Of a DNA stretch of 64,000 nucleotides, positions 1 to 64,000 are shown one piece after another (position 1 is the stretch's first letter; the number at the start of each line of letters is the position of its first letter). This stretch comes from Chloroflexota bacterium. GTDB lineage: Bacteria; Chloroflexota; UBA11872. The position numbers were made by a program, and so were the translations under genes. The stretch spans positions 62,001 through 126,000 of the forward strand of contig JAJDZU010000020.1 of NCBI GenBank assembly GCA_022824495.1. Direction: 5' to 3'. Under the pieces are notes generated by a model. That model made no database searches. It was not told where the DNA came from and saw only the letters and a program-made list of their open reading frames with translations.

Positions 1-474
1 GGCCTGCTGGACGTCGCTGGTGACCAGGCGGATGGCGAAGGGCGAGACCATTCCGAGCATGGTGAGAGGAACGGCCAGGAGGAGAAGGACGCCGACCAGG
101 GAGCCGAAGAACAGGCCGCCATTGAGCGAGGCAATGGCCTGCGAGGACACAGAGAGTACGGGCTTCGAAAAGAACGGCACCAGGCCGACGAGAAATGATG
201 CAATGCCGACGATGTGGAAAAGGGTGTCTTCGTAGGGTCGGCGGTCGGCGAGGCGTCCGCCGATCCAGTAACCGATCGACAGGTAGAACAGCGTCAGGCC
301 GATGACGACGGCCCAGATGATGATGCTGGTGCCGAAGAACGGCGCCAAGAGCCGGGAGGCGCTGATCTCCACGGCCAGGACGGACATGCCCGAGAAGAAG
401 GCGATCGTAAGCACGAGCCAGATGCGTGCGGTCCCGAGCGGCTGGCCGCCCGGCGGAGCGGAGTTGCTGGACAC
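1..474 (-). CDS. Membrane domain of a spermidine-synthase-like protein (3' end outside window)
   Basis: The visible part is 158 codons from a GTG start at 474, preceded by an AAGGAA ribosome site; no ATG lies upstream before an in-frame stop at 496-498. It is strongly hydrophobic, with about four membrane segments. The stretch AVEISASRLLAPFFGTS followed by GYWIGGRLADRRP is typical of the integral-membrane N-terminus of fused MFS-like/spermidine synthase proteins. In that family a soluble aminopropyltransferase-fold domain follows; it would lie outside this window, so enzyme activity cannot be judged. The gene lies downstream of the gamma-glutamyltransferase gene on the same strand, 72 bases away. 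Confidence 0.75.
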   Translation of the reverse strand, partial: MSSNSAPPGGQPLGTARIWLVLTIAFFSGMSVLAVEISASRLLAPFFGTSIIIWAVVIGLTLFYLSIGYWIGGRLADRRPYEDTLFHIVGIASFLVGLVPFFSKPVLSVSSQAIASLNGGLFFGSLVGVLLLLAVPLTMLGMVSPFAIRLVTSDVQQA

Positions 475-546
475 GTGGTTCCTTAACTCAACGGGTCAAG
501 TTGGACGCCGATTACATGCAGCGTATTGTCGCGCATGCGAGTGCCG

Positions 547-2145
547 CTAGAAACCGAGCACCTGTCCGTGCCAGCGCGGATCGGTGGCTCCGATCCGGGC
601 GCCCGTATCCGGGTCGAGCATAACCCCCTGAGCGCGCGAGTAGACGGAAAAGGGCTCTTCGCGACGCACCGCGTGGCCGCGGTTTTCGAGATCGGTTAGG
701 ACGGCGGGATCGAAGCGGTCTTCGAGCATGAGGTCACCGGTCTCCTCGTTGTGATACCAGCGGGGGGCGTCGATGGCGGCCTGCCAGTGCATGCCGTGGT
801 CGAAGACGTTGGAGATGACCTGGAAGTTGGTCTGGACCTGGTACTGGCCGCCCGGTGCGGAGCCGAGCAGCACCAGCTGGTCTTCGCGCCGGACCATGTA
901 GGTGTTGAGGGTGTGAATAGGGCGCTTGCCGCCTTGGATGACGTTGGGGCTGGCGGGATCGAGGGAGAAGCCGCACATGCGGTTATTGAGCAGCACGCCA
1001 GTGCCGGGCACGACGTAGCAGGAGCCGAAGCTGGTGAAGACGCTCTGAATGAAGGTGATGGCGTTGCCGGCGGCGTCCACCGCCGATATCGCCGTGGTGT
1101 CGCCGCCGATGGCGCTGGGATCGCCGGCCGACACGTGCCGGGCGGCGCGGACTGGGTCGATGGACATGCGGCGCTGGGCGGCGAATTCCTTGCCGAGCAA
1201 TCGGTCGATGGGGATGTCGTTCCAGTTGGGATCGCCGACGTGGGCGAGCCGGTCGGCGAAGGCGGCTTTCTTGCATTCGGCCATGAGGTGGAGAACGTCG
1301 GCGCTGCCGAACTCGAAGGCGGCCAGCTCGAAGCCCTCGGCGATGTTGAGTTGTTCCAGGAGAAGGAATCCCTGGGAGGGCAGGGGCTGTTCCAGGACTT
1401 CGAGGCCGCGGTAGTAGGCGCGCAGCGGTGGGAGAACTTCGCACTCATAGGCCGCAAGGTCGCGCGGGGTGAAGGCGCCGCCGTCGCGGGCGGATGCTCG
1501 CACGAGGGCGTCGGCGAAGGGTCCCTTGTAGAAGGCGTCGGCGCCGCCGTGGGCGATCTGGCGCAGGGTTTCGGCGAGGTCGGGCTGGTACAGCAGCGAG
1601 CCGGGCCGGGGCGGGGCGCCGTTCGGGAGAAAGCTGCGGGTGCTGGCGGGGTGCTGCGCGAGCGCGGGGCCGGCGTTGGCGATGGCCTGGGCGGTGTCGG
1701 GGTCGACGGGGACGCCATGTTGGGCGTATTCGACGGCCGGGGCGAGGGCGTCGGCCATGCCGATGGAGCCGTAGCGATCAAGGATGGTCTGCCAGGCGTG
1801 GACGGCCCCCGGGACGGTTGCGGCGTTGATGCCGTGCGGCGGGATTTCTTCGTCAAATGCGTCGATCGTGAGGCCCGTGGGCGCAGGGCCGCTGGCATTG
1901 ATGGCGTCGGGATCCGCGGCGCCGGCCGGGAGGCAGAGGGCGAAGACGTCACCGCCGACATGGTTGGTGCCCGGTTCGGCGACGGCGATGACGGCGGCCG
2001 CCGTGACCACGGCATCAAAGGCATTGCCGCCGTTGCGCAGGGTGCGGAGGCCGGCTTCCGTGGCCAGGGGGTGGCCACTGGAGATCATGGCGCGGGCCCC
2101 GATGACCGGGGGGCGCTGGGTGGTCCAGCGCGGGTCGGAGGTCAA
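547..2145 (-). CDS. ggt: Gamma-glutamyltransferase family protein (Ntn hydrolase)
   Basis: The 532-residue product matches gamma-glutamyltranspeptidase over its whole length. GHPLATEAGLRTLRNGGNAFDA near residues 24-45 is the N-terminal hallmark. GGDTTAIS at 347-354 is the autocleavage site, with Thr350 the probable nucleophile exposed when the proenzyme splits into large and small subunits. The family hydrolyses or transfers the gamma-glutamyl group of glutathione and related compounds, often outside the cytoplasm. No signal peptide is evident here, so a cytoplasmic role or a divergent substrate such as a gamma-glutamyl amide or cephalosporin-like compound is possible. The start is TTG without a strong ribosome site; Met20 is an alternative, but the RPPVIGARAM stretch before it looks like family sequence. 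Confidence 0.88.
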   Translation of the reverse strand: MTSDPRWTTQRPPVIGARAMISSGHPLATEAGLRTLRNGGNAFDAVVTAAAVIAVAEPGTNHVGGDVFALCLPAGAADPDAINASGPAPTGLTIDAFDEEIPPHGINAATVPGAVHAWQTILDRYGSIGMADALAPAVEYAQHGVPVDPDTAQAIANAGPALAQHPASTRSFLPNGAPPRPGSLLYQPDLAETLRQIAHGGADAFYKGPFADALVRASARDGGAFTPRDLAAYECEVLPPLRAYYRGLEVLEQPLPSQGFLLLEQLNIAEGFELAAFEFGSADVLHLMAECKKAAFADRLAHVGDPNWNDIPIDRLLGKEFAAQRRMSIDPVRAARHVSAGDPSAIGGDTTAISAVDAAGNAITFIQSVFTSFGSCYVVPGTGVLLNNRMCGFSLDPASPNVIQGGKRPIHTLNTYMVRREDQLVLLGSAPGGQYQVQTNFQVISNVFDHGMHWQAAIDAPRWYHNEETGDLMLEDRFDPAVLTDLENRGHAVRREEPFSVYSRAQGVMLDPDTGARIGATDPRWHGQVLGF

Positions 2146-2204
2146 GCCTGGATTCTCTGGTTCGGCGGAAGCGCGAATCTAGCCGGCGGTGGGATGGGGT
2201 CGAC

Positions 2205-3359
2205 CTATGACACCGTGTGCATGGGCATGATCACGTGGCTGAAGGACGGCATGTCCTCGCCGTCCTTGTCCACCTGGCGGACCAGGCCGGGACTGGTGGC
2301 GCCGGCCAACGAGAGCGATACGCGCTCCGAGGTGACCGTGCCCAGGCAGTCGGAGAGAAAGCGGTAGTTGAAGGCGATTTGGGCGCTGGTGCTGGCGCCG
2401 GTGACCTCGGCTTCGACTTCACCCTGGTTCTCGCCAAGTTCGGCGGAATTGGCGGAGAGGACCAGGCGGCCGCCGTCGTCGTTACCTTCGATGGTGGCCC
2501 GGATGACGTTCTGGCCGTCGCGGGCGAAGAGGGCGGCAATGCGGGTGGCCTGGGTGACGGCCGCGGTGTCGGCAACGACACGCGTTTCCATGTTGTCGGT
2601 GTCGGGGATGAGCTGCTGGTAGGCGGGGAACTGGCCGTCGATGAGTTGGGAGACGAGGGACACGGCCCTGGTGCTGAAGCGAACGGATTGGGCATTGGCC
2701 GTAAGGCCGATGGTTACGGACCCCGGGTCGTCCGTGAGGATGCGGGAGAGTTCGACCATGGCCGGACGCGGAACGATGATCTGGTTGGGTTCGGACAGTC
2801 CGGTCTCGGCCGCGGCGCGGCGGACGGCCAGGCGATAGCCGTCGGCGGCGGCGAGCTCGACGTAGTCCGGGCCGAAGGTGAGGCTGACGCCGGCGAGCAC
2901 GGGCCGGCTGTCGTCCTGGGCGGCGGCCACGACCACTTGCTCGATGATGGAGGACCAGACGCCGGTTGGCATCTCGAGCTCGCGCTCGGCGTCGCCCTCG
3001 GGCATTGGCGGGAACTCGTCGGCGTCGATGCCCTTCATTTTGGCGCGGAAGCGCCCGGAGGAGACTTGGAGGGTGTCGGTCTCGGCGTCAAGCTCAAGGG
3101 CGACGACGCCTTCGGGCAACTGGCCGATGAAGTCGGAGATCAGGCGCGCGGGCACGGTGATGGCGCCTTCGGACTGGATGCTGGCGCCCGTCCAGACTGA
3201 GATGGCCATCTGTTGATTCATGGCGGCCAGCTTGAGACCGCCGTCCTCGGTTGCCAGCAGGACGTTGCTGAGCACGGGCAGCGGGCTGCGGGCGGCGACG
3301 GCCCGGCTGACGAGGCTTAGCCCTCGGTTCAGGTTTTCTTGCAGGCAAGTAAGGTTCAC
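2205..3359 (-). CDS. dnaN: DNA polymerase III beta subunit (sliding clamp)
   Basis: The 384-residue protein has the three-fold clamp layout: the N-terminus VNLTCLQENLNRGLSLVSRA is followed by LPVLSNVLLATEDGGLKLAA, and the C-terminus ends in an MPMHTVS-type tail (family consensus MPMR). It forms the ring that tethers DNA polymerase III and other repair enzymes to DNA. I chose the GTG at 3359 because clamp homology begins there and GGAG lies eight bases upstream; the frame stays open to 3428, but that extension looks unlike the family. A sigma70-like promoter lies about 90 bases upstream. The usual neighbours dnaA, recF and gyrB are not beside it. Confidence 0.93.
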   Translation of the reverse strand: MNLTCLQENLNRGLSLVSRAVAARSPLPVLSNVLLATEDGGLKLAAMNQQMAISVWTGASIQSEGAITVPARLISDFIGQLPEGVVALELDAETDTLQVSSGRFRAKMKGIDADEFPPMPEGDAERELEMPTGVWSSIIEQVVVAAAQDDSRPVLAGVSLTFGPDYVELAAADGYRLAVRRAAAETGLSEPNQIIVPRPAMVELSRILTDDPGSVTIGLTANAQSVRFSTRAVSLVSQLIDGQFPAYQQLIPDTDNMETRVVADTAAVTQATRIAALFARDGQNVIRATIEGNDDGGRLVLSANSAELGENQGEVEAEVTGASTSAQIAFNYRFLSDCLGTVTSERVSLSLAGATSPGLVRQVDKDGEDMPSFSHVIMPMHTVS

Positions 3360-3449
3360 GCGGCGATCTCCGAGGTCCTGGCGACGAAACCGTTGGTGCG
3401 CGCCCAACCGGCGAGCGGTGTTGCACATGTTGGGCGTTGCAGCGGACGG

Positions 3450-3479
3450 ATACTAGATGTAGTGCCAAGCGACGGTCAA
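3450..3479 (-). promoter_or_regulatory. Candidate sigma70-type promoter for dnaN
   Basis: On the reverse strand TTGACC (5 of 6 consensus bases) is followed after 18 bases by TAGTAT (4 of 6). It lies about 90 bases upstream of the dnaN GTG start, in the 227-base divergent gap between dnaN and the ANTAR regulator. This is by-eye pattern matching only. Confidence 0.4.
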
Positions 3480-3586
3480 TCCACGACCGGGTTTCAGCGG
3501 CGCCTAAGTTCGAGGAGCGTCGCTGGTAGGCTTGCCGGATAGGCCCGCAGGGAGCGCGGGCGCCGACTCAGTGGAAAGGAACTCGC

Positions 3587-4159
3587 TTGAGCTTGCGAGT
3601 CATCGTCGCTGAAGACGAAACGATCATTCGGCTCGACCTCAAGGAGCGGTTGGAGGCTTCGGGCCATCAGGTGGTGGGCGAAGCGGGCGACGGCGAGAGC
3701 GCGGTGCAGATGGCGCGCGAACTGCGGCCTGACCTGGTGGTTATGGACATAAAGATGCCAGGCGTGGACGGGATCGAGGCGGCCCGTGTGCTTACTTCCG
3801 AACACATTGCCCCGGTCGTGTTGGTTACGGCGCACGGCGAGCAAGAGCTAGTTGAGCGCGCCAGCGAGGTGGGCGTCATCGGGTACGTGCTCAAGCCTTT
3901 GCGCGACCGAGACCTGGAGTCGGCCATCGCGGTGGCGGTTTCCCGTTACGGGGAATTCGAGGCGGTGAGCCGCGACGTGCAGAACCTGACGGAGCAACTT
4001 GAAACACGCAAGGTCGTGGAGCGAGCAAAAGGGCTGTTGATGACCCGCCTAGGCCTCTCGGAGCCCGACGCGTTCAAGCGAATCCAAAAGCTGAGCATGG
4101 ACCGGCGTCGCTCGATGCGCGACATTGCGGAAGCGATCATCCTGGCCGAAGAGATCTAG
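3587..4159 (+). CDS. Response regulator with RNA-binding ANTAR domain
   Basis: The 190-residue protein has a receiver domain (residues 1-120) with an acidic pocket near VAEDE, phospho-acceptor Asp54 in LVVMDIKMPG, Thr81 and Lys103 (YVLKPL). A short coiled coil leads into a C-terminal ANTAR domain (about 130-190; ERAKGLLMTRLGLSEPDAF and RSMRDIAEAII). Proteins of this type (AmiR/NasR, PdtaR-like) bind paired RNA hairpins and prevent transcription termination once phosphorylated. No histidine kinase lies nearby, so it is an orphan regulator here. The start is TTG, placed by the ribosome site GAAAGGA six to seven bases upstream. It is divergent from dnaN and is followed 19 bases later by the YfhO-like gene. 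Confidence 0.9.
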   Translation: MSLRVIVAEDETIIRLDLKERLEASGHQVVGEAGDGESAVQMARELRPDLVVMDIKMPGVDGIEAARVLTSEHIAPVVLVTAHGEQELVERASEVGVIGYVLKPLRDRDLESAIAVAVSRYGEFEAVSRDVQNLTEQLETRKVVERAKGLLMTRLGLSEPDAFKRIQKLSMDRRRSMRDIAEAIILAEEI

Positions 4160-4178
4160 GAAGGCGCACTCGAGCCCC

Positions 4179-7103
4179 ATGCGGGGCGTTGTGACCCGGG
4201 AACTGCGTGAGCGAGTTCCCCGCTCGCTTGGAGCGCCGTTGTTGGCTGCGGCACTGCTGCTGGCTGGCCTGGTTCTCACCTATAGCCGGCAGATCCTCGA
4301 GGGTCTGGTCGTAACCGGCTACGACACGCAGACGTACTTCTATCCCTACTGGGCCGCGGGCTTCGACGCTCTGCGGACGGCGCGGATCCCGCTGTGGAAT
4401 CCAGACCTGTTCATGGGCGCGCCATTCCTGGGGAACCCGCAGGCGGCCGTGTTCTATTTGCCGAACTGGTTGCTGCTGGGACTTAGTCCGGAGCGTGCCA
4501 TGAGCGTCGCACTGATGCTGCACGTGGGCTGGGCAGCGGTCGGCACGTTGCTCCTGACCAGGAAAGCGTGGCGGCTGAGCTGGGCGGCCGCGGCCACCGG
4601 TGCGGCGGTGTTTGCCTTTGGGGGCTACTTCGTTGCTCAGTCAGGTCACGTGAATCAGGTTTCAGCCGCGTCCTGGCTGCCCTGGCTGTTGCTGGCGCTG
4701 GATCGGGGGGTGGCAGGGGAGCGGTGGGCCTGGTTTGCGCTGCCGCCGGTGACTGCCCTGATGTTCCTCGCAGGTCATCCGCAGGTGGCATACATGAGCC
4801 AGTTGTTTGGGTTGTTGTACGCGACGACCGTGGGCAGCGCGGATCGTGAGACGCCTTGGCCTGGGCGACTGAAGGGTGCGGGGCGCGGGATTCTTCTATG
4901 GGCAGCGGCCGCCGCCGCCGGCTTGTTGCTGGCAGCCGTGCAATTGCTTCCAACGCTTGAGCTCTCTCACCATGGAATTCGTTCCGGAGGTTTGCCGCTG
5001 TATGAGGCGGCATCGTTTTCTTTGCCGGGGGAGGAGTTTCTGCAAGCAGTCCTCCCGACTTTCACGGCGTTGCCCTCGAGCACGGAGTTTGTCGCTCACA
5101 TTGGGCTCAGTGGAATAATCCTTGCGGTGCTGGGCGCGACGACAAGACCCCGAGGGGCGCGGACGGCACTTTTGCTTGTAACGCTCGGAGGCACGCTGCT
5201 CCTGGCCATAGGGCCGGCCACGCCCCTGTTTGCTGTGGCACACCGGCTCGTACCGGGGTTTGATCTCTTCCGGGTTCCGCCCCGTTGGCTGTTGCTGGGG
5301 ATTTTGGCGGCGGCGCTACTGGCAGCGCAGGGGGCTGAGTCGCTCGGACGGGCGCCATTCCCTCAGGGCGAGTGGCGGCGCTGGACACCACCCGGGTTGG
5401 CGCTGGCGGCGGTGGCCCTCGTCCTGGCGACGGTCGGGGTTATCCACCCCGTGGATGGGGACATCTTCCGGCCGTGGATTGTGGTCGGGGTACTGATACT
5501 GGTGGTGCTGGCAGCGGCTCTTGTGTCGCCGCGGCCGTGGACTCGGTGGGCGGCCGCGGGATTGGTCGTGATTGAGCTCGTGGCCGCTTCAGGGCCCAGT
5601 CCGGTTCGCCATGCGGTGCCGCCCGCCGCATTCGAAGCCGATCAGGACGTGTCGACGTTCCTGAACGCCGAGGGCTGGAGTGGCCGTGTGCTGAGCCTGG
5701 CGAATCCGTCGTTTGAGATTAGCCAGCCCGCTCGTGCCAGGCTGGCCGAGGCGTGGTTTAACCGGTTGGGCGAGCGGTCGTTTCGAGAGTTGCTGGTTAC
5801 GCTGAAGAACGCGTCCATCATGAACCCCAATCTCGGAATGGCCTATGGGCTGGCGACCGCGGACGGGTATGACGGTGGGGTGTTGCCGCTGCGCAGCTAC
5901 GTGGAATTCCGCGATCTGCTGTTGCCAGGGACAGGTGCCACTCCGGATCTCTTGATTCAGCAGGCGATCTCGAAGATTCCCGGTGACCGGGTGCTGGACG
6001 GCTTGGGCGTGCAATCGATTATTCGAAGCCCCGACAGCATGCTGGACGTTCAGTCGGGAACATTGGATCTCGGGTATTGGCGGCGGATCGATCGATCCGG
6101 TCGCGTTGACCAGTTGTACGTGGAGAACGTGCGTGGCGTGGCGGTGCTGATCGACGCTTCACCGGTCGTGCCGGCCGGACCGGCCGGCCGCGTCGAGGTC
6201 TATGGGTCGGACGGGTCGGTCACTACGCTGCCACTGATGCGGCGGGAGGAGCGACCGGAACGCGTCGTTCTGGGGCCAGGGCACCTGGTCTCGGTGCGAA
6301 GTGGCCTGGATCGACCGTCATACCTGAGCCGATCCATGTTCGCGGCGCCGATGGACGTGACCGGGGTGATGGTTGCTGCCGAAGGGCCCCCATTCGATCT
6401 TCGCGGACTTTCGCTGCTCCATGGTGACGGTGGTTCAACACCCCTTGTGCTTCGATCCGAAGCCGCCGCGCTGAGCCAGCGAGCCGGTGAAGTGGTCGTT
6501 ACACGCCGGGGGACGACGCTGCCGCGCGGTTGGCTAGTGACGGACGCGCGGCTGGCGGGCGACGAGGAGGAGGCCCGCGACCTGGTCGGCGGATTCGACT
6601 TCGCTCCCGATCGCACCGTCGTGCTCACTGTTGCCTCCGACGCCCAGCCTCGCTGGGGATCATTCGGTGAGGCGGTACGGGCCATTGGGATTCTGGGCCC
6701 GTCTCCAACCGAGGGCCGGGTCAGTGCCAGCGACGTTCCTGTGTTGACAGCTCTGATCGCGAAGCAGGATGCGGCCGGCGCGGGACCAAAGCTCGACAAC
6801 GTGGAATCGCTCACTGAAGAGCCCGAAAACGTCCGGCTGCGCGTTCGAACATCGGGTCCGCGGGTGCTGGTGCTCCCGGATGCGCCCTATCCCGGCTGGC
6901 GAGCGTATGTGAACGGAGTCGAAGAACCCGTATGGCGGGCGAATGTTGGGCATCGTGCCGTGTTGATTCGAGGGTCCGGCGAGCATCTGGTGGAGTTCAG
7001 TTTCCGGTCGAGGCCATATGAAGCGGGCCGGATCGTCTCGCTGGCCAGCCTAGTGGTGCTGGCCCTAACGGCGGTCGCACTGCGGTTCCGCCGCCGCCGG
7101 TAG
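4179..7103 (+). CDS. YfhO-like multi-pass membrane protein (GT-C type)
   Basis: The product of about 974 residues has roughly twelve membrane segments in its first half and a large non-membrane half (about 500-960), then one last segment before an RFRRRR tail. The early motif GYDTQTYFYPYW ... PLWNPDLFMGAPFLGNPQ is the signature of the YfhO family, some members of which glycosylate lipoteichoic acid in Gram-positive bacteria. In Chloroflexota the substrate is unknown; a surface-glycan role fits the glycosyltransferase that follows three bases later. The ATG at 4179 is preferred; a GTG at 4191 is an alternative. An in-frame ATG at 4125 lies inside the preceding gene and is unlikely. Confidence 0.8.
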   Translation: MRGVVTRELRERVPRSLGAPLLAAALLLAGLVLTYSRQILEGLVVTGYDTQTYFYPYWAAGFDALRTARIPLWNPDLFMGAPFLGNPQAAVFYLPNWLLLGLSPERAMSVALMLHVGWAAVGTLLLTRKAWRLSWAAAATGAAVFAFGGYFVAQSGHVNQVSAASWLPWLLLALDRGVAGERWAWFALPPVTALMFLAGHPQVAYMSQLFGLLYATTVGSADRETPWPGRLKGAGRGILLWAAAAAAGLLLAAVQLLPTLELSHHGIRSGGLPLYEAASFSLPGEEFLQAVLPTFTALPSSTEFVAHIGLSGIILAVLGATTRPRGARTALLLVTLGGTLLLAIGPATPLFAVAHRLVPGFDLFRVPPRWLLLGILAAALLAAQGAESLGRAPFPQGEWRRWTPPGLALAAVALVLATVGVIHPVDGDIFRPWIVVGVLILVVLAAALVSPRPWTRWAAAGLVVIELVAASGPSPVRHAVPPAAFEADQDVSTFLNAEGWSGRVLSLANPSFEISQPARARLAEAWFNRLGERSFRELLVTLKNASIMNPNLGMAYGLATADGYDGGVLPLRSYVEFRDLLLPGTGATPDLLIQQAISKIPGDRVLDGLGVQSIIRSPDSMLDVQSGTLDLGYWRRIDRSGRVDQLYVENVRGVAVLIDASPVVPAGPAGRVEVYGSDGSVTTLPLMRREERPERVVLGPGHLVSVRSGLDRPSYLSRSMFAAPMDVTGVMVAAEGPPFDLRGLSLLHGDGGSTPLVLRSEAAALSQRAGEVVVTRRGTTLPRGWLVTDARLAGDEEEARDLVGGFDFAPDRTVVLTVASDAQPRWGSFGEAVRAIGILGPSPTEGRVSASDVPVLTALIAKQDAAGAGPKLDNVESLTEEPENVRLRVRTSGPRVLVLPDAPYPGWRAYVNGVEEPVWRANVGHRAVLIRGSGEHLVEFSFRSRPYEAGRIVSLASLVVLALTAVALRFRRRR

Positions 7104-7106
7104 CCG

Positions 7107-8336
7107 ATGTACGTCGTCTATATCGCGCCATTCGGTTTCGCGCCAAAAAACACAACGGGTCGTCGAGTCATGCCGATGGCGCGGGCGGCTGCCGCGGCTG
7201 GGCATCGGGTGCGGGTGATCGTGCCGCCGTATGACGACCCCGCCACGTACGGGCGCGAGTGGGAGGACGGTGATGTGGAGGTGACGTGCCTGCCGCGTCC
7301 GCGATTCGATGGCACCGTACTCGTTGGCGCGGCCTTGACACAGTGGCGGCTGGCGCGGGCGGCGGCGGACCTGGTGATGGAGTGGCGCCCGGATCTGGTC
7401 CACGTGTTTAAGCCAAAGGCGGTATCTGGGTTGGCGCAGACACTGATCGCGCGTCGGCGGGACCGTCCGGCCATCGTCTTGGACCTGGACGACTGGGAAG
7501 GCCGTGACGGCTGGAGCCAGAACGAAGACTACGCCCGCGCGCTGGTTGGATTGTTCGAGATTCAGGAACGTCTTGGCATGCAGCGTTGCGACGCATTCAC
7601 GACGGCCAGCCGGCTGCTGGTCGAGCGGGCGGGCGAGGTCGCTTCAGATCGCCCGCGGTTGCACATTCCGAACGGATTCGATCCGGCGGCCTACGAAAAC
7701 TGGTCGCCGAATCGGGTCGGCGGCGCATTTCGGCGCTCGCTGGGCATCGGAAGCGACGCGCAGCTAATCCTGATCTATACCCGGTTTTTTGACTACGGCC
7801 TTGAAGAGTGGGCGCACGTTATTCGCGAAATTGCGGCGAACTCGCCGGCCGCGCGTTTTCTGGTACTTGGGGCCGGCAAATTCGGACAGGAGCGCGATCT
7901 TGCAGCCGACATGCGTATCTCGGGACTGGCCGACCGGATGTCGTTCCTCGGGTGGCTTCCGTTTGCGGACATTCCGTCTGCGCTGGCGGCGGTTGATCTT
8001 GCCCTGATGCCACTGGCGGATACCGTGGCCAACCGGGCCAAGTGCTCACCGCGCTATATCGACTTGATGTACGCCGGAGTGCCCGTGGTCACGACCCCGG
8101 TGGGCGAGGCTCTTACGTTCATCACTGATGGAGAAACCGGCTACGTGGCGGCCGACTCGTCACCGTCGGAAGTGGCGGCCGCCGTACGTCGGGCGCTTAC
8201 AGCCGAGGGAGGGTCGGAACTACGCGCCAGGGCTCGAAGGCGGGCCGTCGACGAACTCTCCTGGGAGCGGCTCACAGTGCCCCTGACCGGGCTCTACGAA
8301 GGTGCGGTAACCCGCGCCGCACCGCGCCGTGCCTGA
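7107..8336 (+). CDS. GT4-type glycosyltransferase
   Basis: The 409-residue cytoplasmic protein has the two Rossmann halves of GT-B glycosyltransferases. The N-terminal half starts MYVVYIAPFGFAPKNTTGRR, a glycine/Arg acceptor-side loop, and has DLVHVFKPKAVSG. The C-terminal half has PNGFDPAAYENW, a strand-loop near LILIYTRFFDYG, and the nucleotide-sugar region SPRYIDLMYAGVPVVTTPVGEA. Substrates cannot be read from sequence. It sits three bases after the YfhO-like gene and is probably co-transcribed with it. Its stop abuts the convergent cdaR-like gene without any gap. Confidence 0.82.
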   Translation: MYVVYIAPFGFAPKNTTGRRVMPMARAAAAAGHRVRVIVPPYDDPATYGREWEDGDVEVTCLPRPRFDGTVLVGAALTQWRLARAAADLVMEWRPDLVHVFKPKAVSGLAQTLIARRRDRPAIVLDLDDWEGRDGWSQNEDYARALVGLFEIQERLGMQRCDAFTTASRLLVERAGEVASDRPRLHIPNGFDPAAYENWSPNRVGGAFRRSLGIGSDAQLILIYTRFFDYGLEEWAHVIREIAANSPAARFLVLGAGKFGQERDLAADMRISGLADRMSFLGWLPFADIPSALAAVDLALMPLADTVANRAKCSPRYIDLMYAGVPVVTTPVGEALTFITDGETGYVAADSSPSEVAAAVRRALTAEGGSELRARARRRAVDELSWERLTVPLTGLYEGAVTRAAPRRA

Positions 8337-9719
8337 TCAGTTGATCGGCGACGACGTCCCGGTCGGTGGCGAGATATCTGGCGTCGGCGCTGGTGTTGGG
8401 GTCGCGGTGGCGACGGCACCGCCCGGTCCAATTAGAGCCTGACCTTGGACCGCTGGGACCTCACTCTCGCCACGCTGAAGTTCGACGGTCACCACCGGTG
8501 GGGTGACCTGAGAGATTTCGATGCCTGGTGGAACGGTAATCACGGGTCGAAGCTGGTGACGTCCTGGGCTGAGGTTGGAAACGTCCACTTCAGCCACCAC
8601 GTCCCCGGCACGGAGCTCCTGCAGCGTTTCGACGGACCCGCCGACGACGACCTGGACGGACGGTTGCGACACGGCGGCCGCCAGGTTGGGATCGATATTC
8701 ACCGCAACCACGGCGGCCTGAATTGTGGTGGTGTCCGCCAGCGGCTCCACGACCGCGACAATGGCTGCCGTGGGCTCATCACTAAGCACCCGCACGCCCA
8801 CAGGGTCGTCAAATGGCACATTGCCCTCGACATCTCCGCGTGCGCCATCAATATCCAGCGCAACCGTACTGACGGCACTAACCCGCTCGATGTCCTCAGG
8901 TTGACCCTGGATCTCGACCGTTGTGGGGACGACGCTGATCGCCCGGACGAAGAAGCCGGGCGCGACGCTTCCGGTCAGCTCGGCGAGGACAGGCACGCGT
9001 TTGCGGCTGGTTATACGAGTGATCGGCACTCGGACCTGTGCGGTCTGAGGGTCGAGATGGACGTCTCCAACTTCGTTGCCGCTTCGATCCGTTGGAATCA
9101 GCAGGGCCTGGGTGGAGACGTCGCTGGTAGCGCCTTCTAGGCTCAACGTGGCCACCACCGAGGCAACCTCGTCGACCTCCGAAGTCCCGCCGCTGACCTG
9201 GACGCTGGCGGGACTGGACTCGACGTCGTTCAGTTCGGCGCGGAATCCAACGGCCGGCGCACTCTCCAGGCGGGCGGTGACTTCAAAGGCGCGGACTTCA
9301 AATGGATCAATCTGTACGGTGACGGTCTCCGGTGTGACCCGTACAACGTCCATCGCGGCATCCGCCACGGCCACTTCCACCGGAATTTGGTGGACTCCCG
9401 AACCAATGCCGGCCAGATTCACGCGGGCTGAAAAGTCGCGCACCGTGAGACGACCGATGTTCTCGCGCGGCCCGCCCACGGTTACCCGTACGGGCTGAAT
9501 TGGGCTGGCGAGTACCAGGCTTGGACCGAGATTAACTTCGTCGACCTGGATGTCGTCGTCGATAAGTTCCTGCGTGCTGGGGTTCTGCTCGAGAGTCCAA
9601 ACCACCCATACGAGACCGGATAGGACCAGCGCCACCAGGAAACGAACGCCCAGGGTGCGAACCAAGAACCGGCGCGCCAGGATGACGCGGCGCGCCCGTC
9701 GGCGTCGTGCGGCGTTCAC
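8337..9719 (-). CDS. cdaR: YbbR-repeat protein, CdaR-type regulator of c-di-AMP synthesis
   Basis: The 460-residue protein has a basic N-terminus, one membrane anchor (about residues 24-43) and an extracytoplasmic region of four or five YbbR-like beta repeats, recognised by recurring V-x-V-x-V strands with TVTVQIDPFEVR, PTTVEIQGQPEDI and PSVQVVVGG. A Pro/Thr-rich tail (about 430-460) ends the protein. In Firmicutes CdaR binds the diadenylate cyclase CdaA and tunes c-di-AMP output. Here the GTG start overlaps the cyclase stop by four bases, as expected for a partner. It is the last gene of the SpoIID-argF-cdaA-cdaR unit. Confidence 0.85.
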   Translation of the reverse strand: MNAARRRRARRVILARRFLVRTLGVRFLVALVLSGLVWVVWTLEQNPSTQELIDDDIQVDEVNLGPSLVLASPIQPVRVTVGGPRENIGRLTVRDFSARVNLAGIGSGVHQIPVEVAVADAAMDVVRVTPETVTVQIDPFEVRAFEVTARLESAPAVGFRAELNDVESSPASVQVSGGTSEVDEVASVVATLSLEGATSDVSTQALLIPTDRSGNEVGDVHLDPQTAQVRVPITRITSRKRVPVLAELTGSVAPGFFVRAISVVPTTVEIQGQPEDIERVSAVSTVALDIDGARGDVEGNVPFDDPVGVRVLSDEPTAAIVAVVEPLADTTTIQAAVVAVNIDPNLAAAVSQPSVQVVVGGSVETLQELRAGDVVAEVDVSNLSPGRHQLRPVITVPPGIEISQVTPPVVTVELQRGESEVPAVQGQALIGPGGAVATATPTPAPTPDISPPTGTSSPIN

Positions 9720-10549
9720 CTACTCCGCGATATCCAGGCGGGAAGCCCCTGAAGGCCCGCGCCGCGCGTCTGGACCCGCAGCGCTGTCTCAAGGCGACGG
9801 CGCAGCTGATCGGGTGTGAGATGACGTTCGAGGCGTCCGTCCATGGCCATTGAAACTCCGCCGGTCTCCTCGGAAATGATGACCGCAATGGCATCCGTGG
9901 CTTCCGTGATGCCCAGTCCGGCGCGGTGCCGGGTCCCCACGTGATCCTGCGGGCCCAGCTCATCGCTAAGGGGCAGCATCACGTGCGCGGCCACCACTTC
10001 CATTCCGTTGAGCAGAATTGCACCGTCGTGCAACTCCGAGCCGGGATGAAACACGGTCACCAGCAGGTTTCGGGAGAGACTTGCTTCCAGGCGAGTCCCG
10101 GTACTGGCGAATTCGTCCAGACCGCCCTGGCGCTGAATGACAATCAGGGCCCCCCACAGCCGGGCCGAGAGCTCCTCCGCCGAGCCGACCACTGCGCCGA
10201 TCATCTGTTGTGTCTGCTCGGGTGTGACCATCCCAAATGGATGTGCGACCAGCGTTCCCGTGCGGCCGACACGTTCCAATAGCCGCCGCAATTCGGGCTG
10301 GAACACCACGATCAGGGCAAACGTTGCCACCAACAATCCCTGGTCCAGAATCCAGTTGATGAGCTCGAGCTGGAGCACGCGACCAATGACGAACAAGCCC
10401 ACGGCTACGACAAGCAGGCCGCGAAGCAACTGATCGGCCTGCGTTCCGCGAATCAGCGAAAGAACGGCATTAAAGAGCAGGGCGACCAGCAGAATCTGAA
10501 TGGCGGCGCCAAAGTCAAACTCACCTGCCAGGTACTCAAGCTGTTCCAC
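9716..10549 (-). CDS. cdaA: Membrane diadenylate cyclase (CdaA/DacA type)
   Basis: The 277-residue protein has three N-terminal membrane segments (about 15-32, 42-58, 68-84) and a DAC domain. The catalytic DGA triplet is at 175-177 (SELHDGAILLNG) and RHR at 207-209 (GTRHRAGLGITE), both intact, so activity is expected. It joins two ATP into cyclic di-AMP, a second messenger for osmolyte and cell-wall control. The membrane segments place it with CdaA rather than the DNA-scanning DisA. The start is GTG. It overlaps cdaR by four bases and follows argF after 41 bases. Confidence 0.93.
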   Translation of the reverse strand: MEQLEYLAGEFDFGAAIQILLVALLFNAVLSLIRGTQADQLLRGLLVVAVGLFVIGRVLQLELINWILDQGLLVATFALIVVFQPELRRLLERVGRTGTLVAHPFGMVTPEQTQQMIGAVVGSAEELSARLWGALIVIQRQGGLDEFASTGTRLEASLSRNLLVTVFHPGSELHDGAILLNGMEVVAAHVMLPLSDELGPQDHVGTRHRAGLGITEATDAIAVIISEETGGVSMAMDGRLERHLTPDQLRRRLETALRVQTRGAGLQGLPAWISRSR

Positions 10550-10590
10550 GCGAGTCGCTTATCGTCAGCGCCGACGGAGTTTCAGTCTAC

Positions 10591-11571
10591 CTACGCTCCC
10601 AACGATTCGAACGCAGCGTCACCGCGCAGGATGGCCACCAGGAGAGCCTTCTGGGCGTGCAAACGGTTCTCGGCCTGGTCAAACACTATCGACTGAGGGC
10701 CATCCAAGACGGCGTCCGTCACTTCCTCGCCACGGTGGGCAGGAAGACAGTGCATGAATACGGCCATCGGTCCGGCCAGCGCCAGCAGGTCACGGTCCAC
10801 GCGAAATGGAGCGAACACCTCGCGACGTTCAGCAGCCTCGTCTTCCAGGCCCATGCTGACCCATGCGTCGGTGTACACGACCTCCGCACCATCCACGGCG
10901 GCCTTCGGATCGTTTCCAATCTCTATGCTGCCGCCGCCGTCCTCGGCAATCTCCTGGGCTCGCTCCAGCATGTCTTCGTCTGGCTCATAACCGACCGGTG
11001 AGGCAACGCGGACGTGCATGCCTGTTTGCGCGCCGGCAAACAGCAACGAATTGCAGACGTTGAAGCCGTCGCCGACGTACGTCAGCCGCCGGCCAGCGAG
11101 CCCGCCCAGGTGCTCGCGGATCGTAAGCACGTCAGCGAGGGCCTGGCACGGGTGGGCAAGGTCGCTGAGCCCGTTGATCACCGGAATCTCGGCCCAGGCA
11201 GCCAGTTCCTCAAGCGTTCGATGTGCATACACCCGAGCCATGAGCCCATCGACCCAGCGTTCCAGGTTGCGCGCGATATCCGGAATCGACTCGCGCACGC
11301 CAATCTGCGTGTGTTCATTCATCAGGTCGACGGCGAAGCCCCCAAGTTGGGACATGCCGACCATGAACGTCGTGCGCGTACGCAAAGAGGCCTTCTCAAA
11401 GAGCATCGCCAGGCTCATGCCGGATAGGAGCCGATGTGGCTGGCGGTTTACCTGCATGGCCTTCAGCTGAGCAGCTCGATCCAGGAGTCCCCGGACCTGC
11501 TCGGGTGAAAGATCGGCCAGCGTCAGGAAGTCTTGGCCACGCAAATCAGTCGTGGACGTCTGAATGGTCAA
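10591..11571 (-). CDS. argF: Ornithine carbamoyltransferase
   Basis: The 326-residue enzyme joins carbamoyl phosphate and ornithine to citrulline in arginine synthesis. Phosphate-binding SLRTRT is at 62-67, HPCQ at 140-143, the ornithine-loop sequence DAWVSMG near 235-241, and HCLPAHRGEE at 274-283; all are intact, and the last two distinguish it from aspartate carbamoyltransferase. The start is TTG, with the stop of the preceding SpoIID gene overlapping it as TTGA, so translation is probably coupled. Its place between a SpoIID protein and c-di-AMP genes rather than in an arginine operon is unusual. Confidence 0.94.
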   Translation of the reverse strand: MTIQTSTTDLRGQDFLTLADLSPEQVRGLLDRAAQLKAMQVNRQPHRLLSGMSLAMLFEKASLRTRTTFMVGMSQLGGFAVDLMNEHTQIGVRESIPDIARNLERWVDGLMARVYAHRTLEELAAWAEIPVINGLSDLAHPCQALADVLTIREHLGGLAGRRLTYVGDGFNVCNSLLFAGAQTGMHVRVASPVGYEPDEDMLERAQEIAEDGGGSIEIGNDPKAAVDGAEVVYTDAWVSMGLEDEAAERREVFAPFRVDRDLLALAGPMAVFMHCLPAHRGEEVTDAVLDGPQSIVFDQAENRLHAQKALLVAILRGDAAFESLGA

Positions 11572-13397
11572 TAGACGTGCTCAAAGTCGATGCCGGTGTA
11601 GTACGCGGCCAAAATCTGCTCGCCGTTGGCCCCGGCCGCCGCCATGGCGTTGGCGCTGCGCAGCGGGAGCCCTATGCCGTGGCCCAGCAACGTCTGACCC
11701 CGGCTGAACGGATCATCCACGGCTACCGCCCACGGTTTGAGTGGCCCTCCCCATTCCTCGTGCCAGCTCCGCGTGCGGCCGTCGGCGCGAGAGAAGTACA
11801 CCGCGTGGATGGTACTGCCCTCGTACGTCAGCACGCAGCCTCGCGTATTGCGAACAGCATTCCGCAGGCGGGTGCCCGATAGCTCGCGTGCGTAGCCATG
11901 GTAGACCTGATCGCGGGTATAAAGCGTGGGGGTATGCCGGGTGGAGGCCGCAACGTCAAAAAGGGCGCCGCTGGCGCGGCGTTGCCTGCGCACCGTGTAA
12001 GCGTAGGTGCGAAAGGCGATTGCCGAGGCCCGCAAGGCTTCCCAGGGAATCGTGTCATTCTGCTCCACAAGCCCAGAAAGATAATCGTCCATGGAGAGCG
12101 TGTTGACGACCCAAGCGCTGCGATAGTTGGCCAGCCAGGCAAACTCCATGGACCCTCGGTAAGTCCGCTGCGGGGCCGTTTCCTCAAGCCGGAGCCGCGA
12201 CTCTTCCGTGGGATCAATGTGCACTCTGCCAACAGTCTGCAGCCGGCTGCCGTCCGGAAGGTCGAGCAGATGCACTGCGTTGGCAATGTCGCGGCGGATC
12301 ACCACGCGCTCGTCCGCGTTGAGTTGCGCCAGGACCGTGTCGCCCTCGTCACGAATCTCAAGGCCACCGGTCGAGAAGATGGTGGCTTGGTCGACGCCCG
12401 GATTGTCGTCGCTAATGTCCAAGAGCCCAACGCGGATGTCGGGAGTGGCGAGACGAGCTGGGGCGTCCACGACAGGCGCGGATACGGCAACCGACGTAAA
12501 CCACGCGCCATCGGATTGCAGGTCGGGTTGGAGCCGAAATGGACCTGGAACAGACGGCATCTGCACCGGGAGGTCCAGCGTTGCGGATTCACCGGGCGCA
12601 ACGTCGTCGGAGAGCGAGGCGAAGGAAGGGATCACGCGAGTAGACGGTGCATTCGAATCGGCCCAGCGCGCGCCGACCTTGACTGCATCGTCACCAGTCG
12701 CCGCCCAGGTAGCGGCGCCGGTGTTTTCGACCGTCACCCGCAGAGCAGTCGACGTGCCGGGCGTTTGTGGCTGAACGGGTTCGACGGAGTAAGCGGCGTC
12801 GATGCCGTCGCTGAGGGTGGCCAGGAAGGTTCGCCCGATCGGTTCGATCTGAACTGGCGCGCTGCGGGTCGACAGGTAGCTAAGCTTGCCGCGCTGAAAG
12901 AACTGCACGGTAACCCCGCCGGCCTCCGGCACTTCCTCGGAGATCGGCAACCCAAGCAGGTCACCACGCCCGTGGCGATTCCAGAAGTCCAGAAAGCCGA
13001 AGCGGACCGAGTGACGGGTCTGCCAGATGTACTCCACGCTTGATTCGCTGCGAAAAGGCGCGATCTGGTGAAAATAGCGACCACCGGAGACCAACTCGCC
13101 CAGAAACGCCGGCAGAATCTCATATTGAGTCTCGGCGTACTCGGGCCAGTGCTCGAGTAGAAAGTTCGCGAAGAGCTGCGCGGGGCGTCCGCCGCGTTCA
13201 AATCGATTCGTAAGTGGATCGCCAACGACCTCAACGCCTCCAACGCGCTCAACAAAGCTTGCAAAGAGTGGATCAATCGTTGCGTCCGGCGCCGGCGCCA
13301 GATCAGCAAGGACCCGCGCGGCCGGCACCGACGTCAACCCAAGGGCACCGAGAGCGGCCGCCCGCCCGAGCATTCGTCGAGAGAACTGTCGAGACAT
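11568..13397 (-). CDS. Secreted SpoIID/LytB-domain protein with LGFP-like and NBR1-like modules
   Basis: The product is about 609 residues from the ATG at 13397. The N-terminus SRRMLGRAAALGALG looks like a twin-arginine or Sec export signal. Two short repeats with G-x-P-[IL] cores (about 45-85 and 130-175) resemble modules in the TolB-like protein at 60067-61644. Residues about 210-310 resemble the NBR1-type Ig-like domain (VTVENTGAATW ... VAPGESATLDLPVQMP). The SpoIID domain follows (about 415-609) with YLSGLVEQ, ALRASAIAFRTYA, YFSRADGRTRSWHEEWGG and GHGIGLPL. SpoIID is a lytic transglycosylase acting on denuded glycan in sporulators; homologues in non-sporulators are of uncertain role. The frame stays open upstream to 13532, but that extension lacks signal-like features. 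Confidence 0.85.
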   Translation of the reverse strand: MSRQFSRRMLGRAAALGALGLTSVPAARVLADLAPAPDATIDPLFASFVERVGGVEVVGDPLTNRFERGGRPAQLFANFLLEHWPEYAETQYEILPAFLGELVSGGRYFHQIAPFRSESSVEYIWQTRHSVRFGFLDFWNRHGRGDLLGLPISEEVPEAGGVTVQFFQRGKLSYLSTRSAPVQIEPIGRTFLATLSDGIDAAYSVEPVQPQTPGTSTALRVTVENTGAATWAATGDDAVKVGARWADSNAPSTRVIPSFASLSDDVAPGESATLDLPVQMPSVPGPFRLQPDLQSDGAWFTSVAVSAPVVDAPARLATPDIRVGLLDISDDNPGVDQATIFSTGGLEIRDEGDTVLAQLNADERVVIRRDIANAVHLLDLPDGSRLQTVGRVHIDPTEESRLRLEETAPQRTYRGSMEFAWLANYRSAWVVNTLSMDDYLSGLVEQNDTIPWEALRASAIAFRTYAYTVRRQRRASGALFDVAASTRHTPTLYTRDQVYHGYARELSGTRLRNAVRNTRGCVLTYEGSTIHAVYFSRADGRTRSWHEEWGGPLKPWAVAVDDPFSRGQTLLGHGIGLPLRSANAMAAAGANGEQILAAYYTGIDFEHVY

Positions 13398-13541
13398 AGG
13401 GGGACAAGCGTAACGGGTGCATGACAGTTCTTGTGTTACATCGCTCACCAAAACATCCTGCTGTGTTGGCTCGGTTGATTCCCTGCAGCGAAGGCCGCTT
13501 CGCACTCCGACCATCAGAACAAACGTCGGCATACTGACGAC

Positions 13542-14723
13542 GTGACGCTAAGCGCGCCTTCCCACATCTATCTTGATCACGCCGCGACCACCCCGCTAGA
13601 TCCGGCGGTGTTTGAGGCCATGCGGCCATACCTCTGGTCTCGGGCAGGCAATCCGTCGAGCGTCCATGCGGCCGGGCGACGCGCGCGCGAGGCTGTCGAT
13701 ACCGCTCGTGAACAGGTCGCGAGCGTCCTGGGCTGTAAGCCCGGTGAAATGGTCTTCACCAGCGGCGGCACCGAGTCGGACAACCTGGCGGTGATCGGCG
13801 TGGCGAAAGCCGAAGCGGAACGCGGCCGACACATCGTGACCACGGCAATCGAACACCACGCCGTGCTGTTTGCCGCACGCTCGCTGCAGGCGCGCGGATT
13901 TGAGGTGACAGAGCTCCCGGTCGATCAGGACGGCCGCGTCGATCCAGCTGATCTGGCGGCGGCGCTGCGTGCGGACACAATTCTTGCAAGTATCGGTTTG
14001 GCGAACAACGAGGTCGGGACGATCCAGGACCTGGCGTCGCTGGCGCGAGTCGCGCACGAAGCCGGCGTGTGTGTGCATACGGACGCGGTGCAGGCAGCGG
14101 GCCAACTCGACATAAGTGTTGATCAGCTTGGAGTTGACCTGTTAAGTTTGTCCGCACACAAGCTCTATGGCCCTAAGGGGGTCGGCGCGCTATTCGTTCG
14201 CGAGGGCGTTAGCGTGGAGCGTCGGGCTTTCGGCGGATCGCAGGAGCGTGACCGCCGCGCGGGAACCGAGAATGTGCCGGGAATCGTAGGACTGGGTGAA
14301 GCCGTGAAGCGTGCGGAATCCGATCGCGAACGCCGGTCTGCACACCTGCGCTCGTTGAGTGCGGCGCTGATCGAACGCGTGACGGCCCAATGTCCGCGGG
14401 CACGCGTGATCGGCGATCCCAAGCGGCGGCTGGCCGCGTTCGCGCCCTTTGCGTTCGCGGATATCGACGCCGAGTCACTGCTGATTCGCCTGGATTTGGA
14501 AGGGATTGCTGTCTCAACCGGGGCCGCGTGTACGTCGGGCTCGCTCGAGCCATCGCACGTGATTCAAGCGTTGGGCCTGCCAGATCGCTTCCTTCGCGGT
14601 TCGCTGCGCTGCACGGTCGGACGAAGTACCACGTCCGAGGAGATTGCTCGAGCCGCCAACGCGATCGCGCGGCACGTACGGGCGCTGCGGGCCGTCGCGA
14701 CGCCGCCGGCAGGGGGCGCTTAG
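13542..14723 (+). CDS. Cysteine desulfurase (IscS/NifS family)
   Basis: The 393-residue PLP enzyme takes sulfur from cysteine for Fe-S clusters, tRNA thiolation or cofactors. YLDHAATTPLD opens the fold, His105 (EHHAV) stacks on PLP, Lys207 in SLSAHKLYGPKG forms the Schiff base, and Cys330 in TGAACTSGS is the persulfide cysteine on the mobile loop. RRAGTENVPGIVG is also present. The start is GTG with no clear ribosome site. No IscU, SufU or MnmA gene follows; two small membrane proteins do. It is divergent from the SpoIID gene across 144 bases. Whether it is the main IscS or a dedicated paralogue cannot be told from here. Confidence 0.92.
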   Translation: MTLSAPSHIYLDHAATTPLDPAVFEAMRPYLWSRAGNPSSVHAAGRRAREAVDTAREQVASVLGCKPGEMVFTSGGTESDNLAVIGVAKAEAERGRHIVTTAIEHHAVLFAARSLQARGFEVTELPVDQDGRVDPADLAAALRADTILASIGLANNEVGTIQDLASLARVAHEAGVCVHTDAVQAAGQLDISVDQLGVDLLSLSAHKLYGPKGVGALFVREGVSVERRAFGGSQERDRRAGTENVPGIVGLGEAVKRAESDRERRSAHLRSLSAALIERVTAQCPRARVIGDPKRRLAAFAPFAFADIDAESLLIRLDLEGIAVSTGAACTSGSLEPSHVIQALGLPDRFLRGSLRCTVGRSTTSEEIARAANAIARHVRALRAVATPPAGGA

Positions 14724-14725
14724 TC

Positions 14726-14992
14726 ATGGACGTGTTGTTTGTGATCCCGCCGTCCGTTTATCTGGGCTTGCTACTAGCCACATTCATCAGCTTTACGTTC
14801 CACGCGGTGATCGGTCGACGACAAAACTCGGGCTTCTTCTACTGGCCGTTCGGCGTCGCCGGCTTCGCGGGCGGGGCGCTGGCCGCCGGCGCGATTGGCG
14901 CGACCTACATGGCGATTGGCGGCCTGCCGATTCTGGGAGCCTTTGTGGGGTGTGTGGTGGGCTTGTTGGTCGCGCACCTGGTTCTGACGTGA
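14726..14992 (+). CDS. Small three-segment membrane protein, unknown function
   Basis: This 88-residue protein starts two bases after the cysteine desulfurase stop. It is almost entirely hydrophobic, with three likely membrane segments (about 8-30, 38-62, 66-86), small-residue-rich GFAGGALAAGAIGA in the middle one, and a conserved-looking RRQNSGFFYWPFG loop. I do not recognise the family. A longer open frame in the same phase runs back to 14390 inside the desulfurase gene, but the ATG at 14726 matches the tight operon spacing. Confidence 0.6.
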   Translation: MDVLFVIPPSVYLGLLLATFISFTFHAVIGRRQNSGFFYWPFGVAGFAGGALAAGAIGATYMAIGGLPILGAFVGCVVGLLVAHLVLT

Positions 14993-15099
14993 CCTTTGCG
15001 GCGCCCGGGGTATTGCGCGCCCTAGGGGAAATCAAGCCGTTCCACGGCGGAAATCTGTGCTAGGTTCTTTGGGCACGATTCGGCGGCGGCGGTTGGACT

Positions 15100-15216
15100 A
15101 TGGTTGTCTGGATCGCCAAGCTGACGCTGGGGTTTGTGATCGGTCTGGTCGCTGGATTCGCTTTGAGCGCGATGCGGCCGGCGGCGGCCGGTCAAGTGAC
15201 GGAGGAGTTCCAATAG
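15100..15216 (+). CDS. Possible 38-residue single-pass membrane peptide
   Basis: A short open frame from ATG reads as a single membrane helix (WIAKLTLGFVIGLVAGFALS) followed by a short tail ending VTEEFQ. It sits between the 88-residue membrane protein and alaS on the same strand. The helix has the glycine spacing of packed membrane segments. No strong ribosome site is visible, so it may be a real microprotein or chance. Confidence 0.35.
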   Translation: MVVWIAKLTLGFVIGLVAGFALSAMRPAAAGQVTEEFQ

Positions 15217-15319
15217 CGCAGGCATAACCCAAGGCTCGCAGGCTCTTTAAGGCTGATCGGGAGGCAGCTTCCGTCGGTCTTTCTTTGTTTGCGGGCCAGG
15301 CCCGCCTGGGGACCATCCG

Positions 15320-17941
15320 ATGAACACTGCTGAAATTCGCGACCGCTACCTTTGCTTCTTTGCCGAACGCGGGCACCGCGTGTTGCCCAGTGCTTCACTG
15401 GTGCCGGTCGGCGATCCGAGCGTGTTGCTGACGTCCGCCGGGATGCAACAGTTCAAGCCGTACTTCAGCGGTGAGCGACCCTCGCCCTATCCTCGAATCG
15501 CCACGGTGCAAAAGTGCTTCCGGACCACGGATCTGGACGAGGTCGGAGACCTTAGCCACCTCACGTTCTTTGAAATGCTCGGCAATTTCAGCTTTGGCGA
15601 CTATTTCAAGGTGGAGGCGATCACCTGGGCTCGCGAACTTGTCCAGAATGTGATTGGGATTGAGCCGGACCGGGTCTGGGCCACAGTCTACGAAGGCAGC
15701 CCGGGCGTGCCGCGGGACGAGGAAGCGGCGGATATCTGGGCGGATCTGGGCCATCCGCGCGAGCGCATTGCCTACGCAGGTGCGGACAACTTCTGGGGGC
15801 CGACGGGCGACAGCGGCCCGTGCGGGCCGACGACCGAGATTCACATCAATTTGCGGCCCGACTTGCCTGACGTCGGACCGCTGGCGGAGCCGGAGCAATA
15901 CCTCGAGATTTGGAACCTGGTGTTCAATCAATACTTCAAGTCGGCGAACGGTGATTTGACGCCACTGGAGCATCACGGCGTGGACACCGGGGCCGGCCTG
16001 GAGCGCTGGGCTGTGGTCTTGCAGGGTGTCAATTCGATCTACGAGACTGATACGTGGTGGCCACTCCTGCATGCCGCGGCAGGTCAGGCGGGCCTCGACT
16101 ACGAGGCCGAACGCGAGAGTGGGCGATCGCTCCGGGTTATCGCACAACACAGCCGCGCGGCGGCATTCCTCATCGGCGACGGCGTGATGCCGGGAAACGA
16201 GGGCCGCGGCTACATCCTTCGGCGCAGCATCCGTCAGGCTGTGCGGCACGCGCGGCAGCTGGGTATCGATTCGGACGCCCTTGCGCCCGTGGTCGCAGCG
16301 GCCATCGATGTTATGTCCGAGGAGGGATACGAGGTCCTTCTCCCGCGGGCAGACTTCATTCGCGGCGTGGTGAGTGACGAGGAGCGGCGCTTCCGCCGCA
16401 CGCTTGATGCTGGTGTGGCGCGTCTGGACGACTTGCTGGCGACCGTGCCGCACGGTGGACAGGTCGACGGTGCACGCGTGTTCGAGCTATATGACACGTT
16501 CGGATTTCCGCCGGACATTACGAAGGACATCGCAGCCGCACAGGGCGTGGGTGTGGACGAAGCTGGCTTTCATGCCGCGCTGGCGGAGCAGCAGGCGCGC
16601 AGCCGCGCCGCGCAGTCTGACGGACAGGCGCTGGAGTTGCCGTCCGGTTTTGGGGAATCGATGTTCCTGGGTTACGACTTCGTGACCGAGGCCGAAGGCA
16701 CGATCGTGGCGCTGGCGCGTGACGGCGTGCTGCTGGACGCCGCAGCGAGCGGCGAACACTTGATGATCGTGTTGGACCAGACGCCTTTCTACGGAGAGTC
16801 CGGTGGCCAGGTCGGTGATTCGGGAGTTCTCGAAGGATCCGACGGCGCGGCCCGTATAACCGACACACTCAAAAATCCCGAAGGCACGGTAGTGATGGTC
16901 GCCGAGATAACACGGGGCCAGCTCGCCGTGGGCGAGCGTGTACTGGCTCGCGTTGACCGCGAGCGTCGCTTCAACATCATGCGTAACCACACGGCAACGC
17001 ACCTCTTGCACGCGGGTCTACGGCGGACGCTGGGCGATCACGTGCGCCAGGCGGGTTCGCTGGTGGCGCCGGACCGACTGCGGTTCGACTTCACGAATCC
17101 AGCACCCGTGGCCGATGACGAGTTGCGCCGAATCCAACAGTGGGTGAATTCGCAGATTCTCGAAGATCACCGACTGGTCACCGAACAGACTGAGGTACAG
17201 GCGGCGGTGGAAGCTGGGGCCATGGCGCTGTTCGGCGAGAAGTACGGCGAAGTGGTGCGCATGGTGCGAATGAGCGACGTGAGCCGTGAACTCTGCGGCG
17301 GAACCCACTGTGCATCAAGCAACCAGATCGGGCTCTTCGCCATCGTGCAGGAAGGCGGAATCGCGGCGGGCGTTCGCCGAATTGAAGCCGTAACCGGCGC
17401 CGGAGCCGTTGAGTTTGTGGAACGAAACCAGGACCTACTGGCAGGAATTGCCCGTCAGCTGGAGTCGGCGCCGGCTGAGTCGCCGGAACGCCTGCAGCGG
17501 CTGCTCGATCAGCAGGTCGACCTGCGGCGACGATTGCTGGCTGCCGAGCGAGCCGAGGCTCGACGGCAGGCTAAACGGCTGGCGGCGGAATCGGTCGCGA
17601 TTGGACCGATCTCGCTGGTTGCGGCCAATACGTCAGCGGCTAATCGCGACGCGCTACGCGAGTTGAGCGACGATCTGCGCCAGCGGCTGGAAACGCCCTG
17701 GGTGATCGTGCTCGCGGCCACGATCGACGGCCGGCCGGCGTTCGTGGCTGCGGCGTCGGACGAGGCAGTGGCGGCAGGGGTCAATGCGGGAATACTGGCA
17801 CGTGCCATGGCGAATGCCGCCGGTGGAGGTGGTGGGGGGCGGCCGGAGTTGGCCATGGCCGGTGGCAAGGATCCATCGCGGATTCCGGCCGCGCTGGAGG
17901 CTGGATGCGCCTCGGTGCTCGAGGCGGTGGCCGGGCCGTGA
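15320..17941 (+). CDS. alaS: Alanyl-tRNA synthetase
   Basis: The 873-residue protein has all AlaRS parts. The class II catalytic core starts at the N-terminus (EIRDRYLCFFAERGH; LTSAGMQQFKPYF; TFFEMLGNFSFGDYF). The editing domain has the zinc motif NHTATHLLH near residue 555 and CGGTHC at 659-664. The C-terminal DHHA1 part is glycine-rich and ends GGRPELAMAGGKDPSRIPAALEAG. Active-site and editing motifs are intact. The leader of about 100 bases shows no T-box consensus. Its TGA overlaps the GTG of the next gene, which heads a housekeeping operon. Confidence 0.97.
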   Translation: MNTAEIRDRYLCFFAERGHRVLPSASLVPVGDPSVLLTSAGMQQFKPYFSGERPSPYPRIATVQKCFRTTDLDEVGDLSHLTFFEMLGNFSFGDYFKVEAITWARELVQNVIGIEPDRVWATVYEGSPGVPRDEEAADIWADLGHPRERIAYAGADNFWGPTGDSGPCGPTTEIHINLRPDLPDVGPLAEPEQYLEIWNLVFNQYFKSANGDLTPLEHHGVDTGAGLERWAVVLQGVNSIYETDTWWPLLHAAAGQAGLDYEAERESGRSLRVIAQHSRAAAFLIGDGVMPGNEGRGYILRRSIRQAVRHARQLGIDSDALAPVVAAAIDVMSEEGYEVLLPRADFIRGVVSDEERRFRRTLDAGVARLDDLLATVPHGGQVDGARVFELYDTFGFPPDITKDIAAAQGVGVDEAGFHAALAEQQARSRAAQSDGQALELPSGFGESMFLGYDFVTEAEGTIVALARDGVLLDAAASGEHLMIVLDQTPFYGESGGQVGDSGVLEGSDGAARITDTLKNPEGTVVMVAEITRGQLAVGERVLARVDRERRFNIMRNHTATHLLHAGLRRTLGDHVRQAGSLVAPDRLRFDFTNPAPVADDELRRIQQWVNSQILEDHRLVTEQTEVQAAVEAGAMALFGEKYGEVVRMVRMSDVSRELCGGTHCASSNQIGLFAIVQEGGIAAGVRRIEAVTGAGAVEFVERNQDLLAGIARQLESAPAESPERLQRLLDQQVDLRRRLLAAERAEARRQAKRLAAESVAIGPISLVAANTSAANRDALRELSDDLRQRLETPWVIVLAATIDGRPAFVAAASDEAVAAGVNAGILARAMANAAGGGGGGRPELAMAGGKDPSRIPAALEAGCASVLEAVAGP

Positions 17942-19338
17942 GAGCCGTACGCGAGCGGAGACCAGACGTGGTGCGGCGGGTTTACATCCCGGAGGCCGGG
18001 ATCAACCGGCCGCGAGTCCATAGCCCACCGCGACCGACGTTCGAACGATCCGCACGCGCAAGCCGCAACGTCGTCTTCCAACGCCTTCCGTCAGATGACA
18101 CCGAGTCGCGAATGGAATCGTGGCGCCTCCCACGCTCAACGGTCATTCCGACTCGGCTCTGGCGGCAGCCGATATCGCGGCTTTCCGCAGCGGCGATCGT
18201 GATTGGACTCTTGGCAGTGTTTAGTGTCGTGCTGGCCATTCAGTATTTTGTGGTTCCCTCGAGCACGATCGTGGTGATCCCGCAGGCCAAACGGATACCG
18301 ATTGACTCGACGGTGCGGATCGATCCCGACGCCGGCTCGCTCGACGTCGCCCGCGGCGTCGTGCCGGGGACGGTCATGGACGCCACTGTCCGGGACTCGC
18401 TGACCAAACCCACGACCGGACGACAGCGCGAGGCTCAAGGCGTAGCCAGAGGCTTTGTCACGATACGCAATCGCACGCGCCAGGCCGTGGTGCTGCCCGC
18501 GGGGACGCGAGTGCTGACGACGGACGGGACTGGATTCCTCACCGACGCAGAGTTTCTGGTGCCACCAACGCTGCAGGTCGGCGGCCGCGATGTGCCGGGG
18601 GAGGCCATCGCGGCGGTGACGGCCGAGGAGTCGGGTCTTTCGGGAAACGCCCCGGCCCTCGCCATTACGACGGTGGACGGACCATTTGGCGGTGCGCTGG
18701 AGGCCTTCAACCCGCAGCCGCTGGAGGGTGGTTCGGAGCGCGAAGTGGCGCTGGTGTCTCAGCGTGACTCCACCGAACTGGACGCCCTTCTGACCGAGCG
18801 GTTGCAGAGTGCGGCCATTGAGCACCTGCGCCGAGACCGTCCGGAAAACCAGACACTTATCGTGTGGTCGCCGGCAAGCGGCAATCCACAAATATTGCGG
18901 CGCGAGTTCAGCGCCACGCCCGATGAACACGCCACCGAAATCTCCTTGGCCATGGAAATCCGGGCTCTGGGAACGGCCTTCGCCACGGAAGATTTGGAGG
19001 CCGTGTTGCTACAGCGCCTGCGGGAGTCGTTGGAGGGGCAGGCGTTTGAAATCGACTCACTTCGCGTGCTCGATACCGTAGTCCTTGGCGAGCGTCAAGG
19101 GGTGCTGGATCTGCGGGTACAGGCAATTGCGGAGGCTGTGGACTCGATTGACCACAGCTCGGTGCGCGGCGCGGCGACCGGCCGCTCGCTCGGCGAGGGG
19201 TTGCAGGCACTCAGGGCGCTGCCGGGCGTAGACGAAGTGACCGTGACCCACGATCCCCCCGACACAGCAAATTTTCCGAGACTCGGTTTGCGCATCGATG
19301 TCAAGGTCGAGGCGCCGCATCCGATCCAGGCCCCATGA
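17938..19338 (+). CDS. Baseplate-J-like single-pass membrane protein
   Basis: The 466-residue protein has a basic N-terminal region, one membrane segment (about residues 82-105, VIGLLAVFSVVLAIQYFVV) and a beta-rich extracytoplasmic region. RGFVTIRNRTRQAVVLPAGTRVLTTDG ... VPGEAIAAVTAEESGLSGNAPA resembles the core of phage baseplate J/gp47 proteins, a fold also found in chromosomal membrane proteins with no phage context. No other phage genes are present. The GTG at 17938 is chosen because it overlaps the alaS stop (GTGA). The role is unknown; the fixed-looking place between alaS and ruvX/mltG suggests an envelope housekeeping function. Confidence 0.65.
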   Translation: MRAVRERRPDVVRRVYIPEAGINRPRVHSPPRPTFERSARASRNVVFQRLPSDDTESRMESWRLPRSTVIPTRLWRQPISRLSAAAIVIGLLAVFSVVLAIQYFVVPSSTIVVIPQAKRIPIDSTVRIDPDAGSLDVARGVVPGTVMDATVRDSLTKPTTGRQREAQGVARGFVTIRNRTRQAVVLPAGTRVLTTDGTGFLTDAEFLVPPTLQVGGRDVPGEAIAAVTAEESGLSGNAPALAITTVDGPFGGALEAFNPQPLEGGSEREVALVSQRDSTELDALLTERLQSAAIEHLRRDRPENQTLIVWSPASGNPQILRREFSATPDEHATEISLAMEIRALGTAFATEDLEAVLLQRLRESLEGQAFEIDSLRVLDTVVLGERQGVLDLRVQAIAEAVDSIDHSSVRGAATGRSLGEGLQALRALPGVDEVTVTHDPPDTANFPRLGLRIDVKVEAPHPIQAP

Positions 19339-19759
19339 GCCAGAGCGGCCCCCGGCGGCACTGGGCCGCCGGGTGTGCGCGCTGGACCTGGGGGAGCGCC
19401 GAATCGGCGTGGCCATGACCGATGCGAGCGGCGCGTTCGTTGCGATGCGACAGGTGGTGACCCGTCGTGGGGGGACTCGTGACGCAGACGCCCTGACGGG
19501 CATTCTGGACGCTTCCCCCGGCGCAACGTTAGTGATCGGCCTGCCGTTAAACACTGATGGATCCGAAAGCTCACAGGCCGTTCGTAACCGTCGTTGGGCA
19601 GCCCGGCTGCTTGAAGGCCGCAGCGAGCCTGTTGTGTGGAGAGACGAGAGCTTGACGACACAGGCCGCCCGGCGGGACGGCGCAGGAGACGCGGACGTGG
19701 ATGCGCGGGCCGCCGAGATACTCCTGCTGGATTACCTCAGGAGCCAGACCACATGCTGA
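19298..19759 (+). CDS. ruvX: RuvX/YqgF family resolvase-like nuclease
   Basis: The 153-residue open frame carries the YqgF RNase-H-like motifs: LDLGERRIGVAMTD with the first catalytic Asp, VIGLPLNTDGSES, RDESLTTQAA, and DARAAEILLLDYL with the last acidic residues. The family processes the 16S rRNA 5' end and may act on Holliday junctions. The start is uncertain: ATG 19298 would overlap the previous gene by 41 bases, while GTG 19373 starts right at the conserved core. Its end overlaps mltG by seven bases. Confidence 0.86.
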   Translation: MSRSRRRIRSRPHEPERPPAALGRRVCALDLGERRIGVAMTDASGAFVAMRQVVTRRGGTRDADALTGILDASPGATLVIGLPLNTDGSESSQAVRNRRWAARLLEGRSEPVVWRDESLTTQAARRDGAGDADVDARAAEILLLDYLRSQTTC

Positions 19760-20805
19760 GCCGCGTGAGTGCGATTACCCAGGCGTTTGGCGTCGGACTG
19801 TTGACGCTGGCCGGCGTGCTGCTACTGGGCTATTCGGCAGCCTTCCGGTTTGCCGACTCACCGTCCCCGGTCGCGGCGCGTACCGTGCCCTTCACGATTC
19901 CGGTTGGAGCGACCGCGTCTGACATTGCCCAGGGGTTACGTGAGGCGAGCTTGATTCGCAGCGATCTCCTGTTTCAGGTGCTCGTGGAACGTCGCGGTCT
20001 GGAAGGGGCGTTTCGCCAGGGAACCTTCCTCTTGAGATCGGACATGACACTTGATGAGATTGTGCGCGCACTAAGTACGGCAACCGCGGTGGACCAAACG
20101 GTGACGTTTCCCGAGGGCTGGCGGCTGGAGGAGATCGCCGAACGACTGGCCGATCAGACCGAGATTGACGATCTGGAGTTCCTGCGACTGGCACGCGAGG
20201 GCGCGGCAGCCTTCGCCTTGGAGTTCGACTTCCTGACCGGCCTGCCGGCGGGTCAGTCGCTGGAGGGTTATCTGTTTCCCGACACATACCAAATAGACGG
20301 ATCGTCAAATGCGCGCAACCTGATTCAGCGCATGCTGCGGCGATTCGACGAAGTTGTGACATCGGAAATCCGGGCGGATGCGGCGGGAAACGGCTTGTCG
20401 GTCCATGATTTGCTCACGCTCGCCTCAATCATTGAGAGGGAGGCAGTCTTGGACGAGGAGCGGCCTGTGATTGCCGGCGTGTTCCACAACCGCCTGTCGC
20501 GCGGGATTCCCCTGCAGGCGGATCCAACCGCCCAGTACGCGATTGGCCGCACGGGTTCAGGCGGGCGCTGGTGGAAGCCGGACATTGACGGTGACGACCT
20601 GCGGACGCAGTCGCCGTACAATACATACGTGGTCAACGGGTTACCCCCGGGACCAATTGCCGCACCCGGGTTGGCCTCGATCATTGCGGCCGCCAGGCCT
20701 GAATCCACGCCGTACATTTTCTTTGTCGCTCGCGGCGATGGCTCACACGCCTTCTCCGAGACGCTGGAGGAACACACACGCAACATCGAGCGTTATCTGA
20801 ACTAA
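19753..20805 (+). CDS. mltG: Endolytic murein transglycosylase
   Basis: The 350-residue protein begins MLSRVSAITQAFG with one membrane anchor (about 9-30) and continues outside the membrane. A LysM-like part (FTIPVGATASDIAQGLREASLI; VTFPEGWRLEEIAERLAD) precedes the YceG catalytic domain with LEGYLFPDTYQ, catalytic Glu228 in ASIIEREA, and GVFHNRL ... LQADPTAQYA. It cuts nascent glycan strands and so sets chain length. The ATG at 19753 overlaps the ruvX stop; the frame is open further upstream, but that part lacks family features. Confidence 0.95.
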   Translation: MLSRVSAITQAFGVGLLTLAGVLLLGYSAAFRFADSPSPVAARTVPFTIPVGATASDIAQGLREASLIRSDLLFQVLVERRGLEGAFRQGTFLLRSDMTLDEIVRALSTATAVDQTVTFPEGWRLEEIAERLADQTEIDDLEFLRLAREGAAAFALEFDFLTGLPAGQSLEGYLFPDTYQIDGSSNARNLIQRMLRRFDEVVTSEIRADAAGNGLSVHDLLTLASIIEREAVLDEERPVIAGVFHNRLSRGIPLQADPTAQYAIGRTGSGGRWWKPDIDGDDLRTQSPYNTYVVNGLPPGPIAAPGLASIIAAARPESTPYIFFVARGDGSHAFSETLEEHTRNIERYLN

Positions 20806-20825
20806 CGGCCACTCGGACTGAGCGG

Positions 20826-21863
20826 TTGGCATCGCGTCTCGACGAATTTGGCGTGGACGCCCTATTGGTGACAGGCGTGGCGAACCGGCGCTATCTGAGC
20901 GGCTTTACGGGCACGGCTGCGACGCTGCTGATTTCCGCGGAGGACAGGCGGCTGGTGACGGACTCTCGCTACACCGAGCAAGCGACGCTCCAGGCTCCGG
21001 GATTCGACGTGATCGAAGACGTCGACACCCTCGGGGTTGTGGCGACCTGGGTTGGCGATAGGGCGATCGAACGGCTGGGTGTGGAGTCCGAGCACACGTC
21101 GCTGAAGCAGCACCGTGAGTTGGTGGAGCGGTTGGCCGATGAAGGGCGCGAGATGCCAGTCATTCCCCTCGACGGTCTGGTCGAGGACCTAAGAGTGGTG
21201 AAAGACGAGGCAGAACTCGCCATCCTGCGCGAGGCAGTACGGCTGGCGGACGATGTGATGGCGGCGGCCGGCGAGACCGTGTCACCCGGTATGACTGAGC
21301 GGGAGTTGTCGCTGGAGCTGGAACGACTGATTCGCGAGGGTGGCGACGGGCCGTCGTTTCCGACAATCGTGGCCGGCGGGCCAAATGCGGCGATGGCACA
21401 TCATTCGCCTGGCGCGCGACCGATTGGCGCTGGCGAGCCGGTGATCGTTGACCTCGGCGTGCGACTGGACGGCTACTGCTCGGATATCACGCGCACGTTT
21501 ACGGCGGGCGATTCCGACGGCCGTTTCGATGAGATCTACGCGATCGTGCTTGCGGCGCAGGTCGCGACGGAGGCCGGAACGCGCGCCGGGATGACAGGGC
21601 GTGAGGCCGATGCGTTGGCTCGGCAGGTGATCACCGACGCGGGCTACGGTGGATACTTCGGTCACGGGACCGGCCACGGAGTGGGGCTTGAGATTCACGA
21701 GGCGCCGACGCTATCTCCGCGCGGTGGCAGTGTGCTGGCCGCCGGCGCCGTGGCGTCGGTCGAGCCGGGCATTTACCTTCCGGGCTGGGGCGGCGTGCGG
21801 ATCGAAGACTTGGTAGTGATTGGGTCCAAGGGTGTGGACGTATTGACACAGGCCCATAAGTGA
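20826..21863 (+). CDS. pepQ: Xaa-Pro aminopeptidase (M24 family)
   Basis: The 345-residue enzyme has a creatinase-like N-terminal domain (1-120; ANRRYLSGFTG) and a pita-bread metallopeptidase domain. The five metal ligands are present: Asp209 (VIVDLG), Asp220 (CSDITRTF), His284 (GHGTGHGVGL), Glu313 (SVEPGIY) and Glu327 (VRIED). It removes N-terminal residues before proline or splits X-Pro dipeptides; sequence alone does not separate the two. The start is TTG. It is often found directly upstream of efp, as here. Confidence 0.93.
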   Translation: MASRLDEFGVDALLVTGVANRRYLSGFTGTAATLLISAEDRRLVTDSRYTEQATLQAPGFDVIEDVDTLGVVATWVGDRAIERLGVESEHTSLKQHRELVERLADEGREMPVIPLDGLVEDLRVVKDEAELAILREAVRLADDVMAAAGETVSPGMTERELSLELERLIREGGDGPSFPTIVAGGPNAAMAHHSPGARPIGAGEPVIVDLGVRLDGYCSDITRTFTAGDSDGRFDEIYAIVLAAQVATEAGTRAGMTGREADALARQVITDAGYGGYFGHGTGHGVGLEIHEAPTLSPRGGSVLAAGAVASVEPGIYLPGWGGVRIEDLVVIGSKGVDVLTQAHK

Positions 21864-21919
21864 CCGGTACTGAAGCGTCGGCTTGCAATCCGAGAACTCG
21901 AGGCTAAGGAGGCCGCTGC

Positions 21920-22477
21920 GTGATTGACGCGGGCGAACTGAGACGTGGTTGGGTACTGCGCATGGACGGTGCTCTCTGCCAGATCATCGACTTCCAGCAC
22001 CAGAAGATCGGCCGCGGGTCGGCCAACGTGCGGCTGAAGGTGCGCGACGTTCGCAGCGGGGCGACAACGGACCGCTCGTTTCAGGCTTCGAAGCGATTCG
22101 AGCGCGTGATCCTGGATACGCACAAGGTGCAATTCCTGTACCAGGACGCTTCTGGCTTTCACTTCATGGACATGGAAACCTACGAGGACATGACACTCTC
22201 GGCCGACGCTGTAGGGGACGCCGCCGACTACTTGACTGACGGTCTCGACCTGGAGATCACCTCATTCGAGGGCTCGCCTCTCGGTGTTGAGTTGCCCATC
22301 AACATCGACATTGAGGTTGTGGAGACTGAACCGGGCGTGCGTGGCGATACGGCGACCGGCGCTACCAAGATGGCGCGTGTGGCGACTGGGCTGGAGGTGC
22401 AAGTCCCGCTGTTCGTGGAGACCGGCGACGTACTGCGCATCGACTCGCGCAGCGGCGAGTATCAGACGCGCGTCTGA
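21920..22477 (+). CDS. efp: Translation elongation factor P
   Basis: The 185-residue protein has the three EF-P beta domains: KOW-like N-terminal domain with GWVLRMDGALCQIIDFQHQKIGRGSANVRLK, middle OB domain, and C-terminal TGATKMARVATGLEVQVPLFVETGDVLRIDSRSGEY. It relieves ribosome stalling at proline runs. The loop tip that is lysine (modified) in many bacteria is Arg32 here (KIGRGS). Neither EpmA nor EarP is in the window. The GTG start is fixed by AAGGAGG eight bases upstream, one of the best ribosome sites seen here. Confidence 0.95.
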   Translation: MIDAGELRRGWVLRMDGALCQIIDFQHQKIGRGSANVRLKVRDVRSGATTDRSFQASKRFERVILDTHKVQFLYQDASGFHFMDMETYEDMTLSADAVGDAADYLTDGLDLEITSFEGSPLGVELPINIDIEVVETEPGVRGDTATGATKMARVATGLEVQVPLFVETGDVLRIDSRSGEYQTRV

Positions 22478-22495
22478 CGACCAAGTGAGGCGTCG

Positions 22496-22945
22496 ATGAC
22501 TACGGATCCGGAATGGGAAGCTGCGCTCGATGAGGACGTGCCGCGCTTAGCCCGGTTGCTGCGTGAGACGGGCGCGGAAGAAATCGAGATTGGCGACGAC
22601 GCGCGGACGATCCGGGTGCGGCGGTCAAGCGCATCAGTCGCCATAGCGGCGGAGACTGCCGCTGCGGACGACGTGGAATCAGCGGACGACGACATGGTGT
22701 CCGTTTCGTCGGAGCAGGTTGGCGTCTTCATGGCGCTGACCGAACCGGGCGCGCCCCCGCTGGTGCGTGTTGGTGATGTTGTGGCCGAGGGCCAGACCAT
22801 CGGCTACGTGGACGTGTTGGGCGTGGCGCACGACGTCAGTGCATCTGCGGACGGCGTGGTCGAACGCTTGCTGGTTCACGACGGCGAAATCGTGGAGTAC
22901 GGTCAGTTGCTGGCCGAGTTGCGCCGGAGCCAGGTCGCAAGCTAG
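22496..22945 (+). CDS. AccB-like biotinyl-domain protein without the biotin lysine
   Basis: The 149-residue protein aligns by eye with the acetyl-CoA carboxylase carrier AccB. The N-terminal helix LARLLRETGAEEIEIGD is followed by an acidic linker (50-68) and a biotinyl/lipoyl domain with VGVFMALTEPGAPPLVRVGDVV and VERLLVHDGEIVEYGQLLAEL. Where AccB has EAMK, this protein has DVLG (106-109), and the whole protein contains no lysine, so it cannot be biotinylated. No accC follows; secF faces it with a four-base overlap at the stops. It lies 18 bases after efp, the classic AccB position. A structural or regulatory role is possible; its function is not known to me. Confidence 0.8.
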   Translation: MTTDPEWEAALDEDVPRLARLLRETGAEEIEIGDDARTIRVRRSSASVAIAAETAAADDVESADDDMVSVSSEQVGVFMALTEPGAPPLVRVGDVVAEGQTIGYVDVLGVAHDVSASADGVVERLLVHDGEIVEYGQLLAELRRSQVAS

Positions 22946-23880
22946 CGAACCAACGTCAGCCGGCTTCGAAACCGCTCCCAGATCCGTGGCACGTCGCCCC
23001 GGTCCCAGGAGACCAGGGCCGACGCAGCGGCGAAGATCGACGAGTAGGTGCCGATCAAGAATCCGGCGGCCAGTGCCACGACAAACAGCCGGATGGTTGG
23101 TCCGCCGAGCACGATGAGGGCAAGTAGCACCAGTAGCGCGGTGAGCGAGGTATTCAGGGATCGGGTGAGGCTCTGGTTGGCGCTGAAGTTGACCGTCTGC
23201 TCGAAGTTCGGACGTTGGGCGTCGGGTAGGCGCAGATGGCGCTGCCGGTTCTCACGGATGCGGTCGAACACGACGATGGTGTCGTTAACGGAGAAGCCGA
23301 TGACCGTAAGAATGGCGGTAACGAAGAGTGCGTCCACTTGCACGCCGATCGTGTGGCCCAGCACGGCGAAGAGTCCCAGTAGAAAAAGCGCGTCGTGCAG
23401 GAGCGCGCCGATGGCGGCCAGGCCGAGCACGACGGGTCGTTCCATGCGGCGAAAGGCCCACATCACATAGAGCAGGATGAGGACCGAGGCCACCGCCACG
23501 CCGATTGCCGCCGCGCGGGTGAGTTCTGCGCCGACCACCGGACCGATGGTGGAGAAGCCGAGTTCCTGCCCAGGTCCGATGCGCTCGAAGATTGAAGCCA
23601 CCAGCGTGTTCTTGGCCTCAACCTCCAGGGGCGGCGTGCGCACCAGGGCTCCGCGATCGTCGGTGAGTTGGACGGTTGCTCCGGGATAACCGCTCTCAAC
23701 GGCCACGGCCTGTACGGCCTGTTGTGTGATCTCCTGGTCGAAGCGCAACTGCACGAGCGAACCGCCGGTGAAGTCGATTCCCGGTTTGAGGCCGCCCGTG
23801 AGCAAGGCGACGACGCCAGGCACCAGCAGTGCCAGCGACAGCAGATACCACCAGCCACGGCGGGACGTTATGGCGAACAT
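22942..23880 (-). CDS. secF: Protein-export membrane protein SecF
   Basis: The 312-residue protein has the SecF layout: a first membrane segment, the periplasmic P1 part beginning at LKPGIDFTGGSLVQLRF, then five segments ending in a basic tail. NDTIVVFDRIREN is the conserved fourth-segment motif. With SecD it uses the ion gradient to finish protein translocation through SecYEG. Its ATG overlaps the secD stop by one base (TGATG). Its stop overlaps that of the AccB-like gene by four bases, tail to tail. Confidence 0.96.
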   Translation of the reverse strand: MFAITSRRGWWYLLSLALLVPGVVALLTGGLKPGIDFTGGSLVQLRFDQEITQQAVQAVAVESGYPGATVQLTDDRGALVRTPPLEVEAKNTLVASIFERIGPGQELGFSTIGPVVGAELTRAAAIGVAVASVLILLYVMWAFRRMERPVVLGLAAIGALLHDALFLLGLFAVLGHTIGVQVDALFVTAILTVIGFSVNDTIVVFDRIRENRQRHLRLPDAQRPNFEQTVNFSANQSLTRSLNTSLTALLVLLALIVLGGPTIRLFVVALAAGFLIGTYSSIFAAASALVSWDRGDVPRIWERFRSRLTLVR

Positions 23881-25214
23881 CAGGTTTCGGAACCCGTGGG
23901 AGTGCCGGCGCCGAAGAGGCGCGGACTGGTGAGGACCGGCCAGGTGATGGCCAGACGAAGGAGGTTTCGGCTGACGGTGATAGCGCTGAACATGCTGACG
24001 GCCACGCCGATGGCCAGGGTGACGGCGAAGCCGCGTACGCCGCCGCTGCCAAAGCCGAAGAGCACGGCGCAGATGATGAGGGTGGAGATGTTGGAATCAC
24101 GGATGGAAGTCCAGGCGCGGTTGAAGCCCGACTCCACGGCGCCGCGGATAGCACGGCCCGAGCGTAATTCCTCACGAGTGCGCTCGAAAATCAGGATGTT
24201 GGCGTCGACGGCCACGCCGACGGACAGGATGAATCCAGCCAGGCCCGACAGAGTGAGCGTTACGGGAATCAGCTTGAAGACGGCAAAGACGACGGAGGCG
24301 TACACCACCAGCGCGAGAGCCGCCACGATGCCGGGGATGCGGTAGAAGGCGACCATGAATACCAGCACGAGCAGTGCGCCGACGATGCCTGCTCGGAGGC
24401 TGGCCTGCAACGACTCCTGGCCAAGGGTCGGGCGGACACTGAGCGTCTCGACCACTTCCAGTGGGACTGGCAGGGCGCCGTAGCGAAGCTGGATGGCGAC
24501 ATTGCGGGCCTCGTCGGCCGTAAACGTGCCGCGGATGACGCCGCTGTCGCGGATGGCGGCTTCGATACGCGCAGAGCTGATGACCACGTCGTCAACGGTG
24601 ATGGTGAGGACCTCGTTGAGATGGCTGGCGGTGTAGGTCTGGAAGCGATTGGCGGCGTCGGGTTGCAAGTCGAACTCGATCATGGGCGCGCCGAGGGAAT
24701 CGAAGCCGACGCGGGCGTCGCGCAGGTCGCGGCCGCGGAGGACGGTCTGGGATGGATCGGCGGGGAGGATGGTTCCCTCGTCGATGAACTCGAAACCGGT
24801 GTTGACGACCAGGAGCTGGCCGGTCTGACGAAATACGCGGATGGCTTCTTCGGGGTCGTCGACGCCGGGGAGTTCGACGATCAGGCGGTTATCGCCCTGG
24901 ATCTGGATGAGCGGCTCGGCCACACCAAGGGCGTTGACCCGGTTCTCGATGATGCGCTTGACGGCGTCCATGTCGCCGTCCTGCAACTGCTGGTCGGGCG
25001 GCGGACTCGCCTGAAAGCGCACGTGCAGGCCGCCCTGCAGGTCCAGGCCTTGACGGAACCGCAGGTCGGAGAGATCGCGACCAGCCACCTCGAGCGGCAG
25101 GCCGGGCGTGCCGGGCAGGGATACGTACAGGGCAAAGCCGAAGATGACGGCGATGGCGGCAAGCGTGGCCCACTGACGTCTGCGCACGGACTTAGCAATC
25201 TCCCGGAAGACCAA
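23880..25214 (-). CDS. secD: Protein-export membrane protein SecD
   Basis: The 444-residue protein has an N-terminal membrane segment (about 15-32), the motif FRQGLDLQGGLHVRF, the P1 region with RIIENRVNALGVAEPLIQIQGDNRLIVELPG, and a block of five or six segments with ANILIFERTREELRSGR. It pairs with SecF in late translocation. The start is uncertain: TTG at 25214 has GGAG directly before it, too close for an ideal ribosome site, while GTG at 25187 has GGGAG twelve bases upstream. It follows dprA by 32 bases. Confidence 0.95.
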   Translation of the reverse strand: MVFREIAKSVRRRQWATLAAIAVIFGFALYVSLPGTPGLPLEVAGRDLSDLRFRQGLDLQGGLHVRFQASPPPDQQLQDGDMDAVKRIIENRVNALGVAEPLIQIQGDNRLIVELPGVDDPEEAIRVFRQTGQLLVVNTGFEFIDEGTILPADPSQTVLRGRDLRDARVGFDSLGAPMIEFDLQPDAANRFQTYTASHLNEVLTITVDDVVISSARIEAAIRDSGVIRGTFTADEARNVAIQLRYGALPVPLEVVETLSVRPTLGQESLQASLRAGIVGALLVLVFMVAFYRIPGIVAALALVVYASVVFAVFKLIPVTLTLSGLAGFILSVGVAVDANILIFERTREELRSGRAIRGAVESGFNRAWTSIRDSNISTLIICAVLFGFGSGGVRGFAVTLAIGVAVSMFSAITVSRNLLRLAITWPVLTSPRLFGAGTPTGSET

Positions 25215-25246
25215 CTCCGATCATACGTGCGAGGGCCGGGGGTGCG

Positions 25247-26407
25247 TCAGTGGACGGAGGGTTGGGCAGTCACGTAGTGGGCGCTGCCGAGGTTGCGGAC
25301 GAGGCCCTTGACTTCCATGACGGCGAGCAGGGCGGAAACGCGGAAGGCGGGCAGGGCGGCCAGGCGCACCAGTTCGTCGATGTGCATGGGGTCGGTGGTG
25401 AGGTGGCGGAGGACGGTGCGTTCCTCGGCGGTGGGTTTGACGAGTTGGGGCATTTCCAACTGCTCGGGGCTGACGGCGATCTGGAGGGCCTCCAGCACGT
25501 CCTGGGCCGAGGTGACGGCGCGGGCCTCGCCACGGTTGATGAGACGGTTGGTTCCGCGGCTGGCCGCGACGAAGACGCTGCCGGGGACGGCCAGGATTTC
25601 GCGGTTCTGCTCGATAGCGTAGCGGGCGGTGTGGAGGGCGCCGCTTTCGAGCGGGGCCTCAACGACGATGGTGGCGAGGGAGAGGCCGCTGATGATGCGG
25701 TTGCGCTGGGGGAAGTTTTCGGGGAGACCGCGCACGCCGACGGGGTATTCGGTGACGATGGCGCCGCGCTCGAGAATGCGGGGGACAAGGCGGCGGTTGG
25801 CGCGGGGATAGACCTCGTGCAGGCCGGTGCCCCAGACGGCGACGGTTGCACCCTCGGCGTCGAGCACGGCGCGGTGGGCTTCACCGTCGACGCCGGCAGC
25901 CATACCACTGACGACGCAGATTCCAGCGCGGGCCAGAGTTCCGGCCAGTTGGGCGGTGACTTGCTTGCCGTAGGCGGTCATGCGGCGGGTGCCGACGATG
26001 GCGACGGTGCGCTGGTAGTCGGCGCAGGCGAGGTCGCCCTTGACATAAATCAGCGGTGGTGGGTCGGGAATCTCACGCAGCTGGACGGGATAGGCGGGGT
26101 CGTGCCAGGCGATGGCGCGGCCGTCGTGTTTGGCCAGGAGTTCCAAGGCGGCGTCGGCAGATTTGTTCTGTCGTGCGACAGCGACGCCCTGGGCAACCGC
26201 AGGCGACGCGCCCGCGGCCCGGAGGCTGGCGGGGCTGGCGCTCCAGGCGAGGTTGAGGTCGCCGAAGGCACGGATGAGGTTCCACAACGTGGCCGACCCA
26301 AGCCCGGGAACCGAACTCAGCGCCACCCACGCGGCCAGGTCTTCCGGCGTGCGCCCCGAGGGCGCAGGTAAGCGGTCGGCCGCGAAGAGGGATTCGCGGC
26401 TGGCCAT
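25247..26407 (-). CDS. dprA: DNA-protecting protein DprA (Smf)
   Basis: The product is about 386 residues. The N-terminal helix-hairpin-helix part (SSVPGLGSATLWNLIRAFGD) precedes the Rossmann-like DprA core with VAIVGTRRMTAYGKQ, GMAAGVDGEAHRA, LPENFPQRNRIISGLS and SGALHTARYA, and a C-terminal winged-helix part (residues about 315-380). DprA loads RecA on incoming single-stranded DNA during natural transformation, and many non-competent bacteria also keep it. ATG 26407 is preferred; a GTG at 26428 is in frame. The 266 bases between this start and gatB hold no gene I can support. Confidence 0.95.
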   Translation of the reverse strand: MASRESLFAADRLPAPSGRTPEDLAAWVALSSVPGLGSATLWNLIRAFGDLNLAWSASPASLRAAGASPAVAQGVAVARQNKSADAALELLAKHDGRAIAWHDPAYPVQLREIPDPPPLIYVKGDLACADYQRTVAIVGTRRMTAYGKQVTAQLAGTLARAGICVVSGMAAGVDGEAHRAVLDAEGATVAVWGTGLHEVYPRANRRLVPRILERGAIVTEYPVGVRGLPENFPQRNRIISGLSLATIVVEAPLESGALHTARYAIEQNREILAVPGSVFVAASRGTNRLINRGEARAVTSAQDVLEALQIAVSPEQLEMPQLVKPTAEERTVLRHLTTDPMHIDELVRLAALPAFRVSALLAVMEVKGLVRNLGSAHYVTAQPSVH

Positions 26408-26673
26408 GGTGAATCTTAGCGTTGCCACGGCGCGCTTGGATGGTGACCCCGCGTTTCAATCTGCCGGCTGGAACGGCTGGCGAGATTCAGTGGTATTCAT
26501 GGCGAAAGCAAGCCGTCAAAGGCGACGACCGGCCTTCTGTATTCGAGCGGTATTCCGGTCAACATCCAATACGCCGACGAGCCGATGACGACGGCCGGCG
26601 GCAGCCACGGTTGCGTCCGCCGTGAGAATCCCTGGATTCTTCGCGCCCTCTGGATTTCGCCCGTTGGCCGTGG

Positions 26674-28122
26674 CTATTCCATGGCGTCGAGTTGGGTGCG
26701 GATGAGGGTGCTGACGGCGGAGGGGTTGGCTTTGCCGCGGGTGATGCGCATGACCTGGCCCATGAGGTACTGGATGGCGCGGCCCTTGCCGTCACGGTAG
26801 TCCTGGACGGCTTGCGGGTTTTCCTGGATGACCTGGCGGGCGATGGCGAGGAGTTCGTCCTGACCGCTGATCTGGGGGCCGCGGGCTTCGACGATGGTGC
26901 TGGCGGACTTGCCGGTGGCGAACATTTCGTCGAGAACTTCGCCGGCCATGGTGCTGCTGACCGACCCCTTGGCTCGCAGGGCGAGAAGGCTGGCGACTTC
27001 GGCCGGAGGGATTGGAATAGCTGCGCTCTTGTTGGTCTGGGCATTCAAGGCGCGGCGAAATTCGTGGACGATCCAGGTGACGGCCTCGCCGGCGGAAGCG
27101 CCGGCTTCGATGACTGCCAGCGTGTAGTCCGTGAGCGGCCGGTCCTGAACCAATTCGGCCACATCGGCTTCGGGTGCGCCCTGATTGATGAGGTCGGCGG
27201 CGACCTGGTCGGGCAGGCGAGGGAGGGCGGCGCGCAGGGCGTCGACGCGTTGACGGGTGACGTGGAGGGGCGGCAGGTCGGGTTCGGGGAAGTAGCGATA
27301 GTCGTGGGCGTATTCCTTGGTGCGCTGGGAGCGGGTGACGCCTGCGGATTCGTCCCAGCCGCGGGTTTCCTGCTCGATCGGTTGGCCGCGCTCGCGCCGG
27401 GCGGTCTGACGCTCGATTTCGAAGGCCAGGGCGCGGCCCAGCGACCGGAAGGAGTTCATGTTCTTGACTTCGACCTTGACGTCGCCGACCGGCTCGCCCT
27501 CGGGCCAGACGGAGATGTTGGCGTCGATGCGCAGCGCGCCGTCTTCCATGTTGGCGGTGGAAACGCCGATCCAGCGGAGCAGGGCGCGCAGCTTCTCGCC
27601 GTAGGCCATGGCTTCGGCGGGCGTTTGGATGTCCGGCTCGGAGACGATTTCCATGAGGGGCGCGCCGGAGCGGTTGACGTCGATCAGGCTGGCGGGGGCG
27701 CCGTCGGCGGCGGTGACGTGGGTCAGACGGGCGGTGTCTTCTTCAAGGTGGACGCGGGTGATGCCGACGCGGGTGGTTGCGCCGTTCACCTCAACGTCGA
27801 AATGGCCGTTGACGCAGAGCGGGAGGTCGTACTGGGAAATCTGGTACCACTTCATGAGGTCGGGATAGGCGTAGTTCTTGCGGTCGAACTTGGCGTATTC
27901 GGGGATTTCGCAGTTGAGCGCCAGGCCGGTGCGGATGGTGTGGTCGACGGCCTCGCGGTTGATGACGGGCAGGACGCCGGGCATGCCGAGGCAGACGGGG
28001 CAGACGTGGGTGTTGGGCCGGGCGTTGGCGTAGTCGGCGGCGCAGCCGCAGAACATCTTGCTGCGGGTGCGGAGTTGGACGTGGGTCTCGAGGCCGATGA
28101 CGGTGCGGTAAGCGGTCGTCAT
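26674..28122 (-). CDS. gatB: Aspartyl/glutamyl-tRNA amidotransferase subunit B
   Basis: The 482-residue protein starts [17 protein letters not shown] and carries the cradle-domain zinc cysteines ([23 protein letters not shown]). It has [33 protein letters not shown] and [14 protein letters not shown], then the helical YqeY-like tail. It kinases Glu-tRNA(Gln) or Asp-tRNA(Asn) for the GatA ammonia step. The frame is open to 28173, but homology begins at the ATG used here. It lies 240 bases downstream of gatA, and that gap holds repeat-like sequence. Confidence 0.97.
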
Positions 28123-28156
28123 GGGTTCACGAGGGGCTTTCGACTGCTTTGAGAGG

Positions 28157-28174
28157 CCCTTCGACAAGCTCAAG
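28157..28174. repeat. Repeat-like element in the gatA-gatB gap
   Basis: CCCTTCGACAAGCTCAAG resembles a motif that recurs between genes in many high-GC bacterial genomes. A looser relative, ATCGACAGGCTCAG, occurs near 33608. No second full copy is in the window, so its repeat nature is inferred. Confidence 0.3.
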
Positions 28175-28235
28175 GCGGGCTCCGCCTTCCGCTAGAAAAG
28201 AGCCTTGCTTAACCCGGGGTTGGGTGCCCGGAAGA

Positions 28236-28268
28236 CCCTCACCCCAACCCTCTCCCACGGGGAGAGGG
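28236..28268. repeat. Dispersed-repeat-like hairpin in the gatA-gatB gap
   Basis: The element has a CCCTCACCCCAACCC lead-in and a perfect 9-base stem, CCCTCTCCC (28248-28256) and GGGAGAGGG (28260-28268), with a three-base loop. This CCCTCTCCC-ACG-GGGAGAGGG pattern is known to me as a common intergenic REP-like sequence in high-GC genomes. It could stabilise or end the gatA transcript ahead of gatB. Confidence 0.5.
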
Positions 28269-28362
28269 AGTAAGAGCCGCCGCAAACTCAAGGACTCAGG
28301 GTGTTGTGCAGAGGCTTCCTGAGGGAGAGGGAAAGACCGGTTGCGGTAGGGGGTGGTGACGG

Positions 28363-29835
28363 TCATTGGGTGTCGATGGCTTTGGTGGGGGAGGGGAGGG
28401 GGCCGCGGGTTCGTTCGTAGGCGCGGGCGGCCTGGAGGAGGCGGGACTCGGCGAAGGGCGGGGCGATGAGTTGGAGGCCGACGGGCAGGCCGTCCACAAA
28501 GCCGCAGGGGATGCTCAGGCAGGGCAGGCCGGCCAGCGAGGCGGGCAGGGTCATGATGTCGGACTGGTACATGGCCACGGGATCGTCCAGCTTGGCGCCC
28601 AGGTCAAATGCCGGGGCGGGGACGACGGGGGCGGCGATTACATCCACGTCCCGGAACGCGGTCTCGAAGTCGGACTTGATGAGGGTTCGCACTTTCTGGG
28701 CGCGGACGTAATAGGCGTCGTAATAGCCGGAGGAAAGGGCGAAGGTGCCGATCATGATGCGGCGCTTGACTTCGGATCCGAAGCCCCGGCCGCGGATGCG
28801 GGCCATCATCTCGTCCACGTCGGTGGCCTGGGGATCGGAGAGGCCGTACTTGACGCCGTTGTAGCGGGCCAGGTTGGCGCTGGCCTCGGACGGGGCGATG
28901 ACGTAGTACGTGGGCAGGGCGTATTCGGTGTGGGGTAGGGAGATCTGGCGCTGGGTGGCGCCGACCGATTGCAGGGTGTTGATTGCGTCGTGGACGGAGT
29001 CTCCAACCCGGGCGTCGAGGCCCTTGCCGAAGTACTCGGGCGCCACGCCGATGCGCAGCCCGCCGATATCCCGGTTCAGCTCGCCGGCGTAGTCGGGAAT
29101 CGGTTCCTCGGCCGACGTGGAGTCGCGCGGGTCGTGGCCGGCCAGGGCGCCCAGCAGGAGGGCGGCGTCGGTGACGTCCTTGGTGAGCACGCCGATCTGG
29201 TCCAGCGAGGAGGCAAAGGCAATAAGGCCGAACCGCGAAATGCGGCCGTAGGTGGGCTTGAGGCCCACGCAGCCGCAGAGGGCGGCGGGCTGGCGGACCG
29301 AGCCGCCGGTGTCCGATCCCAACGCGGCCAGGCACTCGTCCGCGGCCACCGCGGCCGCCGAGCCGCCGCTGGAGCCGCCGGGCACCTTGTCCAGGTCCCA
29401 GGGATTGCGCACGGGCTTGTAGGCGGAGTGCTCGTTGGAGGAGCCCATGGCGAACTCGTCCATGTTGGTTTTGCCGAGCGTGACGGCGCCGGCGGCCTTC
29501 AGGCGGGTTACGGCGGTCGCGTCGTAGGGAGGAACGAAGCCTTCGAGAATTCGGGAGGCGCAGGTCGTTTCCACGCCGGCGGTGCTAAGGACGTCTTTGA
29601 GGGCGATGGGCAGGCCCAGTAGCGGACCGTCCCGACCCGAGGCGCGGCGGGCGTCTGCATCGGCGGCCTGCTCCAGGGCCATGTCGGCGGTGACCGTGAG
29701 ATAGGCGCCGACCCGTCCGTCCACTGATTCGATGCGGTCGAGCAGGGACCGAGTCAGTTCGACCGAAGTGAACGACCCGTCTCGCAGACCTTGCGAGGCC
29801 GCGTGCAGCGTCAGCCGATAGAGCTCATCGGCCAC
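28363..29835 (-). CDS. gatA: Aspartyl/glutamyl-tRNA amidotransferase subunit A
   Basis: The 490-residue amidase has the complete Ser-cisSer-Lys triad: Lys80 (LPIALKD), Ser155 (PGGSSGGSAAAV) and Ser179 (GSDTGGSVRQPAALCG). It releases ammonia from glutamine and passes it to GatB to convert mischarged Glu-tRNA(Gln) or Asp-tRNA(Asn). GKTNMDEFAMGSSNEHSAY and the C-terminal LPVGLQLIAPPF are GatA-typical. It follows gatC by three bases, so the full gatCAB set is present and complete in the window. Confidence 0.97.
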   Translation of the reverse strand: MADELYRLTLHAASQGLRDGSFTSVELTRSLLDRIESVDGRVGAYLTVTADMALEQAADADARRASGRDGPLLGLPIALKDVLSTAGVETTCASRILEGFVPPYDATAVTRLKAAGAVTLGKTNMDEFAMGSSNEHSAYKPVRNPWDLDKVPGGSSGGSAAAVAADECLAALGSDTGGSVRQPAALCGCVGLKPTYGRISRFGLIAFASSLDQIGVLTKDVTDAALLLGALAGHDPRDSTSAEEPIPDYAGELNRDIGGLRIGVAPEYFGKGLDARVGDSVHDAINTLQSVGATQRQISLPHTEYALPTYYVIAPSEASANLARYNGVKYGLSDPQATDVDEMMARIRGRGFGSEVKRRIMIGTFALSSGYYDAYYVRAQKVRTLIKSDFETAFRDVDVIAAPVVPAPAFDLGAKLDDPVAMYQSDIMTLPASLAGLPCLSIPCGFVDGLPVGLQLIAPPFAESRLLQAARAYERTRGPLPSPTKAIDTQ

Positions 29836-29838
29836 GGG

Positions 29839-30132
29839 TCAGGACTCGTCCAGCACGGGGGGAACGCGAATCTGGCCGTCCTCGACGCGGGGCGCGTTGT
29901 CGAGCACGGCGTCCTGTGGCAGCGAGCCGGCGGCTACGTCATCGCGCTCGACGTTGCCCAACGGGATGACCTGGGCGGTGGGGGAAATGTGCTCGGTGTC
30001 CAGCGTGTTCAGCGCCTCGAAGGCCTGCAGGATTTGCCCCAGCTCGCCGCGCAGCCGCTCGCGCTCGTCGTCGGACAGCTCGAGCCGCGCCAGTTCGGCG
30101 GCATGGTCGACTTGCGAACGGTCAATGGACAC
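29839..30132 (-). CDS. gatC: Aspartyl/glutamyl-tRNA amidotransferase subunit C
   Basis: The 97-residue protein has the GatC pattern: QVDHAAELARLELSDDERERLRGELGQIL, then LNTLDTEHISPTAQVI, and the conserved end with R-D-D-V and a VPPVLDES tail. GatC wraps around and holds GatA and GatB together. The start is GTG. It is the first gene of the reverse-strand run gatC-gatA-gatB-dprA-secD-secF. Confidence 0.95.
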   Translation of the reverse strand: MSIDRSQVDHAAELARLELSDDERERLRGELGQILQAFEALNTLDTEHISPTAQVIPLGNVERDDVAAGSLPQDAVLDNAPRVEDGQIRVPPVLDES

Positions 30133-30219
30133 AGCGCTGCTCGGGAGATTGCGAACCGGCGGCGATTATATGGGCGATGGCCGGTTGCTCATGACCGCCG
30201 CGGCGGAATGTGCGGCTGC

Positions 30220-30813
30220 CTACCTCGAGTAGTCGAACTTTGCTTCCCAGTCGCCGACACCGTCGCGCAGCAGGTCGAAGAGGTTCCAGACGCTGCAATA
30301 GGAGTCGCCGGGTCCGAGGAAGTCCGAGGCGACGCGCACGATCGAGCTGTCAGCGCCCTTGTGGAAGACGGAGACGCCGGGCATGGCGTTGGAGCCGTAG
30401 TGCTCGTCCTCGGACTCGAAGCCCATGTCCTTGAACAGGGTGGTGCCGCCCGCCGAGTACATGCGGAAGCGCCAGCCGCGTTTCTGCCGGAATCGCTGCT
30501 GGGTCTCGACGCCGTCGGGCGAGACGACCACGAAGGCCGAGCGGTCCTCCAGGTGATGGAGCACGCCGTTGAAGCCGTCGGCCCACATGGTGCAGTAGGG
30601 ACAGCCCGAGCCCATGTTGTGAATCAGGATCAGGTCGGGCTTGTCGCCGAAGACCTCGGAGAGCTTGATGGCCCCGTCAGGTCCGGAGAGTTCATAGTCC
30701 CGGACCGGCTCTGACGGCACGCGGCGACGGACTTCCTTCAGGCGCTGCTGCGCCTTTTCCAGGTCGGCCCAGGCTTCGGACAGCTCTTCCTGCAGATCGG
30801 TCGGAACGGTCAC
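30220..30813 (-). CDS. DUF899-type thioredoxin-like protein
   Basis: The 197-residue protein has a short N-terminal coiled coil (about 8-32, ELSEAWADLEKAQQRLKEVRRRV), then a thioredoxin/AhpC-like fold with the redox pair Cys71-Pro-Tyr-Cys74 in NMGSGCPYCTMWADGFNG. The phrase YELSGPDGAIKLSEVFGDKPDLILIHNM is typical of the DUF899 family. The substrate is unknown; a peroxide or dithiol role is inferred from the fold only. The start is GTG, with AAAGGGA upstream. It is divergent from the Asp-box gene across 175 bases. Confidence 0.8.
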   Translation of the reverse strand: MTVPTDLQEELSEAWADLEKAQQRLKEVRRRVPSEPVRDYELSGPDGAIKLSEVFGDKPDLILIHNMGSGCPYCTMWADGFNGVLHHLEDRSAFVVVSPDGVETQQRFRQKRGWRFRMYSAGGTTLFKDMGFESEDEHYGSNAMPGVSVFHKGADSSIVRVASDFLGPGDSYCSVWNLFDLLRDGVGDWEAKFDYSR

Positions 30814-30901
30814 GGTGCTTCCCTTTGAAGTGCCCTTGGGCAGGCAGTCAGGCTGACTTCCTCAAGTGTAGGAGCGCGGCTTGGCGATGCCGTTGGCGAT
30901 C

Positions 30902-30913
30902 AGACGATCGTCT
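30902..30913. promoter_or_regulatory. Perfect 12-base palindrome in a divergent gap (possible operator)
   Basis: AGACGATCGTCT is fully self-complementary and sits midway between the divergent DUF899 and Asp-box genes, where a dimeric regulator could bind. No regulator gene is adjacent and only one copy was noticed. Confidence 0.22.
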
Positions 30914-30988
30914 AGTCTGCAGCTGAGCAAGCGCGCATTTGCGGCCATCGGGCGTAGGATTCTTGCGACGTCACCGAGGTGAATCGCA

Positions 30989-32062
30989 ATGGTCATGACA
31001 GGTGAACCGGACCTCCTCAACGACGCGCCAGTCTCTGTCCGCACGTCACGCCGCCTGTTTACCAACGACGGGCCGCACGCCCATTACTCGGCCAGCCTGG
31101 CGCAGCTTGGGAGCGGTCGGTTGGTGTTGGTGTTTAGCTGGTCGCGCGGGGTGCAGCGCCAGAACAACGGGGTCATGTTGACGTCGCGTTCGGACGATGA
31201 CGGCGCGACGTGGACGACGCCGGAGGCGATCTACGCGAAACCCGGCTGGGACTGCATGCACCTGGGCGGGTTGATGCCGTTTTCGGATACGCGGCTGCTG
31301 CTGGGGCTTGGGCGCATCCAGATGGATCCGAGCCTGCCGGGTGACGAGCCCTGCACGGGTTGGTACATGTCGACGACCTGTTCGGCGGACGGGGGCGAGA
31401 CATGGGGGCCGGAGGGACCGGAGATCAGGCTCTTTCCCGAATGGTCGGAGCTGTATGGAGCCAGCAATCCCCACCTGCTGGACGACGGCCGGCACATGCT
31501 GGCTGCGATCGGGACCACGGGTCGCGACACGGGCTGGCAGGCGGGGGTCTGCTTTACGGATGACGAGGGTGAGAGCTATTCGGCGCCGGTGATCGTGGCT
31601 TCGCATCCCACGTTGGGATTCGGGGATATGGATATCACGCGGCTGGCGGACGGGCGGTACCTGGCGGTGGCGCGGGTGTTCGACGGGCATCCGAGCGTAA
31701 TCGCGTATTCGGGTGACGACGGGTTGAGTTGGACGGAACCGCGGCCGATCGAGTTCTGGGGCGCCAACATCAAGCTGCAGCGATTGCGCTCAGGGGCGTT
31801 GCTGTGCGCCTACCGCGACGAGCAGGGGAACCGCTCGGGGGTTGGATGCAGCGTGAGCGAGGATGACGGCGCGTCGTGGCGACGCATCGGCTGGCTGGCC
31901 AGCCCGAGCGACGGCCCGCCGCCGGCCGCCGGCGACGTGCGCTGCGGCTATCCGGACATGGCGCGGCTGCGGAACGGGAACCTGGGATGCGTGCTGGCGC
32001 CGTCCGCCGACGCGGACGGGATTATCGACTTGCGCTGGCTGGAGCTTATCGATCGGACGTAG
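30989..32062 (+). CDS. Sialidase-fold (Asp-box propeller) protein without signal peptide
   Basis: The 357-residue protein has five Asp-box motifs at about 68-75 (SDDDGATW), 132-139 (SADGGETW), 190-197 (TDDEGESY), 241-248 (SGDDGLSW) and 290-297 (SEDDGASW), evenly spaced as in a six-blade sialidase/BNR propeller. Sialidases use an Arg triad, a Tyr and a Glu; Arg residues are present, but I cannot assign the triad with confidence, so the activity may be a different glycoside hydrolase or none. No export signal is visible, suggesting a cytoplasmic protein. GAGGTG upstream fixes the ATG. Its end faces an SDR gene. Confidence 0.72.
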   Translation: MVMTGEPDLLNDAPVSVRTSRRLFTNDGPHAHYSASLAQLGSGRLVLVFSWSRGVQRQNNGVMLTSRSDDDGATWTTPEAIYAKPGWDCMHLGGLMPFSDTRLLLGLGRIQMDPSLPGDEPCTGWYMSTTCSADGGETWGPEGPEIRLFPEWSELYGASNPHLLDDGRHMLAAIGTTGRDTGWQAGVCFTDDEGESYSAPVIVASHPTLGFGDMDITRLADGRYLAVARVFDGHPSVIAYSGDDGLSWTEPRPIEFWGANIKLQRLRSGALLCAYRDEQGNRSGVGCSVSEDDGASWRRIGWLASPSDGPPPAAGDVRCGYPDMARLRNGNLGCVLAPSADADGIIDLRWLELIDRT

Positions 32063-32070
32063 ACCGACGT

Positions 32071-32826
32071 TCAGTATTGGTGGACCCAGCCGCCGTCGAC
32101 GGGGATGACGGCACCGGTGATGTAGGCGGCGGCTTCCGAAGCGAGGAACCGGGCAACGCCGGCGATTTCGTCGACCTGGCCGTTGCGACCCAGGGCCACG
32201 CGCTCGGCCAGGTTCCCGGTCCACCAATCGGCATCGGTATAGCCGGCGGTCATGTCGGTTTCGATTACGCCCGGAGCGATGGCGACCACGCGGATGCCGT
32301 CCTTGCCCCACTCACGCGCCAGCCCGACGGTGTAGGACGACAGCGCGGCCTTGAGGGGGCCGTAGGGTTCCGCGCCGCCCAGCCTGGCGGAGACCGACGA
32401 GACGTTGATGACCACGGGGGCCTGGGACTCGAGTAGATGCGGCCGCGCGGCCTGCGTAATCAACACCGGGGCGCGGAGGTTCAGGTGCAGGATCCGGCGA
32501 TAGCCTTCGAGTGTCAGTCCGTCGTGGCCGCCGTCCCCTGCGTTGTTGACCACGAAATCCAGGCCGCCCAGGACCTCGGCGGCGCGCTGGACCAGCCGGG
32601 TCGGGGCCTCGGCGTCCGCCAGGTCGGCGCCAAACGTGTGGGCCTCGCCGCCGATTTGAGCGACTGATGCCGCGACTTCCGACAGGTTGCCGGTTGTGCG
32701 CGCGGCCAAGGCAAGGCGCGCGCCGGCTTGCGCGTACGCCTCGGCGATGCCGCGTCCGATGCCGCGGCTGGCGCCGGTGATCAGGGCGCGGCGGCCGTCC
32801 AGGCGGAAGGGATCGAGGGCGGTCAT
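32071..32826 (-). CDS. Short-chain dehydrogenase/reductase (SDR)
   Basis: The 251-residue classical SDR has the cofactor motif TGASRGIG (residues 17-24), NNAG near 93-96, the catalytic Ser in INVSSVSA, and YGPLK (Tyr and Lys). It probably oxidises or reduces a hydroxyl or keto group with NAD(P)(H); the substrate cannot be told. Its ATG overlaps the upstream SDR stop by four bases. The pair looks like a duplication, sharing RFRLxGRRAxxTGASRGIG openings and IAPGV or LAPGQ segments. Confidence 0.9.
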   Translation of the reverse strand: MTALDPFRLDGRRALITGASRGIGRGIAEAYAQAGARLALAARTTGNLSEVAASVAQIGGEAHTFGADLADAEAPTRLVQRAAEVLGGLDFVVNNAGDGGHDGLTLEGYRRILHLNLRAPVLITQAARPHLLESQAPVVINVSSVSARLGGAEPYGPLKAALSSYTVGLAREWGKDGIRVVAIAPGVIETDMTAGYTDADWWTGNLAERVALGRNGQVDEIAGVARFLASEAAAYITGAVIPVDGGWVHQY

Positions 32827-33590
32827 CGTCTCGCGAAAAAGTCGCGGCCACCGTCGATGGCGATGGTCGTGCCGCTCACGAATTCGGCCGCCGGCGAGGC
32901 CAGGTAGACGACGGTTGCGGCAATTTCCGCCGGGTCGGCAACCCGCCGCTGTGCCGTGTGATGCAGCATGTTGCTGAGTTCGGGAGGATTCGCCCGCACG
33001 CGGGCGGTCATGTCTGTGTTGACCTGTCCGGGCGCCAGGGCCACGACGCGGATGCCGTCGTTGGCGTACTCGCGGCTGAAGCCGCGGGTTAGCGCGTGCA
33101 CCCCTTGCTTGCTTGCCCCGTAGAGGCCGGCGCCCTTGGTTCCGGCGATGGACCCGATGTTGACGATCACGCCTCCACCGGCGGCCGCCAGGTGCGGACG
33201 CGCCGCCTGGCAGCCGAAGAGCACGGCGCCGAAATTGACATCGAACATGCGGTCGAACTCGGCCGGGTCTTCGATTCCGAATCCGCCGCCATAGGTGACG
33301 CCGGCGTTGTTGACCAGGATGTCCAGCCCGCCCAGGGCATCGGCGGCGGCGGAGATGGCCGGTCCAATGGCTTCGAGGTTGCCCAGGTCCAGCGGAACGG
33401 GAATCGCCCGGCGGCCGAGGGCCTCGATCTCGGCGGCGAGTTCGGTCAGCCGCGCCTCGTCCCGGGCGGCCAGCGCCACGTCGGCTCCAGCCTCTGCCAG
33501 GGCCAGACCGATGGCCCGCCCGATGCCGCGGCTGGCGCCGGTGACGAAGGCGCGACGGCCGTTGAGGCGGAATCGTTCGAGGACGGGCAT
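32823..33590 (-). CDS. Short-chain dehydrogenase/reductase (SDR), upstream paralogue
   Basis: The 255-residue classical SDR has TGASRGIGRAIG near the N-terminus, NNAGVTYGGG, the catalytic Ser in VNIGSIAG, YGASK with Tyr and Lys, and a C-terminal SGTTIAIDGG typical of the family. The ATG at 33590 has AGAAG upstream; the frame is open to 33638, but that extension is not family-like. It is co-transcribed with the SDR downstream. The substrate is unknown. Confidence 0.9.
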   Translation of the reverse strand: MPVLERFRLNGRRAFVTGASRGIGRAIGLALAEAGADVALAARDEARLTELAAEIEALGRRAIPVPLDLGNLEAIGPAISAAADALGGLDILVNNAGVTYGGGFGIEDPAEFDRMFDVNFGAVLFGCQAARPHLAAAGGGVIVNIGSIAGTKGAGLYGASKQGVHALTRGFSREYANDGIRVVALAPGQVNTDMTARVRANPPELSNMLHHTAQRRVADPAEIAATVVYLASPAAEFVSGTTIAIDGGRDFFARR

Positions 33591-33648
33591 TGGTTCTTCT
33601 GGCGAAATCGACAGGCTCAGCGTAGCCGCGATTGCCATGCTGGGTGCA

Positions 33649-34551
33649 TTACGCCAACTCTGTTTCCGCTAGTCGGCGGATGTCGTCGGCCATTGGCATC
33701 GAAGGTTGCGCGCCCGGTTTGGCTGCAGCCAGGGCACCGGCGGCCTGGCCCCAGCGCAGCGCCGTCTCGACGGGGCGGCCGAATGCCAGCGCCGCGGTGA
33801 ATACGCCGCAGAAGGCGTCGCCGGCGCCGGTGGTATCCACGACGGTTGTGGGAAACGCGGGTTGGACGTGGGCTTGGCCATCGACATGGGCGACGAGTCC
33901 CTGCCCGCCAAGTGTGACCACGCAGCCGCGGTGCGTGCTTTTGGCGACGGCCCGGGCTAGCGCTGGCGGTTCGTCGTTGCCTTCTGCTAGCTGTGCGGCT
34001 TCGATTTCGTTGACGACGGCGATGTCAACCGGGCTGAGATCGATGGATTCGCCGTCATCCACCGGCGAGACGTTGAGCACGCGCAGGCCGGGTGGCGCGG
34101 CCCGGAAGGCGGCCAGCGTTGCCTGGTCCGGGACTTCGCGTTGTCCGATCACGGCGACCGGTTGAATGGCGGCGACGGCGCTTGCCACAGCTCCGGGATC
34201 GATTTCGAAGTTGGCGCCTTCGGCCACGGCTATCGAGTTGGTTCCAGCGGCGTCCACCGCGATCAGGGCCGTGCCGGTGGCGGCCGAGTCGACCCTGGCA
34301 ACGTGCGTGGTGTCCACGCCGTCGACGGCCATGCCCTGAAGCAGATCTTCGCCGGCGGCATCGGCACCCACGGCGCCGAGCATGCTGACGGTCGCGCCCG
34401 CGCGGGCGGCGGCCACGGCCTGGTTGGCGCCCTTGCCGCCGGCATAGCGGCCCAAGCGGCCGTGATGGACCGTTTCACCGGGTTGGGGGATGCGCGGGAG
34501 GTGGATGACGATGTCCTGGTTGATGCCGCCGACCACAGCGATGCGGGTCAT
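33649..34551 (-). CDS. rbsK: Ribokinase-like sugar kinase (PfkB family)
   Basis: The 300-residue kinase starts MTRIAVVGGINQDIVI and has GRYAGGKGANQAVAAARAGA (PfkB motif 1) and VVDTTGAGDAFCGVFTAAL (motif 2, with the catalytic Asp and the anion hole). This matches ribokinase well, so phosphorylation of ribose or a related sugar at O5 is the best guess. No ribose transporter is next to it. Its ATG overlaps the stop of the WecG-like gene by four bases. Confidence 0.87.
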   Translation of the reverse strand: MTRIAVVGGINQDIVIHLPRIPQPGETVHHGRLGRYAGGKGANQAVAAARAGATVSMLGAVGADAAGEDLLQGMAVDGVDTTHVARVDSAATGTALIAVDAAGTNSIAVAEGANFEIDPGAVASAVAAIQPVAVIGQREVPDQATLAAFRAAPPGLRVLNVSPVDDGESIDLSPVDIAVVNEIEAAQLAEGNDEPPALARAVAKSTHRGCVVTLGGQGLVAHVDGQAHVQPAFPTTVVDTTGAGDAFCGVFTAALAFGRPVETALRWGQAAGALAAAKPGAQPSMPMADDIRRLAETELA

Positions 34552-35333
34552 TGGTTTGGTCTCTCGATGCCCAGCGCCTCGAGGATGGCGAGCCGAGCGA
34601 ATTCCGGCAACGCGCGCATGCGCCGCCAGCGCCAGGGTTCCCGGGCGAGGCGGTAGGTCCACTCCAGGCCAAGGCGGCGCATGGGCTCGGGGGCACGTGG
34701 AATGCGGCCCGCCAGATAGTCCAGGGTGCCCCCGACACCGATTCCGACAACCGGAGTCAAGTCGCGCAAATTGCGGTCAATCCAGAATTCCTGGGCCGGC
34801 GCGCCGTAGGCAGCCAGCACGATGTGCGGGCGAAACTCGTCGATCAGGGCCCGGGCCTCGGGGTCGCCGTCCGGGCCGGATTCGCCAACCATGGTCGCGG
34901 GTGGAATGAGCGCCGGATAGCGTCGTTGGAGTTCAGCGGCGGCCTGGTCCGCCACACCGGGGGCCGCGCCCGCCAGCAGCAGGCGGTAGCCATGGACGGC
35001 GGCCAGACCGGCCAGGTCGTCCGCCAGGTCGACCCCGATGACGCGTTCCGGGATGGACAGGCGTCGCAGGCGGGCCGCGGCGACGATGCCCGCGCCGTCG
35101 GGGACGTTCAATCGCGTCCGCTCCAGCAGTTCGCCGTATGCCGGGTCGCGGCGTGCGCGCATCACGATCTCCGGGTTAACGGTCACGACCTGAGCGCTTT
35201 GTCCCGACGCGAGCCAGGCGTCGATCCAGGCCACGGCCAGCGCCCGGCTGATGGCATGGACGCGCACGCCGAGGATGCGCGTTTCAAGCTCGTCGATGTA
35301 GGTGCCGGTGGCGTTGATCGTCGCAGTCCTCAT
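34548..35333 (-). CDS. WecG/TagA/CpsF family glycosyltransferase (GT26)
   Basis: The product is about 261 residues. GVRVHAISRALAVAWIDAWL, VVTVNPEIVMRARRDPAYGELL, NVPDGAGIV, and GAPAQEFWI followed by VGIGVGGTLDYLAGRIPRAP match the TagA/WecG fold. These enzymes add the second sugar to undecaprenyl-linked GlcNAc in teichoic acid or enterobacterial antigen synthesis. The basic C-terminus WRWRRM is a likely membrane-contact site. The ATG at 35333 is chosen over a TTG at 35369. It lies among genes for folate and a heptosyltransferase-like enzyme. Confidence 0.88.
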   Translation of the reverse strand: MRTATINATGTYIDELETRILGVRVHAISRALAVAWIDAWLASGQSAQVVTVNPEIVMRARRDPAYGELLERTRLNVPDGAGIVAAARLRRLSIPERVIGVDLADDLAGLAAVHGYRLLLAGAAPGVADQAAAELQRRYPALIPPATMVGESGPDGDPEARALIDEFRPHIVLAAYGAPAQEFWIDRNLRDLTPVVGIGVGGTLDYLAGRIPRAPEPMRRLGLEWTYRLAREPWRWRRMRALPEFARLAILEALGIERPNQ

Positions 35334-35384
35334 ACGGCCGGTATCCGGGCGCCCATGTTGACATAACAATTCACTGGGACGCTG

Positions 35385-36497
35385 TCAGCGAAGCAACTCA
35401 AGAACTGCGTCGCGCACGCGTTCCGGCGAGAGCCAGCGCATGCACAGCACGTCGCCGAAGCGGCACTCGGCCGGTCGGTCGAAGTTGTAGCAGGGGCCGC
35501 AGGGCAGGTCGACACGCAGGGCGCGGGATGCAGGGTCGCCGGGACCGTGAATGGCGATGTCGGTGGGTCCGTGGAGCATGACGACGCGCCGTCCCAACGC
35601 CCGCGCCAGATGTCCCGGTCCGCTGTCGGTTGACACCACGACATCGGCACGGGCGAGTACACCAATGAGTTCGTCGAGCGAAGTGCGACCGGTCAGGTCG
35701 TGGATGGCCGCGGAGTATGCCAGGAGGTCGGCCGTCGGGCGGGCGTCGGCGAGGCCGATGACGGCCAGTGCGCCCACTTTGGGTTCCAGATCGGAGGCCA
35801 GGGTTGCCCAATGTTCGTCCGGCCAGCGCTTGGCTTCACCGTGTGTCGCGCCGGGGTGCAGAACGACCAGCGGGCGCGGCAGGCGCGCCACCAGCTCCGA
35901 CTCGGTCTCCGCTTCGACGGTTTGCCAGGCCGGGTCCGAATGCCGGATGACCCGGGTTGCCAGTTCGGCCTCGTGCGGGCCGCCGTTGCGACGATGTCCG
36001 GGCAACGCCTGGTCAAAGCTCCAGGCTGGCGCTTCGGCGCGGTAGCCGACGCGCCAGCGCGCACCGCTGAGCGCAACCACGGCGCCCGCGAGGGGCCCGT
36101 AGATGCTCACGGCCACGTCGAATCCGCGCGCCCGGATGGCCCGCACGGTACCGACGGCCTTGGCCCAGGCTCGTGGGTTCAGCACGGCCGGCCAGTGCGT
36201 GACGGCGCCGCCGTCGAACGGGATCACTTCGTCGACGGCCGGGCAGCGCCGCACGATGGGCTGCCAGGCCGGAGGTCCCATGAACGCGAGGTGGGCCCGC
36301 GGCCAGCGGGCGCGCGCCGCCGTAGCCGCGGAGAGGGCGTTGACCACGTCGCCCATCAGGTCGAACCGCACGATCAGCACGGATTGGGGATCCGTGGGCA
36401 AGCGTCGCCGACCGCCAATCAGCCGTCGCAGCCCGAAGCCGAGGCTCAGCAACGCCCAAAGCCCGTGTCCGAGCCAGGTTCGGGCTCGCCGCTTCAT
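35385..36497 (-). CDS. Heptosyltransferase-like glycosyltransferase (GT9)
   Basis: The 370-residue protein has a GT-B fold of the ADP-heptose:LPS heptosyltransferase family: SVLIVRFDLMGDVVNALSA at the N-terminus, VVLHPGATHGEAKRWP for the nucleotide-sugar domain, and VSTDSGPGHLARALGRRVVMLHGPTD. A C-terminal cysteine group (PCGPC ... CRFGDVLC) is common in the family. Chloroflexota are not thought to make classical LPS, so the sugar and acceptor are likely different. Its ATG overlaps the DUF1992 stop by one base. Confidence 0.88.
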   Translation of the reverse strand: MKRRARTWLGHGLWALLSLGFGLRRLIGGRRRLPTDPQSVLIVRFDLMGDVVNALSAATAARARWPRAHLAFMGPPAWQPIVRRCPAVDEVIPFDGGAVTHWPAVLNPRAWAKAVGTVRAIRARGFDVAVSIYGPLAGAVVALSGARWRVGYRAEAPAWSFDQALPGHRRNGGPHEAELATRVIRHSDPAWQTVEAETESELVARLPRPLVVLHPGATHGEAKRWPDEHWATLASDLEPKVGALAVIGLADARPTADLLAYSAAIHDLTGRTSLDELIGVLARADVVVSTDSGPGHLARALGRRVVMLHGPTDIAIHGPGDPASRALRVDLPCGPCYNFDRPAECRFGDVLCMRWLSPERVRDAVLELLR

Positions 36498-37009
36498 CAG
36501 GCGCTTTCGTCCTCGGTGCGCTCGGGCCAGGGCCAGGCGGCGTCGAAGCGTTCGAGAAAGGTCGACGCCCGAAACATCACGCGCTGCGCCCCGTCCGGCG
36601 CCGAGGCCGCCAGCTTGTCGACCTTTTGTCGAGTTTCGTCAAGCAGTTGTTGGAATTCGCGTCGCTGCCGAAGGTGCATCGTCCTGGCGCCCATGAAGGC
36701 GTCCTTGAAGTCCGCCGCTCTTCCGGACACCAGGGTCTGCCGGAGTTCGCGCATGCGGCGCTCGTGCCGCGCGAGCTGGCGGCGCACGTCATCCAGCGCC
36801 TGCTCCACCTCGCCGGCAAGAGCGATCCAGGGCGGCGACAGGTTGGCGTCGCGCATGACGCGGAAGGCCAGACGCAGGTCGGCGGGCACATTGGGATCGT
36901 CCGGCGCCAGCCTGAGCGGCTTGCCGCGCCCGGCGGTGCGCTCGAACAGTCCGGCGGCGGCGGCTTCGTCGAGCTTGCGGCGGGCTCTTCGGTCCGGGGG
37001 CGTGTCCAT
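36497..37009 (-). CDS. DUF1992 (DnaJ-related) domain protein
   Basis: The 170-residue soluble, highly charged protein starts MDTPPDRRARRKLDEAAAAGLFERTAGRGKPL, the DUF1992 opening (family pattern: short helix, then G-x-G-K-P-L), followed by a long helical part rich in Arg and Glu. The family is linked to DnaJ-homologue subfamily C proteins; its function is unclear. The frame is open to 37135, but the ATG three bases after the folC stop suits the operon. Confidence 0.7.
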   Translation of the reverse strand: MDTPPDRRARRKLDEAAAAGLFERTAGRGKPLRLAPDDPNVPADLRLAFRVMRDANLSPPWIALAGEVEQALDDVRRQLARHERRMRELRQTLVSGRAADFKDAFMGARTMHLRQRREFQQLLDETRQKVDKLAASAPDGAQRVMFRASTFLERFDAAWPWPERTEDESA

Positions 37010-37011
37010 GG

Positions 37012-38367
37012 TTACCTGGCAACCGGCACAGGCGGGTCGCTTTCGACCGGCACTCCCGCGGCCGCTCGAACGTCGGCGGCGACCGCCAGGCTCCCGATGG
37101 CGAGCACGGCGTGTCCGGGACGGGTGGCGTCGCACGCCAATGCCAGCGCCTGTGCCGCGTTCGGGGCCGCGGTCGCGTTGTGCAAGCCGTCAAGCTGGGT
37201 CAGCACGTCGCCCGAGGGCATTCCGCGAGGGTGTTCCGGTTCGATAACGACGAGGTGTGTTGCGAAGGGGCGGAGCGCCTCGGCCATGTGGCGGACCGAC
37301 TTGTCGCGCAGGGCGCCGAAGATGACCGGGCCGCGTTGCAGGCTGAGTTGCCGGCGCAGCGTATCCACGACGACGGCAACGGCCTCAACCGTGTGCGCTC
37401 CGTCGACGACAACCGGTGGATCGCTGGCGACCAGTTCCAAGCGGGCGGGCCAGTGCGCGGCGCCGAAGCCTGCGCGCATGGCATCGCGGGGAATGGCAAC
37501 GCCACGGTCGCCGAGCGCACGACAGATGGCATAGGCCACGCCAGCGTTTCTCGCCTGATGAGGCCCGGCAAGGCCCAGCGGTAAGGCATCGCCCGAGACC
37601 GGATCGCGGGCCACCGTCACGGCGCGACCGTTGCGCCAGCCGGCCGATCCGTCGGTTGCCAAGGCCGGAACAACCTGGACGGCAGCCCCGGCCGCCTTCG
37701 CCACGGCTCGAATGGCCTCCACGATCTCGGGCGACTGGTCGCTGACCAGCATTGGTATCCCCGGCTTGGCGATGGCGGCTTTTTCCCTGGCGATTTCGGG
37801 CAGCGTGTCACCGAGCAGGCGGGTGTGCTCGCGCACGATGGAGGTGACGGCCGTGACGTCGGGTGTGACGACGTTGGTGGCGTCGAGCCGTCCGCCGAGC
37901 CCGACTTCCAGGATTGCCAGGTCCACCTCCTCCATTCGAAACCAGGCCAGGGCCATTGCCGTGCTTATCTCAAACGTGGTCGGCAGGCCCAGCGTTTCGT
38001 CGCGGGTCCGCTTCACAGCCACTCGCATGCGATCCACGAGGCGCGCAAACGACGGCGGGTCGATGGGTTGTGCGTCGATCTGAAAGCGCTCGCGAAAACT
38101 GTGGAGGTGCGGTTGGGTGTACAGGCCGGTGCGCAGACCGGCGGCCTCCGCGGCCGAGGCGACGAGCGCGCACACGCTGCCCTTGCCCTTACTGCCGGCC
38201 ACGTGAACGATTCGCAGGCCGTGGTGCGGGTTGCCGAGGTCGGCGAGCAGCCGCGATGTGCGTTCCAGTCCGTGCCCGAATGGCGGTCCGCCACCAAGTC
38301 CGGATCCGCGCTCGAAATCGGCGTACCGGTAGAGCCAGGCCAGCGCGTCGGCGTACGTGTCGGACAT
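37012..38367 (-). CDS. folC: Folylpolyglutamate/dihydrofolate synthase (Mur ligase family)
   Basis: The 451-residue protein has the FolC ATP-binding loop GSKGKGSVCALV (about 59-70) followed by YTQPHLHSFRERFQID, ILEVGLGGRLDATNVV and DGAHTVEAVAVVV. It adds glutamate to dihydropteroate or folates. Whether it has one or both activities cannot be read. It lies seven bases after folK, giving a small folate pair; no folP, folE or folB is in the window. Confidence 0.92.
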   Translation of the reverse strand: MSDTYADALAWLYRYADFERGSGLGGGPPFGHGLERTSRLLADLGNPHHGLRIVHVAGSKGKGSVCALVASAAEAAGLRTGLYTQPHLHSFRERFQIDAQPIDPPSFARLVDRMRVAVKRTRDETLGLPTTFEISTAMALAWFRMEEVDLAILEVGLGGRLDATNVVTPDVTAVTSIVREHTRLLGDTLPEIAREKAAIAKPGIPMLVSDQSPEIVEAIRAVAKAAGAAVQVVPALATDGSAGWRNGRAVTVARDPVSGDALPLGLAGPHQARNAGVAYAICRALGDRGVAIPRDAMRAGFGAAHWPARLELVASDPPVVVDGAHTVEAVAVVVDTLRRQLSLQRGPVIFGALRDKSVRHMAEALRPFATHLVVIEPEHPRGMPSGDVLTQLDGLHNATAAPNAAQALALACDATRPGHAVLAIGSLAVAADVRAAAGVPVESDPPVPVAR

Positions 38368-38374
38368 CGACCGA

Positions 38375-38890
38375 CTATCGCCAGGCCAACAGCGAGTCTG
38401 ATGGATTCACTCGCTCTACCCCGGCTTGTCCAACCCGTGCAGCCAGCACTCGGACCGGGGCCGAGGCGCCAGGCAGGGACAGGTCGGGCGCCAGGTCGGC
38501 CAGGGGCGCAAGCACGAATCCTCGCTCGGCATAGGCGACGTGCGGAATGCGCAGGCGCGGCGTCGCAACCTCGAGGTCTCCGAAGGCGATGATATCCAGG
38601 TCCAACTGCCTCGGTCCCAGCCGGGGGCCGGGCCGGCGGCCAGCGCCAGACTCAAGCGACTTCGCCCAGAAAAACAGCCGTTGGGGACCGACGCTGGTTA
38701 CCCCGCGGACCGCCGCGTTCAGGAAGGGCGGCTGGTCAGTCACCCCTACCGGCGTTGTCTCGTACACGTGTGAGACCTTTACCATTCGCAGCACCGTCCG
38801 AAGGCCTTCCACGGCCGTGCGCAGATTCAACAGTCGATCGCCTACGTTCGAGCCGAGCCCGATCATCACGTCCGTCACCCGGTCAGCCAC
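38375..38890 (-). CDS. folK: 2-amino-4-hydroxy-6-hydroxymethyldihydropteridine pyrophosphokinase
   Basis: The 171-residue HPPK has GLGSNVGDRLLNL, YETTPVG, QPPFLNAAV, GPRQLDLDIIAFGD (the metal-binding Asp pair) and LRIPHVAYAERGFVLAPLADLAP, all intact. It moves pyrophosphate from ATP to the pterin in folate synthesis. The GTG start is the first in frame. It is the first gene of a six-gene reverse-strand run to the ribokinase. Confidence 0.93.
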   Translation of the reverse strand: MADRVTDVMIGLGSNVGDRLLNLRTAVEGLRTVLRMVKVSHVYETTPVGVTDQPPFLNAAVRGVTSVGPQRLFFWAKSLESGAGRRPGPRLGPRQLDLDIIAFGDLEVATPRLRIPHVAYAERGFVLAPLADLAPDLSLPGASAPVRVLAARVGQAGVERVNPSDSLLAWR

Positions 38891-39025
38891 TCAATCGCCG
38901 GTTCGACGCGCGCCGATTGTCCCGCGCCGGCGAGTGCCAATCGACCCATGACTGGTTAGGCTCACCAGTTTGCGGAACAACGTACGCTTTGGGCCGTTTA
39001 CCGGACATAGCCACCTCAGGTTGAT

Positions 39026-40948
39026 TTGTCACACATCCAACCCGCGAACGCGCGCCGCGCGTCGACGATCCCGGCGACAACTGACGTGACCGCATTGAAC
39101 CGGACGGGTTCGAGCACCGGCATGCGGTCCGCGCTGTTCGGCGGCGCCCTGGTGCTGGTCGCGCTCCCGGTGATTGTGCCGGCGGCACTGCCCGCGCATG
39201 ACGTGCTGTGGGTTCGCTTGGTCCCGCTGGCCGCCGCGGCTCTGCTGGCGGCCGCCGCCCTGCTGGGGCTTCGATTCCGGCATCCCGGTCGGCGCCGCCT
39301 GGAAATCGCCCTGGCGGTCGCTGCGCTGACGCTGGGCATCAGCGGCGTTCTGGTGCAGGTTGGGCTTCTCGGCGCGGCCGCGTCCCTCGTGCTGGTCGGT
39401 CCCGTGGCAGTGGCGGCCGTGCTTTGGCGTGCTCGACGTGCGCCGGCGGGCGCCAGCCGCGTGGTCAGCTTCCCGCGTTTCGCGCCCGGTCGGGTGATCT
39501 GGTCCGCAGGGCCTGGAGCGGCGGCAATCTGCCTGGTAGTCGTGGGATTTGCCGTGGCCGCCGTGACGTCGGGTCCGCTGCCGGCGCTCGCGCTCGCGTT
39601 GCTCCTGCTCGTGGCGGTCGCGGCGGCAATCATTCGCCTAGTCGTGCCCGTGTTCGACGCGCGAGTGGTCGCGGCTGTGCTGACCTCGCTGGCCCTGGCC
39701 GCCGTCCCGTTTCGGGGACTGGCCGAAGTGCAGATCAGCGGCGTCGCACTCGGGGCGACCGATGTCCTGCTGCTCGGCGCGTTGCCGGTCTGGATCTTTG
39801 GACGTGGCGCCCGAGCCCGCGCGATCCTCCCGACGTACTCGCTTGGCCTGCTGGTCTTTGCCGGCTGGCTGGTCGTGACGGCCGTGGCGGCCGTAAATCC
39901 GGCGCTGGTGCTCAAGGAAGTCCTGAAGTGGCTGCAAATCGCGGTGGCGCTGGTTGTCCTGAGCGACCTGATGCGCGAGCCGTCGAGCCGCCGTATCGTG
40001 GCCTGGGCCGTCGCCACGGCGGTGCTCCTACAGGCTGGTCTGGGACTGGTGCAGACAGCGGCGGCGTTGGGCCCGGCCGGACTCGTCGTCGGCGGTGTCC
40101 TGCGTGCGTTTGGGACCTTCGATCAGCCGAACCCATTCGGGGGCTATCTGGGAGTCCACGTACCGCTGATTCTGGCCGCCGCGATCTATGCGCGCGGTTC
40201 GCGGCGGCGTTGGCTGGTTCTCCTGGGAATCGTCATATTGATGGCCATCGTCGCCAGCCGATCACGAGGGGCCTGGCTAGGCATTGGCGCGAGTTCGCTG
40301 GTCGTGGCGCTGGCGGCCGGACGCCTTGAGACGCCGTGGCTACGCGGCGTTCTGGCCCTTGGCGCCGCCGCGGTGCTGGCCCTCGTGGTGGCGACGTTCG
40401 GGGGAGTGTTCGATCGCGCGCTGCCGCCCGACATTGAACGAACTCTGCAGGGCGAGCATCCGGTGGACGACGTCGTGCGTGACCGCGCCCATGACGATTT
40501 CGCCATCGCCCAGCGCACGGCACACTGGGCGGCCGGCTGGCGAATGTTCCAGGATCGGCCGCTGCTCGGCGTCGGATCCGGGAATTTTGACGATGCCTAT
40601 CGCGCCTACGCGTTACAGCCCTTCGACGAACCCCTTGGCCATGCGCACAATGTCCCGCTGAACTTCGGCGCCGAGGCCGGTTTGCCTGGCATGCTCATGT
40701 TCGCCGGCCTCAGCCTCTGGGCGTTTGGTATCGCCGTGGCCGCGGTTCGCCGAGCGCGCTGTACGACGTTCGAGTGGAGTGCCGTTGGCGCGCTGGGCGC
40801 CCTGGTCGGCTTCGCATTCCACAACCTGGTTGACAGTCTATTCGTGAGCGGGATGGGAATCGTGTTTGCTCTGTTACTCGCGCTGGCGCTGGTCGTTCCC
40901 GGACGGCCGCGCGACCCGGCTCCAGGTGTTGAGCGGGCCGTACCGTGA
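39026..40948 (+). CDS. O-antigen ligase/polymerase-like membrane protein
   Basis: The 640-residue protein has about fourteen hydrophobic segments. The Wzy_C-type region includes GTFDQPNPFGGYLGVHVPLILA, SRSRGAWLGIGAS, a large loop (about 455-520), RPLLGVGSGNFDDAY, and GHAHNVPLNFGAEAGLPGML, the His and Glu of which are the hallmark of O-antigen ligases. It would join or extend lipid-linked glycan outside the membrane. TTG 39026 is the first start; ATG at 39122 is an alternative. It opens the forward glycan cluster and overlaps the next gene by four bases. Confidence 0.85.
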   Translation: MSHIQPANARRASTIPATTDVTALNRTGSSTGMRSALFGGALVLVALPVIVPAALPAHDVLWVRLVPLAAAALLAAAALLGLRFRHPGRRRLEIALAVAALTLGISGVLVQVGLLGAAASLVLVGPVAVAAVLWRARRAPAGASRVVSFPRFAPGRVIWSAGPGAAAICLVVVGFAVAAVTSGPLPALALALLLLVAVAAAIIRLVVPVFDARVVAAVLTSLALAAVPFRGLAEVQISGVALGATDVLLLGALPVWIFGRGARARAILPTYSLGLLVFAGWLVVTAVAAVNPALVLKEVLKWLQIAVALVVLSDLMREPSSRRIVAWAVATAVLLQAGLGLVQTAAALGPAGLVVGGVLRAFGTFDQPNPFGGYLGVHVPLILAAAIYARGSRRRWLVLLGIVILMAIVASRSRGAWLGIGASSLVVALAAGRLETPWLRGVLALGAAAVLALVVATFGGVFDRALPPDIERTLQGEHPVDDVVRDRAHDDFAIAQRTAHWAAGWRMFQDRPLLGVGSGNFDDAYRAYALQPFDEPLGHAHNVPLNFGAEAGLPGMLMFAGLSLWAFGIAVAAVRRARCTTFEWSAVGALGALVGFAFHNLVDSLFVSGMGIVFALLLALALVVPGRPRDPAPGVERAVP

Positions 40949-41970
40949 CCGATAGCCGACCAGGAATTGCGGAGCCGGTCGTGGACCCCTCGCGGACTGA
41001 TCTGCGTCGGCGGTTTCTCAGCGGGCGAACGCTTGGCAGCTTCGTGGTGGCCGGCGCGCTGTTGGCTCTGACCTGGATTCTGGCGGACCTGCGGCTGGAC
41101 GACATCGTGTCGCGCATCCGGTCCGCCGATCCGTGGCTAATCGTCCTGGCTTACGTCGTATTCGCGCTGACTTTTCCGATTCGCACGCTCAGGTGGCGAA
41201 TCCTGCTGACCAACGCGGTGCACCGGGAAGACGTGACACCGGACTACCGAATGCGCGATCTGGCGCAGATTCTCTACATCTCGTGGTTCGTGAACGGCGT
41301 GGTGCCGGCCAAGCTGGGCGACATCTATCGGGCCTATATGGCGCGGGCGAACTACGGCACATCGCTCACCCGCACGCTGGGAACCATTTTCTCGGAGCGC
41401 GTGTTCGACGTTGGCGCGCTAATCGTCATGGTCATGGCGTCGGCGGCCTGGATTGCCAGGTCGCCCGAGACCAGCGAAGACGTGGGGCGCATCCTGGCCG
41501 TCGCGGCGCTGGCGCTGGCGGTGCTGGCGTTGGGCGTGCTGTTTCTGCTGGTGTTTGGCACGCCGATTTTCGCGCGGTTGCCGCAGTCGGCCGCCGCGAT
41601 CTACGAACGCTTTCACAGCGGCGTCTTCGATAGCTGGACCTGGCGCACGGGGCCATTTCTATGGCTGGCGAGCTTTGCCATCTGGTCGATTGAGATGCTG
41701 CGCCTGGCCATTGTCATGCGGGCGCTGGGACTGGAGCTAAATCCGGCCGAGATCGTGTTCGTTGGCACCGCGGCGTCGCTGCTCCTAGCGGTTCCGACGC
41801 CGGGCGGCCTTGGCGCGGTGGAAGGCGGGCTGCTGGGCCTCATGCGGCTGATCGGCGTTGGGGGCGGCGTGGCCGGAGCCATCGCGATTGTCGACCGGGT
41901 CATCACCTACTGGTCGGTCATCCTGACCGGCGGCCTGCTGTTCGTGTTCACCCGCCTCAAGCGCCGGTAG
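40945..41970 (+). CDS. LPG-synthetase-TM-type (UPF0104) flippase-like membrane protein
   Basis: The 341-residue protein has about eight membrane segments and the pattern RTLRWRILL ... SWFVNGVVPAKLGDIYRAYMAR ... SERVFDVGALIVMVM ... VPTPGGLGAVEGGLLG, characteristic of the lysylphosphatidylglycerol-synthetase membrane domain family. Stand-alone members are proposed to move lipids or lipid-linked sugars across the membrane. Its GTG overlaps the ligase stop (GTGA). Its position between a ligase and glycosyltransferases suits a lipid-linked glycan carrier. Confidence 0.83.
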   Translation: MTDSRPGIAEPVVDPSRTDLRRRFLSGRTLGSFVVAGALLALTWILADLRLDDIVSRIRSADPWLIVLAYVVFALTFPIRTLRWRILLTNAVHREDVTPDYRMRDLAQILYISWFVNGVVPAKLGDIYRAYMARANYGTSLTRTLGTIFSERVFDVGALIVMVMASAAWIARSPETSEDVGRILAVAALALAVLALGVLFLLVFGTPIFARLPQSAAAIYERFHSGVFDSWTWRTGPFLWLASFAIWSIEMLRLAIVMRALGLELNPAEIVFVGTAASLLLAVPTPGGLGAVEGGLLGLMRLIGVGGGVAGAIAIVDRVITYWSVILTGGLLFVFTRLKRR

Positions 41971-41972
41971 GC

Positions 41973-43151
41973 ATGCGCGTCGCGATCGACATCACGGCCG
42001 CCGCGACGCAACAGGCCGGGATCGGCCGGTCGGTACGGGAGCTCATCAATGCGCTGGTCGTGCATCCTGACCGGCCCGACCTGACGCTGGTGTACACGCG
42101 CCGCGGGCCGTCTCGGGAGGCGGATGCGCTGGCCGTGCATGAGCGGGTCCGCATTCGCCGGATTCCCGTTTCGCCGCGGGTTGCGCTGGCAACCTGGTTC
42201 AAGGCAGGGCTTCCGGTGCCAGGAGAAGCCCTGGCCGGACCAGCGCGGATATTCCATGGTCCGGACTTCACGCTGCCGCCGCTGGCGGCCGCCCACGGGG
42301 TAGTGACCGTTCACGACCTGTCGTACGTGATCCGTCCGCAGGACGCGCACCCGCGCCAGCGCCGATTCCTGGAGAAGGCCGTACCGAAGTCGATCGATCG
42401 CGCCCGACTGGTCATTGCGGTCTCGGAGGCCACCAAGCGAGACCTGATGCAGCGCTACGGCGTACGACCGCACCGGATTCGCGTCGTTCCCAATGCCGTG
42501 CCGGATTGGTTTGGGCCGGTCGCCGACCACGAGGAGCTGGCGGCGGTGCGGAAGCAACTGGAGCTACCGGAACGCTTTGTGCTCTCGGTAGGAACCATTC
42601 AGCCGCGCAAGAACATCGAGGGGCTGGCGCGGGCCGTATCGCTGGCGTCGGCGCGCGACGGACTCCCCGCCATCGAACACATCCATGCCGGCGGCGAGGG
42701 CTGGCTTTGCGATCAGGTTTACGCGGCTATCGAGCAAGCCGGCGATCACGTGCGCTTCGTGGGACGCGTAACCGACGACACGCTGCGGGCGCTGTATTCG
42801 CTGGCCTCTGTCTACGCCTATCCAAGCCACGGGGAGGGGTTTGGCATTCCCATCCTGGAAGCATTCGCCTGTGGATGTCCCGTTCTGACCTCCGACACTC
42901 CGGCTACGACAGAAGTTGCGGCCGACGCCGCGCTCACGGCCGATTCCTCGGATCCCGATGCGTTGGCGGAGGGACTCCGCACGCTGCTCACCGATGAAGC
43001 GAGTCGAAGCGAACTGATCTCAGGCGGACGCAAGCGGCGGTGGGCCTACTCCTGGCGCGACTCCGCGCAACGCCTGATCGAGGTGTATCGGGAGGCGGCC
43101 GCAGGGCCGCCGGCGCCGCAGCCCCCGGCGCGCGCGGAGGCGGCTAGCTAG
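41973..43151 (+). CDS. GT4 glycosyltransferase
   Basis: The 392-residue GT-B enzyme starts MRVAIDITAAATQQAGIGRSVREL, with the glycine loop for the acceptor. VTVHDLSYVIRP and SEATKRDLMQRYGV follow; the donor domain has SVGTIQPRKNIEGLARA and the E-x7-E element EGFGIPILE near 288-296. It resembles mannosyltransferases of GT4 but the sugar is not certain. Two bases separate it from the flippase-like gene. The C-terminal 20 residues are a Pro/Ala-rich tail. Confidence 0.88.
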   Translation: MRVAIDITAAATQQAGIGRSVRELINALVVHPDRPDLTLVYTRRGPSREADALAVHERVRIRRIPVSPRVALATWFKAGLPVPGEALAGPARIFHGPDFTLPPLAAAHGVVTVHDLSYVIRPQDAHPRQRRFLEKAVPKSIDRARLVIAVSEATKRDLMQRYGVRPHRIRVVPNAVPDWFGPVADHEELAAVRKQLELPERFVLSVGTIQPRKNIEGLARAVSLASARDGLPAIEHIHAGGEGWLCDQVYAAIEQAGDHVRFVGRVTDDTLRALYSLASVYAYPSHGEGFGIPILEAFACGCPVLTSDTPATTEVAADAALTADSSDPDALAEGLRTLLTDEASRSELISGGRKRRWAYSWRDSAQRLIEVYREAAAGPPAPQPPARAEAAS

Positions 43152-43171
43152 AATGCGGCGGAGCGCCCGCG

Positions 43172-43810
43172 TTGAACCCTGAACACATCCCAACGTACGC
43201 CCTTGTAGGCGTAATTGCCTACCTGATTGGCAGCGTGCCGGCGGCGCTGCTGGCGACGGCGATTCTGAAGCGCTCGGACCTGCGCAACACCGGTTCGGGC
43301 AACCTGGGCATCCAGAACACGTTTTTCCGGGCCGGCAAGCTGCCAGCCATCATTGCGCTGCTCTGGAACGTGGCGGCCGCCGCCTCGGCGGTGCTGCTGG
43401 CACGGGCGCTGGCGCCGAACGAACCGGTGGTGGAACTGATTGCCATTACCGCGGTGACCACGGGCAGCATGTGGCAGGTATTCGTGCGCTTCCGCGGCAG
43501 CCGGGGTACTACCACCATGGGTTTTGGGCTGCTCGTGGCTCAACCCGCCATTTGGGCCGTCTGCCTGGGAATCTGGGTGCTGGCCTTGCTGCCACGACGC
43601 CGAACGACCGACGCAACTCCGACGGTGCACGCGCTGCTGCCGGCTGTCTTTGGTCTATACGCGCTGTTTGGGCAGCCCAATCTGTGGTGGATCTATGCGA
43701 TTTGGGGCGCCGTTTTGGGCGGGCTGCTTGAGTTGAAGCGGCGAACCAGCCCGGACGACGCCATGGCGCTCGGCTTGTATCGACGCTTCGGCGTCAACGT
43801 GCACGAGTAG
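43172..43810 (+). CDS. PlsY-family membrane protein with altered active-site motifs
   Basis: The 212-residue protein has about six membrane segments. Motif 1 of glycerol-3-phosphate acyltransferase PlsY is kept (TGSGNLGIQNTFFRAGK), but motif 2, normally G-H-x-x-P-x-x-x-x-F-x-G-G-K-G, reads GSMWQVFVRFRGSRG: the His, the Pro and the GGK are lost. Acyl transfer from acyl phosphate may therefore be changed or absent. The start is TTG with GGAG eight bases before it. It lies inside the glycan cluster, 20 bases after a glycosyltransferase. Its stop codon is in the same frame as the next gene. Confidence 0.72.
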   Translation: MNPEHIPTYALVGVIAYLIGSVPAALLATAILKRSDLRNTGSGNLGIQNTFFRAGKLPAIIALLWNVAAAASAVLLARALAPNEPVVELIAITAVTTGSMWQVFVRFRGSRGTTTMGFGLLVAQPAIWAVCLGIWVLALLPRRRTTDATPTVHALLPAVFGLYALFGQPNLWWIYAIWGAVLGGLLELKRRTSPDDAMALGLYRRFGVNVHE

Positions 43811-43828
43811 CCGCGCGGGGCCTACGCG

Positions 43829-44887
43829 CTGCGCGTCGCATTCAACTCGTACTTCCGGCGCTATCCGGACACCGGGTCCGGGCAGTACCTGAGTTCGCTG
43901 GTTCAAGCTCTGCGGGCCGGGTATCCGGGTCTGGAGATTCGCGAGCATGCGCCGCCCCGGTTCCTCCGCGGACGCGTGGGGAAGGTGGCCTGGGAGCAAG
44001 TGCTGTGGCCCCGGCAAGCGCGGGGCGCGCTGGGGCACGTGCCGTACCTGGCCCCGCCAGTGCTGTCGCCGCAGACGGTGGTGACGGTCCACGACCTGAT
44101 CCCGCTGGCCTTGCCGGCCTACGGCGCCGGTCGGGGGCAAGCGCTTTATTTCCGCCTCGTTCGAGCCGGCTTGCGGCGGGCACGCACCTTGATAGCCGAC
44201 TCGGAGTGGACCCGCGGCGATCTCGCGAAGCTGGCGAGCGTGTCGTCGGATCGGGTCCATGTCGTGCCGCTGGGCGTTGATGAACGATTTCATCCGGACA
44301 GTGCGGCGGCGCGCATGACGGCTCGCGAGCGGCTGGGCCTTCCGGAACGGTTTGGATTGTTTTTGAGTACTCGTGACCTACGCAAGAATCTGGGCGTGGT
44401 CCTGGCGGCCTGGCCCGAAGTCTGGCGCGCTTGCCGCCTGCCGTTGGTGATCGCCGGGCGAGCCCCGCGCCAGGGAAGCCGTGTGTTCGTGGACTGGTTC
44501 GCGGATCTTGATTCAAGCGCCGAATCGTGGCTGCGCGTCCTTGGTCCCGTGGACGAGCGCGATAAGCCCGACCTCTATCGTGCTGCTGACGTCTTCGTGT
44601 TTCCGTCGCGCTACGAAGGCTTCGGCCTGGATCCACTCGAAGCCATGGCCAGCGGCGTACCGGTCGCGGCTGCCAACGCAACCTCGCTGCCTGAGGTGGT
44701 TGGCGACGCCGGGCGCCTGTTGCCGCCGGACGATCCCGCGGCATGGTCCGAAGCCGTGACAGACATCGCCGTCAATGCCGGAAAGGCCAACGACATGCGC
44801 GAGCGCGGGCTTGCCCGAGCCGCGTCCTTCACCTGGGCGCGCACCGCCGAGCAAACGCATGCCATTTATCGGCAGGTGGCCGCGTGA
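43829..44887 (+). CDS. GT4 glycosyltransferase with a probable CTG start
   Basis: The 352-residue GT4 protein reads LRVAFNSYFRRYPDTGSGQY from CTG at 43829, a normal GT4 N-terminus with the glycine loop. Only CTG is available as a start between the PlsY-like stop (43808-43810, same frame) and this point; the first usual start, GTG 43976, would delete 49 conserved residues. GCGGGG lies eight bases upstream of CTG. Later motifs are VTVHDLIPLALP, SEWTRGDLAKLA, VPLGVDERFHP, STRDLRKNLGVVLAA and EGFGLDPLEAMASG. Either CTG is used, TAG is read through, or the sequence has an error. The acceptor is unknown. Confidence 0.75.
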   Translation: MRVAFNSYFRRYPDTGSGQYLSSLVQALRAGYPGLEIREHAPPRFLRGRVGKVAWEQVLWPRQARGALGHVPYLAPPVLSPQTVVTVHDLIPLALPAYGAGRGQALYFRLVRAGLRRARTLIADSEWTRGDLAKLASVSSDRVHVVPLGVDERFHPDSAAARMTARERLGLPERFGLFLSTRDLRKNLGVVLAAWPEVWRACRLPLVIAGRAPRQGSRVFVDWFADLDSSAESWLRVLGPVDERDKPDLYRAADVFVFPSRYEGFGLDPLEAMASGVPVAAANATSLPEVVGDAGRLLPPDDPAAWSEAVTDIAVNAGKANDMRERGLARAASFTWARTAEQTHAIYRQVAA

Positions 44888-45981
44888 GGGTGCTACTGGC
44901 ATCGAAGGCACTGGTCGTGGGCGCGCACCATGACAAGCTGCGTGCACTGGGCGCGAATCCGGACCTGGACCTGCTGGCGGTCTCACCGGACCGCTGGATT
45001 GAGCAAGGGCGCGCGCAGATCGCCGAGCGTCCACCGCCGCGCGGCTACGAGATTGTCTACACGCCGCTGGCCCTGAATGGGCGCTATCACCTCTTCTGGT
45101 ACCGCCGGCTGCGCCAGGTCATGCGTCACTTCCGTCCCGACGTGCTCCACATCGATGAGGAGCCGTACAACCTGGCGACGGCTATCGCCTGCCGTGACGC
45201 CGTGCGCTATGGAGTTCGTCCGGTCTTCTTCGCCTGGCAGAACCTCTACCGGCGATATCCGCCACCGTTTCGCTGGCTGGAGCGCTATGTGCTTGCGCGG
45301 GCGGACGGGATTGTGGGTAGTGAAGCGGCGGGTGAGGTGCTCCGACGCAAAGGGCACACGCGCCGAATCGAGGTGATCCCACAGTTTGGCGTGGACCCCG
45401 AGCTGTTCGCGCCCCGCCCGCAGCCGCATGACCCGGATCGGTTCGTGGTTGGCTACGCGGGCCGGCTGGTCGAGGCCAAAGGCGTGGATGTCCTGATCCG
45501 CGCGGTTGGATCCATCGGCGGCGACGTGACGCTGCGACTTGCCGGAACCGGAGCCGCCGAGCCTGACCTGCGTGGCATGGCATCGGCCATGCCGGGCGTC
45601 GTGTTCGAGGGCGCGCTGCCCAGCGCCGACATGCCGGAGTTCTACAAAGACCTGGACGTGTTCGTGCTTCCGACGGTGGGGCGACGGGGCTGGACGGAGC
45701 AATTCGGCCGTGCGGCCGTCGAAGCCATGGCCTGCGGGGTACCCACGGTGGTGTCTTCGACGGGCGAACTCCCGCAGGTGGTCGGCCAGGCCGGTGTGGT
45801 TACGCCTCCCGCCGACTCGCACGCGTTGGCGGATGCTCTGCAACGTCTGCGCGACGACCCAGCCCGCCGCGAGAGCCTCGCCGAGGCTGGTCGGGCCCAC
45901 GTGCTGGGTCGCTACACCACCCAGGCCGTGGCCGATGCGACGGCCGACTTCTATCGCCGGATTGCCGGCGGCGACGCGTAG
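44884..45981 (+). CDS. GT4 glycosyltransferase
   Basis: The 365-residue enzyme starts VRVLLASKALVVGAHHDKLRAL at a GTG that overlaps the previous stop (GTGA). HFRPDVLHIDEEPYNLAT lies in the acceptor half; VIPQFGVDPELFAP, VVGYAGRLVEAKGVDVLIRA and GRAAVEAMACGVPTVVSSTGELPQVV lie in the donor half. The family adds sugars from nucleotide donors to lipid-linked or other acceptors. It closes the forward glycan cluster and faces the Gfo/Idh-NIL gene, five bases between the stops. Confidence 0.88.
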   Translation: MRVLLASKALVVGAHHDKLRALGANPDLDLLAVSPDRWIEQGRAQIAERPPPRGYEIVYTPLALNGRYHLFWYRRLRQVMRHFRPDVLHIDEEPYNLATAIACRDAVRYGVRPVFFAWQNLYRRYPPPFRWLERYVLARADGIVGSEAAGEVLRRKGHTRRIEVIPQFGVDPELFAPRPQPHDPDRFVVGYAGRLVEAKGVDVLIRAVGSIGGDVTLRLAGTGAAEPDLRGMASAMPGVVFEGALPSADMPEFYKDLDVFVLPTVGRRGWTEQFGRAAVEAMACGVPTVVSSTGELPQVVGQAGVVTPPADSHALADALQRLRDDPARRESLAEAGRAHVLGRYTTQAVADATADFYRRIAGGDA

Positions 45982-45986
45982 ATCGC

Positions 45987-47258
45987 TCAGCCGCTAACGA
46001 TGTCCCCTTCGACCGGATCGGCGCGGATGCCCTGAGCTTCGACCCACTCGATGGCGGCTTCGATCTCGGAGCGCTCGCCTTCCAACATCAGCTGTACCCA
46101 GCCGATGCCGGCGTCGATGTCGGCCCGGCGGACGTTGAACTTCAGGTGAAAGCGCCGCGCGATCTCGTACAGGATCGGTTCCTGGATTCGATCCGACGGA
46201 TAGGTGAACTGGATGCGAATCCTTGCCAGCCCGTGATCAGGCCGCCGTTCGCTCGCGGGATGAACATCGTCGTCGATATCCACCGGCGATCCGCGCTCGG
46301 CCGACTCGCGGAGGGCGTCCAGCACCCGCAGCGTACGGACCGCATCGTGCCCGTCCACGCTGGGCGGGCGGCCGATGTGCACGGCGGCGGCGAATTCCGC
46401 CATCTCGGCGTCGTACATGGGCTGCATCGGATCCGACTGCACGAACTCCACGGTGGGGAGCCGGTACTCGTGGGCGCCGGCACTCTCGATGTCAATCCGG
46501 TTGTTCTTCCAGTCGGACCGAATTCGCCCGCGGTCGCCGGTGATCTCCAGATGGTCGTAGGCAACGCCGGCGGCTTGGCTCAGGCTGATCGTGGCGCTGA
46601 CGCCGTCGGCGAACTCAATGAGACCGGAGATCGACTCATCGCTGCCCGTGTCGTCGCGAAACGTCATCGTGGCGTAGGCGCGAACGACCGATTGGCGGTG
46701 CAACCACAGCAATTGGTCAACGAGGTGGGATCCAAGGAAGAGCAACTGCCCGCCGCCGCGGGCGGGATCGGCCAGCCAGCCCGGCAGCGGAGGGCTGCCC
46801 TTGGCGGCCGCCAGGGTGCGAATGTTGCCGATTACGCCACGGCGGACCAGGTTGCGCGCGCGGGTGCGCACTTCGTTGAAGCGCAGGCAATACGCGGGCA
46901 TGAAGGTCAAGTCCCGGGCGAGCGCGGCCTCAACGACTTCGGTCACTTCGGCCGCATTCAGTCCGGCGGGCTTCTCAACCAAGACGTGCAGGCCGGCTTC
47001 AATGCAGGCCCGCGTGGCTGGGACCAACTCGTCGTGGGGAACGGCGATGACTGCCGCGTCGGCGTAAGACTCGGCCGTCAGGGCCTGGACGCTGGTCAGC
47101 ACTTCGGCCACGCCGTGCGCGGTTTTACGTGCGGTTTCGGCGTCCACGTCCACGCAGGCGCTCAGGGCTACGCCATCCGTATGCCAGACGGCTGGCGCCA
47201 GGCGGGTCGAGCCGTGGCTGCCACACCCGATCAAGGCGATGCGAAGGTCAGATGCCAT
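45987..47258 (-). CDS. Gfo/Idh/MocA oxidoreductase fused to a C-terminal NIL domain
   Basis: The 423-residue protein has the N-terminal NAD(P)-binding fold (LIGCGSHGSTRL, residues 9-20), the catalytic EKP (95-97) and the C-terminal oxidoreductase domain to about 335 (GGGQLLFLGSHLVDQLLWL). Residues about 344-417, beginning LARIRIQFTYPSDRIQEPIL and including NVRRADIDAGIGWVQLMLEG, match the NIL domain, a ferredoxin-like fold known at the C-terminus of methionine transporter ATPase MetN, where it binds methionine and inhibits transport. A fusion with this oxidoreductase is unusual. The substrate is unknown. It follows the ABC permease on the same strand. Confidence 0.82.
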   Translation of the reverse strand: MASDLRIALIGCGSHGSTRLAPAVWHTDGVALSACVDVDAETARKTAHGVAEVLTSVQALTAESYADAAVIAVPHDELVPATRACIEAGLHVLVEKPAGLNAAEVTEVVEAALARDLTFMPAYCLRFNEVRTRARNLVRRGVIGNIRTLAAAKGSPPLPGWLADPARGGGQLLFLGSHLVDQLLWLHRQSVVRAYATMTFRDDTGSDESISGLIEFADGVSATISLSQAAGVAYDHLEITGDRGRIRSDWKNNRIDIESAGAHEYRLPTVEFVQSDPMQPMYDAEMAEFAAAVHIGRPPSVDGHDAVRTLRVLDALRESAERGSPVDIDDDVHPASERRPDHGLARIRIQFTYPSDRIQEPILYEIARRFHLKFNVRRADIDAGIGWVQLMLEGERSEIEAAIEWVEAQGIRADPVEGDIVSG

Positions 47259-47303
47259 AGGTGATGGGGGCCCGGGCGGCCGGTCGCCGCATTCTAGGCG
47301 ACG

Positions 47304-48140
47304 CTAGAAGTCGCGGCGCTGAAAGGCTCGCAGCGCGAACCCAAGGGTCAGCGCTAGGTGCAGAAAGGCGATCAGCAGCATCCAACCGGACGGGGGGTTG
47401 CTGGCGCCGAACGGCCCGGCGCTCAACTCGCCGACGAAGCCGCCGGTTGCCAGTTGGGCGCTGGCCATGTCCCACATGGCCCGGGTCGGCACGAGCACGC
47501 TGCTGAAGACGCCGATGTTGAACATCACGGCGCTTTCGAGCACGTCGCCGATCTGCTCGATCACGCCGCCGATCAAGGCAGTGGCATAGAGCGTGAACAC
47601 GATCACGCCATTCGGCAGCGGGCTCAGGCGGGAGCTTCCCGCCAGCGCCAGGCCGATCAGCAGCATCGAAGCCAGCAGCATCAGGAACGGACCGGCCCAG
47701 CTGCCGCCGACGATCTCACCGGTGATCACGGCCACGATCAGGATCATCAGGCTTGCCGACACGCCGATGAAGACGGCGAGCATCAACGTGAAGCCGACGA
47801 ACTTTCCAAGCACGATTTCGCTGCGTCGGACCGGCCGCGCGGCAATGGCATGCAGGGTGCCCTGGTCGACCTCGCCCGACAGGGCGCCAACGGAGAGAAA
47901 GACGGCGAGCACCGAAGCGATGAAGTTGAGACTCCACAAGCCGCCTACCAGCATCAGGCTTACGACGCCTTCCGTCAGTCCCGGCGGACCGCCCTGGGTC
48001 TCCTGCAAGTCGCGGTATCCGAACCAGACCCCGACCCCGTAGAGCACCAGGTAGCCGAGCGTCAGCAGCGCGGCCGCCAGCACCACGCGGCGCCGCAGCG
48101 CCTCGCGGAGCGTGAAGAACGCGATCAAGTGGGTGCTCAC
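47304..48140 (-). CDS. ABC-2 type exporter permease
   Basis: The 278-residue protein has six membrane segments in the NosY-like ABC-2 pattern, with FFTLREALRRRVVLAAALLTLG near the start and EVDQGTLHAIAARPVRRSEIVLGKFVGF, the conserved coupling region of this family. It pairs with the ATPase encoded just upstream (four-base overlap, GTGA). The cargo is unknown; an envelope or glycan-related substrate fits the neighbours. It ends in QRRDF. Confidence 0.84.
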   Translation of the reverse strand: MSTHLIAFFTLREALRRRVVLAAALLTLGYLVLYGVGVWFGYRDLQETQGGPPGLTEGVVSLMLVGGLWSLNFIASVLAVFLSVGALSGEVDQGTLHAIAARPVRRSEIVLGKFVGFTLMLAVFIGVSASLMILIVAVITGEIVGGSWAGPFLMLLASMLLIGLALAGSSRLSPLPNGVIVFTLYATALIGGVIEQIGDVLESAVMFNIGVFSSVLVPTRAMWDMASAQLATGGFVGELSAGPFGASNPPSGWMLLIAFLHLALTLGFALRAFQRRDF

Positions 48141-49048
48141 ACGTCGCCCCGTTCGGCCACGCGTACGAACAGGTCTTCCAGCGAATCGCCGATCTGCCGC
48201 ACGTCGTAGACGGGCACGCCGGCTTCGACCATCCGGCGGATGAGCCTGGCGGTCTCGTCATCGTTGGCAACGCGCACGCGAAGCCGTCCGTTGACTTTTC
48301 GTACGCCACCCTTGCCAAGGATTTTCCGGGCAGCCGCCTCGGCGCCCTCACCGGCCCGAAGCTCGATTTCCTGCGCGTTCAGCAACTCGTCCAGCTTGCC
48401 CTCGGCCACTATCGAGCCGTGATCGATGATGGCGACCCGGTCGCAGACCTGTTCGACCTCAGACAGCAGGTGGGAGTTCAGAAAAACCGTCACGCCGCGT
48501 TCGCCGAGTTCGCGGATGCGGTCCCGCACATCGCGGCGCCCGATCGGGTCCAGCGCCGAGGTTGGCTCGTCCAGGATTACCAGCCGCGGCTCGCCGACCA
48601 GAGCCTGCGCCAGGCCGACGCGCTGCATCATGCCCTTGGAAAAGGTGGAGATCCGGTCGTTCGCCCGATCCTTTAGCCCCACAAGTTCCAGCAGGTCCGG
48701 CACACGTTCGGTGCGCGCGTTGGCGGGAACGCGTGCCAACCGCGCATGAAAGTGCAGCAACTCCGAAGCCGTCAGCCAGTCGTGGAAGCGGAACGTCTCG
48801 GGCAGGTACCCAACCTCGGCCCGCGCCGCCAGGCTGCCGACCGGCTGACCCAGGACTTCGATCTCACCGGCCGTGGGGTAGGTGAGGCCGAGGACCATCT
48901 TGACGATCGTGCTCTTGCCCGCACCGTTGGGTCCCAGGAACCCAAAAACTTCGCCATGCGCCACCGACAGGCTGACGTCGTCGACGGCCAGCGTGCGGCC
49001 ATAGCGCTTGCTGACGCCAGACAGGTGGATCGCCGCCGGCTGGCTCAA
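48137..49048 (-). CDS. ABC exporter ATPase
   Basis: The 303-residue ATPase has Walker A GPNGAGKST (39-47), the Q-loop region near YLPE (81-84), the signature FSKGMMQRVG (136-145, with the usual SGG replaced by SKG as is common in ABC-2 exporters), Walker B LVILDEP (156-162) and the H-loop (LNSHLLSEVEQ). The TTG start overlaps the preceding stop (TTGA). It drives the partner permease downstream. The C-terminal 60 residues are a regulatory extension typical of the group. Confidence 0.93.
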   Translation of the reverse strand: MSQPAAIHLSGVSKRYGRTLAVDDVSLSVAHGEVFGFLGPNGAGKSTIVKMVLGLTYPTAGEIEVLGQPVGSLAARAEVGYLPETFRFHDWLTASELLHFHARLARVPANARTERVPDLLELVGLKDRANDRISTFSKGMMQRVGLAQALVGEPRLVILDEPTSALDPIGRRDVRDRIRELGERGVTVFLNSHLLSEVEQVCDRVAIIDHGSIVAEGKLDELLNAQEIELRAGEGAEAAARKILGKGGVRKVNGRLRVRVANDDETARLIRRMVEAGVPVYDVRQIGDSLEDLFVRVAERGDV

Positions 49049-49893
49049 CGTTGGACCTTCATAGTCTCGGCCAGCTGCAGGAGATCCTCGGGCGCCAGCG
49101 GACCGGTCAGGACCAGTTGCGATCTATTCCGCATCCACATGACGGCCGGCTCCCCGCTCGGAATTTCCGTGAGCGTCGGTTCGGCGGGCCTCGTCTCGTC
49201 GTCGACCTCGAGTCCCAGCGCCACCCGAACCAGGGGAATGTCCAGCACGTCTGTCTCCCGGCTGAGGATTGGCGGGAGGAAGGCCTGGGTGATCAGTTCG
49301 GCCAGCAGCTCCAATTCGCGCGGCGGGAGTCCGGTGACGAGCGGCGCCTCGACCTGGTAGAGCGTAATCACGCCGCCGTCTCTGCCATCCGCGGGCCAGG
49401 AACTGACCACCAGGGCGCCGCCAGCGACCGTGATTTCATCCGTCCCGAGTCGACGGGCGAGCCGTCGCGACGGAAATCCGGGCGCCAGCACCGCGGCCAG
49501 GTCGGCCGTGTCCAGGCCGAGGGTCAACGTTCCGAAGGTCGTGACGCTGCGCGTGGGGTCGCCCGAAAAGGCGGCAGGCGGATTGATCTCGATGACCTGA
49601 AAGGGAAGGTCCTCAAGGTCGGCGGAGGTTGCATCGGGGATCGACGTAGTCGGATCCACGCTCACGATCTCAACAACGTCAGCCAGGGTGGGCGCCGGCG
49701 TCGCGGCCTCGGTTGGCGCCGTTGCGTCTGCCTGGCTGTCGCCGTCATCGAGCTCCAGTTGCGACACCCGCAGCCAGCCCAGCACGGTGTGCGTGATGTC
49801 GCGCGCCGGGGCCACGGTGATGAGCAAAACCACAGCCACCGTGATCGAAACAACGGCAGCCCACAGTACGCGTGAGCGAACAACCTCTCTCAC
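49045..49893 (-). CDS. Anchored extracytoplasmic protein, unknown function
   Basis: The 282-residue protein has an N-terminal membrane anchor (about 10-30), a Ser/Thr/Ala/Asp-rich linker (45-75) and a beta-rich domain. Its end, EPAVMWMRNRSQLVLTGPLAPEDLLQLAETM, resembles DUF4367/anti-sigma-related lipoproteins in which a short W/G pattern precedes a helix; I note this only as resemblance. It overlaps the ATPase start by four bases and the GT87-like stop by four bases, which suggests work with the exporter or the glycosyltransferases. Confidence 0.6.
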   Translation of the reverse strand: MREVVRSRVLWAAVVSITVAVVLLITVAPARDITHTVLGWLRVSQLELDDGDSQADATAPTEAATPAPTLADVVEIVSVDPTTSIPDATSADLEDLPFQVIEINPPAAFSGDPTRSVTTFGTLTLGLDTADLAAVLAPGFPSRRLARRLGTDEITVAGGALVVSSWPADGRDGGVITLYQVEAPLVTGLPPRELELLAELITQAFLPPILSRETDVLDIPLVRVALGLEVDDETRPAEPTLTEIPSGEPAVMWMRNRSQLVLTGPLAPEDLLQLAETMKVQR

Positions 49894-51638
49894 GGAGTGC
49901 TTTCAGACCCCGAGCGGGCGCCGCGTACGGCCAGCAACAGTCCCAGGAACAGCATCAGCAGTCCCAGGCTGCGGACGGATAGTGCAGTCATGGATATATC
50001 GAAGATACTCCCAAAAAGCCCGCCGTAGGCGTCCAGCGGCAGCGAGGCCAGCGCCAGGCCGGCTCCGCATAGGACCGCCGTCCAGCGGCTGGCGCCCGTC
50101 GGCCAGCTGAATGCGAGGCTCAGACCGACCAGCGGCAGCAGCCAGGCCAGGTAGTGCGGCCAGGTGACGCCGCTGATCACCAGCGCGGTCACCACGGCCA
50201 GGCTGAACTCCAGCACGTACGCCGGTCCGGCTCGCGCCGAGCGCCCCAGCGCTCTCGCCGCAACGGCCAGCGCGGCGAGCACGGCGATCACGCTCAGAAT
50301 CCGGGCGACCGCGATCTCCGGCTGCAAGTCCAGAAAGCCCTGGGCCAGTTCGGGTCCCATGAACACGCGCAGGATCAGTCCTGGCAGCGAGAGGTTGTTG
50401 AACAGCGCGCTACCCGCCAACAGATCGGGCAGCCGCTCCGTCAGGTAGTAGCGCCACGTCTCCGTGCCGGCAAGGCCCAGGCTCAGCAGTCCGAACGCGG
50501 CCACCGTGCCGGCAAGGCCGGCCAGCGCTCGCCACCGACCTCGCCAGAGCAGGTAGAGGGCCAGCAATCCCGGCGCGATTTTCAGCATCGCCGCGACGCC
50601 AATGAAGGCGCCGGCCCAGGCATCGTCGCCTCCGCGCAGACGGTAGGCCGCCGCCGCCAGCGCGAGGCCGATGACCAGGTCGACCTGGCCGAGGCGGAAG
50701 GCCAGCAGGAACGGATCGAGCAGAGCCACGACGCCCAGCACGAGTCCCAGCCACACCGCGGCCGGCAGACCGGGCCGCACCATTCGCCAGGTCAGCGCCG
50801 CGGTCGCCAGCAGCGCCAGGTGGTTCACCGCCAGGAATGCCAGCCGCGCAGCTGCCAGTGGCATCGTCGTGTAGGGCGCAAAGTAGAGCATGGCCGTCGG
50901 TGGATTGGTCACCAATGCCCAGAGCCGCGTGCCCACGTAGGGAATCGCCTCGCGGCCGGCCACCTGCAGGGCAACCGTGTTGTCGTAGGGGTTGAGTCCA
51001 TCGCGCAGCGCCAGTGCGCCGATGTAGTTGACCCGAAGGTCCGAGGGCACCTCGATGCTCAGGACATCCAGAAGGGCGAGCCGCAGGTAGGCCAGCACGC
51101 CCACCACGGCGACAAGAATCAGTCCACCGCTCGCCAGCGCGCTGGTTCCGAGAACTTCCCCGGTCGTGACGGGAGACTCCTGTCCGCGCGGCGTCGTGCG
51201 TGCCGCCAACCACGGCCAGCCAACCCACAGAACGGCTATCGCAACAAACTTGACGGCCAGCCACTCGGTCACCGACGGCCGCGCGAACAGTTCCGGCGTT
51301 ACCAGACCCACGGTCAGGAGATGGTTGGTTGGCTCATGGGCGTACTGAAACGCCACGATGATCCAGCCGTCCAGCGTCGCCAGCAGCGGAAGGCCGGCGC
51401 CACGCCAGTCCGTTCCGTGGCCGGCTCGGCGTCGAAGCCAGCCCATTGCGGACCACACGAGGGTGGCGCCGCCAAGGCTGCCGAAGGCCGTGGCCGCCCA
51501 GGCTGCGCTCGGCGCGGAGAGGTCGGCTCGCCCAATCGAAGCGCCCGCCATCGCGAGCGCCATGCCAACCAGACTGGCCCATCCCAGTGCGCCAAGCACG
51601 AGCCGAAGCCGCGAGATGCCGGCGGGGAACCTACGCAT
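49890..51638 (-). CDS. GT87/DUF2029-type membrane glycosyltransferase
   Basis: The product of about 582 residues has roughly twelve membrane segments. The loop after the first block, DLRVNYIGALALRDGLNPYDNTVA, and AMLKIAPGLLALYLLWRGRWRAL match the GT-C polyprenol-dependent mannosyltransferase group (DUF2029). Such enzymes use polyprenyl-phosphate sugars on the outer face of the membrane. The ATG at 51638 is chosen; it overlaps the stop of the next upstream gene by eight bases. It shares the GT-C form with that gene and they may act in sequence. Confidence 0.75.
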   Translation of the reverse strand: MRRFPAGISRLRLVLGALGWASLVGMALAMAGASIGRADLSAPSAAWAATAFGSLGGATLVWSAMGWLRRRAGHGTDWRGAGLPLLATLDGWIIVAFQYAHEPTNHLLTVGLVTPELFARPSVTEWLAVKFVAIAVLWVGWPWLAARTTPRGQESPVTTGEVLGTSALASGGLILVAVVGVLAYLRLALLDVLSIEVPSDLRVNYIGALALRDGLNPYDNTVALQVAGREAIPYVGTRLWALVTNPPTAMLYFAPYTTMPLAAARLAFLAVNHLALLATAALTWRMVRPGLPAAVWLGLVLGVVALLDPFLLAFRLGQVDLVIGLALAAAAYRLRGGDDAWAGAFIGVAAMLKIAPGLLALYLLWRGRWRALAGLAGTVAAFGLLSLGLAGTETWRYYLTERLPDLLAGSALFNNLSLPGLILRVFMGPELAQGFLDLQPEIAVARILSVIAVLAALAVAARALGRSARAGPAYVLEFSLAVVTALVISGVTWPHYLAWLLPLVGLSLAFSWPTGASRWTAVLCGAGLALASLPLDAYGGLFGSIFDISMTALSVRSLGLLMLFLGLLLAVRGARSGSESTP

Positions 51639-53394
51639 GAGCGGAATCCAAGCCGCCGACTGATTCGTGCGTTGCCGAGCGCCCCTCGAGCCACAACCGG
51701 CGCGCAAACACAACACCCAGCGCCAGGATGGTGAGAGTTCGCAGAACGACCACGATCCACAGCGTCCACGGGTGGAAGTAGGACCACAGCACGAAGTACA
51801 CGGGGTACTCCAGCAGGGCCAGACCCGACAGCCCGGTCGCGATCAGGAATCCGCGTCCACCGGGAAAAGCCAGCAGCGCGAACGGCAGGAGCCAGACCAT
51901 GAATTGCGGCGACCAGCCCCGCAGATAGAGAGCAAACGCCACCAGAGCCAGTCCGGTCGTCCACACGACGCCCGCCGGACTCGGCGGTGACCGTCGCAGG
52001 GCCAGTACGGCGAACAGCGCCGCCACCAGCCCGGCGGCGGCCCACCAGGCAGCCCCTGGAATATCCGGCGTGTAGTTGAACTCAAGCGCGGTGTCCGGGG
52101 TCTGGCGATAGCGGTGGATCCAGCCGAATCCAAAGTAGCCGTCGGCCAGGGCCCACAGGGTTTCCCAGGCTGGCCGGTGCAGCATGTTTTGCAGCGAAGC
52201 CACAAAAAACTCGCGCCCGACCACGGCCAGCGGGGCAAGCGCGCCAACCACCGCCGCGAGCAGGAGACCTGCGTACCGTAAACGCGATCTCCACGCCTGT
52301 CCCGCCAGGAGCCCGGGCAGCGCCGCCGCGGGGAACAGCTTCGTCAACATGCCCAGCGCGATGGCCAGCGTTGCCGTGTGCCGGCGCTCGCATATCACCA
52401 GGTAGGTCCCGAGGAGCAGGAAGAACACCGCGATGGACTCGAAGTGCCGGTTGGCAATGTAAATCGGATAGAAGAGCGCGGCGTACGCCGCGGCCGTCAC
52501 CAGCCCGCGTGGCTCGTCCCACACGCGCACCGCGATGGCATGGATCAGCCAGAGGATCCCCGCCTCGAATGCCACCATCATCAGGCTGAACAAAACCTGG
52601 AACGCGGCCTCGTCGCCGCCCAGCGGCACGCTCAGCAGCTTCAGACCCGAAGCCATCCACGGGAACACGGGTGGGTACTCCACCCAGTAGTCCAGGTACG
52701 GCTGCAAGCCTTGCAGGGCTAGGCGGGCGCGCTGCTCGTACGCGCCAACGTCACTGCCGCGCTCGAAGAGTCCGACTGGCCGCCACAACAGCGCCAGCCC
52801 GAGCCGCAGCAGGACGAATTGGACAAAGATCAGACCGAACGTCAGCCGCGTGAAGCGCCCGCCGGCAAGCGCTGCCGCGGCGTCGCGCACCACTCGCACT
52901 GGAACGAGCCGCACCTGATCGAGACTGAGCGGCAGCCACAGCACCTGGCCGGCTATCCACACTCCAATGGGCGCCGCCCATAGCCAGCGCAGATCGTCCG
53001 TCTCTACCAGACGGTGATTCACGGCGTCTGAGACGAACGCCATGACGGCAAGCGTCGCCGGCGCCAGCAGCGGCCAATGCGTCCACAGATTGCCCGTCAG
53101 CACGTCGTCCACCCGACGCTGCGCCACGAACGACACCAGCAGCACGACGGCCAGGGTCCAGCCGATGGTGGCCGCCAACGTGACCGCGAACACAAGCGCC
53201 CAGGCCGCGCTCAAGTCGCCCGGCGTCGTACGCCCTTCGCGCATCAGGGCGAGAAAAAGGGCGAGCCCGCCAATCAGCGCCAATGTGACGACCAGGGCGG
53301 AAACCCCGCGCCATCGCAACGCGGGATAGCCCGAGTTGTTCGAGGCGCTCGCCTCCGCGGCAGCGCCTCCCGACGGAGAATTCTCTTGCGTCAA
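51631..53394 (-). CDS. GT-C type membrane glycosyltransferase
   Basis: The 587-residue protein has about thirteen membrane segments after a soluble N-terminal stretch of 25 residues. VEYPPVFPWMASGLK, NRHFESIAVFFLLLGTYL and GMLTKLFPAAALPGLLAGQAWRSRLRY resemble DUF2029/GT87 polyprenol-linked sugar transferases, though the fit is looser than in its neighbour. The start is TTG. It follows the metallophosphoesterase by ten bases on the same strand. The substrate is unknown. Confidence 0.68.
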   Translation of the reverse strand: MTQENSPSGGAAAEASASNNSGYPALRWRGVSALVVTLALIGGLALFLALMREGRTTPGDLSAAWALVFAVTLAATIGWTLAVVLLVSFVAQRRVDDVLTGNLWTHWPLLAPATLAVMAFVSDAVNHRLVETDDLRWLWAAPIGVWIAGQVLWLPLSLDQVRLVPVRVVRDAAAALAGGRFTRLTFGLIFVQFVLLRLGLALLWRPVGLFERGSDVGAYEQRARLALQGLQPYLDYWVEYPPVFPWMASGLKLLSVPLGGDEAAFQVLFSLMMVAFEAGILWLIHAIAVRVWDEPRGLVTAAAYAALFYPIYIANRHFESIAVFFLLLGTYLVICERRHTATLAIALGMLTKLFPAAALPGLLAGQAWRSRLRYAGLLLAAVVGALAPLAVVGREFFVASLQNMLHRPAWETLWALADGYFGFGWIHRYRQTPDTALEFNYTPDIPGAAWWAAAGLVAALFAVLALRRSPPSPAGVVWTTGLALVAFALYLRGWSPQFMVWLLPFALLAFPGGRGFLIATGLSGLALLEYPVYFVLWSYFHPWTLWIVVVLRTLTILALGVVFARRLWLEGRSATHESVGGLDSAHA

Positions 53395-53404
53395 GCCCGC
53401 GCGC

Positions 53405-54142
53405 TCAGCCTGGCGCGATGCCGGTCAACAGCGTGCTCGCAAACGCCTCGGGAATCGGAACCCCAAACGCCTTCACCTCGGCGTAGGCGCTCCTGAAGTC
53501 GTATTCGACGCGTCGCAGTTCGGCGGACCAGCGGCCGGCGGCGTCGTCAAGGACCGCGTACGTCGCCAGTCCGGGTTGACCGTCGTGCGAGCGTCCGACG
53601 GCGCCGCAGTTCACGGCCAGCACGCTGCCGGCGTGCCGGATCATGGCGGTGTGGGTGTGTCCACTCGCCACGGCCGCGGCCTCCGTGGGGCCGATCACGG
53701 CGGCTACGGTTGCCTCGTCATCGTCCCTGCTCCAGCCGGTCTCGTCGTCACCCGGTGACCCATGCACGACGAGCAGCGTGCCGGCCGGCGACTCGATGCT
53801 CACCTGTCGCGCCATGGCGCCCAGCTTGCGAACCAGGGCCGGGCCCAGCCGCTCGGCTGCCCAGGCCACGTTGGCGCGCAGAAACCTCGCCTGTGCGCCG
53901 TTGGGATCGCCGAGGGTTGCCAGCTTGGACGGCAGATCGGCGATGTAGCGGTCGGTATTTCCCTGCACGCGGCGCCAGCCCAGGTCCAGCACCCGCTCCC
54001 AGCACTCGCGCGGCCGCGACCCGAACAACGCTGCGTCGCCGCCAAACACGACCTCATCAGCCCCAACGCGTCGCAAGTCCGCCAGGACCGCGAACATGGC
54101 GTGGCGGTTGCCGTGAATGTCCGTAACGACCGCAACCCGCAT
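53405..54142 (-). CDS. Calcineurin-like metallophosphoesterase
   Basis: The 245-residue cytoplasmic protein has the metal motifs in order: VTDIHGN (Asp8, His10), GGD (34-36), GNTDR (61-65), HGSPGDDE, GHTHTAM and NCGAVGRSHDGQP. This arrangement matches the YfcE/diadenosine-type single-domain group. It may act on cyclic or linear nucleotides or be a general phosphodiesterase. It is the first gene of the reverse-strand unit leading to the GT-C pair and the exporter. Confidence 0.85.
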   Translation of the reverse strand: MRVAVVTDIHGNRHAMFAVLADLRRVGADEVVFGGDAALFGSRPRECWERVLDLGWRRVQGNTDRYIADLPSKLATLGDPNGAQARFLRANVAWAAERLGPALVRKLGAMARQVSIESPAGTLLVVHGSPGDDETGWSRDDDEATVAAVIGPTEAAAVASGHTHTAMIRHAGSVLAVNCGAVGRSHDGQPGLATYAVLDDAAGRWSAELRRVEYDFRSAYAEVKAFGVPIPEAFASTLLTGIAPG

Positions 54143-54330
54143 CGTGCCGGCCAGCGTGCCCTACCGGTCGTGACTCTGCCAGTGAGTCCCGGCTGCGCGC
54201 TCGATTCGTTGGTCCGTCACTGACCAATTTCACCTGCTCACTCGAACCGGCAAACGAGTGGTAGCGTCGTCGTGCGCGGTGGTGTTGCATGGTCGCAACC
54301 GGGCGTGGCCGTGCGAGAGGAGAGCCCGCC

Positions 54331-54528
54331 GTGGCGACCATACCGATCGAAGAGCGCGTAACTCGTCGTGAGGCAAATTACGCGCACTTGGCGACCAAAG
54401 CCGACCTGCAGGAACTGCAGGCCTCGCTTACACGTTGGGCCGCCGGCTTGTTGATTGCGTGTCTTGTCTCGGCCCTCAGCGCCGCGGGCGCGGCGATCGT
54501 GACGCTGATCGTTCAACTCGCCAACTAG
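54331..54528 (+). CDS. Small coiled-coil/transmembrane protein
   Basis: The 65-residue protein starts VATIPIEERVTRREANYAHL at a GTG set eight bases behind GAGGAG. A short coiled coil (ATKADLQELQASLTRW) precedes one membrane segment (AAGLLIACLVSALSAAGAA). This pattern is seen in many unrelated short proteins with a 'TKADLxELxxxL' helix; the role is unknown. ATG 54289 would add 14 residues, without a clear ribosome site. It stands alone between two divergent or distant neighbours. Confidence 0.55.
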   Translation: MATIPIEERVTRREANYAHLATKADLQELQASLTRWAAGLLIACLVSALSAAGAAIVTLIVQLAN

Positions 54529-54695
54529 CCTGGTCGGGAGTGGCCTGGCGCCCGTCCAGGCCGGTCTCCGATCGCAGCCCGACAGTTTCTCGCTAGACGG
54601 CTTCAGCCTGGTTTCAGACTTGCTTTGGTAGTTTGAGGGCCTGCCGCCGCTGACCCGACGTATCGAGCAACCCCAAGCGGCGAATTGGCGAGATC

Positions 54696-55397
54696 TTGGA
54701 CTTAACCGGACCTTCGTTTGTAGTTGCCGCGATTATTGTGGCAATCGCCTTGCTTGTGGTCGTCGCCGGCTGGGTGATCTCCGGGGCCGCATTCGTCTTG
54801 GCCGTCAACGCTGCAATTCACTTCGTGAAGGGCGCGTTTCACTGGATCCACTATTTGATTGGCGGTCGCGCCTCGGAGCTTCCTGAGGCGCGCACCGCCG
54901 TGTCGGATCCGATCGTCAGCCGCGCGCCGCCGGTTCGCCGCGACCCGGGCGTGCGAGCTCAAGCAGCGCAAGTCATGGCGCATCGACAACGGCGAAGTCG
55001 CCGGATGTTCGGCCTACTCATCATGGGAGTCGCAATCGTCGGCTTCGTCGTCTTGGGCTACAACGGGTGGCTGAACATCCTGGCTGAACGGCGCGAGATC
55101 CGGGTCATGCACAGCATCTCGGATGGAACCGAGAGGCTGCCCGAGTACCTGACCACACAGATGACGCTGGTAGCTCAGGAGCCGGGCAACGCCGGTCTGC
55201 CGTGCACGGTCAAGGTCACCTGGATCGAATCGGGCGGCAGCCGCAACCAGAACCGGGTCATCAACAGTCCCGACCGGCTGAGTATTCGCGACCTGGCCTT
55301 CAGCGACGGAATCCGCGAAAGTCCTCATTTCCGCGATCTGCCGGTCACCCTGAGCACCAAGGGCTGTCAACCATGGCGCGTGGAAACGTCGGGCTGA
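54696..55397 (+). CDS. Two-segment membrane protein, unknown
   Basis: The 233-residue protein has a first long hydrophobic block (about 8-55), a basic stretch ending HRQRRSRR, a second membrane segment (105-123) and an extracytoplasmic domain with two cysteines (PCTVKVTW and KGCQPW) that may form a disulfide. I do not recognise the family. TTG at 54696 is the first start; no strong ribosome site is visible. It sits between the 65-residue protein and the LarA-like gene on the same strand, without close spacing. Confidence 0.5.
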   Translation: MDLTGPSFVVAAIIVAIALLVVVAGWVISGAAFVLAVNAAIHFVKGAFHWIHYLIGGRASELPEARTAVSDPIVSRAPPVRRDPGVRAQAAQVMAHRQRRSRRMFGLLIMGVAIVGFVVLGYNGWLNILAERREIRVMHSISDGTERLPEYLTTQMTLVAQEPGNAGLPCTVKVTWIESGGSRNQNRVINSPDRLSIRDLAFSDGIRESPHFRDLPVTLSTKGCQPWRVETSG

Positions 55398-55471
55398 CGC
55401 GGGTTGCTGCGGCGTTGGGTTGTTCAGGCGCCGCATCCCGGCCGCTGACCTTGCTTGGCTAGACTGCGCCC

Positions 55472-56731
55472 ATGTCAGCCGCCGCGCCCCACATGCACCT
55501 GGTCCGCCAGGCATTCACGACCGCTGAGCTCGACGACCTCGAAGGACATCTGGCCGCCGGGCTGAACCGGCGGCTCGAACGAGCCGCGCTGCCGCACGGC
55601 GCTTCAGTGGGCATTGCGGTTGGCTCGCGCGGCGTTTCGCCGGTCGTGCAGGTCGTTCGCACCCTCACGCGCGGTCTGAGGGACGCGGGGTTGCGTCCCT
55701 TTGTCGTCCCCGCCATGGGCAGCCACGGCGGTGGCACGGCCGAGGGACAGGAATCCGTACTAGCCGACTACGGGGTCCACGAGCGGAGCGTTGGCGCCCC
55801 GGTACGGGCGACCATGGACACGGTCGAACTCGGCAGAACAGATTCCGGAATCACCGTCCACCTGGACGCCGAGGCCGCGGCTGCGGACGGGGTGATAGTG
55901 ATTGGGCGGGTGAAGCCGCACACCGGCTTCCGCGGTCCAATCGAGAGCGGCCTCTGCAAGATGAGCGTGATAGGTCTGGGCAACCGCCGCGGCGCGGAGT
56001 CTCTGCATGCGCATCCGCTGGCCACGGGGATTCCCGAGGCGGCGGCCCTGACGGTCGCGTCCGGCCACCTGCTCTGCGGTGTGGCCCTGGTCGAGAATGC
56101 CTTCGACCGGCCGGCCCGCGCAGAGGTCGTGGCGCCGGAGGCTTTCCACGCTACCGACGAGACCCTGCTCGAGCTCGCCCGCGAGCTCATGCCCCGCTTG
56201 CCCCTCGACAGGCTCGACGGCCTGGTCATCGACCGCATGGGCAAGAACATTTCCGGCTCCGGCATGGATCCGAACGTCGTCGGCATGTGGCGGCGCCTGG
56301 GCGAGCTGGAGCGCACACCCGACTACGGCTGGCTTGCCGTGCTCGGCCTCACCCCGGAGTCCCACGGCAACGCCGTGGGCATCGGGCTGGCCGATCTCTG
56401 CAGCCGCAAGCTGGCCGATTCCATCGACCACGAAGCCCTGGCCATGAACACGCTGACCGCCATGGCTTTGCACGCGGCCAAGGTGCCGCTGACGCTGCCA
56501 ACCGACCGCGCCTGCTATGAAACCGTGCTTCAGCTGGCCTCTCGCTCGACCAGTGAGCCGATACGTATCGGTCGGATTCGCAACACTCTCGACCTGGAGA
56601 CTTTCTGGGTCAGCGAGAGTGTGCTCGGCGACTTGCCCGGGAACTGCCAGGTGATTGAAGCGACGACGCCGTTCGGCTTCGATGCGGACGACGCCATCGT
56701 CGAGACCTGCGCGTTTGAACCGCGCGCCTAG
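55472..56731 (+). CDS. LarA-like (DUF2088) lactate racemase family protein
   Basis: The 419-residue protein matches the nickel-pincer lactate racemase superfamily N-terminal region: AVGSRGVSPVVQVVRTLTRGLRDAGLRPFVVPAMGSHGGGTAEGQ, GRVKPHTGFRGPIESGLCKM and RMGKNISGSGMDPN. True LarA covalently holds a nickel-pyridinium cofactor through a Lys in a C-terminal-half motif; this family variant may act on another 2-hydroxy acid. LarB, LarC and LarE, needed for the cofactor, are not in the window. It heads a forward run with two MFS carriers and a ROK kinase. Confidence 0.75.
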   Translation: MSAAAPHMHLVRQAFTTAELDDLEGHLAAGLNRRLERAALPHGASVGIAVGSRGVSPVVQVVRTLTRGLRDAGLRPFVVPAMGSHGGGTAEGQESVLADYGVHERSVGAPVRATMDTVELGRTDSGITVHLDAEAAAADGVIVIGRVKPHTGFRGPIESGLCKMSVIGLGNRRGAESLHAHPLATGIPEAAALTVASGHLLCGVALVENAFDRPARAEVVAPEAFHATDETLLELARELMPRLPLDRLDGLVIDRMGKNISGSGMDPNVVGMWRRLGELERTPDYGWLAVLGLTPESHGNAVGIGLADLCSRKLADSIDHEALAMNTLTAMALHAAKVPLTLPTDRACYETVLQLASRSTSEPIRIGRIRNTLDLETFWVSESVLGDLPGNCQVIEATTPFGFDADDAIVETCAFEPRA

Positions 56732-56764
56732 CGCTTCAGCTACGGCCCGGCGTTTGGCTTCGGC

Positions 56765-57931
56765 ATGAACATTGGCGGACGGCGCTCGGTCGTCCCGCGC
56801 TCCATGCCGTTCTACTTCACCATCGGCTTTCTGCTTGCGGTGCCGGGCCCTTCCCTTGAGGCCGTGCGGGCTGACTTCGATCTCACGTATCTCGTGGTCG
56901 TCCTGACCTTGATCGTGCCCGCAATCTCCTACGCAAGCGGAACGATCGCGGGTGGGCTGGTCGCGGATCGGCTTGGACGACGGCCGACGCTCACTACGGG
57001 AGTGACGCTCCTGGTGATCGGACTGCTGGTCGCCGGTTTTTCGCCGGCTCTGGGGGTACTGCTGCTCGGTAGCTGCCTGAACGGCTTCGGCTTCGGACTC
57101 ACGGAGGCCCCGCTCACGGCGACCGTATCGGACGTGGCGGGCGATGCCACCGGACGCGCCATGACGATCTCCCAGATGCCGTTTGGTTTTGGCGCCCTCA
57201 TGGCCCCACCCATGGTTGGTGCGCTCCTGCAGACGCCGGTGGGCTGGCGCGGCGCGTATCTCGCCGCGGCGCTGCTCGTCGGGCTTGCGTCGGTCGTGCT
57301 GCTGTCGGCGCGCATTCCGGCCGCGACCTCCCATCGCGCCAGCGGTGAGTCTCGTTTTTCCGCCATCATCCGGCCCGTGCCAGTCCTGCTCGGCGCCGTG
57401 GTTGTGGGCTACTTCGGCATGCAGCTGGGCCTTGGCGGATTCCTGGCCGCGTACCTGGAGACCGACCACGGCGTCACGCGCTCCGTGGCGGCCGCCCTGG
57501 TCGCGGCGTTCTGGGTCGGCCTGTCGCTGGGACGGATCATTGGCGCATGGCTGGCGCTGCGTGTCCAGGCCTACAACCTGGCGCTTGGCAGCCTGGGACT
57601 CTCGCTGCTTTGCGCGGTCATTGTGGCTGGCGCTCCCCAGCCCGTGGCTATCCTCGCGGCGGCGTCGCTGTCCGGTTTGGCGGCAGGTCCGGTATTCACC
57701 ACGGTGGTCGGGATTGGGGTGCGCTACCGCCCGTCAGCTTCCGGCATGATCGCCGGATTCATGCTTGCCATGGGCGGCACCGGATTCGCCGGACTGTCCC
57801 TGCTCTCAGGCGCCGTGGCCGACGCGCTCTCTGTTCGTGCGGCCGTCACCCTGCTGCCAATCACCCTGGGCATTGCGTTCCTGTGCCTGCTGCTTGCCCG
57901 CCGTCTGCACACGGCCGAACTCCGACGTTGA
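56765..57931 (+). CDS. Major facilitator superfamily transporter (tandem copy 1)
   Basis: The 388-residue protein has about twelve membrane segments, with the loop 2-3 MFS motif GGLVADRLGRRPTL and GFGLTEAPLTATVSD in the N-half. The opening RSMPFYFTIGFLLAVPGPSLEAVRADFDLTY is shared in pattern with the next gene. Possible cargo includes sugars or organic acids. It lies 33 bases after the LarA-like gene. Confidence 0.85.
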   Translation: MNIGGRRSVVPRSMPFYFTIGFLLAVPGPSLEAVRADFDLTYLVVVLTLIVPAISYASGTIAGGLVADRLGRRPTLTTGVTLLVIGLLVAGFSPALGVLLLGSCLNGFGFGLTEAPLTATVSDVAGDATGRAMTISQMPFGFGALMAPPMVGALLQTPVGWRGAYLAAALLVGLASVVLLSARIPAATSHRASGESRFSAIIRPVPVLLGAVVVGYFGMQLGLGGFLAAYLETDHGVTRSVAAALVAAFWVGLSLGRIIGAWLALRVQAYNLALGSLGLSLLCAVIVAGAPQPVAILAAASLSGLAAGPVFTTVVGIGVRYRPSASGMIAGFMLAMGGTGFAGLSLLSGAVADALSVRAAVTLLPITLGIAFLCLLLARRLHTAELRR

Positions 57932-57965
57932 CGGCATTCAGGTCGTCAGACGCCCGGCATGCACC

Positions 57966-59156
57966 GTGATCCTGGCGGCCAGCATGTGGTTCTATGCCGC
58001 CGGCGGCGCCGCCATCAGCGTCTTCGGGCCATCGGTCGAGTCGATCAGCGAAGACTTCGGCCTTACCTACAGGCAGATCAGCCTGATAATCACCGTCATC
58101 TCGATCGGATTCATCGCCGGATCGCTGGCCGGTGGTGCGGCGTCCGACCGGTGGGGACGCCGTGCGGTATTGATCCCGTCCGCGGCCGGAGCCGCGATGT
58201 CAATGTTCTGGTTCGCCGCCAGCCCCACGTTCGGCTCGTTGCTGGCGGCCGGCTTTTGCATCGGGGCATCCTTCGGACCCGGTCTTGCCGCCGCCACGGC
58301 GCTGATTGCGGATCTCGCGCGTCAACGCAGCACCCGGGCCCTCAACCTCTTCAACTCGGCCTTCGCGCTTGGCGCCATCGCGGCTCCGCCGCTCGTGGCG
58401 GTTGGCCTGGCCGCCTTTGCAAGCTGGCGCGTCGCCTACTTTGTCGTGGCCGTATGGTTCGCGACCAGCGGCCTCATATTCATGCGCTTGTCGTATCCGC
58501 GTCGTCGCGGGTCAGTCCCGGCGATTCGTAGCGTCGTTCGGGGGCTTGGTTCGCCGGTTTCGATCCTCCTGGGTCTGGTGTTGATGCTGTACGTCGGCGT
58601 CGAAATCGCATTTGGCGACTTCGGCGCGGCCTTTATGGAGCGCACGCAGGGTATCCCGCGAGCGGCGGCGGCGGCTTCGGTCACCGCCTTTTGGATCGGC
58701 GTCCTGCTCGGGCGCTTAATCGTCTACCGCCTTGCCGAGTCCTGGCGCGCGTCCAACATCGTTCGCTGGTCGCTCGCGCTGGCGCTGGGCACGTCGATAC
58801 TGGCGGCGCTGGCGGGTTCGGCGCAGCTGGCCATCCTGGGTTTTGTCCTGACCGGCGCGGCGATCGGCGGGGTCTTCCCCACGGCGCTCGGAATCGGCTT
58901 GCGCATTCGACCCGGAATCGCAGGTTCGCTGGCCGGAGCCCTCACCGCCATGGCCAGTGTCGGCGGGGCGCTGCTTGCACCGATGATTGGCGCCGCGTCC
59001 GACGCCGCCGGCCCTCGAGGTGGCATGCTGCTCGCGCCGGCCTTCATCCTGGCGGCCATGCTGCTGTTCGAGATCGTCCAGGCGCTGCGACGCCGTAGCG
59101 CGCGCGGCTCGGCCGGACTCACGTCGCCGCCGGTCAAGGGCTCCATTGATGCCTGA
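57966..59156 (+). CDS. Major facilitator superfamily transporter (tandem copy 2)
   Basis: The 396-residue protein has about twelve membrane segments and the MFS motif GGAASDRWGRRAVLIP. Its N-terminus VFGPSVESISEDFGLTYRQISLIITV parallels the first copy, so the two are probably diverged duplicates. GTG 57966 is the first usable start after the previous stop; the open frame continues upstream inside copy 1, but that part is not membrane-like. Its stop overlaps the ROK kinase start by eight bases, tying the carriers to a sugar kinase. Confidence 0.82.
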   Translation: MILAASMWFYAAGGAAISVFGPSVESISEDFGLTYRQISLIITVISIGFIAGSLAGGAASDRWGRRAVLIPSAAGAAMSMFWFAASPTFGSLLAAGFCIGASFGPGLAAATALIADLARQRSTRALNLFNSAFALGAIAAPPLVAVGLAAFASWRVAYFVVAVWFATSGLIFMRLSYPRRRGSVPAIRSVVRGLGSPVSILLGLVLMLYVGVEIAFGDFGAAFMERTQGIPRAAAAASVTAFWIGVLLGRLIVYRLAESWRASNIVRWSLALALGTSILAALAGSAQLAILGFVLTGAAIGGVFPTALGIGLRIRPGIAGSLAGALTAMASVGGALLAPMIGAASDAAGPRGGMLLAPAFILAAMLLFEIVQALRRRSARGSAGLTSPPVKGSIDA

Positions 59157-60117
59157 CTTGTCCAAGCCGGTTGGCGCAATCGACCTTGGAGGGACCAGCG
59201 TGCGCGCGGCCGTCGTTGAAGTGAACGGCGGCATTACGGGCTTTGTAACCGGCGCCACTGAAGCGTCCCGGGGTCCCGATGCGGTGATTGATCGCATCGT
59301 TGCCGTGCTGCATGACTCGCTGGCGCGTGCGTCCGTCCACGTCTCGGAACTCGTAGCCGTCGGGATCGGCGCCCCCGGGCCGCTCGACTGGGACACCGGC
59401 GTCATTCACGAGGCCCCCAACCTGCCGGGCTGGAAGGAGGTCCCTTTGGCGGCGCGGGTTGCGGACGCCGTAGGCCTACCGGCATTCCTCGAGAACGACG
59501 CCAACGCCGCGGCGCTGGCCGAAAACCGGTACGGCGTTGCCCAGGGCGCCGACAACATGCTCTACATCACGGTTAGCACCGGCGTCGGCGGCGGCTTGAT
59601 CCTGGACGGCGACCTGTGGCACGGCGCCTATGGCAGCGCCGGCGAGTTCGGCCACATGACCGTCGACTTCGATGGCCCGCTCTGCGACTGCGGCAACCGC
59701 GGCTGCATCGAGTCCATCGCCGCCGGGCCCGACATTGCCGCGTGGGTTGGCCAGCAGATCGCCGCGGGCCGCGCCAGCGCCCTCAGCGGCCAGTCTGATC
59801 TCACCGGCCGCGATGTGGTTGAAGCGGCACGGCACGGCGACGCGCTTTCGATCGGCGCCCTGGAGCGCGCCGGACGCGCCGTCGGCTTCGGCGTCATCAA
59901 CGTCGCCCACCTCGTCAACCTGGATGTCGTCGTTGTCGGCGGCGGAATCGCCAACGCCGGCGACTTACTCTTCGATCCGCTGCGGGCCACCGTCCGCGAG
60001 CATCTCCTGGAGAGCACCGCGCCCAACCTGCGGCTCGAACCCTGGTCGCTCGGCGAAGACGTAGGTCTACTTGGGGCGGCTGCCGCCGCTCGCTCGCGGC
60101 TGGTCGGTGGCACGTAG
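59149..60117 (+). CDS. ROK family sugar kinase (glucokinase-like)
   Basis: The 322-residue kinase has the ATP motif GAIDLGGTSVRAAVVE, substrate loop PLDWDTGVIHEAPNLPGW, catalytic Asp117 in FLENDANAA, TVSTGVGGGLI, zinc-binding His169 (GEFGHM) and the cysteines of CDCGNRGCIES (179, 181, 186). Glucokinases and N-acyl-hexosamine kinases share this set. It has no DNA-binding domain, so it is an enzyme rather than a ROK repressor. Its last 51 bases overlap the convergent TolB-like gene. Confidence 0.93.
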   Translation: MPDLSKPVGAIDLGGTSVRAAVVEVNGGITGFVTGATEASRGPDAVIDRIVAVLHDSLARASVHVSELVAVGIGAPGPLDWDTGVIHEAPNLPGWKEVPLAARVADAVGLPAFLENDANAAALAENRYGVAQGADNMLYITVSTGVGGGLILDGDLWHGAYGSAGEFGHMTVDFDGPLCDCGNRGCIESIAAGPDIAAWVGQQIAAGRASALSGQSDLTGRDVVEAARHGDALSIGALERAGRAVGFGVINVAHLVNLDVVVVGGGIANAGDLLFDPLRATVREHLLESTAPNLRLEPWSLGEDVGLLGAAAAARSRLVGGT

Positions 60118-61644
60118 CGGATTGCCCCAGGCCGGCAGGTAGTCCGATGCCGGGTTGTCGGTTATCCGCTGCAAGTCCGTGCCATCCACTCTGACCGTGT
60201 AAATCTCCCAGTTGGCGTCCCGGTAGCTGGCAAAGGCGATCTTGGCGCCATCTGGCGAAAAGACCGGGTTCCAGTCCGGAGCGGGGTGCGTGGTCAGGCG
60301 GACCTCGTTCGATCCGTCAGCGTCGGCAACGAACACATCAAAGGCATCCCCGATCCACCGTGCGAAGGTTATGCGCGAGCCGTCCGGCGAGAAAGACGGA
60401 TCGCGGCCGCTGCTGATCACGGCGCGCGAACCCTGCGGATCGTCCAGATCTACCGTGACAATGTCCGACCCGCTGGTGAAGATGAGCTGCGAGCCATCGG
60501 GCGACCACGCGGGATAGCAGAGAAACCCGGCTTGATCGCCGATGATCTGTTGCTCGGAACCGTCTGCCAGCATCGTGTAAATCTCGCTTTCGCCGCTGCG
60601 GGTGCTGGCAAAGACCAGCCGCTGCCCGTCAGGCGACCACCACGCTTCCCAGTCCGTGGCGGGTGTATTGGTGAGTTGCCGAGGATTGCCGCCGTCGCCG
60701 TCGGCCACGAAGACCTGGTACCCCCCGCCCGCAAATGCCGAGTAGGCAATCCGCCGCCCGTCCAGCGACCAGTTCGGACGGCTCGTCAGGCCGCCCGTCT
60801 GCGTAAGTTGCGTCAACTCGGTCCCGGTCGGCGTCATGGCCCACAGGTTCCAGGCCCCGTCGCGGTTGCTCAGGAATGCCAGTTGCCCAGTCGTCCCGGC
60901 CAGCGCCGGATCCGAAACGCCAGCGGTTGCCGCCGTCGGGACAAGACCACCGTCGCGGAAGTGAATGCCGCTGAACGAGACCCCCACGATGGCCGGCCCA
61001 GTGGCCAGTTCCGCGTCGGTTTGCAGTTGCCAGAAGACCGCGCGCTGCGCCCGCAGCACCACCACGTGTCCGCGATCCTCAGTGGCAATGGGCAATCCAT
61101 AAGTCTCGAGCCAGTGTTCGTCGCGGAACCAAAGGCGCTCGATGTCGGGATGCCGTGCCAGCAGGTCAAGCCGCTCGGCCAGAATTTCAGCAAATGGCCG
61201 CTGGTCGTTTGTCGTGGAGGTTGGCGGCCGGGGCACGCCGCGTTCCGAGGCCAGCCAGTCGTCCAGTCCAGCCTGGCTCAACTCGTCATAGACGTTCACA
61301 AACGTCACCCCGGCGCCTGCGCTCCCCTGCAACACGACCTTCTGGAATGCCTGGTAGGTCAGGTCACCCTGCGTCCAGCGATTGGCGATCGGATAGCCAA
61401 GTCGCGCGACGCCGCCGGCCTCCTGAAAGAACGTCCAAAACGGCACGTCGTCGGCGTCCGTTACTTCGAACCCCAACCCCTCAGCCGGCCCGGCCTGCGA
61501 AAAGAACCACCCGTCGGCAATGGCGGAATCCGGCGGCGACTCGGCACGAGCAAGCCCGGCCGGGGCGAGAAACGCCGCGCCCAGGATCGTCAGTACCAGG
61601 ACTGCGATCCGAATCATCTGCTGGCGCTTTGCTCGAGTCGGCAT
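60067..61644 (-). CDS. Secreted TolB-like PD40 propeller protein with LGFP-like modules
   Basis: The 525-residue protein has a signal peptide (1-34, IAVLVLTILGAAFLAPAGLARAE). Two repeat modules follow: residues about 68-105 (GGVARLGYPIANRW, YQAFQKVVLQ) and 165-215 (TYGLPIATED). Residues about 252-510 form a beta-propeller with five [SW]-x-DG motifs (WSLDGRRIAYS, WSPDGQRLVFAS, WSPDGSQLIFTS, FSPDGSRITFAR, FSPDGAKIAFAS), as in TolB. No TolA, TolQ or Pal is near. The modules also occur in the SpoIID protein. The ATG at 61644 is chosen because the signal starts there; the frame is open to 61908 without family features. Confidence 0.82.
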   Translation of the reverse strand: MPTRAKRQQMIRIAVLVLTILGAAFLAPAGLARAESPPDSAIADGWFFSQAGPAEGLGFEVTDADDVPFWTFFQEAGGVARLGYPIANRWTQGDLTYQAFQKVVLQGSAGAGVTFVNVYDELSQAGLDDWLASERGVPRPPTSTTNDQRPFAEILAERLDLLARHPDIERLWFRDEHWLETYGLPIATEDRGHVVVLRAQRAVFWQLQTDAELATGPAIVGVSFSGIHFRDGGLVPTAATAGVSDPALAGTTGQLAFLSNRDGAWNLWAMTPTGTELTQLTQTGGLTSRPNWSLDGRRIAYSAFAGGGYQVFVADGDGGNPRQLTNTPATDWEAWWSPDGQRLVFASTRSGESEIYTMLADGSEQQIIGDQAGFLCYPAWSPDGSQLIFTSGSDIVTVDLDDPQGSRAVISSGRDPSFSPDGSRITFARWIGDAFDVFVADADGSNEVRLTTHPAPDWNPVFSPDGAKIAFASYRDANWEIYTVRVDGTDLQRITDNPASDYLPAWGNPLRATDQPRASGGSRPK

Positions 61645-61701
61645 GGGCGGCAAAGACCGAGGGAGTGGCGGCGGGCACTGTAGCCCACCCCTGCGACTAT
61701 G

Positions 61702-61729
61702 AATGTAAGGCGACTCCGTTTTCATGCAA
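61702..61729 (-). promoter_or_regulatory. Possible promoter for the TolB-like gene
   Basis: Reverse-strand TTGCAT and TACATT (each 4 of 6 bases) are separated by 16 bases and lie about 60 bases upstream of the signal-peptide ATG. Weak match; by eye only. Confidence 0.25.
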
Positions 61730-61783
61730 GAATTGGCCCCGCATCCGCGCGGGCACGTCAGCATCCTCAGGTAGGTAGTCTCA

Positions 61784-62623
61784 ATGGCCGAATATGTGAA
61801 TCCAGGCGTCCTTGTCGATACCGATTGGGTCGCCGCCCATGGCGGCGATGACAACGTTCGCCTGGTCGAGGTGGACGTCGACACGTCCTCGTACGACTCC
61901 GGGCACATTCCCGGCGCCGTGGGTTGGAATTGGGAGACGCAGCTCTCCGACGGTATCCGGCGCGATATCGCCTCGCCGGATCAGTGGAAGGAACTGCTGG
62001 AAAGCTCCGGCATTGCCGCCGATACCCACGTCATCCTCTACGGCGACAACAACAACTGGTTCGCCGCGTTCGCCTATTGGATTCTCAAAATCTACGGCCA
62101 TGAGGACGTGCGGCTAATGAATGGCGGGCGCGTCAAGTGGCTCGATGAAGGCAGACCGGTCACCGAGGACATTCCGCACGTTGACACGGCTTCCTATTCC
62201 GCCCAGGATCCGAGCGCCGATCTCCGCGCCTATCAGCGGGACGTGCAGGACAGCCTGGACGACGCCAACGTCGGCCTGGTTGACGTGCGCTCCCCGGAGG
62301 AATTCACCGGCGAGATCTTGGCGCCGCCCGGCCTGCCCGAAACCGCCCAACGCGGTGGGCACATTCCCGGCGCCGCCAACATCCCCTGGGCCTCGGCCGT
62401 AGCCGAAGACGGCACGTTCAAGTCCGCCGCAGAACTACAGGAGCTCTACGGCGGCAAGGGCATCGTCCCGGACAAGGACATCGTGACCTACTGCCGCATT
62501 GGCGAGCGGTCGTCGCACACGTGGTTCGTGCTCAAGTACCTGCTCGGCTACCCGAACGTGCGCAATTACGACGGCTCCTGGACTGAGTGGGGCAGCATGA
62601 TCGGCGTGCCCATCGAGAAGTAA
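61784..62623 (+). CDS. Two-domain thiosulfate sulfurtransferase (rhodanese)
   Basis: The 279-residue protein has two rhodanese domains. The first (1-130) starts VLVDTDWVAAHGGDDNVRLVEVDVD and lacks the catalytic cysteine. The second (150-279) has LVDVRSPEEFTG and the loop CRIGERSSHTW with the catalytic Cys237. The loop length suits thiosulfate; 3-mercaptopyruvate is the alternative. AGGTAGGT eight bases before the ATG supports the start. It is divergent from the TolB-like gene, and a decayed gene follows. Confidence 0.92.
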   Translation: MAEYVNPGVLVDTDWVAAHGGDDNVRLVEVDVDTSSYDSGHIPGAVGWNWETQLSDGIRRDIASPDQWKELLESSGIAADTHVILYGDNNNWFAAFAYWILKIYGHEDVRLMNGGRVKWLDEGRPVTEDIPHVDTASYSAQDPSADLRAYQRDVQDSLDDANVGLVDVRSPEEFTGEILAPPGLPETAQRGGHIPGAANIPWASAVAEDGTFKSAAELQELYGGKGIVPDKDIVTYCRIGERSSHTWFVLKYLLGYPNVRNYDGSWTEWGSMIGVPIEK

Positions 62624-62686
62624 GGGTGAGCGACTCTCGTGGCAAGGTAGAGTCTGAGACGGCCTCGCGCGCTTGAGCCGAAGATC

Positions 62687-63048
62687 GTGCCGCTTCTTGC
62701 CACCATTATTGTTGGGCTGCTAGCATCCGCTTGCGATTCGTAGGTCTCAGAGCCGGAAGAACCAGCATCCACCGCCAAGTACGAGGTCTGGACGATGGAC
62801 CAGACCAACAACACTGTGTATGTGATTATTCCGCAGCTTTAGAAGTTGGAGACCATCGATCTTTCCGCGGCCGGGCTGGACGAACCCACTGGATCGACTT
62901 CAACAGCGACCATAGGTACGCCTGGATGGCCAGCACGGTCCGTGGCGACACCGCCGTGATATGGGCGGAAGACCGCAAGGTGATTGCCACGTTCGACACT
63001 GGCCCCGGTAGACTGGCCACAAATCGCTTGGGCCGGTCTCACATGTGA
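62687..63048 (+). pseudogene. Decayed lipoprotein beta-propeller gene
   Basis: From GTG 62687 the frame reads VPLLATIIVGLLASACDS, a lipoprotein signal with a cysteine, then TAG (62741-62743). The same frame goes on with YEVWTMDQTNNTVYVIIPQL to a second TAG (62840-62842), then KLETIDLSAAGLDEP. A one-base loss near 62886 moves the reading to WIDFNSDHRYAWMASTVRGD and AEDRKVIATFDTGPG, ending at TGA 63046. The phrases match YncE/YVTN-like propellers, of which only about two blades remain. Two stops, one frameshift and a cut-off 3' end mark it as dead. The protein lacks the other blades of the family. Confidence 0.72.
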
Positions 63049-63057
63049 GACCGGCCC
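63030..63057 (+). terminator. Perfect 28-base palindrome, terminator-like
   Basis: GGGCCGGTCTCACA (63030-63043) is followed at once by its exact reverse complement to 63057. The GC-rich 14-base stem would give a very stable hairpin, and TTGCTAGTTT follows on the forward strand, a moderately T-rich tail. It would end transcripts entering from the sulfurtransferase side. Confidence 0.5.
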
Positions 63058-63185
63058 TTGCTAGTTTGGCGGCTTGCCGCAAGCTCTGCGTACTGAGCTA
63101 GATTCCGATGATAGTTGCACACACGTCGCTTGACCGCACGATCAAGGCCAGTAGCAGCCAGTTGGCAATCAAAATCGCATTCCCG

Positions 63186-63210
63186 CTTACCGTTGGCCGC
63201 TTGCGGTAAG
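63186..63210. repeat. Short hairpin between the pseudogene and the SpoIID gene
   Basis: CTTACCG (63186-63192) and CGGTAAG (63204-63210) form a seven-base stem with an 11-base loop, and partial pairing extends outward for several bases. It lies downstream of the reverse-strand SpoIID gene end. I see no gene in 63058-63286. Confidence 0.25.
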
Positions 63211-63286
63211 AGCGGATCCCACCTTCTATGGACCGCTAGCGCAATCGAGCCAGCCCTAGCAACTCGCCTTGCCTCGGCACCCAGCA

Positions 63287-64000
63287 TCAATAGAGCTTCG
63301 TCAACTCAACCCCCGTGTAGTACATCTTGAGCATCCGGTCATACGTCATGCCCTGTTCGGCCAGGATCTTCGTGCTCTGCAGGGGCATGCCGACACCGTG
63401 TCCGTGAAGCGTCATACCTTCGCTCGCGGGGTCGGCCACCGCAACGGCCCAGGGAAAGCCGGGTCCGCCCCAAACTTCTTGCCAGGAGCGCGTCATACCA
63501 TCCGCCCGTGAGTAGTAGGCCGCGCGAATCACTTTGCCGTCGTACGTCAGGAATTGCCCGCGCGTGGCGTTAGCCGCCGCCTCCAAATTGCCGCCAAGCG
63601 TCTCGCGGTAATACCCCAAGTACCACTGGTGAGAGCCGACATAGGGGGGCACATACGCGTGGGAGGCGCCAATGTCGAACGGTTCGCTTGCGCCGAGAGA
63701 CCCGAGCCCAGCCCACTGCGGATCCATGTGTGAGAGCGCATAGGTGCGATACGCCACCGTCGCTGCCTTCAAGCCCTCGGCTGGGAACGACTCCGGCTCC
63801 TCACCGATGCCCTTCACGTAGTACTCCATGGGCAGCTCATTAATGGCCCACAATCGCTCGGAGTAAGCGGAGTAGCGCACTTCGACAATGTTGCGATACT
63901 GTTGGTAACGCGGCATGTCGGGCACGCTGAGGATGGTGTTGCCTTCCGCAATGAAGCGCACGAAGTTGGCCACCTCCGCTACTGTTTCGCCGCTCAAGAG
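63287..64000 (-). CDS. SpoIID/LytB-domain protein, 5' part outside window
   Basis: The last 237 codons are visible. The frame is open to the edge, so the beginning lies outside. MEYYVKGIGEEPESFPAEGLKAATVAYRTYALSH, AAYYSRADGMTRSWQEVWGG and GMTLHGHGVGMPLQSTKILAEQG match the SpoIID domain and the paralogue at 11568-13397, including the R-A-D-G and H-G-x-G-[ML]-P-L signature residues and the closing YYTGVEL. An intervening stretch with YVGSHQWYLGYYRE differs from the first copy. The role is probably cell-wall glycan processing; it is inferred from the family. Confidence 0.85.
   Translation of the reverse strand, partial: LLSGETVAEVANFVRFIAEGNTILSVPDMPRYQQYRNIVEVRYSAYSERLWAINELPMEYYVKGIGEEPESFPAEGLKAATVAYRTYALSHMDPQWAGLGSLGASEPFDIGASHAYVPPYVGSHQWYLGYYRETLGGNLEAAANATRGQFLTYDGKVIRAAYYSRADGMTRSWQEVWGGPGFPWAVAVADPASEGMTLHGHGVGMPLQSTKILAEQGMTYDRMLKMYYTGVELTKLY

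Follow-up and report, generated by a model that had tools for sequence, protein, structure and literature searches.

NIL domains (PF09383) form the C2 domain of MetN in the methionine importer MetNI, where they act on the ATPase and not on a dehydrogenase. In the NIL-ferredoxin proteins of DUF39 homocysteine synthesis, NIL adjoins a redox domain, and in Chloroflexota it is also encoded as a free protein of about 75–80 residues, mostly beside the genes for threonine synthase (ThrC) and ThiS. We found that the window (the whole stretch of 64,000 nucleotides analysed here) encodes a protein joining NIL to a Gfo/Idh/MocA oxidoreductase (Table 1), as had been read from the sequence in the first-pass annotation. 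All profiles scored above their cut-offs, with 61.1 bits for PF01408 (cut-off 24), 78.9 bits for PF22725 (cut-off 27), 65.9 bits for PF02894 (cut-off 22.9) and 46.8 bits for PF09383 (cut-off 24, E 2.8e-12), so that the assignment of the C-terminus held. The plus-strand translation of the same interval matched no family and was rejected. The reading we favour, which we hold to be about an even bet, is that of a one-time Gfo-NIL fusion, giving an oxidoreductase with an altered active site that would be tuned by its tethered NIL as a ligand-binding or pairing module.

The protein is similar to MetN in having PF09383, the fold and an asparagine of the N295 type, but its host domain is an oxidoreductase, and aspartate occupies the N295 column in 7 of the 19 fusions detected. 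It has no PF00005 ABC ATPase domain, and filing it as MetN was rejected for this reason. As in NIL-ferredoxin, its NIL adjoins a redox domain; however, NIL is C-terminal instead of N-terminal (compare L044), the genome has no PF01837 match, and the absence of a Fer4 domain led us to reject filing under that name as well. The NIL is related to the standalone Chloroflexota NILs, many of which share DPVEGD near the C-terminus, but it is fused and lies elsewhere in the genome. In comparison with Gfo/Idh/MocA enzymes such as inositol 2-dehydrogenase, 1,5-anhydro-D-fructose reductase and UDP-GlcNAc 3-dehydrogenase, it has both domains, GxGxxG and EKP, and differs in a phenylalanine in place of the active-site aspartate, in the appended NIL and in NCBIfam matches which, among those listed, lie far below cut-off. 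These place the Gfo half at superfamily level only, the best being inositol 2-dehydrogenase (120 bits; cut-off 355).

Table 1. Features of the fusion gene and its upstream neighbours
Feature	Position in window	Strand	Basis or remark
Fusion gene, 423 aa, Gfo/Idh/MocA oxidoreductase and NIL	45987..47258	minus	ORF and Pfam
NAD(P)-binding Rossmann domain PF01408, residues 5-122	46893..47246	minus	GCGSHG, EKP (K96)
Gfo/Idh/MocA C-terminal domain PF22725/PF02894, residues 133-328	46275..46862	minus	His178 kept, Phe174 for usual Asp
Variable linker, residues 329-343	46230..46274	minus	dN/dS 0.37 (g1), 0.24 (g2); residue 344 aligns with free-NIL start Met
NIL domain PF09383, residues 348-412	46023..46217	minus	Asn375 in the column of E. 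coli MetN N295
ABC-2 permease	47304..48140	minus	Pfam; synteny
DrrA-like ABC ATPase	48137..49048	minus	best NCBIfam match drrA, below its cut-off; synteny
282-aa protein	49045..49893	minus	no Pfam/NCBIfam match; by eye, a single hydrophobic segment near the N-terminus
GT87 glycosyltransferase	49890..51638	minus	start codon is an automated choice
GT87-like membrane protein	51631..53394	minus	22.7 bits, cut-off 25 not reached

The fusion gene closes a tightly packed run of glycosyltransferase and ABC genes that share one strand. The ABC exporter pair that had been noted beside it on the same strand was found there, upstream of a 45 bp gap, and a convergent run of Wzy-type, LPG-synthase-TM, GT4 and PlsY-type genes adjoins this run. 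A literature search, covering few subscription papers and no domain-architecture database, found no paper on the Gfo/Idh/MocA and NIL pair and none combining Gfo Idh MocA, fusion and ACT domain, and NIL does not occur in the main text of PMC11237513. Within this coverage we consider Gfo/Idh/MocA-NIL a new domain architecture of moderate interest, in line with the first-pass annotation, which did not know the pair as a standard one.

Distribution and origin of the fusion

We screened 400 sampled Chloroflexota genomes for whole-fusion matches at E 1e-38 or better and inspected the open frame around each NIL. The fusion was present, with matches spanning both domains, in all 19 genomes of one family, comprising the window's genus g1 (13 genomes sampled) and a second genus g2 (six), and was not found in the other 381 genomes. 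A single full-length open frame was seen in 18 of the 19, the match in G007 being in two pieces on two contigs. The first-pass annotation had proposed to look for the same fusion in related genomes; its recurrence throughout the family makes an assembly artefact unlikely, and misassembly was rejected on this ground.

A NIL, fused or not, was matched in 126 of the 400 genomes at E 1e-4. Outside the fusion family, ten matches of 76–88 bits lay in frames of 327–434 aa, scores that presumably are those expected of MetN; three of these ten were placed in a wider NIL tree and formed one clade, and the other NILs outside the family had no surrounding frame longer than 247 aa. Free relatives of the Gfo half (E 1e-38 or better) occurred in four genomes, G034 (43% identity), G113 (42%), and G020 and G023 (33–34%). 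In a contig scan with short query peptides, which reaches close relatives only, the near relatives were Chloroflexi/Chloroflexota MAGs, with bin names that we take to be those of sponge microbiome projects. The NIL domain had no match at E 0.001 in 72,556 plasmid records, and the viral contigs scanned gave one weak partial Gfo match only (28% over residues 1–153).

In the order, 24 genomes were searched and every one carries exactly one NIL (E 0.001 or better), fused in the 19 genomes described above and free in five genomes of a sister family. In a NIL tree of 80 columns, in which many other forks were unsupported and from which MetN, NIL-ferredoxin, L048, L130, L138 and NILFer_L105 rows were left out, the two families formed one group (98/97), and the fused NILs formed one group (100/99) on a long stem. 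The gene order in the fusion family is a GT87-like pair, the 282-aa gene, ABC ATPase, ABC permease and Gfo-NIL, and the ABC genes stand just upstream of the fusion in seven of the eight loci compared with the window. The GT pair is absent at that place in G013, and in G003 the fusion directly follows the GT87-like genes, without the 282-aa and ABC genes between. In the sister family, the free NIL is preceded by the GT87-like pair in G021 and G022, by a 279-aa gene and the two ABC genes (ATPase and permease) in G020, and by the ABC pair in G023. It is followed by a polysaccharide deacetylase gene and then by DegV-like and RecF-like genes (the latter labels by eye); G019 has neither GT nor ABC genes ahead of NIL and no DegV-like gene. 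Since the sister family carries an unfused NIL gene in the matching position, it is probable that a Gfo gene entered ahead of NIL and became joined to it in a single event.

The start column of the free NILs is Met in 20 of 27 rows, Val in three and a gap in four. The same column, residue 344, is Pro in 11 of the 19 fusions, Leu in six, and Ala and Asp in one each, indicating that the fused NIL has lost its old start. The simplest account is one insertion of Gfo ahead of NIL, with loss of the Gfo stop codon and of the NIL start. Separate production of NIL is unlikely in the window, where the protein has no ATG, GTG or TTG codon between residues 327 and 351. In several relatives a GTG occurs about 92 residues before the C-terminal end, and all six g2 genomes, which may make a separate NIL, have an in-frame ATG 77 residues from the C-terminus. 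The locus joins a methionine-sensor-type domain to a dehydrogenase, with free and fused states both in living lineages, and offers a clean case of a small ligand domain being recruited.

NIL half and free NIL genes near threonine synthase and ThiS

An AlphaFold2 model of the C-terminal 84 residues (pLDDT 81) showed the order beta-alpha-beta-beta-alpha-beta, and its best 11 matches in the PDB were MetN-type NIL domains (TM-scores by query 0.57–0.75), followed by ACT domains and other ferredoxin-like folds. The predicted C-terminus is ferredoxin-like and closest to MetN NIL structures, in agreement with the fold first suggested for it. The full-length model was weak (pLDDT 40, with 10 close relatives), and the fold assignment is based on the model of the NIL half. 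By sequence, the NIL region alone retrieved E. coli MetN (E 1.3e-4). When eight Chloroflexota NILs were combined into a profile, only MetN chains were retrieved (7/7 at E 0.01 or better).

The window protein has Asn at the MetN N295 column, which is Ala in 6cvl; the N295A exchange raised the Ki of MetN for L-Met 28-fold, according to PMC12357092. We found Asn at this position in every free NIL displayed and in 12 of the 19 fusions, the other seven having Asp. Amino-acid responsiveness of the fusion protein is plausible because of the Asn kept in these 12. The free and fused NILs were also compared column by column, leaving out MetN, NIL-ferredoxin, L048, L130, L138, L116 and L125 rows. Thr/Ser at position 374 of the free NILs was replaced by Phe or Leu, and the usual Glu at position 391 (22 of 27 free rows) by Met or Leu, each in all 19 fusions. 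These changes, together with Asp for Asn375 in seven fusions, suggest that methionine is not assured as the ligand, and the fused pocket may hold a new one.

Standalone NIL genes outside the order were examined at 27 loci (L110-L134, L137, L138), hand-picked to spread over families and left from 30 stretches after removal of one from the sister family, one MetN and one NIL-ferredoxin. Of these loci, 18 have a threonine-synthase-like gene no more than 1 kb from NIL, 22 have a ThiS-family gene no more than 600 bp from it, and 17 have both, the families behind these labels having been checked on one or two examples each. NIL was located between the two genes in 15 of the 17, and ThiS was the middle gene in L111 and L112. 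Two or three ThiS-like matches occurred in one neighbourhood at L122, L123 and L137.

In all 12 class genomes searched, ThrC and ThiS are side by side, and two to five further threonine-synthase-like matches were found in each. The 36–215 bp between the tblastn matches of the pair are too few for a NIL gene, suggesting, together with this constant adjacency, that NIL most likely moved out of the run. The window genome has the called genes of the pair about 20 bp apart and no NIL over the cut-off except that of the fusion. No NIL was found at E 0.001 in the 17 genomes of families f3-f5. Thus, NIL most likely left the ThrC-ThiS run in the order with the fusion and was lost in f3-f5, a direction of change that we infer from the present gene arrangements.

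No PF01053 or PF01837 match was found in the window genome at its completeness of 93.5%. In the 12 class genomes (G000 and 11 relatives), PF01053 was absent from 11, PF01837 from 12 and PF02965 (MetH activation domain) from 11; PF01717 was matched in nine, most strongly (E below 1e-150) in three genomes of the sister family. The fusion also draws attention to the Chloroflexota gene run with threonine synthase, NIL and ThiS, which might represent an undescribed homocysteine route, or simply threonine synthesis with a sulfur-carrier-like partner. In the 18 genomes searched that have NIL near threonine synthase, homocysteine-synthesis enzymes of PF01053 (MetB/MetC/MetY type) were not matched in 12 and PF01837 (HcyBio) in 18, G053 being 57% complete. 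No obvious paper on this gene run was found in the literature covered, which included few subscription papers.

These data bear on an alternative in which NIL keeps its ancestral job with ThrC and ThiS proteins encoded elsewhere, and the Gfo half contributes a reduction step that depends on NAD(P)H. Its model is the ferredoxin half of NIL-ferredoxin proteins, with a proposed reductive role in DUF39 homocysteine synthesis; PMC5764234 cites work in which a role of this kind was put forward for NIL/ferredoxin. The 17 of 27 loci with free NIL near both partners, the ThrC-ThiS pair of a genome whose only NIL above cut-off is fused, and the absence of PF01053/PF01837 matches from that genome are consistent with this alternative. 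However, three genomes from f3, f4 and f5 keep ThrC-ThiS, with NIL in none of the 17 genomes of these families, indicating that the pair can do without NIL. In addition, NIL lies outside the ThrC-ThiS operon in the genomes read from this order, and columns conserved in the other free NILs are changed in the fusion; we therefore consider the alternative unlikely. A related idea, which we see as a long shot, makes the fusion an equivalent of NIL-ferredoxin that depends on NAD(P)H, or an amino-acid-gated oxidoreductase. It would belong to an undescribed amino-acid route of Chloroflexota in which a ThrC-like enzyme, a NIL protein and a ThiS-type sulfur carrier act together in genomes that yielded no known homocysteine synthase.

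Oxidoreductase half and proposed function

Inositol dehydrogenase uses a Lys, an Asp and a His for catalysis. In our alignment, Lys96 was kept in all 21 rows reaching it and His178 in 22 of 22, whereas the position of the Asp was taken by Phe174, invariant in the 22 rows including three free Gfo relatives. Asp fills this column, four residues ahead of His, in each of five PDB relatives that were aligned; a sixth, dimeric dihydrodiol dehydrogenase, has Asp there too, with Tyr in place of His. The first-pass description of a normal oxidoreductase with EKP and GxGxxG therefore stands for the motifs and needs qualifying for the active site. The free relatives L023, L024 and L025 (from G034, G020 and G023) show the motif LLFxGSH, with Phe for the usual Asp, and Gfo/Idh/MocA proteins with this motif apparently constitute an uncharacterised subfamily.

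Both halves are under purifying selection. By the Nei-Gojobori method, dN/dS in g1 was 0.106 for Gfo, 0.373 for the linker and 0.035 for NIL (ten genomes, 45 pairs; 44 pairs for the linker), and in g2 0.103, 0.235 and 0.035, respectively (six genomes, 15 pairs); G002, G003 and G007 were left out of these sets. NIL is the best conserved part of the fusion by this measure and the linker evolves fast. The low values in both parts suggest that neither half is a passenger.

The replacement of the catalytic Asp by Phe in 22 of 22 rows, set against the Asp of all five aligned PDB relatives, might suggest that the Gfo half is no enzyme and serves as a dinucleotide or sugar sensor or as a scaffold, the fusion being a regulator. 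We regard this as distinctly improbable, as Lys96 and His178 are kept, the dN/dS of Gfo is about 0.10, and the occurrence of Phe174 in free Gfo relatives makes it a mark of the subfamily rather than of decay.

We prefer the reading of a tuned oxidoreductase, for which the domains, the predicted NIL fold, synteny and selection provide support, and in which the substrate class, the ligand binding and the effect on the enzyme are predictions. A Gfo gene would have been inserted directly before a NIL gene and fused to it once. The Gfo half would be a dinucleotide-dependent oxidoreductase, with Lys96 and His178 kept and Asp exchanged for Phe174, acting on a predicted sugar, polyol or related small molecule. 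The NIL half would work as an ACT-like module. It would associate with the NIL of a second subunit and bind a small ligand, most likely an amino acid or something related to one, and would in this way tune the enzyme or its assembly. A role in supplying the cell-surface glycan genes around the fusion gene is possible, to judge from the gene neighbourhood.

That the fusion docks through its NIL on the ABC exporter encoded next to it, in the manner of NIL within MetN, is very doubtful: an ABC pair stands just upstream on the same strand in the window, as in seven of eight fusion loci, and precedes the free NIL in G020 and G023, but no ABC genes adjoin the fusion in G003 or the free NIL in G019, G021 and G022, and the ATPase fits drrA (227.9 bits) better than MetN (116.7 bits), both below cut-off. 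The adjoining exporter behind the earlier idea of a transporter partner was thus seen in most loci, and the idea itself is weakened by G003 and by the three of five sister-family genomes without it. In each of the seven compared fusion loci with an ABC pair, the gene for the 282-aa protein precedes that for the ABC ATPase, and the unmatched 279-aa gene holds its place in G020.
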